Positions 1 through 64,000 of a stretch of 64,000 nucleotides of DNA are shown piece after piece (the stretch's first letter is position 1; every line of letters starts with the position of its first letter). This DNA is from Dimargaris cristalligena (lineage: Eukaryota; Kickxellomycota; Dimargaritomycetes; Dimargaritales; Dimargaritaceae), in contig JANBQC010000074.1 of the NCBI GenBank assembly GCA_027576995.1, positions 1 to 64,000 on the forward strand, written 5' to 3'. A model generated the notes under the pieces. That model saw only the letters and a program-made list of their open reading frames with translations. It was not told where the DNA came from and ran no database searches. A program made the position numbers and the translations under genes.

Positions 1-402
1 CATCACCTTTCCCTTTTATTATCTATCTTTTCAAATAAAGTTCAGTTTTCAAGGATTTGATTTCAGTTCTTTACACTACCTAGTCTTCCTTGTAGTTTAC
101 ATGTATCTCTGATCCCTGTATCTATACCTTGTAACTAAGAAAAATTGGGATGTCCCCATAAAACTCACCAATGCTGCCTGTCAAGATCTCAAGCACCTAT
201 TTTGCACCCTCTCAGATACCATACTAAGCCATCTGATCCTGTCCCCAGGGCTTTGTATGGACCTATGATTCCAACCTTGGGTATAGGGTGTGGACACCTA
301 CTTAGTCCTAACTCTATATTCCCACATTAGAGCTTATAGTTGTCAAAAATGTGTTGTAAAGGAACCTACTGAGTATAATCTACCACTAAATAAAACTGTG
401 GA

Positions 403-960
403 TGGATACTACCTGTGTAGTGGCAGCAATAAATGGGTATGGGTCTCAGAGTCACCAATTAAACAAAATCATTCAGTGGATTTGGGAATTAGTAGCAAGA
501 AATAAGATCATCATATTTGGGGATACAAACCACCTGGTGGGGATACTGACTACTGAGGCTGATTTCCTATCATGAATACAACAACACAAAGATTAGAAGC
601 TGGATCAGGGATTATTTGTACCCCTCAGTCACTTACATAGGCCTTATACCATTGACTGGTTTGCCAGTCCCTGGAATGCCCAGTTACTGTGCTTTTGCAC
701 CCTGCAGGCCCATCCAAGGGTTGTACTGATGAATGCCTTCTATCAGGACTGATCAAAGGAGAGTAGTGAGTTCAATCCCCCATTTGGTATCATTGGCCAG
801 GTCCTAGTGAAAATAATCCAGGAACAAGTTTGGGGGATGCTACGTCTGCCTCTTTGGAGAGGCCAGCCCTGGTGGCTGATAACTATCTCCCATACTCAGC
901 AGATTATTGAGCTGCCCACCCATGGATAATAGGCAATACCTCCAGCTGGATCCTCCCAAC
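403..960 (+). pseudogene. RNase H / connection region of a DIRS-like element (broken)
   Basis: Read in the frame that covers 652-900, the translation contains IDWFASPWNAQLLCF, then NPPFGIIGQVLVKIIQEQ and LPLWRGQPWW. These match the highly recognisable C-terminal signature of DIRS-type RNase H regions: a D-x-F-A-S block, a PPF-x-LI block and a PLW-x-x-QPWW block. A stop codon interrupts the block after NAFYQD, and another frame is needed upstream (IIIFGDTNHL...EADFLS, near 505-570), so this is a pseudogene. The family assignment rests on the order and spacing of these motifs. Confidence 0.75.
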
Positions 961-1379
961 TAATGCCAACACCCTTCCTAAATTGGTAGTAGAAAATGGT
1001 TGTGGCTCATTTTTAAACACTCTCAACTACAGGGAGTTATTCTGCCCTCATTGTGGGTCACTGGTTACAGTAATTGGCCCCAGACTTAAAAGAAAATACT
1101 ATTGCAAAAACAATATTGTCAAATAGTCTCTCCCAATCCACCTGGAGGACGTATAAGAGCCATCACCATCAATATCTGTAGGTTTGTAGTTCTACTGGAG
1201 TTTTGGCACATCCTATTTCAAGTGTGACCCTAATTGCCTATATTACTCATCTATATACTGCAAGGGCGAACCCCTGTTCATTACCAGGAAAATTAATGTT
1301 GCTGACAAAATTTGACAAGATTACATTTGGCCAGGTACAGTACTTGGAGGAGGCGGCCTCTCAATTTTAAAAGGGTCAT

Positions 1380-1990
1380 GTGGTGGCCTACTACCGCGAC
1401 TTCCCTGAAGCCAAGGACCCTCAGGGTGCCTGTCTGATTCTGATGCAACTATATAGGAACCTCTATACCCCCGGGTGGGTACCAAATCCAACACAGCTTA
1501 AGGGAGCCACCCTATTTATCCTGGGAATTATCTTTGGTCTAAACACCAGCTCATTAGTGGCATTAAGGTCTCAGGACATGACCCTTCGGGACTACTCTTT
1601 GTCCATTTTCATCATTGGCAAAAAACGGAAAGCATATTTGGAGGGTGTCCATCAGGTGGCAAGTCCGATTTGCCAGTGATTTAGGGTAACACTCTAGAGT
1701 TATCTCACTTTAGTTAAGACAGGCGGCTTCTGGAAGACTTATAAGACATATCTGGCTGCCTGGGTTACTCGGAGCATCCAGACACTTTTGGAATCCTTTG
1801 GACACCATAGCACTATCATATCAGGATATTTGTCTCATAGCTTAAGGAAGACCATGGTTGCTGGTATGCTTGCTGTAAAGGTGGACCCATTAAGAGTATT
1901 GGACTGGGGATGCTAAGATGCCTTGGAGATTATGCGGGCATGCTGCCGAGTATCTCTACCTTATCAGATTGATTCACGTCTTGTTTTTTC
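1380..1990 (+). pseudogene. Tyrosine recombinase of the DIRS-like element (broken)
   Basis: One frame reads through 1380-1990 with in-frame stops at 1677, about 1692 and 1917. The first half contains LFILGIIFGLNTSSLVALRS, which aligns with the box I region of tyrosine recombinases. Here the usual catalytic arginine after G-L is an asparagine. The second half contains SHSLRKTMVAGML (His codon at 1836), which matches the H-x-x-R box, followed by VLDWG, matching the H/W position. A convincing nucleophilic tyrosine is not visible in the final block. The stops and the altered catalytic position mean it is not functional. Confidence 0.75.
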
Positions 1991-2010
1991 CTTCATCATT
2001 TAAAATCCGA

Positions 2011-2551
2011 AGTCCTTTAGTTTACACAGTTTTATATATTTATATTAGTCTTAAATAGCCTTAGGACAACTCTGGTGTATTGGAGTTGTTATTTTTTCGA
2101 GCGGTAGGGTTATTGGGAATAGGCATCTATTAACGAAAATTTGTTTCTGTATCTTTCTCCTTCTTTTATTCCTTCCTACCAGCCAACCCTAGTGGTTTAT
2201 TCTATTTTTCCAGTCAAAATTTTATCTGTGTCGTGGTCTTTTCACATGTGCACGACGACTTTTCGGTTATTTGCAGACCGTGGACTTGTCCATTTAGTGT
2301 AATAAGTAGCGCTAATAAAATCACAAACGTTAACGGCATCTATTAACGATAATATAATGAGGGCTAACTTGTGACCCGTGCCAAATTAGGCCTCTAAACT
2401 TCCAGACCCAGCCATTGGTTATGAACACCAATGCCCTGTAAGGCAATGTTCGCAAATTCCCTTCTCCATTCTATTCGCTATGCGCATTTCTGGTGCATCC
2501 TCTTATCCCCTCATCCTATTACTCTTTCGCCAATTTACTTTCATTAGGTGC
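2011..2551. other. Intergenic segment upstream of the ArfGAP gene
   Basis: No coding potential is recognised. CpG frequency rises again here compared with the retroelement to the left. The segment presumably holds the promoter of the ArfGAP gene; no clear TATA element is seen close to the start. Confidence 0.4.
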
Positions 2552-5053
<2,502 letters not shown>

Positions 5054-6834
5054 ATCCGCCCTAATCGAATTAATGACCATTTCGGCAAATCTCTCTATAC
5101 CCATCCCCTATTCCCCCCTCCTCCTCCTTTCCCATTTATTTTTCATGGCAACGGCATGGAGCTAGGCATAAAGGTACATACACTTCTCCTACCCCCCCCC
5201 TCAGTCTCGTCGGCATGACAATGTTATTTTGTTAGTCGAGCACCTGCCTGGCTTCCTATTACCGCTAAACACGAAGCGGCTGGTGTTAGTCTTGGGCAAT
5301 GCATGGTCCAACATGAATACACGATGGGTTACCGCATTCCCAATCCCCCCTCACCCTTTCTAAGATTTTTATATATACATATTTATAAATATATGTATTT
5401 TTGAGACATCAATGTCGCCTCTAATTTGGCTTAATATCAACTGGCCAAATACATACCGCTTCACTCACTTTAACTATAACCAGCTGCTTCACACCAGGGT
5501 GATGGAATTTTGGTCATGCGCTTCATCTGCCACTACAGCTGTGTCGGTAATTTTAGACCTACACTCTAAAAGCCAGTCGAATCTTGGTGAAATGCTAGAA
5601 TCTGAAACATTAGTTTTCTCTCTCATTCTAACGGTCCCTCTCGCAATTACTACCATCAGAATCAGGAGATCCGGCCCTGAAATGCTCGCCCAGCCTTTCC
5701 ATTACCGACGAAATTGGCTAGTCGCCCAGGGACATCCAAGCACCTTTCAAGAGCTGGACTGAAACTACCCCCCCCCCTTGAAATCCGTACTGATACACCA
5801 TACCATTGCTTAAAAAGTCGGCTCCGTACAGCGTAAAAAGTTGAAACTGTAAATGGCCTGACGGGGACATAGATTGTCCATCCATTTCGCCCACGCCATC
5901 ATAACGGGCCTAGCCACATTAACCGTAATAGGACTCTAACACAGTGTGGGTTGCTGTCCATCACTTAGCGGACTTCAACATCGACTCCCACTTTTCAATT
6001 GACCCGTTCGGTTTATTAATCAACCGACCGTTGGCAATGGTACTACTAATCGGTTGGCCCTCGAATGGTGCCTACTGACTTGTAAAAACCATAATCAACC
6101 ACTGAATTCAATTTCTATGAAATGATAATTCTTGCATCATTTATAATTTGTGTATAGTTCGATGCGCTAATTGTCGACTCTACCCAGAGTACCCTATAAA
6201 GCATAACAGTACCACCTCTCCAGTGGCGGATTCATTTGTTTCAGATTATATACACAATGAACAACATAAACAGTAATAGACGTATATTATTTTTGGGAGA
6301 AGCCGGGGAGTCCCTTCCGCATCCCTATTGTCCAGTCGTATGGACATGAGCCCCTGGCCCAACCACAAGTCATTAATGACGGTGGGCTTATTAATAACTC
6401 CCTGTGGCTCATTCTGCAAATAAACACTGACCGATAATTTCGGATCATCCCAATGTACGATGGAGAGGCCCGGTCCGGTTCATAATACGCCAAAACGCTT
6501 GATTTGGTTACATTATTAGATAATAAATCTATGATGTTTATAAGTGGCTAGGATGTCACATCAAGTCAGTGTCGTTTACATTAAGCCCTATTAAGATATA
6601 CATCGACAGTCGCAGAAAGCGTAGCCGATTAGAACGTGACCCCTCGCAGGTCGAAAAGGCATGTTTATTTGGGCACCCCGTTCATATTTGGCAGGAATAT
6701 GCTTAGCCATCGAAAAGACTAGGCAGTATACCACGAATTTTTCAATGCTTGATCCCGTGCATTCAGCCATATAATAGGTTAAAAGATCTTTTATACGCCA
6801 TGTTTTCCTTTAGTTAGATTAAACGAATCTGTTC

Positions 6835-6920
6835 TTTTTTTTAAAAAAAATGATCCTGATAAGCCGCCCGTGAATTTCCGCCATTGTACTGACCAGGTAT
6901 CCCAGCTTTTTTTTAAAAAA
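6835..6920. repeat. Paired T-tract/A-tract blocks
   Basis: Eight T followed by eight A at 6835-6850, and eight T followed by six A at 6907-6920. Both are near-perfect inverted repeats, about 70 bases apart. No function is assigned. Confidence 0.6.
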
Positions 6921-8018
6921 TAAAAGAATCAGTGGTCGAAAGATCTGACGGCGTTGATCCGATAGAATGAATGTTGACACCCCATCTCAACCTGTCTACC
7001 ACCCCCTCTTTCCCACCTCACTGGCCATGTATTGCCATTGGTAAACTTCAAGAAGATATATTTGTGTATATTGTCGCATATTCTAAATTATATACCGAGC
7101 CAGTCTATGGGGAGGAAGGAGGAGGATGATGTACAAAAGGTTATTCACTACCCAAGTCGATTCCAATCGTCAGGGCCTGCCAATAGGCGAGGGTTTTGGA
7201 TTTCCCACCAGCACAGACATTCCAGAAACATTAATGGTTTAACAGACGCTCATTCGAAGAACCCACATAGGGGAATAAGGACATTCGGTAACGTTTGCGG
7301 TTTCTTTGTACATTTCACTTGGCGAATCCGTCACCAATCCTAGTGAAAATGATAGTGTGCTATCCTTAATAAGGTAATTAAAGGGGCAGATGCTAAGTCC
7401 TTGGCGACGGGGATTGGTTAGACTACCTTACATGTTAACACCCCGTGTCCACACGTCTGTGGTGGTGGGTGTTTTGATGCGGGTGTGTGTAGAGTGGAAT
7501 GCGTTATTGTGTATGTGTGGGTGTGGATGTGTATGGATGGATACGGTGATGGGCTCACCCCTACTGTAAGAATGGTCGCGCCACTCAGAGTGTCTATAAA
7601 TGTCACAAATCTCCCACTCAAGAAATCGGGATTAGCTGATTCGTGTTGGTCATTCGTCCGTATCCCTTTTCCCTCGTCAAGTATGGGAGTGTCTGTGTGT
7701 ATACAAAGTTTCAGAAAGCCAGTAATTAGCCACAGTGGAAAAGGCAAAGAAGTGGGGACCCACCAGCGCCAATGGTCGGTGACTGACTTTTTCGTCCTTC
7801 CGTAAAAATGGGGTAGGCACCTTTGGTGGAGGGGAATAAGGAAGTAAAACAGGGGTGGAATACTATGTTTTCCGAGGTTTCTGGATTCTAATCTAACCAA
7901 TCGAATAGTGCAGATATCTCGCTTAGACCAGGCCATGTAACATTAGGCTCATAACAGGGGGCCAAAAGTACTTGGAAAAAAAATCTGACCACCCCTGAGC
8001 AAGAGGCATAATTGCCGC

Positions 8019-8042
8019 CATCGAGAATATATATTCTCGATG
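8019..8042. repeat. Perfect 24-base palindrome
   Basis: The half-site CATCGAGAATAT is followed directly by its reverse complement with no spacer. It could extrude as a hairpin or bind a dimeric protein, but nothing nearby indicates a role. Confidence 0.7.
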
Positions 8043-10629
8043 AAGAATCGGTGGCCATTGTGCTAATGCTTTTCGGCATGGCTGGGTGACATCGGCGAAA
8101 AGTCGATTAGACCAATATTCTGGGAGGGCTTACAGGGATCCGCTTTAACATGGGTTAATTCCGGAAGGGATAGTGGATTGGGTTCAAAGAGTCGGTTTAC
8201 ATAAAATGCTTAAAAGACCCAGGAATTCCCAATATATTGTTACTAGGCACATACAAGGTAGTAGTAGGGGGAACCCCCCCTCTTCGACAATAGATTCGAC
8301 CTGAAACAAACAAAATGGCATCCAAAGCGCGAGAATTATTAATGGCAGATATATTCAAACACCACTTAGGAAGTATTCGATGACTATAGGTACCTGCCAC
8401 CTAGTCAAATCCATGGATATTGTCAAGACATTTCAAGCATTTACGATATTGTGAAAGTTATTGGCCAGGAATCCGACTTCAGGAAATCGTACTTATTATA
8501 TCGGATAGAGGATGGTGTGGCAGGACCAACTGTACGGGATAGAATAAGAATCATTTGAAAGATCTGGGGCCCTTTTGGGGTGGAATATCTTTGCTGACGA
8601 CCTGCGTGTGAAGCCAAGGGTATCACGAGTAGGCCAATCCTGCTAATGCAGTGGGAAGATAGGGGGGCTGACTTTGGCATAATGCCTATATCCTGGTATC
8701 ATTGGCTTAACAAAATTTAGCCGCCCAGGAGCCTCTTTCAATGGCTAGGTGGTGAATACCTTCGATAAATGAGCCGCGGAATACAGCCAGAGTTACGATT
8801 GAATGGCCGACCGATGGGCAGGTCCTTCGCGCTGATTGACTAGAGAAGTTCCAGCAAAATTAGAAATACGCCACTACGGTGGGTATGATCCACTGGTGGT
8901 ATGGTTGAGTCAGATGGTCCGGTCCAGTCGAGTGGTATTACCTTCAGAAATGCCCTTGCCTCTTCATTAACCTAACTCCCAATCCCGTGAACCGATCTAA
9001 AGAGGACTTTAAACCTTGGCCTATTGGGTTGAGGTGAGGCCGAGATCTCAAATTTACTCCCTATTCAGAGATACGCGTAATCCCATTTGTCCATAATTAC
9101 TAACCTATTCAAACTTTTTGGCTGAAGAGAATATCCTCAATCCGAATCAAAACAAAAATCTTACAATCAATGGATCCGCGCTAACTGACTGCCATACCAA
9201 TGTATCGCCCTATAGGGGGCTAATAATGGATGGCGTCCATGGGTAGCAGTTGGTTTTGAGGTAACAGGCATACATTGCGCCTGAGAGATACATCTTGAAT
9301 AACTTTAAAAGCCTTCTGGGCCGCGGGTCCATTTCACTCTATTTTGACTTGGAAGAATGCCAATAAGCGGCGTGAGCCGCTTCGCTTTACAGTGTCTAAT
9401 TTAAAACAACAACAACGACTTACACTACTTACTACACTAAGGGGATGGCGAGACACACTGGTTAGTGGGGACTAATAATGCAAGCCTTCGGCTGTAGGGT
9501 GGTCAGCAAAAGCTTAATTCAGGTCTACTATTATTGACATCAAAATAAGTTCCAATGTCCATCACCAAGTCACCATTAGCAACCATCATAATCACTTGTA
9601 TGTGTTGCCCCGTGTCGGGAGGCGAATTCGTTATATTAATTGAACAGTACATTAGAACGACCGGTGGGCATTATTCTCAAGGGTCATTATTTTTGAATAG
9701 GTCGCTCCAACAGGTGCTGGGAACCGATGGATTAGAGGTATAATCCAACAAAGAGGAGGATTGCCACTAACCAACAGTCCTACAAACAGATACAAGACCT
9801 ATCAATTATGGCCACCAAGACCCAGGGGTGCCTTACCGTCTCTCACTCTAGGGTATAGGGCTGGCAACTTAAAATGTGCCGATCCTTTGATTTTATACCA
9901 CCCAGATTGGGGACAATTCCTCATCGAGGGGGCTTTTTGCAGTACGAACCGGATTCCAGGCTTCATTAGCATTACCGCAAGGGCATCTGCCTTTGAAGTT
10001 TGCGAAACGACTCCCTATTAATACGCCAGGGTAATGCAGGGGTTATCGCCCCAATTAAATAGGTCCCCAATGAAGGGCTTGTTCACTCTTCGAATATATA
10101 TATTAAAAACGATATCAAGTCGGACCTATAAGCATCGGGTGGCACACTCTTAATATTGGGACGCTGGGCTGATAGTCAATAATGGAAGTGGCTAGCCGTG
10201 ACGAAGCCAGCGTTCCGTATGTAGCCCACATCGTGTCGCGACTAGCCAAAGCCCTACTCATTAGCGCCAATAATAGTTTATATCAATAGCCATAAAATGA
10301 AAACATCGGTAAACCAGATAATACATTAAGTAGCCAACTACTGGTATTAACTAGCGTAGAGCGTTTTCCCCATTTGGTATCACAATGGGCATATATTATT
10401 AATGCCTGATCCTAAAACTGACGGTCAGCGTTGCTCAATATTTCCCAAAACGGATGAGTAAACTCCGAGAACCGTGAGTAAAAATTGTAGTGCCTGTGTA
10501 GGCTATTCAGAGTCGGTCCGATGTTCTTCCTAGTGATAGGAATCGGTCACATTTCGGGAAACTCCTCAAAAGACAAGAACTTGCCGGTATTGGGCCTTTA
10601 TTTCCCTTTTCTATTTCCAGCAAAGCGGA

Positions 10630-11194
10630 ATGGAAAATGAAGTGTCGCAGATGTTGTCCACCGGAAGTTCAGAATATCTTCGAGACTACTCCGACTTTGT
10701 CGATTTACGGCTTAGCGTATATTGGCATTTGAGAGGATGCGAATGGAAAGTAAGTTGTATATTTATTTTGTGAGCGTCCAACCTAGGTATAGGGTATGGC
10801 ATTATTTCCAAGGAGCATACTCGTTTGGTTGATAATCTAATTAGTGCATGATCTTAGGGTGAAGTAACGACACATAGTGTGGCCGGGCTCGATTAATGGG
10901 ATGCGGTTAGGCTGGTGGGCTAGGATTGGTGGAAGCCTATTTAACCTTTCGCTTAGATAACATAGGGCCCCGGGGCCTTGAAATCAGGTTGTGCCCGATG
11001 AACTGGCCATCGACAAACCAGTAGGAAATGGCCGATCACAAGTTCATGGCATGGTCATTCATCTTACCCCATACCAAGTAGAGCCATGGGAAATGGCTTT
11101 GGCGAAGCCAAACAGTAAATCCCCCCACTCCCGTTCTTCCATTCTGGCCCGCTTTTTCTTGAGCGCCCCCGCCTATGTTTTGGGGCAGAACTAG
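10630..11194 (+). CDS. Candidate small two-exon gene, unrecognised
   Basis: A frame starting at ATG 10630 runs to 10749, where GTAAGT is a strong splice donor. A second frame follows the acceptor AATCAG, whose last base is 10987, and ends at the TAG at 11192-11194. Both ends are in phase 0 and the join gives about 108 residues. A further acceptor (TTTCCAG) sits nine bases before the ATG, so an upstream exon is also possible. The product would start MENEVSQMLSTGSSEYLRDY. I recognise no family in it. Open frames of this size arise by chance, so this is a proposal only. Confidence 0.2.
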
Positions 11195-13623
11195 GCCAAA
11201 TTTCCAAAAAAAAAAATATGCGCGGTAATAGTAAGCTTTCAAGAGAACGGATGTGGATTCGGTGAAGGTAAAACCCGACTTAGTTCGTAAGTAGAGTTGT
11301 TCACATTGAACTAACGCAAGTCAAAGTAATGCCAAACGTAAAAAAGAAATTGGGAAGAGGCCAGATGAAATCTGGTTAGCGGTATTTTTTTTAAGAAAAA
11401 ACAAATAAACGCATATAATACGATAAACTTATAGTACTTACTTTCTTGATGTAACTCCTCCCACTTTCGACGGTGGCGGATCTCCAAACCCCTGGAGGGC
11501 GACGCAAGCAAACATCAATGTTTTACGCTGATTGTAGGCGGGCTTTGACTCTAATGCTGAAGCTTAGTACGATGCCTCAAGCACCGCTACACGGTTTAAC
11601 AGACGACGAGTGGTACTATTCATGGAAATTGGGAAGCAGGTATCGACCCTCACATAATATATCTAGAAATGAATAGTGCCGAACAGAAAGAACAAAGACC
11701 GAGACGGGCAAATGATGACACAAAGTTTATATACCTGACTGAGCTATCGACTGCGGGTTTGCTTGTTGGGATACCACGTGGTCTTGATTGACGTTGTGGC
11801 TGTATGCGTTATGCGTGCATACACACAGAAGCCCCCGAACAATCCATACGCGGCTGCGGCTCGACGTAGTCCCTGTTCATTATTGCCATCCTGGGGCCCA
11901 TTAGAAATAATATATTGGGGGGGGGGATACTGTACGTGGCTGTCGTTGCAGGAATGGTCGCCTTGGACGCGAGAGTAGTAATAGTATAGGAGGTAGCATA
12001 CGGGCAGGGGGTCCGACCGAATCAGATGTGGGGTTTGCATGGTTCGGCTTGTTGACGCAAATGTAGCAGATTGACGTGCTGGTATCGTAACTCCGTCCAA
12101 ATGACCCAATCCACTGTTAGGATATCACAGGGGCTATGTTTGCTTATTCGACAGGTTTTTTTATAAGCGGGGTGACTGAAAATTGGCGTTGGCTGTCAGC
12201 ATCTCCGTCTGGATGTACAAGGTACGTCGGCGAAAGCATCGCCCTATGTAACAGAGTAAAGCAGTCCTTCGCCCCGGACTTGGCTGTTGTAGCCGATTAC
12301 TACTATCAGGCACGGCTTTGATGCTTGGCTTGTCCTATGGACGCCCTCTCTGTTTCTCTTGATTATGCCGTCAACGAACCCCGACGGTGGGACTGGACCA
12401 CGTGATCTATACCGCCCTCTCTGTCTTTGCCGCTCTTTCTTTAAGGAGAGGGGGGCCTTGGATTGAGCTGCAGCGCGGCATTCAACTGAAGAGGGAAGCA
12501 ACGCATACAGCTGATGAAACATCTAATAGCCAGGGTTTATGCACTCCATTGCAGCTCCAGCGCTGGGAATTCGGGGCTGCAAGTATCAGGTCTATGCCGC
12601 ATAACTAACCAGGCCAGCAGGCCGAGATTACCAACGCCTTAATCGTTTTGCCACAGCCTGGCCCCTCTATTTTACACGGCCCCTTTGTCAAATAGAAGAC
12701 CAAGTAGCATGCTACAAGGGCGTTCTGGGCCTTAATTGATTCACTCCGCCTTAAAAACTCGAGATACATTAGCTGAGAAAATATACTAGTTTCCCTACTG
12801 GACCTGAAACAATACCAGGACCAGCACCTGGACAATAAGCGAGAACCAACGCGGTCCCCCTGGTCGGTCGACGGGGGCGCCTCGATTTCGGAAAGCTGGC
12901 CCATTCTCCCAAGACTGATTACTTGTGTACTCCTCGATAAACATATCAGCACGGCGGGATTTGTTCGGGGTTTCCACACACCCCGTTCCTAATCCAGTCG
13001 CCCCGGCCGACTGTATGGCCGAGGCAGCATAGCCGTCAATAGGCGGGCTAGGGCTGTGATTGTAACCACCAGATGGACTATAAAGAACCTAAATCAAGCA
13101 CCGGAAATGGTCCTTGGCAGCTGCCCTTTCTTCCTCCCCCACCGTCCCTTCTTTAACGTATACACTTGGGCTAATCACCGGTAGTGTGCTCCAGGAGTTC
13201 TCTCTCTCTCTTGATACAAATTGAACCCCCCGTGGGAGAGATGCCATGGTGGTTTAGGGTTTTCCGCCCATCAGACGGGCCGACAGATAACCCCCCCCCA
13301 AATGAATACGCATAGTGCGACTAGAGAAAGGGAGATACGATGTAACGAGTCGGGCCAAACGTCTTGGTTAGCTGCACGTTGTTCCGGGATGCACCGAACG
13401 TGAGGCTGGATGGACCACCCATGCCCCGGTACGCAGGGATTTGAGCCCCAGCGTACGCTTGTCAGATCTCCTGGATGCAATGGGTTCGCCCACCACACAG
13501 GGTCTGCTGGTAGTGGTCAACTGACAATGGGAAGGCCCAACGACCCCCTTACCATTCATTGGAATAAAACAGGTTGCAGCCGAGGCTTTGTTCTTGCCTT
13601 TACCAACCTTCTTCGATTTCCAT

Positions 13624-13645
13624 ACACACACACACACACACACAC
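13624..13645. repeat. CA dinucleotide microsatellite
   Basis: About eleven uninterrupted AC/CA units in the gene-poor region. Confidence 0.9.
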
Positions 13646-14847
13646 GCACACCAGGGCGTATTAAAACAATGTTTTAGGGTGACCTTTATTAGACAACACC
13701 GCTTCTGCTTATGGCATCCCCGCACAATGAACTGTGTATCTTGCTGTGTTTGTCTACCAGAAGTTGAAAATACGGGCCCTAGCCCGCCCTCTCTCCCAGG
13801 CAGGCTTTTTTTATTTGATTTTATTTCTCCGCAAGTGCGACGGTCCTCCAGTCATCTCGTGGTGTACATCGATTTACCGCCTGCTTGGCCTTGTTTTCCC
13901 CTCTATTCCTGGTCCCGCATCCCATATGGTCTTGGGGTGGTGCCATAGGCTAGGTTTTCCCATTAATTTGGGTCCTGGTTAGAATTTTTCCCCTACCCCT
14001 TTTTTGCACTGCCCGCCTTTGGCTAAATAGGCCAACCTGTTTCGGATTGCAGTATTTTTTCAAGGAATAGACCAATGGGAGCTTGGATTTCTGGTCTTTT
14101 GAATAATCCACACTAGGTGTATATTTTCATAAATAACGCGTATGCAGATGAACGAGAGGAGCTCGGCTAGGTGCGCGAACTTCGGGATTTGGCTAACCCC
14201 CTGGTTGTTGCGCCAATGTGGTTAAAAAGAATATCTGCGATTTCGCTCATTAATCTAAATAAGTAATAGCTGGAGGGGAAAGAAAATGGTACTAAGCTAA
14301 AGAAAGTCCCGGGGTTTAAAATAGGGTTCCGATCAAATCAGCTCCGAGCGTATATTACCAAAAATCCATGGTTGTCCCCCAGAAAATAAGGTGTTAAGCC
14401 TAGATGGATTTGGGAGGGGGTGGATGTATGCGCATACACGCTGGTAACCGAACTTAGGGATGGTATCCGCTCTTGCCCTCTTTCGGCGATACTCCCACCC
14501 AGCGTAGCGACGGTTTAGGTTTGGGCTAATAAAAGAGGGTACCCGGAACAAAAATGAGGGTTAGAATATTAGTGAGTGAACCCGAGTCCCTCCCCTCCAA
14601 TGTATGACGCTTGAGCGCTTCCCTGATCTGGGATCGGCCACCAACAACAGCCGTGGGTGTGGGTGCGAAAAAGTGTATATGCATTGCCTGAAACGGACAG
14701 GGTGGGGTATCTATTTTCCTCCCCCCCATCTCTCTTTCTCTCTCTTTCTTCTATCGCCCCTCCCCAATTTTTCGCAGTGGGGAGGGGTTTTTTCCCAACA
14801 CGACCCCGTTGCCAGACTATATGCGGTTGGACCTCCCCGACCGAGGC

Positions 14848-14854
14848 TATAAAA
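14848..14854 (+). promoter_or_regulatory. TATA box of the zinc-finger gene
   Basis: TATAAAA lies in GC-rich surroundings and is followed by a long T/C-rich stretch. It is the only clear TATA element upstream of the ATG at 15822 and would put transcription start near 14880, giving a leader of about 940 nt. Confidence 0.5.
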
Positions 14855-14879
14855 GAGACACCCTTCCCGCCCTTTCATC

Positions 14880-15821
14880 GTTTGCTATACCTTCTTCAAA
14901 TATAGCCCCTTCGTCCTTCTGAATCTGCTAGCCTTCCTTCCCCGACGACCTGTTTTTCGATCAGCGCGTCAACCTACTTGCCGTTTTTATAGTGTTCTTG
15001 AATTCTTTTCAATTTGCCTTATTCTGATAATCTTCTACTCAACTCAATCTTACCCCTCGCTCAAGCTTACGCACGTCGTCTAATACACCTTTACTGGCTG
15101 TATGTACCACCTTTGCACACTTCTTCGACGTGTTTTTCTTCTCTTCTTCTTGTACGCCCCCGGTTACTCAAGACGCTGCGGGTCGGGTTTCATTATTGTT
15201 GTATGCACTGTCCTCTGTGCCCTCGTTGATTTATTTAAAGCGGGTTCGCAAGCCCTTTCCCTTTTCTATCCACTGGCGCCTAATCGAACCTCTCTTGTGC
15301 AACCTTGGTACGTCCCTTCGACTGCCCTCTTCTCGCTTTCTTTCGTCCACTGACTCCCCCTCTTTCTCTCCCGTCTCGCCTCACTGTTCTTTTTGTCTCT
15401 CAGCACTCTTTCGACTATACCGGCTGGCTTGCCATTGGTGCTACTACTAACCCCCGCCTCAGTCTTTCCTTAAAATACTGGACTTCATTCATCGTTTAGT
15501 ATAAAATTGACTGTCAGGTCTCATTGTCAGGGTCTCCACCGTCTTGACGCCCTGTATTCATGTTTCTTGGGCTGTCTCTTTTCTCCTGCTTTTCGTTGAT
15601 TGTAGCTGTTCCCCCTGGTTTCCATCCTGCCATTGATTGCTATTAAAGTATTTGGTCTGCGAATTGGTGACGATACCCACAACAGCTCTCCGGTGATTGC
15701 CCCCGCTCTTTTACTCGTTTATGGGCACGCTTCACTAAAATTATTGTCAGCTTGGCCCAATATTGCCTTTTCGTGTCAGCTTTTCCCTACGTACTATACA
15801 TTCTTTACCCTTTTGTCCGCC
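14880..15821 (+). promoter_or_regulatory. Long pyrimidine-rich leader with upstream frames
   Basis: The + strand from about 14880 to 15820 is unusually rich in T and C and contains several short upstream ATG frames (for example 15014-15229 and 15130-15450) before the presumed start. This suggests a long 5' UTR with upstream ORFs. A spliced leader is also possible. It is inferred from position and composition only. Confidence 0.4.
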
Positions 15822-18522
15822 ATGACCCAGCCAGGTCGGGCCCACCGTCCCAATATGATGTCTAACCCAGCAGTAATAGAACCAGGTCCGCTTACCCATG
15901 GGATGCACTATATGTCCCCATCAAACAGGGAGTGCCAATTTCCAAAAGCAGCCCCGGCGGATCACTCCTATTCACCACATTCATACCTGAACCCTGCATA
16001 TGCTGTCCCGGGGACCCCACAGCAACTCACTACCCCCTTCCACCCCGATACGTTTGCCTCAGGAGGTAAGTCCGCACTTATTTATCATCACCATAATTAC
16101 CTGCAGCTACTTGGCCTTGTTGTCTTCTTTTCCACCCACCCACCTACCCAATTTCAGCAAGTCGTCTATCCCGAAGCCGAGATGGACAGACCGTAAATTC
16201 CCTTGGGTATTTTTTAGTTTGACCCTTGCGACTATCTTAGTATACTGTCCAACCCCCCTCCCTCCCTATACTGTCACTATCTATACCCAATGTTGCATAT
16301 TCCACTCTTTGTTTGAAAAGGGGCGTTGCTGGGCATAATACGTTGAATTCCCTGCAGGGGAAGAGACACGAAAGGGGGATTTGGTAGCCATATTTTTCTT
16401 TTATATTTAGGTCGACGTGGGAATATGACTTGCTCTTATCAGTCAGCCTCGTTTCCTTTGTATTCCTTACCATGCCACCCGACTATTTCTTACTTGGCCT
16501 CCTTCAGTCGACTGTGTCTAGCATTTGGCATTATTCTTTTCCCCATTTTTTTGTGATGTCCTTTGGTATTTATATCCATTGTAGCATTAATTGGATTATA
16601 TCATCTGCCAACTTATTTGACCATTATTAAGCAATATCTGTTAGCTACCACCGCACATTGGTTTTATCACCACCCTCGGTCCGATCTCTTACATAAGTAT
16701 GGTTTACCCGGCTGAGGGGTTAATCTAATTGACTGGTTTCTTATTATTAATGCTCGTATTTGGTATACTACTATCTTTTATCTTCCTCATGTATCCAACT
16801 GTAGCGATTGGCACGCCACTTGGCTCCTCGATGGACTCCAACCTTTCGACAACAGCAGCCGCACCGATATCGACAACGACGCTGCCTCACAACCCCTTAT
16901 TTCATTTCGCTTTTCCGCCCGGGGAGCAGGCGTTCTTTGGCCAGTCCGACTTTCAAACTCAGGCTCTCAACCTATTAATGAATAAGGAGGACGAGGGCGA
17001 TTCGGATGGCGAAGAACCAATCTATCTCGGCCTAGAACTCTTTGAAGGCCGCGTAGCAAGCGGGGTTACCGAGGCCGTCCCTGGCATCGGCCTTGCGTCA
17101 GGATTTGGTTCCATCAACCCTATGCCTTCCATGGATAACGGTCCTTTTTATTTGCCGTTTCTAGGCCCCCCGAATCACGGCCCCCTGGCGCATGAAACGC
17201 TGATGATTGATGGCGGAGTCACTGTCGGGTCTCTCTATAACCATCCCCACCTCCAGTCCCCATTTGGAATGGCTTCCCCTACGAGCCCCACCCACGGATA
17301 CTTACCCCCCGGAGGCGGCCCCATGCTATCCCGGTCCATGACAACCACTCCCCATTTTTTAAACGACTACAATCCAGGGTTTTCACACCCCGCTGGCCCT
17401 CCTTCCCTCTACGGCATGTCGTCCTTCCCCTCATATCCAACCATCCCCCCACCCATGGTCCCGGGTTCAAACCCTCACATGTTCTCCCCCGCGTCGACCC
17501 CCCGCCTTTCCTCCAACCAACCAGCACCTGGGCCAGCCCCGTCGTCGGAAGTAGAGCACATCCCTTACCCCGAATCCGATCAATCGGATACCGAGTCGGT
17601 TGACGACACTCCTTCTGCTAACCAATGCACTGTTCCCGTACCCGATACCCTCGGAAAGCCGTTGATGGCACCTGTCCTATTTAATCATATCCCACCCCTC
17701 CAGCCTGCGTCCCAGACTAACCGGCCAGATTTAAGCACTAGTGGTCCCAAGGTAGCTCTTGCGGGTGCCACCACCCCCGTTGAGACCATCCTCAGCCCTT
17801 CCGGTCTTCCCATGACTCTTCAACGTCCAAGGCCGACTACAAACCAGGCACCACAGCCGGCACCCCAACTAGCTGACTTCACATCATCATTTTCGGTCGT
17901 TTCTGCCACATCCAACCAACCCACGTCTCTGCCTAATTACACGTTGGCTAATAGTACTGTCCCTGCTGCTTTGTCTAATACCGCAAGTGCCCTCGGTTTA
18001 GTCCCTTCACCTTCAAAAATCGATATCCCTCGCCCTCTTCCGACTGCCCTATCTTCAAGCGGATCATTGACATCGAATCCCCCGGAATCTAATGCTGATG
18101 TATCCGTCCCAAGATCCAATCTGCCCGACTCGAGTCCTGGGAAGCCACTTAGGGCTCCAATCACGTCAGCACCCTATTCGGCTCGACGAAAGTCGGCCAA
18201 TGCCAATAAAATGGCCAAGGTATTCGCGTGTCCCTTTCCCGACTGCGAAAAGACCTTCACGAAAAGTTCGAGTGCCAAATCCCACGAAATGACACACAGC
18301 GACAAGCGTCCATTTGTTTGCCCGTATTGCCCACGGCTGTTCGGCCGCAACCATGACCTACAGCGACATCGGAACACCCATAATGACTTTAAGCCGTACT
18401 TCTGTGACCGCTGCGACGTTCGATTCACCCGGAATGATGCTATGCGTAGACATCAGCGCAATAACCCAGATTGTGGGCAACGAAAGGCCAATCGGCTGGC
18501 TAGTTCTCTAGGCCAGCCCTGA
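15822..18522 (+). CDS. C2H2 zinc-finger transcription factor (CRZ1-like finger arrangement)
   Basis: Probable nuclear DNA-binding regulator of 653 residues. Exons 15822-16065 and 16805-18522 join in phase (last base G plus CG gives Ala), with a GTAAGT donor and a TGTAG acceptor. The long middle is disordered and rich in Pro, Ser, Thr and Gly. Near the C terminus (about residues 555-645) three fingers follow: one with a C-x4-C spacing (ACPFPDCEKTF), one C-x2-C finger (VCPYCPRLFGRNHDLQRH) and one ending in Cys instead of the second His (HQRNNPDCG). This set of fingers resembles the CRZ1-type class of fungal regulators. I see no certain calcineurin docking motif, so the pathway is not assigned. 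An alternative start inside the second exon cannot be ruled out. Confidence 0.8.
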
Positions 18523-21127
18523 ATTGATTGCTCTGCCTGCTTAAGGCAAAATCGAAACTTCGAGTTGATAGATCTGGTCCCTCGCCTACCAGTTTCGACG
18601 GCATGCCGTGTCCCTCTGCGGCCTGTAGTACAGTCCAAGTGTCGCCATGGTTAGCAGCATCGCTGAGCTGTCTGATAGGCCCACCTGCATAACTCCCTGC
18701 TTCATTATTACGAACTATTTTTCTGGGCCTATTTTCCATGTGAGGGGATGCGAACCTCTAACCCCTGGCAGCTGATTCTTCGGCCCAGTCACACTTCCCC
18801 GAGCTCATTTACTTTCTCGGCCCACCCAATTCCTGGTCTGACCAAACTTACCCATTTTTTTATCAACTTCGCTGGCTGTGGGAGCTGGCCTTCCAACCAT
18901 AGCTTGATTCATCTTGCCTTCCCATTGGCTCCCTTGTTAATATCAAGGTCCCCTTTGTTCTTGTTCTTCCCCTTTTATGTTCATGTTCGCACAGCCAGCT
19001 TGGCAATTATCGGCCCCTTCGATCCCAAACACCCTCCCCAATTTTGACCACTGCCAGTATCGTTTTATACATGCTATCTTTGACAAAATTCTTACCCGTT
19101 TCCCCTGTGTTAGCTATTTTTCAACTGATGCCTATTCCTCCGATTTCCCCCGGCTCTGCTCTCAGTCCTTGCAACTAATTACGTTTCCCTGGATTTGTTG
19201 CTTCCAAAGCCCGTTTCCCACCGATCTATCCAACACTCCGTCGTATGCTCTCTCCCCCTTTCGTTGTAGTTATACCCTGGGCTATAAATATATATACCTA
19301 TATTCTTTATATATTTCCACTGTCCATCTCTTGCCTTGTATATGATTTTTTTGTTTCCTTCCAACATTCGCATTCTGACTCGTCCATGCCCATTACTCTG
19401 ATTTCATACTCTCACTATGTTTTACTACTTTGTAAATCCGCCTTTCCCCTAATGGCAGTGGATCTTCGACGCCTTCCTTGGGATAAGTCTTGCCGCTTTT
19501 GTCGGATATTTTCCATTTGGAAATCATTACAATCTCGCTTATTTTTACTCGGGATATTGGGCATGCTGTCCTTCGCTCTCGCATTGCTCCTCTCCTCCCC
19601 ACTCATCATCCTCGAATCGCTACTTGATATCATTGCCGAATCACATTCCGGCCCCGCCTGATTCTAATTCATTTTTTTTTTATAGTTTTATTACTTATAA
19701 TACATATCACATCTATTGCATTATCACCCCATCATTACTATCCATTGGCTTTGTCACCAATTTGGTTTGCCATCCACCCACTCTTGCAACTCATCACCTC
19801 ATATTGCTTATCCATGACATCCGTCCAAAAATTCATTCGGTGCACTTGACCAATTAACCCGGCTTACGCGTCAATAAAATCGGGTGTTCTATAATATCTA
19901 TTTATTCATGGGGTTGCATACTTTAATGTCCAACCATCTTTGGGATTATTGCGGGGATCGGAACCCTAGCTTAAGTGTATTATCATCACTCTATATAGAG
20001 AATATTTCTTGGTTTTACATATAACTCTAGCGTGGTAAGATCACCCCATTTCCCCCACACTCCGCTGGGAAGCGGATAATCCATGTGATTGGAGGCATGC
20101 GAGGGACAGATCGGTTTCGTGACTGCAAAATGAGAGGTATTCATTGGAGATCCTAGGGACTAGTGGTCGCCGATTGAGTTTATATTGAAAACTATGAATG
20201 TATATAATAACAGGGAATTCCCAAGTACTGAGAAAGGATGTTCGTGGAAACCTTCCCTTAATCGTTTGCCAAATTGATAAATGAGCCGAATGACCTAAGT
20301 GTTGAGAAAAGCAAAAGGCCCGGCGAATGACTGTAATGCCCACGAAAGTCGTATTAGGCATACTGGCTTAGTAATCCATGCATCGGTATTGGAAGAGAAG
20401 TTGTGCGGATGTGCTTTAAACGGGCGAAGAGTCGGTGCTGTACGCTTGGCCATGGCTCCCACCTGGGCAAAACCACTTGGTTATCTTTTCGTGGAAGTGA
20501 AGCTCAGGTAAGCGAGTTCCAAGTCTCAATTCAGTCAGTGAACTTTGGGTGTGACTTGGGATAGGATGGGATTAGCCAAACTACTATCGAGAAAGGGGAG
20601 TCTTTGTATGGATTCCCTTCCCCCACACTTCCCTGCGTTGTTAGACGACTATGTGATCGTGTGGGAGAATGGAAAACGGGATATAATGAAGGTCAGCAAT
20701 CACTCCGTAATCTTCAAAGCGCCCCCATACAGTCACAAGCCAGCGAATCTTAATCCAATATATACCCGCTGATTCAAATAGAGACCACTGGGAATTCTTC
20801 TTAAACTATATACGAAATAAAGGCGGGGTGCGAAGGAGGGTTTTCCAGAAATGCTACTAGGCGGGGAGCTGCCCCCCACGTCCACCCACAAATATAATGA
20901 AGAAAACAAACGGGAGGGATGGGAGAATGGGGTGTATCATACATGGCATTATTTATTCAATATATTTACCAGACGCCAAAGGCACTAAAGAAAAAAGGGC
21001 CAGTGTCACCAGGTTGAAAAATATTTGGTGATTGAAATGTATGTTAAACCGAAGTTGGCCGTGTATTTTGATGGTCCCTTATTTTCTCAGGCCGCTCTGC
21101 CGACGACGGGGCGGGAGGAGAGGCTTC
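18523..21127. other. Convergent intergenic region
   Basis: Lies between the 3' ends of the zinc-finger gene and COQ2. Roughly 18750-19860 is T/C-rich on +, with chance frames such as a hydrophobic 138-codon one (19245-19661) that has no family features. The rest has no recognisable genes. Confidence 0.4.
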
Positions 21128-22933
21128 TCATTGCGCCATACTAGCTGGGGAAGGTGAAGCAGAGGCCTCCTCCGTTTCCTTCACATCGGTTGATTCCGGC
21201 AGCCGGTCCTGCGCGGTTAGCAGTTTGTACACATAGTCTCCCCCTATTCCGGCCGCAATGATAGCCCCCAGCCAGATATTAGACGTGAATTTCCGCCAAC
21301 AGTCGGCATTATGGTTGAAATCCACGGTCCGTATTTGCCAGAGCAAATGGCCCCCACCGCCCAGCAGCGTGGTAGCGAAGTAGATGACGGACTGTCCGTT
21401 GAAGTAGCCGGCCAAACACAGCAGCGCCAGGGTATTAACCGAGAACAGGGAGAGGATAGTGCGGGAATTGTCCCCGAATAAAAGGGCCGTTGATTTGGTG
21501 TTAATTTTCAAGTCGTCGCGCTTATCCTGGTGGGCGTAAATGGTATCGTAGACCAAAGTCCAGGACACACCGGCCGCGTACAGGGGCAGCGTTACAGCCC
21601 AGTCGGACGACCCCACTATAGCGGACCAGCCGAGCAAGGCGCCCCAATTAAAGGCCAGGCCCAGCACCGACTGGGGCCAGTACGTGATGCGTTTCATCAG
21701 CGGGTAAATGATGACCAGGGGCATCGATGCCATGCCTAGCAGAATACTGTAGCCGTTGAGTTGGGTCAGGACGGCTAAGCCCGCACTCAGCTGGATGCCT
21801 AGGAAGGCCAGGGCTTGGGGGCGGGTAATAAGACCCGCGGCCAGGGGGCGCATGCGCGTACGCTCCACCTTGTCGTCAATGTCCCGGTCCCACATGTCAT
21901 TAATAGTGCAGCCCGCCCCCCGCATCACAAGGGCCCCTGTGCCAAACAGGCCCAGCATGGAGGCAGTCGCCAAGGGACTGGTCCCTTGGTGGAAGGCCGC
22001 CATGAGAATACTCCAGGCTAATCCCATGGTAGGGAAGATACGAAGGAATAAACATACGCAAGATGGAGGAGGGGAAAGAAGGGGTGGGGAGGACGCGGTG
22101 GGGGAAATGTTTGGGATATAGATATATGGGTTAGTATACAGCAGTTGACTAACCGAAAAGGAGGGAGGAGGAGGTATGAATAATAGGGGAGATGTCAAGA
22201 GGTTAGCCGGTCAGAAAGGCTGGGGGAAGAGGAGAAGGGAAGGCGCGGTGGAGTGCTCGTCTCCCCAAACAGTGCCGATTGGGGTGATAGGGGGGGAAGA
22301 GAGAGGAGGAACAATCATCGCGGGTAAAACTGCCCCACCAGATCAATCTGTTTCCGGATTCCCGGGATTAGGATATATTTGACAATATGACCATCCTAGT
22401 CTCTCTATCTATTTAGATAGATATATACTTATGAATTGCAATGGGTACCGAGAATGTCAACAGCGGGCTAACCTACCACAGGGCCAAAAGAGAAGCCACG
22501 TTCCGACCGGTTTATCAAGTCTGAGTAGGAATAAATAAGGCTGGGCCGCGGAAGGAAACCGATTGATAAAAGGACCATAGTCCGGCAGGTTCACCGAGGT
22601 GCCGGGTGCTGGTGGGCCACTGTGTAGCAGTCGAGTTTGCCCTATAGGTAATATTTGGGGTGGTTGGAGATCCAAAGACGATCTCTGGGGCTCGAACGGA
22701 AGGGACGCAAAAGAACTCGCGGGCGACGATTCCGGGGTTCTAACCGACACTGAACGGATGTCAGTGACTGCCCCGCGGGTCCATTGGACCGCGGAACGGA
22801 AGCTAGTGAGACTGCCAATCCGAAACGCTGAAACGCCATGGGCCGAGATCCGATTGCTCATTGTTGCCGAGGCCCAGCTGCGGCCGCCTGGCAGTGTACG
22901 CATTAACATGGCCATGTTCTTAGAGTCAAACAA
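21128..22933 (-). CDS. COQ2: 4-hydroxybenzoate polyprenyltransferase, mitochondrial
   Basis: UbiA-family enzyme of the mitochondrial inner membrane. It attaches the polyprenyl tail to 4-hydroxybenzoate, the second committed step of ubiquinone synthesis. Exons 22933-22477 and 22017-21128 join in phase 1 into 448 residues, restoring [19 protein letters not shown], a conserved block. The allylic diphosphate site is N192-D193-x2-D196-x3-D200 in [20 protein letters not shown]. The second Asp-rich site is [13 protein letters not shown]. Several hydrophobic helices lie between and after them. The first roughly 120 residues are rich in Ser and Arg, poor in acidic residues and variable, as expected for a mitochondrial presequence. 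The start could be 22933 or a nearby downstream ATG. It runs tandem with, but is unrelated to, the ataxin-10 homologue. Confidence 0.95.
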
Positions 22934-24420
22934 AAATACTAACGTTTATGGCAATTCAAAAAATAATAATACGAGATTCCCAATAGTCCAGAAATAATAG
23001 GGCACTGTTCCTGTCGTTCACTTAGCATTACTTCCTAAGGCCTGGAATTCACTTGCACATTCTGAATGCCGCCTTATTTCTAAAACGACGTACCGAGTGC
23101 CAGTGGAACGGGGAAAGGTAGGGCGTATATTCCTTGACTCGCTTTGTAATCAATCACCAGCCCCAACAATAGTAATACTACTAATAATAATAATATGAAT
23201 ATTATATTTGCGGAAATTCCCAATTGAAAATAAGGTCAAACAAACTGATATGCAGACTTCAAAATATCTAAAGTTGGAGTAAATCGGCGGTTAACAAAAC
23301 TCACCATAAACCTTTACCCACATTGCAAATGGTAAGTAGCTACCTAACCATGCTATTGTTATAGACAGCTGCCCTTCGCACCAGTATACCCAGCACACTG
23401 CAGTTCAACAATAGTAAAGTGTAAAGGGACTCTGATCTAGTATCTTCGATTCAGAAATCGATAGGTTGGGTAGGATGTGGCCTATTCTTATTGACGATGC
23501 CCGAACCTACGCAACAGGTTAGTTTACGTGAATAGTTGGCCCCCATCTGTGCTTTTTTAGTCACTAAAAAAGGGGCGAAAGTAAGGCTGCAGGGGCTGCG
23601 GTTCAGTAGGATATCGGCTGACTGGCGGTGTACATTTGCCTGATACGAAACAAGATTATGCCCGGACCAGCTGGACAGCCAAGGAATGCAGGCTGGACAC
23701 ATGGTGCAAGAGCGGTAGGGAATTCCTGGGGGGGTTTTACAGTACAACCAACCCCCTCCCCCCTGGGTCGTTCACGCTACATCAGAGATTGATATCCTCA
23801 AGCACATCACTACCAGGCATATCCGGTTTGGGTGTGGGGAATTGTTAGTAGATTGCTGGTAGTCAGCAACCTAGACTGTTTTCACTGATTGGAAATAGGG
23901 CCCCCTAGTTAAGGAGGAACTGGCCATTGTATTATTAGGGTACCTTGCGTCGGAGCTATCCTGGCGAAGCAGAGCTACAGCGGGGCGGGGGAAATACAGC
24001 AAGGAAAATACGCAACCGGCGATCATTTATTATTTTGCCAATAGCGGGAAAGCCAAGTCAACAACTGGTCAGGATAAATAAAGGGGGGGGTCAGAATAAA
24101 TCGAGAATCCCGATTCCGCCAGACCCGTGGCAAACAATAGCGGGTAAAGGACGGTGTAGATAAATAAAGCTTTTCAAAATAAGCGTGTCAGCACCAAAGG
24201 CCCAAGGAAATAAATAGATGGTAAATACTCTTGGGAATCTCGTCTCATTCGGAAAGTAGAGCTATGATTGATTCAACAGCCTGTCCTGTCCTGTCCTCTC
24301 CCACCTGCTATTCATATACCTCCCCCCCACCCGGAATAGACTTAGAATCAAAGGGTCTGAGGGTTTAACCGGATATTTATTATATATATATATATATATA
24401 AAAGGCTACGCGAGTAGGGT
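22934..24420. other. Intergenic, 1.5 kb
   Basis: Holds the presumed COQ2 promoter and the 3' flank of the ataxin-10 homologue. No gene is recognised. It includes a run of ten TA units at 24381-24400. Confidence 0.4.
24381..24400. repeat. TA dinucleotide microsatellite
   Basis: Ten uninterrupted TA units just past the stop codon of the ataxin-10 homologue. Confidence 0.9.
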
Positions 24421-27400
24421 TCAGGGTTTGGGAACTTGGCATGTGACCCGCTGGTTAGAATCAAGTTTGGTGCTTATCCCAAGGGATTCCAAATCCGCAT
24501 GGGGAACCGTCTGCTGGGGCTGTAGGGATCGGATAAGGTCCTGGTTGGCCGGGTTTCCCTGCAGCAGATATTTTAGAGCCAGGATTGCGTATTCTTTGAT
24601 GTCTAGTTGAGTGGGAAGAAGGAATAGCGGATATGAAAAAGGGCAAAACAAAGAGATGAGGAATCAGTTAATACCCACAAAATATAAATACACATGCTTC
24701 ATATAACCAGAGATAAATGACCAGGTGGGAGGGGAGAGCATTCCTAGGAAGAGAGGAAGCTGTGCTTCATCGTCTGACTCAAACTGAATCCCGCTAGTGG
24801 AATATTTACTGTTCCCAATTTCCTGTGCATATTAACCCGGCGGATTCTAGTACCAGCTGGAGGTTTACCCGCTAGGCGTATTGTGTAGATTTCCCAGGCC
24901 TATGCGGATTTTTCTATTAGAATCGCATCCGTTAAATGGTTTTCAAATAGACCCCGATATTTGGTTCGTTTGTCAGGATTGTCCAGTATTGATGGATCAT
25001 AGGGACTTCGCAGTGGGAAAATTGGGGGGGGGGGAACACCTGGCTATTTTGGGCTGTAACACAGCCCCAGCCCCGGCTTCGGCCTCCGCATAATTAGCCG
25101 GGGAAAGAATCGGATGGGAATAAACTTCCATCCCGAACTTTCCAGGTCAGCACTAAAAATGATGCTGAATCAAACAGATGGTCGGAGCGGCTCCCGGATT
25201 CAAGGTAGACTGAATTGGGGAACTGGGAAAACCACTCGCCCCCCGACAAGATTTTTTTAAAAAGAATGGATGCTGATAAATAAATGGCTTACATGGATTG
25301 TTCTCATCGATGTTGCAGTGGTTCAGTACAAGATCAACGGCCCCCAATTCGCGAGCCTAGAGGGTATTATAGTAGGGATTAAGAAGTGTGGAGGCACAAG
25401 AAAGCCGCGGGCATTCAGTAGGGGGTTTGGAAGACAAAGCAAGATCGAGTCAGCCGTATGCGTCATTCGATGGGGCGTGGGGAAGCCCAGAGTCATCCAC
25501 AATGTTAGTGCAGGCAGGTTCCCTTCCTCCGGTCCCTCACATCCGCCAACACAAGGAGAGAGAGAGAGAGAGGATTAACCTCCAACTATACAATTGGCCT
25601 TAAACGGCCCCGTGGGTCAGTCGACGTGACTCGAAGCGGAATAATACTAAAAATGGTTAAATCCGCGTACGGCCCATTGATATAAGGCCGCCTCGGTTGC
25701 ACACTCAGGTGGACCCTAAGGTGCTTCCACTTGAACCATCACCAGCAATGACCAATTCTCACTAAACTGGTCTGAGCAGCAGATTCTAGGGGCCCGCCAA
25801 TCTATCGCTGCACTTGCCTCTTCTTCCTTTTTGGGTTCCCGCTGAGGTAAGACTCTTTGGTAACCGCTCATATGACAGCAACTAGAAACTAACTAAGCTA
25901 ATCCACGGGAGGTCACGTTTAGCGAATCTGAACCTAAATGTATATACATGTATGAAGCACAGAGCCAAAGGAGGGGGGGTTCACTTACATAATTCTGGAG
26001 CGAAGTATTCTCGTGGCAAAGGTTGCCTATGATAGCGATAAGGTCGCGCTTAATAAAGGCAAACTGTTTGGCAGCGTGATCAACATCCATAATTTGACCG
26101 GGACTCTGGTCGATTTTGGAGATGCGCGGCAGTTTAGCATCCAGTAGGGCCAGCATCTCTAGTTGTTCCAAAGGAACAGGGTGGGAAAGTGGGAGTCCGG
26201 AGTTTGACGAAGGGAGAGGGGGATGTACATACAGTTGCAATGTTGAATACGGGAGGGGATACATGGTGGGGGGTGAGTTGATTAGTATAAAGTGGTATCG
26301 GTTCTGGTCGAATAGGTAGTTGAGATGTATCACACGATCGTGAGGTATCAGGCAGGCGAGGTGGTGATACAACTGACAGCAGCAGGCAGCTGCAGGAAAG
26401 ATGGGCAGCAAGGGGCCGCCGAAAAAGTAGGAGGGGGTGGTAGAGGTGGAGGGAATTTGGGTAACATGAACTTTATGCAAGTTTAAGCAGGTCAGGGCGG
26501 GGGGAGGATAAGGGGGGAAGGGCCCATGGGCAACCCTAAATCGAGGCCGTAATCTCACCAACAGCCCATGACGCCAGGGGGTCCCTCGGCCATAGCATCA
26601 ACTGTGGGCAGGCGGGCCTCAAGGGGGTGGATGACCTCCTCCCTACACAGTACAATAGTATCCAGTGGTGGTGAAACCAGGCTCTAGGGTCCTTCTTGCC
26701 TGATAAGGAGGCTCAATATCACCCCCCGAGGTAAACATGTCAAATTGGGATCCATCATGTGGGGTATGGTGTCACCCCAATTAAGCCCGAGATGGCGATA
26801 TCGTAGCCCAGTTAGGACATAGGGGGTGGGGCGGGATAGCAAATGATGGAAGACTCCGGCACGCCGCCTACCAGACTCGGTATGTTCACTTCCATCCATT
26901 ATTACTACCGCTATTCAACTAATTCGGGCGATCCTCATATGATTCATAATATATGATCTCCCTGACTAGCCTATTTTAAGCTACATATCTACTTACCAGT
27001 GGTGCGTTTCAAGAGAGCGCGTTGCTGGTCGTCTTCCGCTAGGCCCGTGTCACGACAGTACTGCGTAATATGTTTGAGTGCCTGCAAGAGTAGTACCAGG
27101 CCGGTGTAAAAAGACACCATCCAGTCGAGGGAAATGGGCCGTTGGGCCGCTGGGTGGGCCGAAGCAGTAGGGGAGGAGTCATCGGATACCGTGGGTAACG
27201 ACGGGGGTGCAGCCGAATCAATCGAACCCGGGGTTTCCAAGGCGGCCAGTAATTGCCGGCCCAGGGTAGCTAAAGTAGGAGGAACCAGTGGCCCATCTAG
27301 TGTATCGTTCCCATCGGTCGGAGATTCGGCAGGCGTCAACAGCACCCGGGCCCACAGGGTTACTTCATGAACGGTGAATGTTGTTAATGAGGTCAGTAGG

Positions 27401-29226
27401 GTAGAAGCGGCAACGGTCGCCGATGGAGTGGAAGGTGGTTGGGAATTGGACGCAGTATCGCCTGACAGATTGGCACCTTCCTGCCCGACAGTCTCACGAT
27501 ACACGGCCGCATCAACTAGCTTGAGAAAAGTAACATTGTGAGTGCTGAGGGGTAGAGCCGGGGGCAAATCACTGGTTGAGCCGAGAAGTATGGCAGGCAC
27601 GTATTATGTGTAATGTGGGAGCCATGGTAAAGTAGCACATTAAATTAGAAAACAATCGTTGTAATTTCAGTTTGCAGACGCCCCGTGAATAGCCGGATGC
27701 ATAATGGGCATCCAAAAGCAGATGGTATAGAAGGGAGGTGTGTACTTGCTGGTTCAGAATCCACGCAAAAAAACAGTGGCCCGAAAATCGGGCGATGCTA
27801 ACCGATTTAATGCAGACCGGCTGGGAAATCTAAGTGCCGGTTTAATCGAACCACACAATCAGTCAACTAGCGCCGCCCGGAAACCACTAAATCAGACGAT
27901 ACAGACAATGGTTCATTACTAACGTATCAACTTACCTTAGTCGTAGATCCGCCAGCTGATAGTACACCTCTAGGGCGATCCCAGAAGTAGCAATCTCTTT
28001 AATAAGCGAGAAGGTAATGTCGAATACGAGATTTTCGTCGTTGGTATAATGGTCCGCCGAATAATCTAGCAGGGTTCGAAGAATATCAGTCCCGGTCGGG
28101 TGGGTAAATAGCTGTTGGCAGGCTTGGGTATTACGTGCAACCATGCTGATGAGCAGAATCGCAGATACTTCTTTGATCCGCGGGTTCCCCAGCAACATGT
28201 AACGTCTGAGGAATAGTACGATATATGGTAAAATACGCATTAGTTGGATGGAAACATCAATGAAGTAAAATTATCTCTGAATAGATTTTAATATTGATCT
28301 AATAGGACGTTTCTTAGAGTGGGATACGGTAGCCAGAAAACAGCTATAGTCGGCTCAACGGACCTTTGTAAAGTCCGTGTACGTATAAATATGGGGTAAT
28401 TGATAGTTACCTTAATGAAGGGTCTTCTGATTTCTCCGCTGATTCCAGCCACAAGGGCAATAAACGGAGTTGGGTTTCCGGGTTATTGGTTACCATGTTG
28501 CTGAGGGTCTGCAGCCCCATCAATATGGCACTGGCATCTATCAGAATTGCAATTGGATTTTAAAATGGGCGGTGTATCAGAATTAGGCACCACTAATGGC
28601 ATACTGTATTGGTGTAGTTAATTGAACTATACCCCGGGATGGGTACGGCCGTATACGCGCATAGTAATAAAAGTATAGTTGCGTATAATGGCAAATATAA
28701 CAATACCCGGCACTTTAGTGATTCCAAATTTACCCACTTTGATCGGTTAAGGGACGAACATGGCTCAATTGATCCAGCCGGGACTTGATTTCCGAAGCCG
28801 CGCTTGTGCTGAGAAGGAAAATGGCAACGTATATGTGTAGATAATTGGGGATTAATTATACATGATATTGCAACCTAGGGCACGATGACTAGTGGGGAGG
28901 GTGCTACTGTCATCTATTGGAATAAAGTATAATTACAGCGCATTTAAAGTAAGTATAAATTATATAGCCCGAGGCAAAATCACCTACGCAAAGTGAAACT
29001 GATATTCGGGTCCTTGGGCACACTGGTTCCGAATGCGAAGGCATTCAGACCGAAAGTCGGCCAGCGGGCATTCGAGTAGTGAACAGGCGTTGGTTGGGCT
29101 CATAATAGTGACTGCGTGAGAAAGTTCCGGTGTTAAAGTAATGAAGGGTGAAAAGAGGACGCAATGGCCTTGGGTATTATCAATGCGGGATAAAATAAAG
29201 TGAATTGCTGGTAAAAAAACATGCAT
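24421..29226 (-). CDS. Ataxin-10 / CTR86 homologue, at least nine exons
   Basis: Armadillo-like repeat protein of the ataxin-10 family, linked in other eukaryotes to cytokinesis and cell survival. In-phase exons: 29226(or 29103)-28988, 28808-28738, 28537-28411, 28205-27936, 27544-26997, then 26158-25989, 25356-25293 and 24602-24421. Joined, they restore family blocks: LRIRNQCAQGPEYQ, LQTLSNMVTNNPETQ, FIKRDLIAIIGNLCHEN, then CNIDENNPY spliced to IKEYAILALKYLLQGNPANQ, the hallmark of the C-terminal ataxin-10 domain. An exon is also expected within 26904-26559, but it contains an in-frame TAG (26686-26684) and its end does not join in phase, so the model there is unsettled. The 5' end is also uncertain. 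The last intron is about 690 nt and no gene was recognised in it. Confidence 0.87.
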
Positions 29227-29824
29227 GTGGCTGGTTCCTCATTGCAGCCGAGAAACTGACGTTCCTTGAAGCGGTGGGTGAAAAAACAAGCTAAGCAACC
29301 CACGCCATGGTATGGCCTAAGGAGCACGTGATAGGCGTGCCTTGATCATCATCGACCAGGATTGTTTTCATTTGGGTATTTGTTTACGTATTGAATAAGC
29401 CGCCAACCGCTTGGGTGGCATCGGGGGGGGTTTCGCCGAATTGTGGCGGACTGAATGGACTGGACATCCCCTCTGCTTGTGCCTAGCCGGGCCGAAATAA
29501 GAGGTCATGGAATTGACAAGACTTAGTCCCACCATTGGCCACACCAGTGCTGGCGGCCGTCGTTTTCTCTCCACCTTCCAGACACTTGTTCCACCCATTA
29601 AAGGCCCTCCGTTTCGTTGCGTTGGAAAACTTGCCATAGATTTCGTCACTCAACGGTCCAATTCGCTACTGTCTCTCTGAACCCTCACCACGCACCTGGG
29701 TTACTTGTCCTCCATCTTGCCCCAACTTATATATATATATATATATTTCTATTTTGCCCCCTTTTCCCCAAAGGTCGCCAAAGACCTCGGCTGATTAAAA
29801 GCCCCTCCCACGCCAACAGTAAAC
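29227..29824. promoter_or_regulatory. Divergent promoter region between the ataxin-10 homologue and borealin
   Basis: About 600 bases separate the two divergent starts. A TA run at 29729-29746 lies about 80 bases before the borealin ATG and may serve as its TATA region. No other element is identified. Confidence 0.35.
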
Positions 29825-31827
29825 ATGGTCACTCGGACCAGAGGTCGTCAAGTTCTTCACTCCATCGACAGCGCAACCGATGTGGAGTCCCAATCCGACT
29901 CCCATTCCGTACGCGTCAGGTCCCGTTCACCAGGTCGGGGAACCGAAGAACCAGTAGCAAATGTCGGCAACTCTCGCGCCCTTCCCGCCGCCTGGCTGGT
30001 TGAACACCATGGTGGGGACACCGATGGCCCCCAGATGCCCTCGCTGGCGGAGGGGGGGAGTCAGCCCCACGGTTCCCCTTCAGTGGACGACGGCGAGCAA
30101 ACTCTGTCGGTTAAGCGGGGCCGACAAGTCCTGGCCCAATACCGGAGCGAGTCGAGCCAGCGCCACCCAGCCCATGTCATTCATTCCGCCGACATGACCG
30201 CTGTGGATGAATCCCAAGGAATGCCCACTGTGCCCAACGGGGTATCTCCTCTTTTGGGCCACCCGTCAACTTCTACACCATCCCATACCAACAAACCAAT
30301 GGCAAGTATCGGATCTATATCCAGTATATCACACATCAAACGGCCATCCGATGCGGTAGTTCCGTCCGTCGACTCTACGTTCCATCGCAATCTTCTGGCG
30401 GCGAATAGGGGGCGACCAGCCATACCCCATAAACTTACCGACGCCGAAAAGCGGGCCATGATTGAGAATCTAGAATTCGAAGGTAAGCCTCTCCCCCCAA
30501 AGACGATATAGCAGTGATTCGAAAAGTGCTCGGCGTCAGACGCTTGGGCGACTTCATACTTCCTATCAAACCCCATTTCATAATATATGTACGTGGGCTT
30601 TCAATGGCTTCAATGGTACCAGCCACTTTAGTACTCTATCACTGACCAGCTTTATGCCCCCTCCACTATTGCTACGTACACCATTTTACAGTCAATGACC
30701 GTGTCCAACGCCTCCGGTCTAATGATAAGTGGCTACAGGAATCGCTGAAACTCAGGTGCGAACTAGATCTGAGTGTATTCCCCAAAGACGTCCGTAATCT
30801 GACCATGAAGGACTTTTGCCTACATTATAACGGATCGATCAACGAATACATGCACCAACAAGCCTCCCAGCGCATCCGCGCGTTCAAATTGCCCGTTACT
30901 CCCGACATCATTAAAAAGCGCAAATTTATGGAGTCAAGTTTGGGCCCGCGGATTGCCCAACCCGCCTTGGTGCGACCCGTGGCACATGGTGCCCGGGTCC
31001 CACCCGCGAGCCATCGAAACCCGGCCAGCCAACTGCCGGCCCCGCCGTCTGTTCGCCGTCCTTTAGCCAAACTCCCTCCGTCCCAACTGCCTATACCCAC
31101 CCCGGCGACTCGGCGGATCCACCGTATTGCCGGGATTTCCCAAACCCCGGCTGGGAGCAAAAGTGCAATACGGCCCCCCACCTTACCCCTGTTCTCCCCT
31201 AAATTATCTAAATCACCCTACCTAAAAAAGCTAAAGGTCACTACCCCCATCAAAGTCACCGATATTAACCAGAATCTCCAGGACCCCACCGGTAGTAGTA
31301 CTAATATGCCCCCCAAACTTACCATCGTGAAAGGGCGACCACCGCGGGCGATTGGTAAAAAGGGTGCCGTACGCATTACTCGTAAAGTCGTCAAACCGAA
31401 ATCCTCGGCCAAAAGCTTGGCCGATGAACAGCCCACCAAACGGAGGCGACGGTCTACCGTTAGCAAAGAGAATGTACCCCCAACCTCGGCCACCCCCACT
31501 GATTGGGAAAATGACCCCCCGACCTTACCGAATGATCCAACCGAGAAAATCGACCGGACGGACTCGGTCCGCCGCTCGAAACGCTCATCGGTGGGCAGCA
31601 ATAAAACCACCGGTACAACCACCTCCAACGCACCCGAAAGTCAACCCGGTTCCGCCGCGTCCACTATCTCCAAGGCTTCGACAAGCAGTAGACGAACATC
31701 ATCGGGCCATCGGGCCGCTGATCGGGCTGCCCTCGCGCTGTACACTAAAGATAAAGGCAAGCCCAAGCTGAAGTCGGGCCGAGGTAGTAGTGGAACCAAG
31801 GTGGCCCGGTCCAACTCACGGAAGTAA
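29825..31827 (+). CDS. Borealin / Nbl1-like subunit of the chromosomal passenger complex
   Basis: Likely CPC subunit that bundles with survivin and INCENP helices at centromeres to direct Aurora kinase. Exons 29825-30482 and 30692-31827 join in phase 1 (G plus TC gives Val), giving 597 residues. The borealin N-terminal domain spans the junction at about residues 204-275: LTDAEKRAMIENLEFE, then VNDRVQRLRSND and LPKxVR-like FPKDVRNLTMKDFCLHY. The domain normally sits at the very N terminus; here about 200 disordered Ser/Pro-rich residues come first. The long C-terminal part is basic and rich in Pro, Ser, Thr and Lys, which would suit chromatin binding and phosphorylation. The family call rests on this one domain. 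Confidence 0.75.
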
Positions 31828-32527
31828 TTAAAGCCTCTATATTATTACATCTATCTGGTGTGGGTTATTTAGACTAGAAAATATTATTTGGGAGGATAGG
31901 CGAAGCACGGGCCGAGGGTAATATGTAGCTAGCCTCCGCCTACCCTCCCACACGTACACATACACACATATATATATATATGTGACTGAATATCTATGTG
32001 GCTTTATTTCCATGGCATATCTTCCCGTATCCCCATCATTATTATTATTTCGCTCTGGAGTTCCATATAAACGATTTTTAATGTTATATTTATCAACAGG
32101 CACCAACCTGCACCCTGACTGAATGACCACATCACTCTATTTACGCATTAACCTATACCAATGAAATATTATATCAGTATTGCTTATTGATAGGCGACTT
32201 TGCTTCGAGATAAGCAGCTAGGATTCGCATATTTCCCTTTTCTTCCCACCCGGTACTGTAATTTCCTATAAATTATACCTTTATACCCTACTCATTATCA
32301 TACTGGACAATCTCTAATCTGCCACACGACTGCACATAAATAAAATCACTCAATATTCTCTCGCTATTTACCTTTAGGGTTATGTTAAATGAATTGCTTT
32401 AGGTGGAATGTTATAACGAGCCGGCCCTATCCAGATAATAGGGGGGGGGCTCTGATTGAAATCCGGCCATTGGAATTCGGGTGTATAAATACAAAAAAAA
32501 GGGGGGCAGGGAGCAAAGTCTGCCTAA
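31828..32527. other. Convergent intergenic region
   Basis: Short 3' flanks of borealin and CSN7. It contains a 20-base palindromic CA/TA/TG block at 31965-31984 but nothing coding. Confidence 0.5.
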
Positions 32528-34028
32528 CTAGGGTGTAGCCAGGGCCACCAGGCGGTGCAAAATTTGCAGGGAAGCATGCTCTTCATCCTGGACTCCCTGC
32601 AGGTCCTGCGGTAATTTGTACCCCTCATCGACCGTATCAAGGGCCAAGACGTCGGCCGGATCATTGGCGGGTTTCTTCGGTTGGTTATGGGTGCGCCAAG
32701 CGTCGAGATCGACAATGGACCGCTCTAGCTCATTGACTAGGTTCTTAGTGGTAGAAGACCTAGAAAAAGTGGACCCATCATGCCGGCAACGGAATCATAA
32801 TTCAAAGGCACAATTCGAAAATTAGTGTCAATGTGGGGAAGGAGGGAAACCATATAAAAAAATCCGGCAATGTAGGAGGACCTTCAATTGTAGTAATATG
32901 TATTTTAGAGCAGTCGTGGGGGTGGGGTGAGTTAGGGGGTACTTCGGATGGAAAAATATGACTTACCACTCCTCAATAGCCTGGCTTATCCCAGTCAGAT
33001 CACGGTCAATGACCACTTCCCGACTAACAGCAAAGTCGATATACAGTGTCCGCTGGCTTTGGGACAGTTTTCCCTTAATGATTCCCTGGTAAATGAGATC
33101 GGTTAGCAGGTTCTCCAGGTGATCGGAATCCTCGATATCAAGTGGGCCCATTAGGTCAGTAAACAATAGGGTCTATTGGGGATGTGCGCCATTCAGGGTT
33201 GGTGTAAGTAGGTAAACGGGACAAGGCAGTCGATGGGTTAGAGGGTTATATATATATACGTTGCTTATTATAGCCACTGCTAGCCATGTCGCATCAGGAC
33301 TATCATTGGTATATAGTTATCTGGTGAAATTAACCTACTTGCTGACCCTCGGCAATTGAGAGGATGGATAACTGCTTCAGCTTAGCCTCTTGTTGGGGTG
33401 ATAGCATAATCTTCAAGTCGGACTCGGCTATAGTTGGAAATTGGGATCGAAACAATTAAGTAGGTGGTAAATGGCCCAACTAGATTGAGTCACTATCTGC
33501 ATTCTTCCTAGTCAACGTGGCCAATTTTAAGTGGGCCCGCTGGGCGAACTCAAGGGTTTCGCTCATTTATTCTACGGACAGTTGGCTTACCTTTCCACTC
33601 ACGCCAAGTACCGAAGGCAAAGGTTGTCAATAGACGGTGATACGCCTGGGTTTCGGGATCATCAGCCAACTAGGTTGGTGGCCACGGGTTTCGGTTCCGA
33701 AGGAAAGTAAAGAGATATTATAAGGATAATGCGAGAACTGCTAAGTAATTAATTCGGACTTGGATACAGTTGTAAGGCATTCCTTCTATTCGACCTTCTA
33801 ATGCAGGAAAATGGCACCCGTCCTGGTAAACGGACACCCACTTTGGAATAGGAGCACACTTACCAACTGAACGGTGGGGTGGCGGAGCAACTCGGCAAAT
33901 AGGTAAACCCCTGGGGCGGCCAGGACTCGTTGAATAATAGCTAGGGTTCGGGCAGCATCGGTTGGTTTGGCTTCCAATTGGTCTAAATAGATGCGAGCAT
34001 GGCTCTCGAGCTGGGTAAAGATATCCAT
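32528..34028 (-). CDS. CSN7: COP9 signalosome subunit 7 (PCI domain), five exons
   Basis: PCI-domain scaffold subunit of the COP9 signalosome, which removes NEDD8 from cullins. Exons 34028-33864, 33669-33591, 33427-33339, 33172-32967 and 32759-32528 all have GT-AG borders and compatible phases, giving 256 residues, close to the roughly 260-275 of animal CSN7. Recognisable blocks: IQRVLAAPGVYLFAELL, then LLTTFAFGTWREWK, LSPQQEAKLKQLSILSIAE, and the winged-helix part with LENLLTDLIYQGIIKGKLSQ and YIDFAVSREV, followed by an acidic coiled tail. It is divergent from eL34 and convergent with borealin. The symbol follows the family; a CSN7A/B split does not apply in fungi. Confidence 0.92.
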
Positions 34029-35124
34029 GATTGTTCAAGGGTCGCCAAGAAGAAATGGGTGGGGGGGCAGGTGGGGAGGCGGGGTAGTCAAGTAACGGAT
34101 AAAATGAGCGAGGAATGGCAGAAAACTGGGACAGTTGGCTGAGAAATGGGGTATTTGGAGGGGAAGCACAAGTGGTGTCTGCCACTTTCAAGGTCTGTCT
34201 GAATGGAAGAGTGCGTGCCTTGCTTTGTCTTTCGTAGTATTGTGAGCCACTGAACCTCCGAGAATATCACTGCGAAATAATGGCTGCTAACTGTCATCCA
34301 AGGAGGTAAATAGCACGTACATCATCCAGGCCCTTCAGCAATTCCAATCTAATCACGTGTTAGCGGTGGATTAGTGGCCAATGCAGCTTTCTACTAGCCC
34401 ATATTCTCTATTCTTATCACACCACACAACCCCGGCCCTTTTGCGGTAATGTAGGGCACAAGTGGATTGATTGTATAAGACAATCAAAGTGTTCGGCTAG
34501 CCGCGGTTACCTCCTCTTTACTTCCCTGAATCTACGTTAGCCCTCGTCGGTCGATAGGTATGTATACCTCGACGATACTTTTCTCAACTACCCCGTAATC
34601 GATGCCGAAGGCGACCTACCCCCGCGTACGACATCGCTATGGAACCGAACGAGCAGGCTGACCAACTGCCGAAATCCTCCCTTACTCATCCTGCACACCC
34701 ATCCATCCATCCGCATACTCGAACTGCCCAGGCTTTCAGACTTGCAACGCTCCGGAACCAGTTTCGTACAGTGTGGATATCGGGGACTTATCGATGTTGG
34801 ATGGATGTATCGGCAGCGGTAGCCCCGTCGTTTCAATGGTCGCGTCGCCTTCATATTGGTGGTGGATATATATACCTGACGTCTGATAGCCGTCGGTATA
34901 GTGTCTCGGCAAGCCCGTTGGGCGCCATGCTACGAGATTTGCCTAGGCGAATCCTAATGCCCCCTTCCTCATTCACACCCTCTAAATGCTCTGGCACTAA
35001 CCCCATGTTCATCCACCTGTATGATTTTTTTTTACAATACCCTCCTGCGACCTGAATCCCCTATCCTCCATCATCACTTTTTATTGTAGAATTCACCCCT
35101 CGCTTCACCGCCCAATAATTCGTC
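34029..35124. promoter_or_regulatory. Divergent upstream region of CSN7 and eL34
   Basis: About 1.1 kb. A short TATA-like stretch (ATATATATAC) lies near 34867. A T-rich tract ending in TTGTAG at about 35089 looks like a splice acceptor 36 bases before the eL34 ATG, so an intron in the 5' UTR is likely. No convincing gene is seen in the 138-codon frame at 34639-35055. Confidence 0.35.
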
Positions 35125-35460
35125 ATGGCCCCGCGTGTTACCTACCGTCGTCGCAAGACCTTCCAGACCAAGTCTAACCGCGTCAAGAAGGTGAAGACCC
35201 CCGGTGGTCGTCTGGTCTTCCAGTACGTGAACAAGCCCGCCAAGGGTCCCCACTGCGGTGACTGTAACATCCGTCTGTCCGGTACCCCCGCCCTCCGCCC
35301 CCGCGAGTACGCTCGTCTGTCTCACTGCAAGAAGTCCGTGTCCCGCGCTTATGGTGGCAGTCGTTGTGCTAACTGCGTCCGTACCCGTATTGTGCGTGCT
35401 TTCCTGATTGAAGAGCAGAAGATCGTCAAGAAGGTGCTCAAGTCTTCCGGCCGGGCCTAA
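35125..35460 (+). CDS. RPL34: 60S ribosomal protein eL34
   Basis: Structural protein of the large ribosomal subunit. The 111-residue frame is complete and matches eL34 along its length: MAPRVTYRRRKTFQTKSNRV at the N terminus, KTPGGRLVFQYVNKPAK, and the zinc-binding cysteines in GPHCGDC and GGSRCANCVRTRIVRAFL. Codons end mostly in C or G, a bias much stronger than in neighbouring genes and expected for a highly expressed ribosomal protein. No intron lies inside the coding region, but the leader probably has one. It is slightly shorter than the budding-yeast protein at the C terminus. Confidence 0.98.
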   Translation: MAPRVTYRRRKTFQTKSNRVKKVKTPGGRLVFQYVNKPAKGPHCGDCNIRLSGTPALRPREYARLSHCKKSVSRAYGGSRCANCVRTRIVRAFLIEEQKIVKKVLKSSGRA

Positions 35461-36950
35461 ACCCACCAATCCACATATCACCTCACACACCTATCTTCCC
35501 TTGTTGTTTGTTGTCCACTTTCAACATTCCCCTCCCCACCCCTTCTAAACTATTCACGCCCTTTTTTAGTATCGTCTTATAAAATGTACGCATGATCATC
35601 AATCAGGGCGGACAGGGGGTTCAGTAATCAATTACTCGAGGGGCCGAATAGTCGCCGCCAATAAAGAATGATACTAGATAGTGTTTTGTATTTTATAGCT
35701 TCTTGCCGTAATTGTTTTCTGTTGGCCATGGTGTGCTATTAGAAGCCGGTTGTCGGGGTACGGATAATACTATTTTAGAGTTATTGGGTAAATAGCCCTG
35801 GGTTAAAGAAGAGGTGCCCTTGTTTCGATCAGATAGTCCTAAGGGACTCTTCAGCATAACTCCCTAGTCGGCACATTCATGCGACTTGTGTCGATAGTAT
35901 ATCCATCATCTAAAAAATGGGGTCCAGCTGGACCGTGTACAATGTCGTTGTTTCGTCATTCAAGTGGCGTTCATTAAATTAATTGCAATTTAGCGGCTGT
36001 GCTAACCAAGACAATGGTTCAAATTATTGGTGAAGTAAGGTTTAGCGGCCAAAGTGTGTCTGAAATGGCTATGTTTGTGATAGTTAATGTGTGACTATAT
36101 AAGCCTTGTCTGTCGTTCCCGTCAGCACTGTCAACCTGCTCTATCCACGCGTCTTGGTCCGCCTGTTCAACCAATTAAGAATGATTGAAGTACTTTTTGG
36201 CCTCGTTTGTATTTATTTTGGATCCAGGGTATCCTCTTTGGAACATGATAGTGTTATTCAGCAGCATATTTGGTTGCGCAATACTACATATCTATTCGAA
36301 GAAGGACCCCGTGAGGGTTAGGACAGCGAATAATTATGAATTGCGCTAATAGCCGGACTGATAGTAAGGTGTCTACGAGATGCTGCCGGGTTTTGTAACC
36401 TCAGTGGGCCTACATGTAAAGTCGATCCGGATTTATCTATGCGTTTGAAGGGATAGTATACTCGCGTGTATCACTTATAGATGGGTTGAAATTGTTAAAC
36501 CGAGTGATTGCGGGTGAATATACTTGAGGTAGTGTGTCAACTGTAAAACGGTTAAGGAGGAGGTCCCGGCACGTGATCATTATTTTGTAGGTATGCCTGT
36601 CGTGGAGAGCACAGTCAAAGCCACGGTCGTTTTATTACCAAAATTATATCCAGCATAATTAACCCGAAAAAATGAAATGCAATAGACACTACAGACAAAA
36701 CAGTATGGCAGCCCTAGTCGCAGTTTCTCCTCCAACTACCAAGCTCATTACGGCGGCGGGATTCTCACTCTCCGGTTCCCATTCCGAGAACCATACAAGA
36801 GTCCCCCAGTTTTATATATATACTTTTCCATTTCCAACCTAAATCACACTACCCGGGTCTGTTTACAGACCAGCTGCGATCATTAAGCGCATTGGTTTCA
36901 TTTTCCTCGGACAGTTTTATTCTTCTTCCTTTCTATAGTAACTTATCCCA
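35461..36950. other. Intergenic, 1.5 kb
   Basis: Lies between the tandem genes eL34 and the Has1-like gene. A TA run near 36815 (TTTATATATATAC) may be a TATA region about 130 bases before the next ATG. No gene is recognised. Confidence 0.4.
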
Positions 36951-39259
36951 TTGGTACTACTCAGTCCTATGAGTTCATCAACAGACGAGAACCAGGCCCT
37001 AGAGTTGTTAGCTCCCTTAGATACGAAGCAACAGCAGGACCATGAGGTCCCAGCGGGCGGACCGGAAGACCATGTGGACCCACCGCGCAAACCTACGATG
37101 GGCCCCATGCCCCCCGGGAAGAAAAAGCCATTACAACTGAGTGACCTTTCAGCTGGCACTCTTCATAGATTGGCAAAGGTAAAGAATAAACCGCTGACCC
37201 AGATTGAAATTTTACGTGGTTTGGTGTATCAAAAGGTCCATGACATGCTCACCCCGGAGATAATCGATAAAATACCTACCAGTGTACTGGATATTGTAAC
37301 CGGCAAGAAAACGATTGCCCAGTCGATTTGTGGCGATTCTTCCGACGATGAATTAGGGGACGAAAATGATTTAGTTGGGACAGCCGATCAGTCTAGTACC
37401 CAACTGGTCACTCTAAGTAAGTATATTTAAATATCTCTCTCGGCATGCTCGAAAAACACCAGGAACGTTGTGTAATAGTGCCGGTCGCTTTGTCCGCATT
37501 ATTGCATATTCCAGGACCAATTTATCTAACCACAGCTTCTCGAATATGCTTATTCATTCCATTAATTTATGACTCCCCTTATTTTTTAGAGCGGGATCGC
37601 CGGCCTTTCTTTACGGTGAACATGGTCCCTACGCTCCTACGTGCCGTGGACAAGGCGGGTTTCACGGCCATGACCGAACTTCAAGAGAAAGTTATCCCAC
37701 TGGCTATTATTGGGGCCGATGTTATGGTGGTGGCCAAGCCGGACTCGGGCCAAATCGCCGCCTTCCTAATCCCCGTTATCGAACACTTGATCACCCGGCC
37801 CTTCCCACCCCAAGACGGGATCGGGGCCCTGATTATAACACCAACGAAGCAATCGGCGGAACAAATCCACCGGGTCCTGGGCCAATTCCTGGTTAATCAA
37901 CAAAACCTATCGTCCGGATTGCTTATCGAGCGAGGCGTTTGGCAAACCGAAGTCGATGCCCTGCGGAAAGGCACCACCATTTTAGTGACCACCCCGGATC
38001 GGCTCGTGAAACACCTGGAGGTTACAGCAGGAGTAGTTATCCAAAACGCGCGGATGTTGGTTATTAACGAGGCGGACCAAATCCTGAGCTCGGGGGGTGG
38101 GGAGAGTCTCCGCCACATTATCAGTGCGATATCCCAAGTAAGCCCATCCGACCAACCCCGCCAATCCCTACTCTTTACCACCACCAAAACCACGGAAGTC
38201 GATGCTTTGGCCCCAACGGTGCTGCGCCGCCATTTTCGAACCGTGGGCATGCAGGATCCGGTGGCCGAGCCGAAAGAGACCATCCGGAACCACGGGTACG
38301 TGTTGGTCCGCTCGGCTGACCGGTTGATTCTCCTCCACAATATCCTGCAACGTTGCCCGAACCAGAAGGCCGTGGTGTTTGTCGCCTCCTCCGAAATGGC
38401 CACTCTGCTCCATTATTTACTCCCCCGTCTGGATCTACCCCAATCGGTTATCCTTCTCAACGACCAGCTGGGCCCCAGTGCGCGTCAGACTGCTTTGGAG
38501 GAATTCCAAGCCCCGACCCCACAGGGCATGGTCTTGATTACTACACATACCGCCACCCAAGACCCCCCTTTGACGGCGGCGGATTGGGGTATCCAATTCG
38601 AGGCCCCCAGTGATCCGGTCGCTTTCCCGCGCCATTTGAAGGGGGTGGACCGGTCCCTGCTGTTTCTGCTACCGAACGAACTGAATTTCCTCGAGGCGTT
38701 GAAGAAGCCGGAAGCTCCCCTTAGTGAGATGTGCATCTACCGAACCCCCAAGAAGGGCCAGTCCGGGGACGACCTGGTGTCACTGGCTTCGTTATCACCC
38801 AAAGCGGCTTCTTCTGCGGTCGTTTCGGCTCTACCGGATTTACAACCCCGCATCGACGAGTTGATCAATAGTAGTCGCGTGGCGCTGAACATGGCCCAGA
38901 CGGCCTACCGCACTTTTATCTTGGACTACCATGGCCGCACCAAAAAGAGCATCTTTAATATCACCAATCTGGATACCGTGGGCCTGGCCCAATCTTTGGC
39001 CTTCCAGAAAAAGCCCGCCCCTGCCCCTTCGGCGAAGGCTAAGACTGCTAAGGCCAAGGCACCCCTTAAGACGCCCGCCTCCAAATCGGTCAAAGCCGAC
39101 CAGGCGGCGAATCAGAAGAAGAGGCAAGCGGACAAGGATGTCAAGCATAACAACAATAAGGATGAGACGAATGATTCGAACGATACAGTTGGCAAGAAAA
39201 ATAAGAAACATAATAAGAAGCGGAAGACCGAGGGTGATTCTGCCGATTCAACGAAATAA
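36951..39259 (+). CDS. Has1/DDX18-like DEAD-box protein with degenerate catalytic motifs (pseudo-helicase)
   Basis: Exons 36951-37416 and 37590-39259 join in phase into 711 residues. A 150-residue Ser/Asp-rich N-terminal part precedes a full two-lobed helicase fold that aligns end to end with Has1/DDX18, the nucleolar DEAD-box helicase of 60S assembly. The catalytic motifs are altered. Motif I reads KPDSGQIAAF (about residues 205-214) instead of A-x-TGSGKT. DEAD is NEAD (about 315-318), SAT is TTT, the TDVAARGLD block is TTHTATQDPPL, and HRVGRTAR is RHLKGVDRS. Structural blocks around them are intact (AMTELQEKVIP, VTTPDRLVKHL, AVVFVASSEMATLLHYLL, FLLPNELNFLEALKKPEAPL). ATP hydrolysis is therefore unlikely. 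The Lys-rich tail resembles those of nucleolar proteins. The start could be the Met at 36951 or 36969. Confidence 0.85.
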
Positions 39260-39679
39260 TCAGAAAACTCGGACTAACATCAGTTTCATAGGAGCATTTC
39301 GGACATCCCCCCACCCCATGGGGCCTTCACCCACATAATCATAATTGTGACTGTTCCATTACATACCCCTCCATTATTCTTTATAGCGTCTTTTTCCATA
39401 AAAAATAAAAGTACAATACAATCTAATAAATAATAGGACGTTTTCTTCCCCTAAACTTTCCTCTGGATATTCCGAATGGTTACATGATTGTCAAGTCAAC
39501 CACCTACACCCAGTGAAAAATCTACAATAGCATAAGTCGAGCTATTATGACCACAAAAAAAAAACAACAAGAAACAAAGCCAAAAGCTCTTCTTATATTA
39601 ATGAGTCGTGTCTTTCTAAAAAGAATAAACAAGTATAACGTTCATGGGATATCGTGGTGGTAAGTATCCGCGAAGGTGT

Positions 39680-42600
39680 TCACAGAGAGCAGATGAACTG
39701 AATCAAATAGGTACCAGGTATAATATTCATAGGTAACTGGGCCAAATTCGGATCCATCTGGGGGGTCGGATGATGCTGGTGGTACTGGGCAATATACTGG
39801 TCAATGCGTTGCAGAATACTCTCGACCGTGTAAAAGGAAGTCGGAACGGCGGGAATCGTTTGTGGTAAAAAGTAATGGGGCGACAGACTGGCCCCCCGAA
39901 GGGAATAGTTACTGCCATTAATACCACCGCCACCTTCCATGACGCCGGTGGGTCCTATCATACCCGACGATAGGGATTGGGTAGAGGCCCGTCGACTACC
40001 CGCAGTGTCGCCATTGCCCATAGGGGATACCCCGTAATGGAGCGAATGGGGATGGTGGGGTAGCTGTGACTGCGGTTGGCCTGGGCCAGCCGCCGTCGGG
40101 GAGGCAAAGAGCTGGCTGGTTGTAGACCGCCGGGGGTGGTTGGCAAAATAGTGACCGGGCTCGGGTGAGCCGGTGGGGTTGAGCAGTGGCATACTAGAAG
40201 AAGGGGGAGAGTTATGGGCACTATCGACAGGACTGGGCGACAGACATTCCCCAGGTAGCGAACCTGAGATCCCCATGGCCGGGTGGGAAATCATACGGGG
40301 CTGAATGGGGGTCTGGGTCTGCGACGGTGGTTGGGAGGAAGGTGGAGTGGTGTGTTGGAGGTAGTCCTGGATGGCCTGTTGGATGGCTTGGTTCCACCGG
40401 TCTTTCGCCTGGGCTGAACTGAACCCGAACATGTACCGCTTAAGCTTGAAGGAGTAGCGCAGATCCGGGGGGCCAAAGGCACTAAGCGGGGTCATGGCAC
40501 CATTATTACTACCGCCACTGCTACTACTACTGCTGCTGCTACCACTGCCATTACCATGCCCATGCCCATTGCTATTAGCCCCTCCTCCCCCTACGGCTGG
40601 TGCCGCTTTAAGGCTTTCACGCAAGGTCGCCGCCGCTGCTGCTGCCGCGGGCGACGGGGAGGATGTCATTAGATTAGGGGCCTGGAGGGCCACCGTCAGC
40701 GTGTGTTCCATAAATCCCCCTTCCACTAGCACACTCCGGACGGGTAACCCGGAATACACCCGGCTATTCCGACCGCGGGGCAGGAAGTAAATGGATGTAC
40801 GACCCAATACCGTCGGATAAATCGCGATTTTCTGGGTCTTCGCCAAACTAAAGTCGAGGACCTCCGGGTAGCAAAAGAGTCCCGGAGAATAGAGGCGGAT
40901 ACAGAAGCACGGGTCGGGGTAGGGGATGCGCACCCAAATTTCGGCGGCGGGCGTCAAGGTGCGGAGATGTTCCACAAGGGCCTGTGGGGGATGCGGGGAT
41001 GGGTGGATAGGGACGGAGGCTAAATAGGCGCGCAGTTCCCGGGAGGGCGGACCGTGCATAATGAGCCGCGCCGGGAATAAGTCGGTAGAGAAGTTAAGGG
41101 GGCCGTTACGGAACGACGGGGGGAAGGCGAACAGGGTATTGGGCGGTGGGACCGGTGGGTTTACGGAGGTTGGCGGAGAGCCGCCCAACATGCCCAAGCT
41201 GGTGGGATTCCAGACGGGGGTGACGTGACTGCATTCGGGCGCCGACTGGAAACGGACCATCACTCGTTTGGAATCGGCCGCCATTTCCAGTTTTTCGCGC
41301 CGGATCCGGTGGAACAGTTCCTGCAGATAGGGGGTGGGAACTTCCGTTTCGAATTGGTCCATGCCCCGTATCGGCATTTCCGCTAGGGGCAGCTCGTCCA
41401 ACGATAGATCGTCCGTGGAACTGTGGGGGCCCCGGCCGCCACCACCGCCTGGGACCCCGCGGCGCGATGGGTGGGGGTTGGCCACCTTAAACTTGGTGAT
41501 GAAATCGACGTAAGCCAACTCGGCGGTCATGTCCTGTTGGAGCAGAGGGTTATGGAGATCCGAATTCAGGGTCATGATGGCGTACACCAGTTTGACCGTC
41601 AGTTCCGGGGAGGCCGGTTCGAAATATTCAAAAAAACGGGGGGGCCGGAGGGTGCCGGCTCCTAGGCCTCCCCGGTTCACCGCGGAGCCATCCAAGGTAG
41701 TACTCCCGCCCCCAGTTCCTCCCGGAGCATCGGCCGCTGTACGATCGGAATGGGCCAATTCCTGAACCCCGTCGTACCAGTGCCGGGCGAACGTCTCCAG
41801 TAGGTAGTCGATGATGTGCGGGTCGCCGGGTAAACGAATGTAGAGCATGAAGATACGTAGGGCCTCGTCGATGGGCAGCATATGGTATTTGAAGCGGTCC
41901 AAAAAGGCCCACGTCACGGCATGGTGGAACTTGCGGCGCCGTTCGATATCGGCCCCTACGGGGTGTTGGATGGCCTGTTTACGGAGCAAGTGGGGGTCCT
42001 CCCGCACCATGTGTTGGTTATACGGCGAGGTTTGCACTTGGTGACGATTGCGCCAGGCGTGGCGGCAGCCGAACCCCAGGTACACCCCAAGCTGCTTACG
42101 GTTGAGTAGGGTGGTGCGGTAAAGGAACGAGGCGACGTGGTCGGCATCGGATGGAATCAGGTTCTCCTGGAGGAGCTGCAGGACCGTCAGTAAGGGGTTG
42201 GATTCAAATTGGCGGCAGGCGTTCCGCAAGCGGGGTTCCATCCATAGTGTGCCGGAGGGACCGGTCGCGGGAACGGCACCTAAAACAGTGGAATCCATGG
42301 GCATATACTCATTCTCCGAGTTTGAACGCGTAAGTGGTTTGAGTGCGGGGCTGGGGCTGGGGTGGATGTTGGACCGATCGTTTTGGATATGGGCGCGCTG
42401 GAGGGGAATAACGCTCCGAATCTGGAAGAAATCTTGCAAAGAAGGGCCCCCGTGGGAGGTAGAGTGGGGGGTAGTGGCGGTGGTGGATCGATTTCCGCTC
42501 TGGGGAGCAGCAGGGGGTTTACGAATTGACCGGGCCACGACCATGATATCGGTAAATAGAAATAGATAGCACTGTTTGGCGGAGACACTATTTAAGATCT

Positions 42601-45600
42601 GGAGGGCCGGGCCGTGGAACATGAGTTGGCGGGGTCCGCGCAGGAGGGGCTGGGGAGGTCCTAGCGCAGTGGGAGTCGGTCCGTCCTCCAGTGAAAGGGA
42701 AGCCCGGCGGGTGATGGGGGCTGAGGTAGTGATTTGCAGTGGGGGCAGTTGAGCTTCTGGGCCGGGCTCGGTAGTGGACTGAGGGGAAGCGCTGACACTC
42801 AAGGGTGGCCCGGACAGGGGAGAAGGACCTACTATGGAACCACCTTCGCTTGGTTTGGGGCGATCCGGCTTACCAAAGACGATGGAGCCGGTCTTGTTAG
42901 TATTAGAAGGGGGTGGTGGGGTCACGGGCGGTGCTAGTTCAGCGGGGCGTGCCTGCATATCCGAAATGGGTGGGACGGTACTAGAGTCCTGGTCCTTCGT
43001 GGATATGGAGGTGATGGAGGAGGCTAAGGATGGGGCAGGGGAGGCGGTCCGAGATGCCGGGGAATTGGGCCGGGTTTCTGTTGGGGAGGGCACCGCTAGA
43101 AATGGGTGGCTGGTCCGATGGGGCGAAGTCCGCTCTTCTACGCTGGGAGGTGCAATAATGGCGGTGGGGGTAGTAGGAGCACTGGCTGAGGTGGTATTTT
43201 TAGTATAGAGATCTGTACGCAGTTCCCGGAGGAACGCTAGCTCACTTTGACCATCACCATCCCCACCCGCAGCCTGCCTAGGCAGGGGATCTGAGGTCTG
43301 GCGTTGCATCTCCTCTAAGTGAAGGTCAACGACTTGGTCCAGCAGAACCATGCTGAGGGCTTCGCGTCGGATAAAGCGGTTTTTGCGGGCTCGGCTAACC
43401 AGGGACCGAGGAATAATAAAGGTGGAAGCGGCATCCGCCTCACTAAGGGAGAGTTCCTGGGGGATGGCCGGGTCGTTGGAGGCAAAGAAGGATACGGGCC
43501 GGGCGGCAGCGCTTGGGGAACGCACCCTGCGGTCCACGGATCGGGTAAATTCGTCGGGGGTAAAGGTGGGTTGGGAGGAGGGCTTGCTCAGTTCATCTTG
43601 GCTTAGGTGAGGGATGGCATCCAGAAGCTGCTGACTGATGGATGAGCGATAATGGCGGGGATCATCCGAGAGCTGGCGGGTCATTTGGGAACCTGTGCTC
43701 CCTTCATTAGCGGGCTGGTAGTAGAATGTGATGGACTGCGGCCGGGTGTTCTGCTGGTGAATGGCAGGGAGTTGGCTGTCGGAGCAGCTTGGGGCTAAGG
43801 GAGGTAGGGGAGGGAGGGTTAGGGGATTGGGTAAATACAAAGAAGTGCGGTTGCGTGGGGGGCTGGCGGTAGCTAACCCGGCGGGTAGGTCAGGGGCATC
43901 CGAGGATAGGAATAGGCTATTGCGCTGGGCATCCACGACAATGCGTGAGCGGCGGTGCAAACTGTGGTTGGCGGTGGTTTCTTCCGGGGCGGTACCGAAG
44001 GGGGCAATAACCAGAACGGCCATGGGCTCAAACTGCACCCGGCGACGCACAATGGAATGTGGCACTGAGGGTCGAAAAGTTCCGAAACGGGGTTCGGAGG
44101 AGGGGTTTAAATTGCGGACCGGAGGCGGCGAGATGACTACCGAAGGGGATGCAGCGGGCGGAAGCGGTGGGGGGACTGACCGAGAAGAGGCCATGACAGG
44201 TAGCAAGCGACTAGCGGCGGGTGGGGTTTTGAGCGTGCCAGAAGGGGCATTGGCCGCGGGTTCCGCTGGCTTAGGTAGCGGCAGTGAGGACGAGTCGGCG
44301 GTGGGATTTGGGGTAGGTTCGGGCAGGAGGGGTTCGGTAGGGAGCGGATCCGAAATGACCACCACCTCAGCTTTATGGGACACCAGGTCAACCGGGGAAC
44401 TAATGACGCAGACGGACTTGCTCTTACCCATGGTGGTGGGACCAGTGGCCAGAGCCAATTGCTCAGTGGCATCCAGGTCGACTCCGGCCGACTGGGGGGC
44501 ACTGGTGGTTGTAGTGAGGGGCGAAGAAGTAAGAACGCCGCCATGGTCGGAGGATGCGGAAGGGACCGTTTTATACAAGGTCTGAAGCAGGGTTAGAGCA
44601 CGTTCGATTTGCGAGTTGGGGGCCTGCAGGCAGGATCGAAGGTGATTATCATTCGGGGCCGAGGCCGACCCTCGGGTTACGGAGGTCTGGGGCATACCAC
44701 GACCAGTAAGGCGGGGGTCATAGGGAAGATGGTGGCCGCCTTTAGGGGCGGAGTGACTGCGCACCAGCTCCAGCTCTTTCATATTCAGGACGTTGAAAAA
44801 GTCGGCAAATGAGCGGGAGCGCCGTAAGAGAGAGGTCTCTTTATTCACGGCGCCGTTGGTCATTTGGGACTCGCGGTAAATACTTAAACGCTGAATGACG
44901 GCGCGGTTAAGCTGGGTTGAGGTGGCGGGGTTCCGGGTACGGGGAATGGGCTGATCATAGCGGGGTTCGCCTGCAGTCGGGCCAGGGGGGGTGGAGACCG
45001 ATGGGGGCGCATAAGGCGGCATATTGGTCCGGGCGCGGGGCTCCATGGGGATATTATCTATGGATGGGATGGGGTCCCAGGTGTTAGAGCGCTGGATGGG
45101 CGAGGAAACCAAAGTGCGGGGGGGAGGCTGGGAACGGTCCCAGTGAGGAGGGGGCGGGTGGTTACTATGAGGGCCCGAGGACTTGGCAGCTTGGCTTAGA
45201 CCGGCCAACTCGGACGAAAAATGCTGGATCAAGGCATCGAGGGGAGACATGAGGGCCTCCTGTAAGTGGATAGCGGTCGCATCCCGGCCGATGATACTGA
45301 GAGTCTTGGAGCGCCGTAGATTGAGTTGTCGTCGCCGCCGGGCCGATGGGGGAAGGGTGGATTGCGGAGGGAGAGTGCTAGACCGCTGCTGGAGGGGCGG
45401 GTGAGGATAGGGTAATAATGGTTCCCGGAGTGGGGGACCATGGGTCGCGGTATCGCGGGCATTGCGTTGGGCATGAGGGATTAATTCACGGGGCGGACCA
45501 TCGGGGGCAACGCGGTGGATATTGGGCTGGGACTTATGCCGAATGGTCGGCGGTGGCTCGGGCCTAGGTTCCTCGGGACGGTAAGAAGTGCGGCGCGCCC

Positions 45601-46063
45601 CTTTATTATTGATGGGCGGTTGGCGGCGAATATAACCTGTGGGTTTACGGCCGATGGGACTCCGGCCGCGCTGGGCGGGTGGTTCGTCATTAAGAAAGGT
45701 CACTTCAATGGGAGGGGGCAAATGAAGCGGCAGGCGGATGCCCCCTTGGGAGGCCGCTGGCGGGGTTAAGTGAAGGTTTGGCTGAGTTGCGGGGGGCGGT
45801 CCGTGGTATGCATGGTGGTGGGGGAGCCGTGTCCCAGGACTAGAGGCGGCCTGGGGTGGGTTTGGAGGTTTGGGGGAGGCGCTCCGGGACTGGTCTGGGG
45901 CTAGACGACGCTGGGGCGAGAAGTTGGGCGGCCGCGAGTGCTGCTGGCTGGGCAGAGAGTGGGGTTTAGCATTGCTGGACGACCGATAGGGGTTGGAGGG
46001 ATCGGAATGGATACGGTAGACAGGGGGACTGGACGCCTGAAGATGCTCAAAGTTGGGCGGCAT
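39680..46063 (-). CDS. Sec7-domain Arf guanine-nucleotide exchange factor with PH domain (Syt1/IQSEC-like)
   Basis: A single 2127-codon frame. Roughly the first 1100 residues are disordered and Pro/Ser-rich. A PH-like strand set (LMFHGPALQILN...CYLFLFTDIMVVA) lies near residue 1150. The Sec7 domain runs about 1300-1560: LLNRKQLGVYLGF, IDEALRIFMLYIRLPGDPHI, and the hydrophobic-groove motif MTLNSDLHNPLL, with a low-complexity insert before that last motif. A PH domain interrupted by poly-Ser/Gly ends near residue 1900 (LKRYMFGFSSAQAKDRWNQA). The product would activate an Arf or Arl GTPase on Golgi, endosomal or plasma membranes. The catalytic glutamate of the R-L-P-G-E motif is aspartate (about D1414). 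Syt1-type fungal proteins have the same order of parts; the exact orthologue is not settled. Confidence 0.88.
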   Translation of the reverse strand: MPPNFEHLQASSPPVYRIHSDPSNPYRSSSNAKPHSLPSQQHSRPPNFSPQRRLAPDQSRSASPKPPNPPQAASSPGTRLPHHHAYHGPPPATQPNLHLTPPAASQGGIRLPLHLPPPIEVTFLNDEPPAQRGRSPIGRKPTGYIRRQPPINNKGARRTSYRPEEPRPEPPPTIRHKSQPNIHRVAPDGPPRELIPHAQRNARDTATHGPPLREPLLPYPHPPLQQRSSTLPPQSTLPPSARRRRQLNLRRSKTLSIIGRDATAIHLQEALMSPLDALIQHFSSELAGLSQAAKSSGPHSNHPPPPHWDRSQPPPRTLVSSPIQRSNTWDPIPSIDNIPMEPRARTNMPPYAPPSVSTPPGPTAGEPRYDQPIPRTRNPATSTQLNRAVIQRLSIYRESQMTNGAVNKETSLLRRSRSFADFFNVLNMKELELVRSHSAPKGGHHLPYDPRLTGRGMPQTSVTRGSASAPNDNHLRSCLQAPNSQIERALTLLQTLYKTVPSASSDHGGVLTSSPLTTTTSAPQSAGVDLDATEQLALATGPTTMGKSKSVCVISSPVDLVSHKAEVVVISDPLPTEPLLPEPTPNPTADSSSLPLPKPAEPAANAPSGTLKTPPAASRLLPVMASSRSVPPPLPPAASPSVVISPPPVRNLNPSSEPRFGTFRPSVPHSIVRRRVQFEPMAVLVIAPFGTAPEETTANHSLHRRSRIVVDAQRNSLFLSSDAPDLPAGLATASPPRNRTSLYLPNPLTLPPLPPLAPSCSDSQLPAIHQQNTRPQSITFYYQPANEGSTGSQMTRQLSDDPRHYRSSISQQLLDAIPHLSQDELSKPSSQPTFTPDEFTRSVDRRVRSPSAAARPVSFFASNDPAIPQELSLSEADAASTFIIPRSLVSRARKNRFIRREALSMVLLDQVVDLHLEEMQRQTSDPLPRQAAGGDGDGQSELAFLRELRTDLYTKNTTSASAPTTPTAIIAPPSVEERTSPHRTSHPFLAVPSPTETRPNSPASRTASPAPSLASSITSISTKDQDSSTVPPISDMQARPAELAPPVTPPPPSNTNKTGSIVFGKPDRPKPSEGGSIVGPSPLSGPPLSVSASPQSTTEPGPEAQLPPLQITTSAPITRRASLSLEDGPTPTALGPPQPLLRGPRQLMFHGPALQILNSVSAKQCYLFLFTDIMVVARSIRKPPAAPQSGNRSTTATTPHSTSHGGPSLQDFFQIRSVIPLQRAHIQNDRSNIHPSPSPALKPLTRSNSENEYMPMDSTVLGAVPATGPSGTLWMEPRLRNACRQFESNPLLTVLQLLQENLIPSDADHVASFLYRTTLLNRKQLGVYLGFGCRHAWRNRHQVQTSPYNQHMVREDPHLLRKQAIQHPVGADIERRRKFHHAVTWAFLDRFKYHMLPIDEALRIFMLYIRLPGDPHIIDYLLETFARHWYDGVQELAHSDRTAADAPGGTGGGSTTLDGSAVNRGGLGAGTLRPPRFFEYFEPASPELTVKLVYAIMTLNSDLHNPLLQQDMTAELAYVDFITKFKVANPHPSRRGVPGGGGGRGPHSSTDDLSLDELPLAEMPIRGMDQFETEVPTPYLQELFHRIRREKLEMAADSKRVMVRFQSAPECSHVTPVWNPTSLGMLGGSPPTSVNPPVPPPNTLFAFPPSFRNGPLNFSTDLFPARLIMHGPPSRELRAYLASVPIHPSPHPPQALVEHLRTLTPAAEIWVRIPYPDPCFCIRLYSPGLFCYPEVLDFSLAKTQKIAIYPTVLGRTSIYFLPRGRNSRVYSGLPVRSVLVEGGFMEHTLTVALQAPNLMTSSPSPAAAAAAATLRESLKAAPAVGGGGANSNGHGHGNGSGSSSSSSSSGGSNNGAMTPLSAFGPPDLRYSFKLKRYMFGFSSAQAKDRWNQAIQQAIQDYLQHTTPPSSQPPSQTQTPIQPRMISHPAMGISGSLPGECLSPSPVDSAHNSPPSSSMPLLNPTGSPEPGHYFANHPRRSTTSQLFASPTAAGPGQPQSQLPHHPHSLHYGVSPMGNGDTAGSRRASTQSLSSGMIGPTGVMEGGGGINGSNYSLRGASLSPHYFLPQTIPAVPTSFYTVESILQRIDQYIAQYHQHHPTPQMDPNLAQLPMNIIPGTYLIQFICSL

Positions 46064-46351
46064 AGAAGGAATGAGGACAACTTCAGGCCAGCGCTGAGGT
46101 GGTACTGGACTTTAGAGTTATCGAGAGGGTATGGGTTAAAAATAGAAGAGTAGCAAAGGTAGAAGGAGTACGGCGCAAAAGAGGAAATACTAAACGTAGA
46201 GAGCGGGAATAGCCAGCCTTGAAGGAAGATGCCTAGGAACTGAGGGTAGGATAAGAGTTAGCAATATATGTTGAGGACATGGGGAACCGAGTAGCGTCGG
46301 GGCGCAGGTCGGGGATGGCCGGCTAGGGCGGTACAAGGGGGGATATAATAA

Positions 46352-46402
46352 GTGAAAGAGGGAGAAAGAGGGAGAAAGAGAGAGAGAGAGAGGAGAAAGA
46401 GA
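46352..46402. repeat. GA-rich simple repeat
   Basis: Units of GGGAGAAAGA grade into a run of GA dinucleotides upstream of the Sec7 gene. Confidence 0.85.
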
Positions 46403-47350
46403 CGGGCTGGATGAGAAGGAAGCCCTTGGGGGAAGAAGTAACGCACTCCCGACGCAAGCGGGGGGAACAACTATACTATATGCTATATGCTATTAGGCTA
46501 GATGGGAGAAGCTGCTCCAACTTACAAGGGAATGCTAGAACTTATGCTATACTTTCTAAGCGGAAATGCTATAGCTAAACTCAAAAATAAAAGCGCATTA
46601 TCAACCAGCACGCCAGTGTAACCAAAGCCCAGGAACCCTTTTTTCAATGTTTTGCTTCTCCTTTGCAGGTTGGTGAGAGATAATCCAATAGAGCAGTTTT
46701 TTAGTGAGCACACCTTAAAGGGCTGCCTTTACCCAACTATCCCAACAAAATCACCACCTGTGGGTTGGACCAGCGAAACCTTTTTTCTTCCAGGAATACA
46801 CTCGATCAACCGCCTTGTCTATAAATGATTTGGGGATCCGAACTACGCGACCACCCCACCTTAGGATATGGGTGGGAGAGCGAGAGGGATGATCGATGGC
46901 CCATCCAACATTAGAGCTGCTGGTTTAGATTGGTATCCCGGTGCTTTTCTTTTGTACTGAATAACAACCAGTCGCCGTCCGTTTGGTTGTTATATATAAA
47001 CAACAGGCCTGTTTAGCATTGTAGTGGTGGCCAAGCCTATAGATAAACTAACCCAAATCATATACGACTATAGAAACCCGGCATTTAAATCCCGAGCAGC
47101 CGAGTAAATCAATCAATCAAACTAATAATCCACCTTCTTTTAAAGTACTGGCTCTATTGGGTAGATGATGTCATGCACGCCTGGGTGGGGGATTTGTCAA
47201 AGGGACTGTGCCTGCGGGGATTAATTATGAAGCCAGTGCAGTGCAGTGGTGTGGTTAAACACTAGTTCCCCAGCACCGCCAATGTAGTTCCAGTGCGATG
47301 CGGTACTGAACTAATAACCCTTCCGCCTATATAATACACACGCATATGTA

Positions 47351-47504
47351 TATATATGAGTGAAGTTCAGCTTGGTTGTATAAGGTTTTAACCAATATGT
47401 GTATGGGAAAATCGGTGGGATGCTTATTTTCAACCAGTAGTATTTGCCTCATCAAATGGATTTTTCGTTATACAGCCTTGTTGAACTACTCCCATATATA
47501 TATA
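47351..47504 (-). mobile_element. Small inverted-repeat element, copy A (MITE-like)
   Basis: About 154 bases. The ends are imperfect inverted repeats: left TATATATGAGTGAAGTTCAG; right, read inverted, TATATATGGGAGTAGTTCAA. Both are followed by a GTATAA block. The interior closely matches, in reverse orientation, the sequence at 50482-50625. It has no coding capacity. It sits 0.8 kb upstream of the rhomboid gene. Confidence 0.75.
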
Positions 47505-48280
47505 CAAGCACCATGGTAAAACGAAAGGGCAAACTCCAATGGAAAGCTCTATACTCTGCTCGGTGCCTTTTCTATTAAAAACCACCAGTGGGGATTTACC
47601 ATTGAAGGCCCCTCCATTGGCTGTATATGCTGTAGCGTAAGTAACTGCGACGAGGCAATTGGCGCGCACTCGTTTAATTGGCGATAGTTCTGAACTATTC
47701 TCCTTCTTAAATATATATCATTATGATTATTATGGAATTTAAGAAAGGGTCGGGTTTTATATGCACAGAGATATATAAAAGAACAATAGGTTCACTCCCA
47801 CTCACTCTTACCATCCGCCAAGCCATTCGATGGATGTTCAGTTGGTGTAACTCATTTTGGGCCGCCTGCTTCCTCTATCGCTGCTTTCCGGGTGCGCTCT
47901 TCTATGAAGGGGGCGCTGTATATAATAATAATATTAATAATACCATTGCCCCCCTTTTATCCGTCCTTGGCCTTTTTCTCCACCACGGGCTACCAATTTA
48001 TCAACTGTTTTTAAAGTACTTGGCCTGACCTAAAACCCCTTTCCCCACTGGGTAGCTTTAGTATAATACAGCACACCAGCTAACAGCTGGTTGATTCTAA
48101 TTCGGCAACTCTGCTCCCACCTGTTTTATTTTGTTGCTCCGCTAATAGCCAGTACCGGTCCTTTGGAACCTGCGCCTCATCCCTTCGCCTATTCGACTAG
48201 TTTAGCCACCCTTTTCTTCCTTATTCCACCCTAATCACGCTCTGCCGCAGGGCTCCAAACGACCCTCTTACTCCGACATT

Positions 48281-49567
48281 ATGAACGGCCGCTTCGAACC
48301 TGCGGGGCCTTACCACACGGACTTCGCCCATCAGCCTATCCGGGAGTTTCCCAGCCCCTCCGATAATCTAGCCGTCCACCCCCACCCGCCACCTTCCAGC
48401 GTCTCGGGCCCGGGTGCTGCTTCGTCATACTACAGCTCCGGTTACTCCCACTCAACACAACCCCCCCAGCTCGAGGGCGGCTACTATGCCGCTGGCGGCC
48501 CCGTCCCGTACGGCTCGCCACCCGCTGCCCCAGCCCTGGGTATGGCGTCCGACAAGTACTCCCAGAACGCCTTGGCCCACCCCGTGATTCCGCTGGTGGA
48601 CATCAAGACAGTTGACCCCCAGGCCCGGGGCCCCACTACCTTCCTGCGTCGACGCCAGCCGTGGGTCGTATGGCTTTTTACCCTCGGCCAGGTTATCGCC
48701 CTCGTCGTCGAGCTCATTATCAACCACCAACTCACTGGTAGTGTCATTCAAACCAGCCCCTTCAATTATATGATTGGCCCCTCCACCGCTACCCTCATCT
48801 ACACCGGTGCCCGTTTTGTGCCCTGTATGCGCCCCGGCCCGTACAGCAACCAGCCCGCTCCTTGTCTGCAGGACGGCGGCATCTATTCCACTAACACCAC
48901 CTGTACCTGGGAGCAGCTGTGCGGCTTCGATGGATTTAAGCCCGACGGTACCCCGGACCAGGGCTTCCGTTTTGTTCTCCCGATATTCCTCCACGCCGGC
49001 GTACTCCACCTACTCTTCAATCTGCTTCACCAGCTGTCCTACGGCAGCCAACTGGAACGGGAAATCGGTTGGTGGCGCTTCGGCGCCATTTACATACTCA
49101 GTGGTATAGGTGGCATCATTCTAGGATCAATCCTATCGCCCCCTTTATTCGCCTCCGTGGGGGCATCAGGCGCCCTTTTCGGCCTCCTCGCCTGCCAACT
49201 CTTGGAGATCCTATTTAACTGGCATCGCATTCATAATCCGTGCCTAGAGCTCTCCAAATTCGTCATTGTCATTGGCCTGTCCTTCGTGCTCGGTCTATTG
49301 CCCGGTATCGACAATTTCGCCCATATCGGTGGCTTCATCGCCGGTCTCTTCGCGGGTCTCATCTTTCTGTCTAACCTGCCCTTCGATAAATACACCAAAT
49401 GGATTCGCCTTGCGGCCTGGGTTATTTCGGTGGCCGTTATCATTACCTTGTTCACCACCGGTCTGGTCACTTTCTACGACAAGGATGATTTGACTAACAT
49501 TTGTCCCTGGTGTAAAAATCTTACTTGCGCCGCCATTTTTGACTCGTGCAAGGCCATGTATAACTAA
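48281..49567 (+). CDS. Rhomboid-family intramembrane serine protease
   Basis: Cleaves transmembrane substrates within the membrane. It is 428 residues with a Pro/Ser/Tyr-rich cytosolic N-terminal region of about 125 residues, then a first hydrophobic helix (WVVWLFTLGQVIALVVELII) and a loop with several cysteines. The rhomboid core follows: HAGVLHLLFNLLHQ, a GxxxG-rich segment, the catalytic serine S296 in VGASGALFGLL, and the catalytic histidine H348 in DNFAHIGGFIAGL. A further helix follows, then a Cys-containing tail (CPWCKNLTC). Both catalytic residues are present, so activity is expected. The layout is that of the secretase class (secretory pathway or plasma membrane), not the mitochondrial PARL class. 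It is intronless and convergent with the PDR gene across a transposon nest. Confidence 0.95.
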   Translation: MNGRFEPAGPYHTDFAHQPIREFPSPSDNLAVHPHPPPSSVSGPGAASSYYSSGYSHSTQPPQLEGGYYAAGGPVPYGSPPAAPALGMASDKYSQNALAHPVIPLVDIKTVDPQARGPTTFLRRRQPWVVWLFTLGQVIALVVELIINHQLTGSVIQTSPFNYMIGPSTATLIYTGARFVPCMRPGPYSNQPAPCLQDGGIYSTNTTCTWEQLCGFDGFKPDGTPDQGFRFVLPIFLHAGVLHLLFNLLHQLSYGSQLEREIGWWRFGAIYILSGIGGIILGSILSPPLFASVGASGALFGLLACQLLEILFNWHRIHNPCLELSKFVIVIGLSFVLGLLPGIDNFAHIGGFIAGLFAGLIFLSNLPFDKYTKWIRLAAWVISVAVIITLFTTGLVTFYDKDDLTNICPWCKNLTCAAIFDSCKAMYN

Positions 49568-50020
49568 CCATTTCTTCGTCTATGGATACCATGTTCTGTT
49601 CGTTTGTTTTTTGTTTACCCATCGGATTATATTTATATATCGATGTTACGGTTTACCCCTTATTTTTCGGTTGACCAAACCGGTATTGGCCACCCCCCCT
49701 CTCTCTTATTCTACTTCTTTCTATGTACACTTATTTCCCCATATTTGATTTGATGCGCCAATTGGTTATCGTTCACTCTATTGGCTCTTAATTATTGACT
49801 AAGAAAGGTATATCGAAATTATTTATTACCTTTCTCGGCGTATTACTACTGCCCTACTCTAATTAAGGCTCTTTATCAGTCCCTAGGAACTAATGCCATT
49901 TCCAATCCCTACTTCCCATTTAATATCTAGAGTATCCTACTATATATCCTTAATATTTCAGGATTGTATGGTTTATTCACTTATATGTTTTCAATAATAT
50001 AGGTATACTGGTGTTATTCA
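49568..50020. other. AT-rich 3' flank of rhomboid
   Basis: No gene or repeat recognised up to the first inverted-repeat element. Confidence 0.5.
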
Positions 50021-50166
50021 TATGGGATAGGTTCAACCAGACTGTGTAACAAAAAATCCGTTGGATGAGGCAAAAGCCACTGGTTAAAAATGAACCTCCC
50101 ATATATTTTCCCATACCTGTACCATTCAAAATCTTATAGAGCTACACTGAACTCCACCTATATATA
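50021..50166 (+). mobile_element. Small inverted-repeat element, copy B
   Basis: Starts TATGGGATAGGTTCAACCAG, contains AAAAAATCCGTTGGATGAGG, and ends CTGAACTCCACCTATATATA. It is a diverged copy of the element at 47351-47504, in the opposite orientation. Confidence 0.7.
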
Positions 50167-50368
50167 CAGAGATGTGGGAGATGCATCATTATTAGAAGGA
50201 TGCCCTTCTACTCGACATTAGTCCCAAATCAAAGAAAATGGCATCAATGTAACCTCCACTATATATAAGCTGTCACATGGTCTAATGCGGTGTTTGTTGG
50301 CTGGGACCGGGGCATTATCAGGTAAATATAACTACTAACCAGCCTATGCTTCTACTGAGTAGTCGCAA

Positions 50369-50484
50369 TATGGGAAAGGTTCTACCAGGTTATATAACAA
50401 GAAATCCGTTTGTTAAGGCGAATACTACTGGTTAAACATGAATATCCCGCCTATCTTCCCATACACATATCATTCAAAACCATA
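50369..50484 (+). mobile_element. Small inverted-repeat element, copy C (3' truncated)
   Basis: Starts TATGGGAAAGGTTCTACCAG and carries AAGAAATCCGTTTGTTAAGG and CCCATACACATATCATTCAA. It runs directly into copy D and lacks its right terminus, as if D inserted into it or recombined with it. Confidence 0.65.
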
Positions 50485-50625
50485 TGGGAGTAGTTTAAGG
50501 CTGTATAATGAAAAATCCATTTGATGAGGCAAATACTACTAGTTGAAAATAAACATCTCACCGATTTCCCCATACACATATTGGTTAAAACCTTATACAA
50601 CCAAGCTAAACTTCACCCATATATA
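50482..50625 (+). mobile_element. Small inverted-repeat element, copy D
   Basis: Nearly identical to the reverse complement of copy A over most of its length, including GAAAAATCCATTTGATGAGG and CCATACACATATTGGTTAAA. It ends ACTTCACCCATATATA. A second end-like fragment (GGGTCGAATTTCACCTATAT) follows at 50629-50648. Confidence 0.75.
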
Positions 50626-50699
50626 GCTGGGTCGAATTTCACCTATATGGATCTTCTCAGTAGTGAGGATTTATGTATTAATGATAAAACTTATAAATA

Positions 50700-51993
50700 C
50701 ATGGTCTAACCCAAAAGTTTTATTACTAGTGCTCTAAAATGTAAATAGTTTAAGATATTTACATATTTTTTTCTGTTTATTCAAAATAAGATCCTTTTTC
50801 ATTAATACACCACTGGAATCACCTAAATAATGAGTGGAAGTAGCTTAGAAATCCATCCTTTGAGATACCCTTTAGGATGTCAGTCACAGTGTCTTAGATG
50901 TCCTGTATAGAGCTGTAATGCTCCCCTTTTATATCCAGCTTAAGTTTTGGGAATAGCCAGAAGTCAGCTGGGGCTAGATCAGGTGAATACAGTAGGTGGT
51001 TAAGTACTATTACACCTCTTTTAGCTAAATATGCCCAGATAATTTTACACTTGTGTACAGGTGTATTATCATAGAGGATACTCCAGGACCCTTACTTCTT
51101 GTACTCTAGCCTTACACAATTGATCCTTGCTAGTAGGTGTATTAAGACTCCCAGGTAGTAATGACCAGTGACTGTTTGGCCTTGGGGAGTAAATTCCTAG
51201 TAGATAATCCCCTTGGAGTCAAAGAAAATAGTAAGCTAAGTCTTGATTTGGCTCAGTTGAAGGTGTGATTTCTTCAGTCTTGGATCTCGAGTACCTACCC
51301 ACTTAGAGCTATTATGTTTTGTTAATGGCTCATATTGGAAGCACCAAGTCTCATCACCAGCAACAATACTTCCAGCAAAATTTTGGTCATTTTCACCCAT
51401 TTTCTGTATATCCAAGCTATAGTCCACTCTGGACATCATTTAGTCATTGGTTAGCTAATGGGGGATAAACTGGGTGCAGATCTTTTTCAGTAAATCCTCA
51501 ACCAGAATCCTGTTAGTAGTGGACCTCTAAGTATTCCAGTCATATCCTTAAGTAATTGGGTGGTTATCTGCCAGTCAGTTTTCAGGATATTGGCAACCAT
51601 TTGGATGTGTTTCTTGCTACACCCTTCCTTTAGGCATCCTGAATGGGAGTTATCCTTGATCTCCTTCCAATCTTCTTTAAAGCTTGCAAACAAATGGAAA
51701 ATAGTCCTAAGAGTTATAGCACCATCCCCATGGATATTTTGGATTATCTCTAGGGTCTCATTGACACTTTTTCCAAGCTTATAACAGAGCTTAATGTTCA
51801 ATTGAATATCAAATTTTGAATACATGATGAGGTAGGAAAAATAGTATAGTAAAAAAACTAAAAATACTACAGCTTTTAAATTTTCCCACAATAGAGTTTT
51901 TATTTATCTATTTAAAACTGTTTCATAATAAAAGATGGTGCATGTGAAACCAATTTTACAGCCCCAGTAATAAAACTTTTTGGTCAGACCGTG
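50700..51993 (-). mobile_element. Full-length mariner element, inactive
   Basis: A 1294-base element flanked by TA on both sides (50698-50699 and 51994-51995), the target duplication of Tc1/mariner transposons. The terminal inverted repeats match over about 41 bases with about six differences: left CATGGTCTAACCCAAAAGTT, right (inverted) CACGGTCTGACCAAAAAGTT. The transposase on - has a DD34D catalytic triad. CpG is almost absent from the element. One terminal difference is CG in one repeat against TG in the other, as expected from deamination of methylated CpG. Confidence 0.93.
50777..51825 (-). pseudogene. Mariner transposase, DD34D (frameshift and several stops)
   Basis: Cut-and-paste transposase of about 350 codons, the usual mariner length. 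The likely start is the Met of MYSKFDIQLNIKLCYKLGKS at 51825. The N-terminal helix-turn-helix region matches mariner (ETLEIIQNIHGDGAITLRTI). Catalytic positions are seen in VAGDETW, LYDNTPVHKC and YSPDLAPADFWLFP, with 34 residues between the second and third Asp. A frameshift lies between 51487 and 51439. At least five in-frame stops follow (after QIKT, GIIY, LEYKK, SIQDI and SLFR). All three catalytic Asp codons survive, but no intact protein can be made. Confidence 0.93.
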
Positions 51994-52022
51994 TATTTAT
52001 TGCAATAGAGTAGGATAGATAA

Positions 52023-52166
52023 TATGGGAGAAGTTCATCCAAGCTGTATAACGAAAAGTCCATTAGATTCGGTCAATATTACTAGTTAAAAATACATTTC
52101 CCATATATTTTCCCATATACGTATAATGTAAACCCTTATATAGCTGGGCCGAATTTCACCCATATC
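52023..52166 (+). mobile_element. Small inverted-repeat element, copy E
   Basis: Starts TATGGGAGAAGTTCATCCAA, with ACGAAAAGTCCATTAGATTC inside, and ends GGCCGAATTTCACCCATATC. It lies 28 bases beyond the mariner element and 90 bases from the 3' end of the PDR gene. Confidence 0.7.
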
Positions 52167-52257
52167 AACTAAAGATGACTTGGATTATTTTTAGTATTAA
52201 TACATAATTGAATAATATTCTATTGGACCAAGTAGAATAAAAAAATGGCCTAACATA

Positions 52258-55200
52258 TTAGCGCTTGTTGGATCGGTAGAACTTGAGTCCTAGTAAGAGT
52301 ATAAGCAAATTGAATGCGCAGAACCCAACCATGATGAGGAAGTTGCGGTAGCGATGGGCAAAACTCCAATCCAACTGGTTTTCGTAATAGTCCTGGCCGT
52401 ATTTGTAAGGGCAGTAACGGCAATCGGACATATTGGCGGGATCCGACAAGTAGCCCGGGGCCTTGGACAGGAAGGCCTTGACGTAGGAGCCACACGACTG
52501 ACCGGAAGGGGGCTTGAACGAGTAGAACTCGTCAGGTTTGCACACGACCCGCTGCTGATACAGGTCGTTGACCAACAGCCCTTCCACGAAATAGTGGTAG
52601 GGGTCGATCCAGTACATCCAGCGGCGCCAGAAGGTCGGCATAAGCGCATAGGGGATGGTGACACCACAGAACAGCGCCATAAACGAAGCGGGAATGGGGT
52701 TTACCATGGACGCCACCACTTCGTTGGGGGTCCACGCGGCCACGGCCTGTCCGAATAACATGGCGAATACGGATAGGGCAATGTACATGATGTAGAAATA
52801 ACCAATCCGGCCGGGAATGCTATTGAGACCCACGGCCCAGTAGAAAATACCAAAGAAACACGAGGCGGCGAAAATCACGTAGGGTAGTTCGGTCAAAACC
52901 ATACCCGTGGCGAAGGCCCGCCAGTCGTAGAACCCGCTGGCCTCCTCCCGGGTGAACCAGGTGCGGTAGCGGATCAGCTGGGGTTGGACCTGATTGATGA
53001 TCAGAATACCCAACACGGACGTTTGGAACAGGACGAAAATGCGGTTCTGTAGGTCTACCGTACCGTCCCCCAACTGAATAAAGGTAATGGCCAGGAAGAA
53101 GGAGCAGAACACCTGGAGGAAAATTCGGTTAAGGTTGTATTCAGGATCCCGCCAGTAGGAGCGGAACATGCGCTTGAGCACAAGGGCACACTGGCCGGGG
53201 TAATGCAGGGAAAATTCCTTCTTATCCTCGGGGTTCGGTGGTCGGTTGCGACTGGCCTCCTTTTCGGCCGCGGCGATTTGGTGGACTTGTTCGATTTCAC
53301 GTTGGGCCACCGGGGACTCCCGCCATATATCCGGCCAGCTTAAATCGGACTTGGAACCAATGACGTCGAGAATGTACTCGGCTGGGTTAGCCGTAGGGGC
53401 ACAGGGGGCGGCACCGTGGGATTCGAAATAGTGAATAAGGGTTTCGCAGTTATGCCCCAGGTCACCAAAGTACACCGTGTTACCACCGGGCGCCAGGAGC
53501 AGCAACCGATCGAATTGCTCGAACAGCAGTGAACTGGGCTGATGAATGGTACACAACACCGTTTGGCCTTCCGCTGCCAGTTTACGGAGGAAGCGCACGA
53601 TACTGAAGGAGGACTGGGCGTCCAACCCGGAAGTGGGTTCGTCGAGGAACAGCACCTTGGGTTTGGCCACGAGTTCGACGGCAATGGTCAGGCGCTTGCG
53701 CTCTTCGGTCGATAGCCCGATACCCGACTCCACGGTACCCACCATGGCGTCGGCAATCTCGTCCATCTCCATAAGGTCTAGGACCCGCTCCACAAAAGTG
53801 TATTTCTCCGCCTTGCTCACACTGGCAGGTTGCCGTAATTCAGCGGAAAACTGGAGGGCTTCCCGTACAGTGGTGGACGGATTGTGGATATCCATTTGTT
53901 CACAATACCCGGTCTGCCGGCGTAGGGCCCGGGTAAGCGGTTCACCGCTCAACAGAATCTCACCCTCAATACGACCCACGTTCTTACGTTGGGCCAGCAC
54001 GTCCAAAAGGGTGGTTTTACCGGCACCACTCGCTCCCATTAGGGCGGTCATTTGGCCCGGTTTCACGTAACCGTTGACGTCGTTGAGCAGCTGAATTTCG
54101 GGGGCGCCGCGCTTCGGACCCGGTACAATGTACTTGATATTCTCCCAGCTGAGGGTCAGGCCGTTGGCCGCTCCCTTCGGGGCACCACCCCCGTCATCGG
54201 TGACGCCACCCAATTCTCCGGCGGGCATCTTGGGACCGGCCATGGGAATAACGCTGGCGGGGTTATTGTAGTTGACGTTGGGGTTCACATTGTAGTTGTT
54301 GACAAGGTTGGGGTCAGCGTTGTAGTTGTTGACGAGGTTGGGGTTGACGGTGTAGTTGTTGATGAGGTTAGGGTCACCCACCACTGGATCACCGGCCGGA
54401 TTGACCACCACCGGGGGAGGGGGAAGAGGAGCTCCGCCCACTTGAGTCCTTCGGAGTCGAGTCCTGCGGCCCAGGCGATTCTTTGCCATCGACAGCATGC
54501 GCTTGCCCATCGAGTGCTTGAACACATTAGTGCTATAGCCACCCCCACTGAATTCGAGGGTTTCGACAGCAATCATGGCCAGAATCACAAAGAGGGCGTA
54601 GAAACACATGACGGCGACGAAATCACGCCAGAGATCATTGGATTTAAACCCGTAGGAGGCCCGGATATAGTCCTCGCCGCGCACGATGGTGGTCCCGGGC
54701 CGGGAGCCGGCCAGGGTGCACACTTGGTGGGCAATGTCGTTGTATTGAGGGGCCCCACTGGGGATCAGCTGGGCGCCGGAGCACCGGATGAGTAGGCCCT
54801 TGAATTCGTTGGAGACGAGGGCCTTGAGTCCGTAGGCGATGGGGTTGATCCAGTATATCCATAGGACCCAGCCCCCCATCGAATGGGGGGGAATAAGATA
54901 ACCAGTCAGGAGGATAAACATGAGCAAAAATATACCAGACACGGCGTGGGCCGTATCTAAATCGGGACAGGCGTTACCAATCAGTCGGAATAGAGCAGTC
55001 AGGCAAAGTGTCGTGCCGAACAGGATCAACATGAAAATGAAGAACTTGCCCGCATTGGCCTGCAGTCCCGTCATCCAGTACAAAATGGCCGAAAACACAA
55101 CGACTTGGACAAAGGCTATCGGAATATCACTCAACAGCTGGGCCAAGTAGAGGGCGCTGGGGTGGTAAAAGGCGAATGATTTCTGCTTATAGAGGATCGG

Positions 55201-57363
55201 TCGATTGGAGAAACATTTGGGGATTTCCGAGTTGGCCACCAGGGTGTTGAACAGCAGGGCAAAGAACAGTACACCCCCTCGCGTGAAGGCCCCGTACGAA
55301 GTATCGGGTAGTTTAAAAAATAGAGACCCAACAATCACGGCCATACACCAGTTGTACAACATGCGGAAGACCAGTAGGCCGGGGTTCCCGAGGGTGAGCC
55401 TAATTTCGCGTTGCAAGCAGGCGATGATTTGGAACCAGTACGTGGTCTTGTAGCGCGACTTGCGCCGGATTTTGCTTTTACCTGCACCCATCTTCGATTC
55501 CTGGATCATTTCGCGGAAACGTTCGTCGGGGCGGTCGCGTTCCATTTCCGTCCGGTACCCCTGGATCTCCTGTAGCAACCGGGCGTGCGCGTGGGATTCC
55601 CGGAAGCTGTTCTCAAATTCCTCGGCGGTACGGGGTACCCGCTCCTCCATACCCGGGGCCACGCGAGCCTCTTCGCGGGTAGTGATACCGGTCAGAAAAT
55701 CAGAGGTGGTTTGCCGTTCGGGACACACGTAGCCTAGATTCTGGAAGTAGGACTTGGCCAGTTGGGCGGGGCCGAAGAAGATGCAGCGGCCATCAGCGAT
55801 CACCATGACCTTGTCAAAAATATTGTAGATATTCTCGGAGGCCTGGTAGAGCGACACGGCAGTGGTTCGGTGCATCAAATCGGCGACAATGCGGAGGGAA
55901 CGCACGTAGTCCAAGGCCGACGAAGCGTCCAGACCCTTGGTACTGCCGTCCCACACCGTGATGGTGGCATCGGTGGCCATCTGTTCGGCGATACTGGTAC
56001 GCTTCTTTTCACCACCGGAAATACCCCGGATCATGGAGTTCCCCACAATGGTGTCAGCGCAGCGCTGAAGACCGAACATCTTGATGAGAATGTCAGTCAC
56101 GGCGCGGCGACGCTGTGAACGGTTGGTCAAGATTCGGGTACTGGGGGTCTTCATCTTAAGGGCAAAATCGATGGTATTGCGCACCGTGAAGGTAGGGTAG
56201 TGGTAGTCCTCCTCTTGGTTATACACCACTTCACCCCGGTAGTGCTTGTCAATCTCCTGGGGCGAGATGCCGCCGTAGGAGACGTCACCGGTAATTTTGG
56301 AATAGGACTTGCGCTCGTTACCCATGATACGGAGCATGGTAGAACAGCCCGCGCCGGGTTTCCCCAAAACTAGGAGCATTTCTCCCGGACGGACGTAACC
56401 GTTGACTCCGTGGAGGATATGCTTGGTGACCACATTGGGCTTTTTCAGCGGGCGGCAGGTGGCAATACGCCAGACAAACTCGGGGGCATGCATAATGGCG
56501 TGCAACACAGGGGTAAGCACAGTCTCAATATGAGTCTGGGCCGTACCTTGGCCATAGACGTCCAGATTCTCGAACAGTAGCCCGAGTTCCTTCGGGGGTC
56601 GGCTGTCATCCGCATCCACGTGTTCGCGGATCTTTTCCCGGATGTCGTACAGCACGCCCCCTTCTTCGAGGTCGCGGGCCCCGGAGGCTGGCCCTGCCGG
56701 GATTTCCCCGTAATCGCGTCCGGCTCTAGCGGTGGGCGGCGGGTGGGTGGCCGAGACGGCCAGACTCTGCCGCTCGCACAAATCCTCGTACGCCTGGTTC
56801 GTGTCGTGGAAGTTGACCTGCGTGGGTTCACCAAAGACAATGTTATTGGAAATGCTTGCGGTATTGTAGGCGTTCCAAGTCGGGGCCCGTGCTAAATGAG
56901 CCCCGCCTATACTACGGCTGGTGCCCACACGCGTGATGTTGCTCTGGGTCCGGTAAGCCGGTGGAAGGGGGCCATCGACAGACTCGTGCTGATCACCCAG
57001 AATATCCCCAAACCGAATCACATTGGGGTTAGGTTGGCGCACAAATTCGCGGGCCCTGGCGCTGCTGGACGAAGTGCGGCGGTGGCGTTCACCGGTGTAG
57101 GGACCGTCGAAGGCCTCCTCCTCGGATGGCTCTCTCTGCTGGTCGGCCGTGGGTGGTTTCTCGTTGGAAATTTGGGTCGGGTGGGTGTCGGGTAGGGTAA
57201 TCTCCTCAAAGCCCGGCGAGGTATTATCAATAGGCTGGGCAGGTGCCGACGAAAAATCCCCCCCCGACCCATTGTGCACCCCGTCGCCTACTCCTCCCTG
57301 GGCGTAGGGGTCCTGTGGAGGTGGCTCGGGGGCCTGAACCTTCTGGGTCTTTTTACGACCCAT
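52258..57363 (-). CDS. PDR-type (ABCG) full-size multidrug ABC transporter
   Basis: ATP-driven efflux pump of the plasma membrane, with the reverse topology NBD-TMD-NBD-TMD. It has 1701 residues in one exon, longer than the usual roughly 1500 because of a disordered N-terminal part and a long linker. NBD1 has the fungal-style degenerate Walker A LGKPGAGCST (about residue 331), the signature RGISGGEKKRTSIAE and the Walker B region TVWDGSTKGLDASS. NBD2 has a canonical Walker A GASGAGKTTLLDVL (about residue 1105), the divergent signature LSTEERKRLTIAVEL and FLDEPTSGLDAQSS, with the H-loop TIHQPSS. Two sets of about six membrane helices follow the NBDs. This pairing of one degenerate and one canonical site is normal for Pdr5/Cdr1-like pumps. 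The linker before NBD2 holds a PNLVNNYN repeat. Substrates cannot be predicted. Confidence 0.96.
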   Translation of the reverse strand: MGRKKTQKVQAPEPPPQDPYAQGGVGDGVHNGSGGDFSSAPAQPIDNTSPGFEEITLPDTHPTQISNEKPPTADQQREPSEEEAFDGPYTGERHRRTSSSSARAREFVRQPNPNVIRFGDILGDQHESVDGPLPPAYRTQSNITRVGTSRSIGGAHLARAPTWNAYNTASISNNIVFGEPTQVNFHDTNQAYEDLCERQSLAVSATHPPPTARAGRDYGEIPAGPASGARDLEEGGVLYDIREKIREHVDADDSRPPKELGLLFENLDVYGQGTAQTHIETVLTPVLHAIMHAPEFVWRIATCRPLKKPNVVTKHILHGVNGYVRPGEMLLVLGKPGAGCSTMLRIMGNERKSYSKITGDVSYGGISPQEIDKHYRGEVVYNQEEDYHYPTFTVRNTIDFALKMKTPSTRILTNRSQRRRAVTDILIKMFGLQRCADTIVGNSMIRGISGGEKKRTSIAEQMATDATITVWDGSTKGLDASSALDYVRSLRIVADLMHRTTAVSLYQASENIYNIFDKVMVIADGRCIFFGPAQLAKSYFQNLGYVCPERQTTSDFLTGITTREEARVAPGMEERVPRTAEEFENSFRESHAHARLLQEIQGYRTEMERDRPDERFREMIQESKMGAGKSKIRRKSRYKTTYWFQIIACLQREIRLTLGNPGLLVFRMLYNWCMAVIVGSLFFKLPDTSYGAFTRGGVLFFALLFNTLVANSEIPKCFSNRPILYKQKSFAFYHPSALYLAQLLSDIPIAFVQVVVFSAILYWMTGLQANAGKFFIFMLILFGTTLCLTALFRLIGNACPDLDTAHAVSGIFLLMFILLTGYLIPPHSMGGWVLWIYWINPIAYGLKALVSNEFKGLLIRCSGAQLIPSGAPQYNDIAHQVCTLAGSRPGTTIVRGEDYIRASYGFKSNDLWRDFVAVMCFYALFVILAMIAVETLEFSGGGYSTNVFKHSMGKRMLSMAKNRLGRRTRLRRTQVGGAPLPPPPVVVNPAGDPVVGDPNLINNYTVNPNLVNNYNADPNLVNNYNVNPNVNYNNPASVIPMAGPKMPAGELGGVTDDGGGAPKGAANGLTLSWENIKYIVPGPKRGAPEIQLLNDVNGYVKPGQMTALMGASGAGKTTLLDVLAQRKNVGRIEGEILLSGEPLTRALRRQTGYCEQMDIHNPSTTVREALQFSAELRQPASVSKAEKYTFVERVLDLMEMDEIADAMVGTVESGIGLSTEERKRLTIAVELVAKPKVLFLDEPTSGLDAQSSFSIVRFLRKLAAEGQTVLCTIHQPSSLLFEQFDRLLLLAPGGNTVYFGDLGHNCETLIHYFESHGAAPCAPTANPAEYILDVIGSKSDLSWPDIWRESPVAQREIEQVHQIAAAEKEASRNRPPNPEDKKEFSLHYPGQCALVLKRMFRSYWRDPEYNLNRIFLQVFCSFFLAITFIQLGDGTVDLQNRIFVLFQTSVLGILIINQVQPQLIRYRTWFTREEASGFYDWRAFATGMVLTELPYVIFAASCFFGIFYWAVGLNSIPGRIGYFYIMYIALSVFAMLFGQAVAAWTPNEVVASMVNPIPASFMALFCGVTIPYALMPTFWRRWMYWIDPYHYFVEGLLVNDLYQQRVVCKPDEFYSFKPPSGQSCGSYVKAFLSKAPGYLSDPANMSDCRYCPYKYGQDYYENQLDWSFAHRYRNFLIMVGFCAFNLLILLLGLKFYRSNKR
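54267..54380 (-). repeat. In-frame minisatellite in the PDR linker
   Basis: About 30-base units encode DPNLVNNYNA, DPNLVNNYNV and variants (about residues 994-1031), between the first membrane domain and NBD2. At DNA level the units differ at few bases, which suggests recent expansion. Confidence 0.85.
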
Positions 57364-60300
57364 ATTGGCAAACGTCTTAATGGGAGAGGCAAAGTCGAAT
57401 AATACTCACGTTGTGTGAATTGCTTAAATGGTAATGATGGTTGAAGTATTTATAAATATAGACGTGGCAAATATCGCTCCACTAGTATGTGCGGTCAGGG
57501 ATATTAAAAATGTAATAGTACAAGAAGGTTGGTTAGTTATCGGGAAAATGAATGTAATAGTGAGACTAGGTGTTTTTAAAGGAGTGTCAACTAAATAAAG
57601 ATAAAAGGTTCAGGACCGATCCCTATGTGGGTCAAATCAATGGTAACCATTCCCTGATATATGGGTTTATTGAAAGGCGTGATGGGATCCAACTATAAGC
57701 TATTGAGTGAATCGCAGGAGACCCAGAGTGTTGGCATTTACCTTGTTAGAGCAGTAATGATTCAGTTAGGTCCGAGATCGAACCTATTACGGCTTTGCAA
57801 CAATATGTGATGGTAACTGGTCCTATTGGGTTTAGATACCACTAGTAACAGAAATGTTTCAGATTGGTAATGGCAATGGCTCAAACAAGAAACGGGAACG
57901 TAAATTAAATAGCAGAAGCACTGTTTGAACGAAATAGTAGTGAAACAATTCCCCGTCTTGGAAGGGAAGGGGGGGGGTCATGTACTTTTATATGAAACTC
58001 GCTCGTTGGCCGAATTCGGCCTCTCCCATTTCGCTCTCTGACGTACTTCGTTCAGCAACTTAAAGAGCCCGGGAGCGCCATCCCCCTATCTAGTCCTATC
58101 ATCGTCTAATTCAACGACTAGGGCGCACCACCCTGCCCTACCCACCTACGCTATTCGCGATACGCTTACGAATTCGCCCAAATTTCTTAACGCCAAAGGA
58201 AGGCCCTCCCATATTTACTGCTTAGGAGGACAATTTCCCCCCGATCGGGTGGGATTTGGGTGTCTTTTAGTGCTGGGAATGCCAAGGCCCAGAGCCACAG
58301 CATATAAATCACCGCTGACTAGAGCTATCCGGAATGCCAGACAAAAAAGAGGGGAGAGCAGTCCTGTTGGCGCAATGCCATCCACACCACCACCATACCT
58401 TGGCCGCGCTCTCTTCGGCGCCGACGTCGGCGCTTTCGACTAAGTGTTATTGGCATCCAATGGGCTTCGTGGTATGGTGATGAAGAGAGGACAGTCATTT
58501 GATACGATATCGTTGGCGTTACCAGAAAACGCGCCAAGGTCGTCTTCGCTTCTCTTAGCACCCTGCCATTTTCACTTTTTTATTAAATGGAAGTTAGTTG
58601 CTCTATCTCTCTAGAAATCAGGGGTGAAGGTGGGGGGTGGCTAATTTGGCTTAGCCTAGGGCGAAAAGTGCCATTAGGGAAGGGGCTGACGCAAAGGGGC
58701 CCAATGTCCACCAATCAGTTTTCTGGTGATTGTGTTCGGTTCATTGGAGTAAGGATGCGAATGGGTGGTGGAAATAGTCTCAACAAATTCTCGTTATCGT
58801 TTCCCCGGTAAGATTGGGGGCGTCTAGTCGATGGCGTAATGAAAATGCCTGGCTTGGTAAGTTGCCAAATGAGACACCCATAAAATTCGGCTAATATTTT
58901 GTGCCTGGGAGAGTGTGTACAAAACATACACAAACTTTTATTACTAAGCTGGCCGGGTACTCAGACGCGTGGCTATTGACATGTGTGTATCATATCTGAC
59001 ATCTGACTGAAGTTGACACATTGCAAGGTTCAACAGGATTTGTAAGCACATAGTCGAAAGAAAAGATGAGGTGACTCTAGGGACTTTATCCGTAGGATAC
59101 TAGGGAGGTATAATGTCTGCGAAATACGACTTGCAATGGTGGTGGTTGGTCAGTAAGTGTATAAGCCCAACTGTGGATAGATCACGGTGGTCTGGGAACT
59201 GTCTCGGCGGTTAGTATCGGCTGATAGAGCGTTATCCGAGAGCTAGCCGTATCCCTTAATATAATAAACCGAATATTAGTCAGCGCAAAACCCTCATGGG
59301 AGGCCAAATGTTCGATATATTAAACATGAAACCAACTACGTAGTCTGAGGAACCTAGATATTTAAGCGATAACAATACCCACCCAAGCTGTTGATTACTA
59401 AGCTCAGCTAGTCTATGCTCAGGATAGATTGTTAGGCAAAAAGGAATGGAGTATTTCGAGTTAATCATAAAAGCAGCTATTACTAAGATCGTTTCGCAGA
59501 ACATTGTTGACCACATAGTATAAGGATAAAGGGCGTAAGAAAATTAGGGCTGGGTGTGAGAAGAACGCACCGGTAATTTGGTATGGGTATAAGAAGGAAA
59601 TGGGGGTGAGAAACTAAGGCGAGGTAAAACTCAAAAACGTAGACAACTGGGGTTGGTGGTCATAACTGCATTCCTCTTTTCAAAGGACAACGAGTCTAAG
59701 TTTACAAGGAATACTTTTATCCCCAGATAGACCTTGGATCCCCTGTCGTCAGTTACACGGAGAAATGCACTATTATTTTATCTGGTGAAGTTAACCCAAC
59801 TCATAAACCAGGTAGAGAGGGGGAATCGGGATGGATAGAATAGCCAGGCTTCTAATAAAAACCGGTCTAATCGGCCATTAGCCACGTTGCATAGCCATGT
59901 TCATCGGTGTAGCCCATTCAATGATCACAGGTAAAGGGTTGTTCTGGCTGGTTGATCATGAATGCCCCATATTCGCACTGTCCGGGTACCGCCAATCCCC
60001 CTTATAATACATAGTGGGCTGTGCTATGGCATCGCAAGGTTTTGTTGCATGAGTAAACCATGAATCCCTCCTACCGCTTACCCACTGAAACCTAGCAGAG
60101 GACGTATAAACCCGGTTGAGCTTAGGTGGGGAGATGCCTGACGAAACGATTCAGCTTAAATTAAAGGGGTTTTTTTCCGCAATAGTAGATATTAGTAGAA
60201 GAGAATGTGGCTGTGCCGCAGTGTTTGGTGTAAAAATAACAGCCAACTACTACTTTACACCGCGTTTGCTTTGTAACAGCCCATCAAATCAAGAGGCAGT

Positions 60301-60916
60301 GGCTACTGTGGGCTTCTCAACTCGGGTAAAAAAAGTGTAAATAGCAACCAGCTTATTTACTGAGTGGGTTATATATGTAATTCGTATGGTGGTAACTTCT
60401 ATGAATGTCCAAAAAGACAGGTAGGAAATTTAGAAATATGCAATGGTATACACATAAATCAATAGCCATATAGTATTAGCCTGGAAAGCAATCCTTTCAC
60501 CACAGAAGGTGGGGGGGCCCTTTACCTTAGCCATAGATAGACCTGTTTAATTTGTGGGGCCTCAGTTGACAGGCTACGTTGTTTTGTACAGCTCACATTC
60601 TCACACGCACTTAGACTTAAGCTGACTTTACCCGCTGGCGATTCCACAAGAGGAGGGAGGGGTCACACCGCGTCACTCTCATCTTGATCTATTCGATTTT
60701 TGTCTACCTTGTCCTTTCCATTCGTCCATGTTCCATTATTTTCCAGCTATTCCTGTATAACATTTAATTCGCCCATTTCACCTAAACCTCACTATACCCT
60801 CCTATTCATATTCGACTAGTGACCCCGAATCTACATTCTTATCTTCCCAGCTCACTACTAACGCGTCTTTTCCGGCTGGCCAGGCTTCAATTCCAAGGCC
60901 TTCCGCCCCCTCTAAG
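57364..60916. promoter_or_regulatory. Divergent intergenic region between PDR and TAF2, 3.5 kb
   Basis: Presumably holds both promoters. No gene is recognised. A 78-codon frame at 58325-58561 (-) has a run of nine basic residues but resembles no ribosomal protein I know. A 74-codon frame at 58587-58811 (+) ends near a GTAAG site but has no partner exon that I could find. Confidence 0.4.
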
Positions 60917-63900
60917 ATGCAAACGGCCGAACGGGATACGTACGGCATTACGGTGGATCACCAAAAAGTGGTCTTGGATATTGACATAGCGGCCCATAGC
61001 TTATTTGGGTTTACCGAACTAACCGCCTATCCCCATTCCGATACAACCCGTTTGGTACGGCTCAATTGCCGGCAATCTCGAGTTACGCGGGTCACTGTCG
61101 CAGGCCAAGACGCCGAATTCAAACAACAGGATGCCTACGATAACCTTCAGCGACAGGCCACTCAGGAGCTCAAGGGCATCGAGCATCACCGTGAGCTCCG
61201 CCGAACCCTTCAGCTGGCCCGACGCGAATCGGACGATGGGGAACTTGTGGTGCTCATTCCGGATGGGGTGCCCATTACCCCCATTGCCCAGCCGGATTCA
61301 GTGGCAGCGGCGGCAGCGGTGCCTTCAGATTCCCCCAGGTTCAATACCTTGGTAATTCGCGTCGATTTCCAGCTCATTCGGCCTGCCGCCGGTCTAGTTT
61401 TCAGCGGTTCAATGGATGATCCTGGGTGTGGCTCCACCCCGTCCTCGTCATCCCCACCTATCTTGTATACTCAAAGTGATATGGTTCCAGGCCAGGCCCG
61501 TCTCTGGCTACCGTGCGTAGATCAGGTAAATCAGCGGTGCACCTGGGAGCTCACCTATATCGTGCCCCGGCGCCTGACCCCCCTGCCCGATCTCTCCGCC
61601 CTGTCGGTATCGTCATCGTCGGCCGAACCCACCGGCTCTGTCCGGAGCGGCAGTATACCACCAGCAGCAGCCCTGGACCGCGCGCGCGGGTTTTCGGGGG
61701 ACACAAATGGTGATCCCCTTCTTCCAGAATACAGCGTAGTTAGTAGTGGTGAGTTGCTCGAACAGACCATTCATCCGAATCGACCCGACCGGAAAATATT
61801 TTCATATCAGCTCCAGGCGGCCGCTCCACCCTGCTCACTGGCTTTCGTCGTGGGCCCATTTAGGGCGGTGCGTATCGACACTCCGCATTTTCAAAACGGG
61901 CACGACAATGGGTCAGGGTCGCCTACTTCAACAGGTTCTAGCGGTTCGGCCCACGGTGGCGACTCCCAGTCCCAGTCGAATGGCACTCACGCGGAGGCCG
62001 ACCAAGAAATTGTGGAGGAGGACGAGGATGATGACGATGACGACGACGATGAAGATGATGACGACGATGAAATCAGCAGTAAGAGGAAACAACGGAATAG
62101 TTCCAGTACCGGCCTGGCTGCGACTAAAAAGGGGGAGACCAAAACCAAAACCCCCGCAGCCGCTAATCGTGGGGATAAAGTGGGTGGTATTTACCTATTC
62201 GCTGCCCCCGGTGCCCACGACGACCTGGTCAACACGTGTCGCTGCCTGCCCGCCATTATGGACTTTTTCTGCCGCGAATACGGCTCCTATCCCTTTTCCT
62301 CCTATAAAGTCGTTTTCATTGACGAACTCGCCCGGCCGGTCATTGCAGGGGCTTCGCTCACCATACTGGATTCGGAACTACTCTATCCCCCAGACATTAT
62401 TGACCAGACTTACGAAACTCGGCGATTGCTTAGTTTAGTGGTAGCCGAGCAGTGGTTCGGCCAGTATATTACCCCCAAAGCCTGGAGCGACACTTGGCTC
62501 ATTGGCGGATTAGCCCACCATTTGGCTGGTCTGTTTCTTAAGCATCATTTCGGGACAAACGAGTATCTATTTCGCCTCAAGAAGGATATGGAGCGCCTGG
62601 TAGAACTTGATGTTCATCAACCCCCCATTTGCAACGCCGAACTTGTTCCACCGTTTAACCCCGACACCTTGGCATTCGTTCAGTTTAAAGCCCCCCTCGT
62701 CCTTTACATTCTGGATAAGCGCATGATGAAAGGTGGCCTGTCCCTCGGTCTCCACCGGGTGATCCCTAAAATCCTGCTAAGCGCTATGAGCGGGGACTTG
62801 GACCGTTCTTACTCCCTCGGCACGACCGTATTCCTCAAAATGTGTCGTAAGCTGAGTGGCCTGGACGTCAAGTCATTCGCCGAACAGTGGGTTTACGGGA
62901 GCGGCTGTCCAATCTTTCACTTTACCTACCAGTTTAACCGTAAGAAACTGGTGGTCGAAATCCATATGCGTCAGGAATGGTCGAACCAGTCTAGTCGATC
63001 CGAGTCGGCCCAGCCCAGTATCCGGCCCTACGCGTCCAATCCATCGTCGGCTTTGGCCACCCCACTACCGCTAACCCCAATCCCGGAGAGGACCACCACA
63101 CCCATCTTCACGGGCCAAATGACGGCCCGTATTCGGGAAGCCGATGGGACTCCGTACGAACACGTCCTCGATATCGAGGAAAGCAGCCGAAAATTCGAGG
63201 TACAGTTTAATACCAAGTACAAGCGAATCCGGCGTAATACCAAGCGGTTCCAAATGCGACAGGCCGCGGCGGCGGCGGAGGAAGCCAATGTCAACCAAAT
63301 TATTGGCTTAGATACCGAGGAGGCTGAGGAGCAGCTGGCCTTGTTCGGGGGGGATGATGAAGAGGAGAAGCGTACCTGGCGTATTGTGGAGTGGGGGGAG
63401 GAAGACGAGGAGAGTTTGGCCAGTTCCACCTTCGAATGGATCCGGTTAGACTCGGATATGGAATGGCTAGGCCGAATCCACTTCGCCCAACCCGACTTCA
63501 TGTGGGCGGCCCAGCTCCAGAAGGACCGGGACGTAGTGGCTCAATACGAGGCCATCCAGGCCCTGCGGAACCAGCCCTCAAGTGCCGCCTCCACCAGTCT
63601 GATGCGAGTGGTGATGGACGTACGCATGTTTTATCGGGTTCGTATGGAGGCGGCCCGGGCCCTACCCCAACTGGCTTTGCCCCACTTGGACTATATCGGG
63701 CTCTACCATCTTCGGAAAGTATTCGAACGCCGCTACTGCGTAGCTATATCCGGCGATGGGACGGCCGAGTCCGCTAACCCTACCACAACGGCGGTCTTGC
63801 TCCCCCAGCCGAACAATTTCGATAACATGAGCGAATATTTCGTCCAGCGGGCCATCATTTTGGCCATGGCCGAGGTCCGGGATCAGAATCACCGGGCCTC

Positions 63901-64000
63901 CGATGAGGTGAGAGAATTCCTCCTGCGCCTGCTCAAGTTCAATGACAACTCGGACAATGAGTACGCCGATTGCTATTACATTGGTACGATTATCACCGCT
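60917..64000 (+). CDS. TAF2: Transcription initiation factor TFIID subunit 2 (5' part; runs off the window)
   Basis: TFIID subunit that contacts initiator DNA near the start site. The frame is open from ATG 60917 to the last base (1028 codons, 3' end missing), with no intron. It aligns with the M1-aminopeptidase-like fold of TAF2: VDHQKVVLDIDIAAHSLFGF at the N terminus, ARLWLPCVDQVNQRCTWEL, YGSYPFSSYKVVFIDE, VVAEQWFGQYITPKAWSDTW, and FAEQWVYGSGCPIFHFTYQF. The zinc-binding H-E-x-x-H of true peptidases is absent, as in all TAF2. An acidic insert (almost only Asp and Glu, about residues 365-386) is followed by a basic patch. The frame is also open upstream of this ATG to about 60840 without another ATG close by. 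Confidence 0.93.
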   Translation, partial: MQTAERDTYGITVDHQKVVLDIDIAAHSLFGFTELTAYPHSDTTRLVRLNCRQSRVTRVTVAGQDAEFKQQDAYDNLQRQATQELKGIEHHRELRRTLQLARRESDDGELVVLIPDGVPITPIAQPDSVAAAAAVPSDSPRFNTLVIRVDFQLIRPAAGLVFSGSMDDPGCGSTPSSSSPPILYTQSDMVPGQARLWLPCVDQVNQRCTWELTYIVPRRLTPLPDLSALSVSSSSAEPTGSVRSGSIPPAAALDRARGFSGDTNGDPLLPEYSVVSSGELLEQTIHPNRPDRKIFSYQLQAAAPPCSLAFVVGPFRAVRIDTPHFQNGHDNGSGSPTSTGSSGSAHGGDSQSQSNGTHAEADQEIVEEDEDDDDDDDDEDDDDDEISSKRKQRNSSSTGLAATKKGETKTKTPAAANRGDKVGGIYLFAAPGAHDDLVNTCRCLPAIMDFFCREYGSYPFSSYKVVFIDELARPVIAGASLTILDSELLYPPDIIDQTYETRRLLSLVVAEQWFGQYITPKAWSDTWLIGGLAHHLAGLFLKHHFGTNEYLFRLKKDMERLVELDVHQPPICNAELVPPFNPDTLAFVQFKAPLVLYILDKRMMKGGLSLGLHRVIPKILLSAMSGDLDRSYSLGTTVFLKMCRKLSGLDVKSFAEQWVYGSGCPIFHFTYQFNRKKLVVEIHMRQEWSNQSSRSESAQPSIRPYASNPSSALATPLPLTPIPERTTTPIFTGQMTARIREADGTPYEHVLDIEESSRKFEVQFNTKYKRIRRNTKRFQMRQAAAAAEEANVNQIIGLDTEEAEEQLALFGGDDEEEKRTWRIVEWGEEDEESLASSTFEWIRLDSDMEWLGRIHFAQPDFMWAAQLQKDRDVVAQYEAIQALRNQPSSAASTSLMRVVMDVRMFYRVRMEAARALPQLALPHLDYIGLYHLRKVFERRYCVAISGDGTAESANPTTTAVLLPQPNNFDNMSEYFVQRAIILAMAEVRDQNHRASDEVREFLLRLLKFNDNSDNEYADCYYIGTIITA
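62010..62072 (+). repeat. GAT/GAC/GAG triplet run encoding poly-acidic tract
   Basis: Triplet-repeat DNA inside TAF2 that encodes a run of about 20 acidic residues between two domains of the aminopeptidase-like fold. Confidence 0.9.

Follow-up and report, generated by a model that had tools for sequence, protein, structure and literature searches.

A Has1-derived gene of Dimargaris cristalligena with an intact frame and selectively lost helicase motifs, a candidate retained pseudohelicase

The stretch of Dimargaris cristalligena DNA that we analyzed (the window, 64,000 nucleotides) contains a gene that most likely arose from this lineage's own Has1 and that has selectively lost the catalytic and RNA-clamp motifs of a DEAD-box helicase with its reading frame left intact. 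On the evidence of its sequence, a retained, ATPase-dead pseudohelicase is a well supported reading of this gene. For the best explanation as a whole, in which this Has1-derived pseudohelicase would serve as an ATP-independent nucleolar protein scaffold or adaptor, we estimate a probability of about 0.5. New here are a second broken Has1-derived protein in the same genome, the origin of both copies within the lineage, the selectivity of the motif loss, and a test against neutral decay.

The window gene consists of two predicted exons and one intron and encodes, once spliced, a product of 705 residues (Table 1). A sequence-only reading of the window had the locus, the intron and the open frame right, but its spliced frame of 711 codons was too long. 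The splice model is taken from the sequence, and the intron phase, like that of the canonical Has1 described below, was derived by hand. When the local 4 kb was resampled 1000 times with a first-order Markov model, no sample had a stop-free run of 612 codons, as found here; the longest was 317. Open runs as long as exon 1 (150 codons) are common in such samples (288 of 1000), which makes exon 1 less certain than exon 2. With a codon usage that is not coding-like (z −1.5), it is the least certain part of the gene model; a second copy of exon 1 was looked for in the genome and none was found. Synonymous codon usage in the helicase core leans weakly toward that of the reference genes (z 3.1), compared with −0.6 to −10.1 in the other five frames, 6.5 for Has1 and 7.3 for the second broken copy (on contig C519), in a test rough enough that one of six reference genes scored −4.4. 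The protein carries a 24-residue insert ahead of its C-terminal extension (CTE), and its Lys-rich tail, judged from sequence, is likely a nuclear or nucleolar targeting tail.

Table 1. Features of the window gene. Coordinates of the former motifs were obtained by codon counting from 37592.
Feature	Position	Strand	Description
Whole gene	36969..39259	+	ATG at 36969, stop codon ending at 39259
Exon 1	36969..37416	+	149-residue N-terminal extension with acidic stretch DSSDDELGDEND; no Pfam domain
Intron	37417..37589	+	Phase 1, GTAAGT..TTTTAG, just 5' of the helicase core
Exon 2	37590..39259	+	RecA1, RecA2, CTE, basic tail, stop codon
Former motif I (Walker A)	37733..37756	+	AKPDSGQI vs AKTGSGKT; catalytic Lys replaced by Gln
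Former motif II	38066..38077	+	NEAD vs DEAD
Former motif III	38177..38185	+	TTT vs SAT (FTTTKTT vs FSATQTT)
Former motif V	38543..38575	+	THTATQDPPLT vs TNVAARGLDIP
Former motif VI	38624..38653	+	FPRHLKGVDR vs YIHRVGRTARAGR, followed by a short deletion
CTE_SPB4 (PF13959) C-terminal extension	38888..39016	+	Above the Pfam cut-off
Lys-rich tail KKNKKHNKKRK	39032..39256	+	Predicted disordered (low pLDDT, most of 481-555)

Despite its altered motifs, the window protein is recognizable as a member of the Has1/DDX18 family. Pfam detects a DEAD domain (5.6e-25) and CTE_SPB4 (3.8e-7) above their cut-offs, and Helicase_C falls just below its own (21.7 bits against 23.5). CTE_SPB4 lies after RecA2, an arrangement expected of Has1/DDX18, and scores 35 and 30.4 bits against a cut-off of 27. 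When we searched PDB sequences with phmmer, the top five matches were full-length Has1/DDX18 proteins (6.7e-62 to 3.8e-55), the sixth was a DDX18 domain, and DDX10 followed at 1.5e-27 (best 60 of 126 matches).

Motifs I, Ia, GG, Ib, II, III, IV, V and VI are all altered in this protein. The changes named in the sequence-only reading are real (Table 1). Some elements do survive: the Q motif (GFTAMTELQ) is intact and motif II keeps EAD. Every signature of an active DEAD-box ATPase or helicase (GKT, DEAD, SAT and HRxGRxxR) is missing, and the ATPase-dead state suggested earlier is indeed what these losses predict.

The loss is selective. In 21 Has1 proteins, 187 columns are invariant, 50 of them in motifs I, Ia, GG, Ib, II, III, V and VI, the catalytic and RNA-clamp set as we chose to define it. 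The window protein retains 17 of these 50 columns compared with 80 of the 137 others (Fisher p 0.005), and active Dbp4 retains 45 and 82, respectively. Outside the motifs, therefore, the window protein resembles Has1 as closely as does a sister helicase that still works.

A canonical Has1 had been named beforehand as the gene to look for in the same genome, and we found it on contig C428 with all of its motifs: AKTGSGKT, PTREL, GG, TPGR, DEAD, SAT, VAARGLDIP and HRVGRTAR. Because a fully canonical Has1 is present, the window gene is a paralogue, as had been proposed, and both the tree and lineage-specific residues agree with this. The two proteins are 35% identical. We compared both degenerate copies with 21 canonical Has1 proteins of fungi. 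The window protein shares residues with the D. cristalligena Has1 alone at 17 columns and with any other alone at no more than four; for the C519 protein the corresponding counts are 13 and no more than five. In the CTE of the window protein, the D, H and R of DYHxR are likewise common to the D. cristalligena Has1 alone. Such sharing with the species' own Has1 only means that both degenerate copies most likely arose in the D. cristalligena lineage.

A tree built without C519 joins the window gene to the D. cristalligena Has1 (support 100/99*), and one built without the window gene does the same for C519 (93/93, unstarred); in these trees the end branches of the degenerate copies stand at the program limit of 10 and are saturated, so that tree distance is meaningless. 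Most likely, the copies derive from the lineage's Has1 after its split from D. xerosporica, Dispira simplex and Tieghemiomyces, which we take to be the other three members of the same order in the Has1 set. Grouping the Has1 proteins of all four as one clade gives p-AU 0.013 with the window gene included and 0.187 with C519, and we put their non-monophyly down to a long-branch effect. The Dimargaritales are placed within Kickxellomycotina. The C428 gene, too, is interrupted in this linker by a phase-1 intron. The window intron lies a few residues ahead of the core, and this common feature favors a DNA-level duplication over a retrocopy. No neighbor genes common to the surroundings of the window gene, C428 (9.5 kb) and C519 (5 kb) were found.

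With both degenerate copies in one tree, they form a clade of their own (100/100*). We do not rely on this grouping because both branches are at the length limit and because the 27 of 144 novel columns at which the two proteins agree are no clear excess over the values with Dbp4 (16/103 and 14/106). The copies may have had one common ancestor or independent origins. The canonical Has1 (3773-5743, plus strand of the extracted C428 locus) is itself rather diverged: its closest relatives among fungi match it at 64-67% identity, and its stem branch in the tree measures 1.15.

The other degenerate Has1 derivative, which was out of sight for the sequence-only reading, has 495 residues and is encoded at C519:17908-19395 (minus strand). 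At the Has1 columns of motifs I, II and III it reads SPANSGKT, DETD and FS---TQ, and at those of motifs V and VI TTLAAQWSYLP (two inserted residues omitted) and SRRLLASTSGSSP. Motifs III, V and VI are broken; GKT of motif I and DE of motif II are retained, and their survival means that this protein may still bind ATP. It keeps 16 of the 50 invariant motif columns and 56 of the 137 others, so its loss shows no significant selectivity (p 0.31). PF13959, a CTE found in a small number of rRNA helicases, has six matches in the genome: the window gene, C519 and four canonical proteins, which we assign to Has1 (C428), Dbp4 (C247), Spb4 (C634) and Dbp7 (C19), the last three names being our own reading of the sequences and not database labels.

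We also surveyed the genome for broken helicases, starting from 39 PF00270 rows and checking 35 places by regular expression; three rows of already listed genes (C169, C643 and C191) and C370 were left out. Within the set of proteins that have a DExD-type motif II or resemble Has1, only the window gene (C74) and C519 lack both motif I and motif VI, although C519 fails the motif I expression through its ANSGKT form and does keep GKT. C14 (10450) and C191 also lack both motifs but are of the DExH type, C231 lacks motif I, and C179 (DECD) lacks motif VI only. Five loci read on the minus strand all have motifs I, II and VI. The motif III expression failed on several proteins that are otherwise intact, and the place where it matched in C74 was off-motif.

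Sequence tests speak against the window gene being a pseudogene in decay. Evolving a 526-codon Has1 core neutrally to 36% identity, by substitutions without indels, produced a mean of 14.9 stops and a minimum of eight, and no run of 60 stayed open; at 80% identity, too, none of 60 was stop-free. The window gene has an open frame and good splice sites, and the stops, frameshifts and intron loss of a processed or decaying pseudogene are not seen in it. Its hydrophobic columns are also conserved in kind. They are still hydrophobic at 131 of 163 positions (0.80), compared with a neutral maximum of 0.75, and among the changed columns at 56 of 88 (0.64), compared with a neutral maximum of 0.60 (100 runs). 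The C519 protein retains 127 of 161 such columns and Dbp4 145 of 163. The earlier argument, that a decaying pseudogene would carry stops and this gene carries none, is supported by neutral runs that never remain open, by hydrophobic retention and by the length of the stop-free run. Indirectly, these three results also speak for a gene that selection may have kept.

The window protein is predicted to keep the helicase fold, which in combination with the missing catalytic motifs defines a pseudohelicase. The model of the exon 2 product has a mean pLDDT of 81.4 and a pTM of 0.55, with the RecA lobes mostly above 90 and a disordered tail; its alignment of 44 proteins, mostly canonical helicases, pulls it toward this fold. 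The C519 model (mean pLDDT 82.4) was also built on mostly canonical helicases, and for this reason the fold evidence is weaker than the sequence tests. The best structural matches of the window model are chains of nucleolar pre-60S particles, and three matches (8esq_D, 8i9p_CE and 8fkp_SW) are Has1/DDX18 according to the PDB sequence search. The RecA1 model superposes on the DEAD domain of DDX18 at 1.5 Å over 211 residues and equally well on the DDX47 domain (1.5 Å over 210). Whole-length fits to Has1 are poor (9–10 Å) because the lobes are placed differently.

The lobes also differ from those of Has1 in charge. RecA1 and RecA2 of the window protein carry net charges of −1 and −3, compared with +6 to +10 and +2 to +6 in eight Has1 proteins and one Dbp4; the C519 protein has +3 and −1. 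Conserved basic columns outside the motifs are kept at two of nine positions in RecA1 and four of nine in RecA2, but Dbp4 likewise retains just four and two of nine, respectively. The window RecA lobes have probably lost general RNA affinity as well, to judge from their net charge. Without basic charge, a Has1-like docking on rRNA appears doubtful, and protein-protein scaffolding or an adaptor function is favored over direct docking on H16.

In the mechanism that we propose, a copy of Has1 would have arisen in the D. cristalligena lineage and been stripped of the motifs that bind and hydrolyze ATP and clamp RNA, with its two RecA lobes and the CTE surviving as a fold. The protein, presumably expressed, would then act without ATP as a nucleolar scaffold or adaptor that binds protein partners, covering the part of the Has1 job that requires presence and not catalysis, and the Lys-rich tail would direct it to the nucleolus. 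A role as scaffold or regulator in 60S assembly is suggested by analogy to yeast Has1, for which we rely on excerpts of the papers cited. Yeast Has1 joins pre-60S particles without ATP binding, and its K92A form fails in 18S production but remains able to support 27SA3 trimming (PMC3763536). Yeast uses at least two Has1 molecules, of which the 18S one needs catalysis and the 25S-bound one does not (PMC6846684, in the part cited). On the pre-60S particle, the ATP pocket of Has1 is described as empty, with H16 docked away from where helicases usually bind RNA (PMC6340896 and PMC10154028, in excerpt). Utp25 provides a precedent for a pseudohelicase in ribosome assembly (PMC9539457, in excerpt).

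Several other explanations have to be weighed against this one. If Has1 had undergone subfunctionalization, the window protein (or C519) would be the "25S" Has1, binding H16 and 5.8S without catalysis, and the canonical Has1 would perform the ATP-dependent 18S job. The yeast roles are separable and reside in two molecules (PMC6846684, in excerpt), pre-60S docking is ATP-independent, and the window protein has kept its CTE and, by prediction, its fold; nevertheless, its RecA lobes lack basic charge and Erb1, the Has1 contact on the pre-60S particle, has a single match in the genome, so that we consider this division unlikely. That one match to the Erb1/BOP1 N-terminal domain is at C150:7279-8049 (plus strand); no duplicate was seen, and there is thus no sign of a second assembly line. 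It is unlikely that Has1 function is split over three genes, with one live helicase and two pseudohelicases that differ in how far their loss has gone, C519 having kept SGKT and DE and the window gene being without GKT and the first D. In such a split the two would carry the ATP-independent scaffold role, for which yeast employs a second molecule of its one Has1. Fast rRNA change in Dimargaris, whose rRNA genes evolve fast according to excerpts of PMC6784888, may have driven a split of this kind. An Rfam RF00002 search for a 5.8S rRNA gene in the assembly, with 39 of 492 candidates scored, found none; rDNA may be missing from the D. cristalligena assembly. A regulator or competitor that binds Has1 or its protein partners and limits or tunes Has1, as a natural dominant-negative, seems rather unlikely. 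In yeast, overexpression of the dead K92A form of Has1 has a dominant-negative effect (PMC3763536, in excerpt) and dead paralogues that regulate active partners are known (PMC5201418, in excerpt), but at 35% identity to the D. cristalligena Has1 any shared interfaces may be gone.

A RecA-fold protein with an unrelated job outside ribosome assembly, in a fungus described as a mycoparasite (PMC6784888, in the part cited), would also fit the lost lobe charge and the missing motifs for ATP and RNA. The N-terminus without a known domain, the insert before the CTE and the extreme divergence point the same way, but the CTE and hydrophobic core are retained and a Lys-rich tail is present, which leaves such neofunctionalization rather unlikely. 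A pseudogene whose frame was kept by chance would explain the lost motifs, the codon use of exon 1 and the failure to find the protein in a database (see below). It is nonetheless very improbable in light of the neutral runs, none of which stayed open at either identity, hydrophobic retention above that of all 100 neutral runs in that test, and a 612-codon run without equal in 1000 samples. Hardly credible is a still-active helicase with unusual motifs: the Q motif and EAD are kept, but a Gln replaces the Walker Lys and motif VI has been lost, and in yeast Has1 K92A alone abolishes ATPase and helicase activity (PMC3763536, in excerpt).

The retained scaffold or adaptor, our preferred reading, can be compared with several known systems. 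The window protein resembles Has1/DDX18 in its two RecA lobes, CTE_SPB4, best sequence match and basic C-terminal tail; it differs in the absent catalytic and RNA-clamp motifs, the nonbasic lobes and the insert before the CTE. With the D. cristalligena Has1 it has the linker intron in common, but its N-terminus is longer. Utp25/Def, a pseudohelicase of the SSU processome, likewise combines a predicted helicase fold with broken motifs and works in ribosome assembly. Unlike the window gene, which is Has1-derived and known so far from the sequence of one species, Utp25 is essential and conserved from yeast to human in the excerpts of PMC9539457. The C519 protein is also Has1-derived, with motifs III, V and VI broken and an intact frame in the same genome, but it keeps SGKT and DE (DETD), has a single open frame with no core intron and is 28% identical to the window protein. 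As in the trypanosome prozyme type (PMC5201418, in excerpt), a dead copy stands beside a live enzyme in one genome; dead copies of that type regulate their active partner, whereas a complex of the dead and live copies would be hypothetical here.

The scaffold role of Has1 without its ATPase has so far been argued from yeast mutants. If our reading is correct, a fungus with dead Has1 copies beside a live one would amount to that mutant experiment performed by nature, and would add a ribosome-assembly pseudohelicase caught at an early visible stage of evolution. The literature, searched by full text, contains no description of a dead Has1 paralogue among the matches listed. Residues 140-640 of the window protein, used as a query against a collection of 5.8 billion proteins (7993 candidates scored), gave 54 matches from which the window protein itself was absent; the highest identity was 30%, and none was named Dimargaris, most rows being nameless. 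It is therefore probably not annotated, or annotated with a very different gene model. The candidates were about 390 to 1230 residues long, so that a gene model that is fused or far shorter would escape, and the search sees relatives with exact 5-residue words, by our estimate from about 50% identity up, from which it does not follow that orthologues are absent. The other two D. cristalligena Has1-like proteins are in the same collection. With C519 as the query, the first match was its own record (P0175 in nr), followed by one at 31%, and no row exceeded 37% (best 120 of 525 matches). P0175 is given for two contigs, of which one exceeds C519 in length, and a second assembly of the species therefore seems to exist. 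This record is labeled "ATP-dependent RNA helicase ddx18," a name that can mask a probably dead enzyme.
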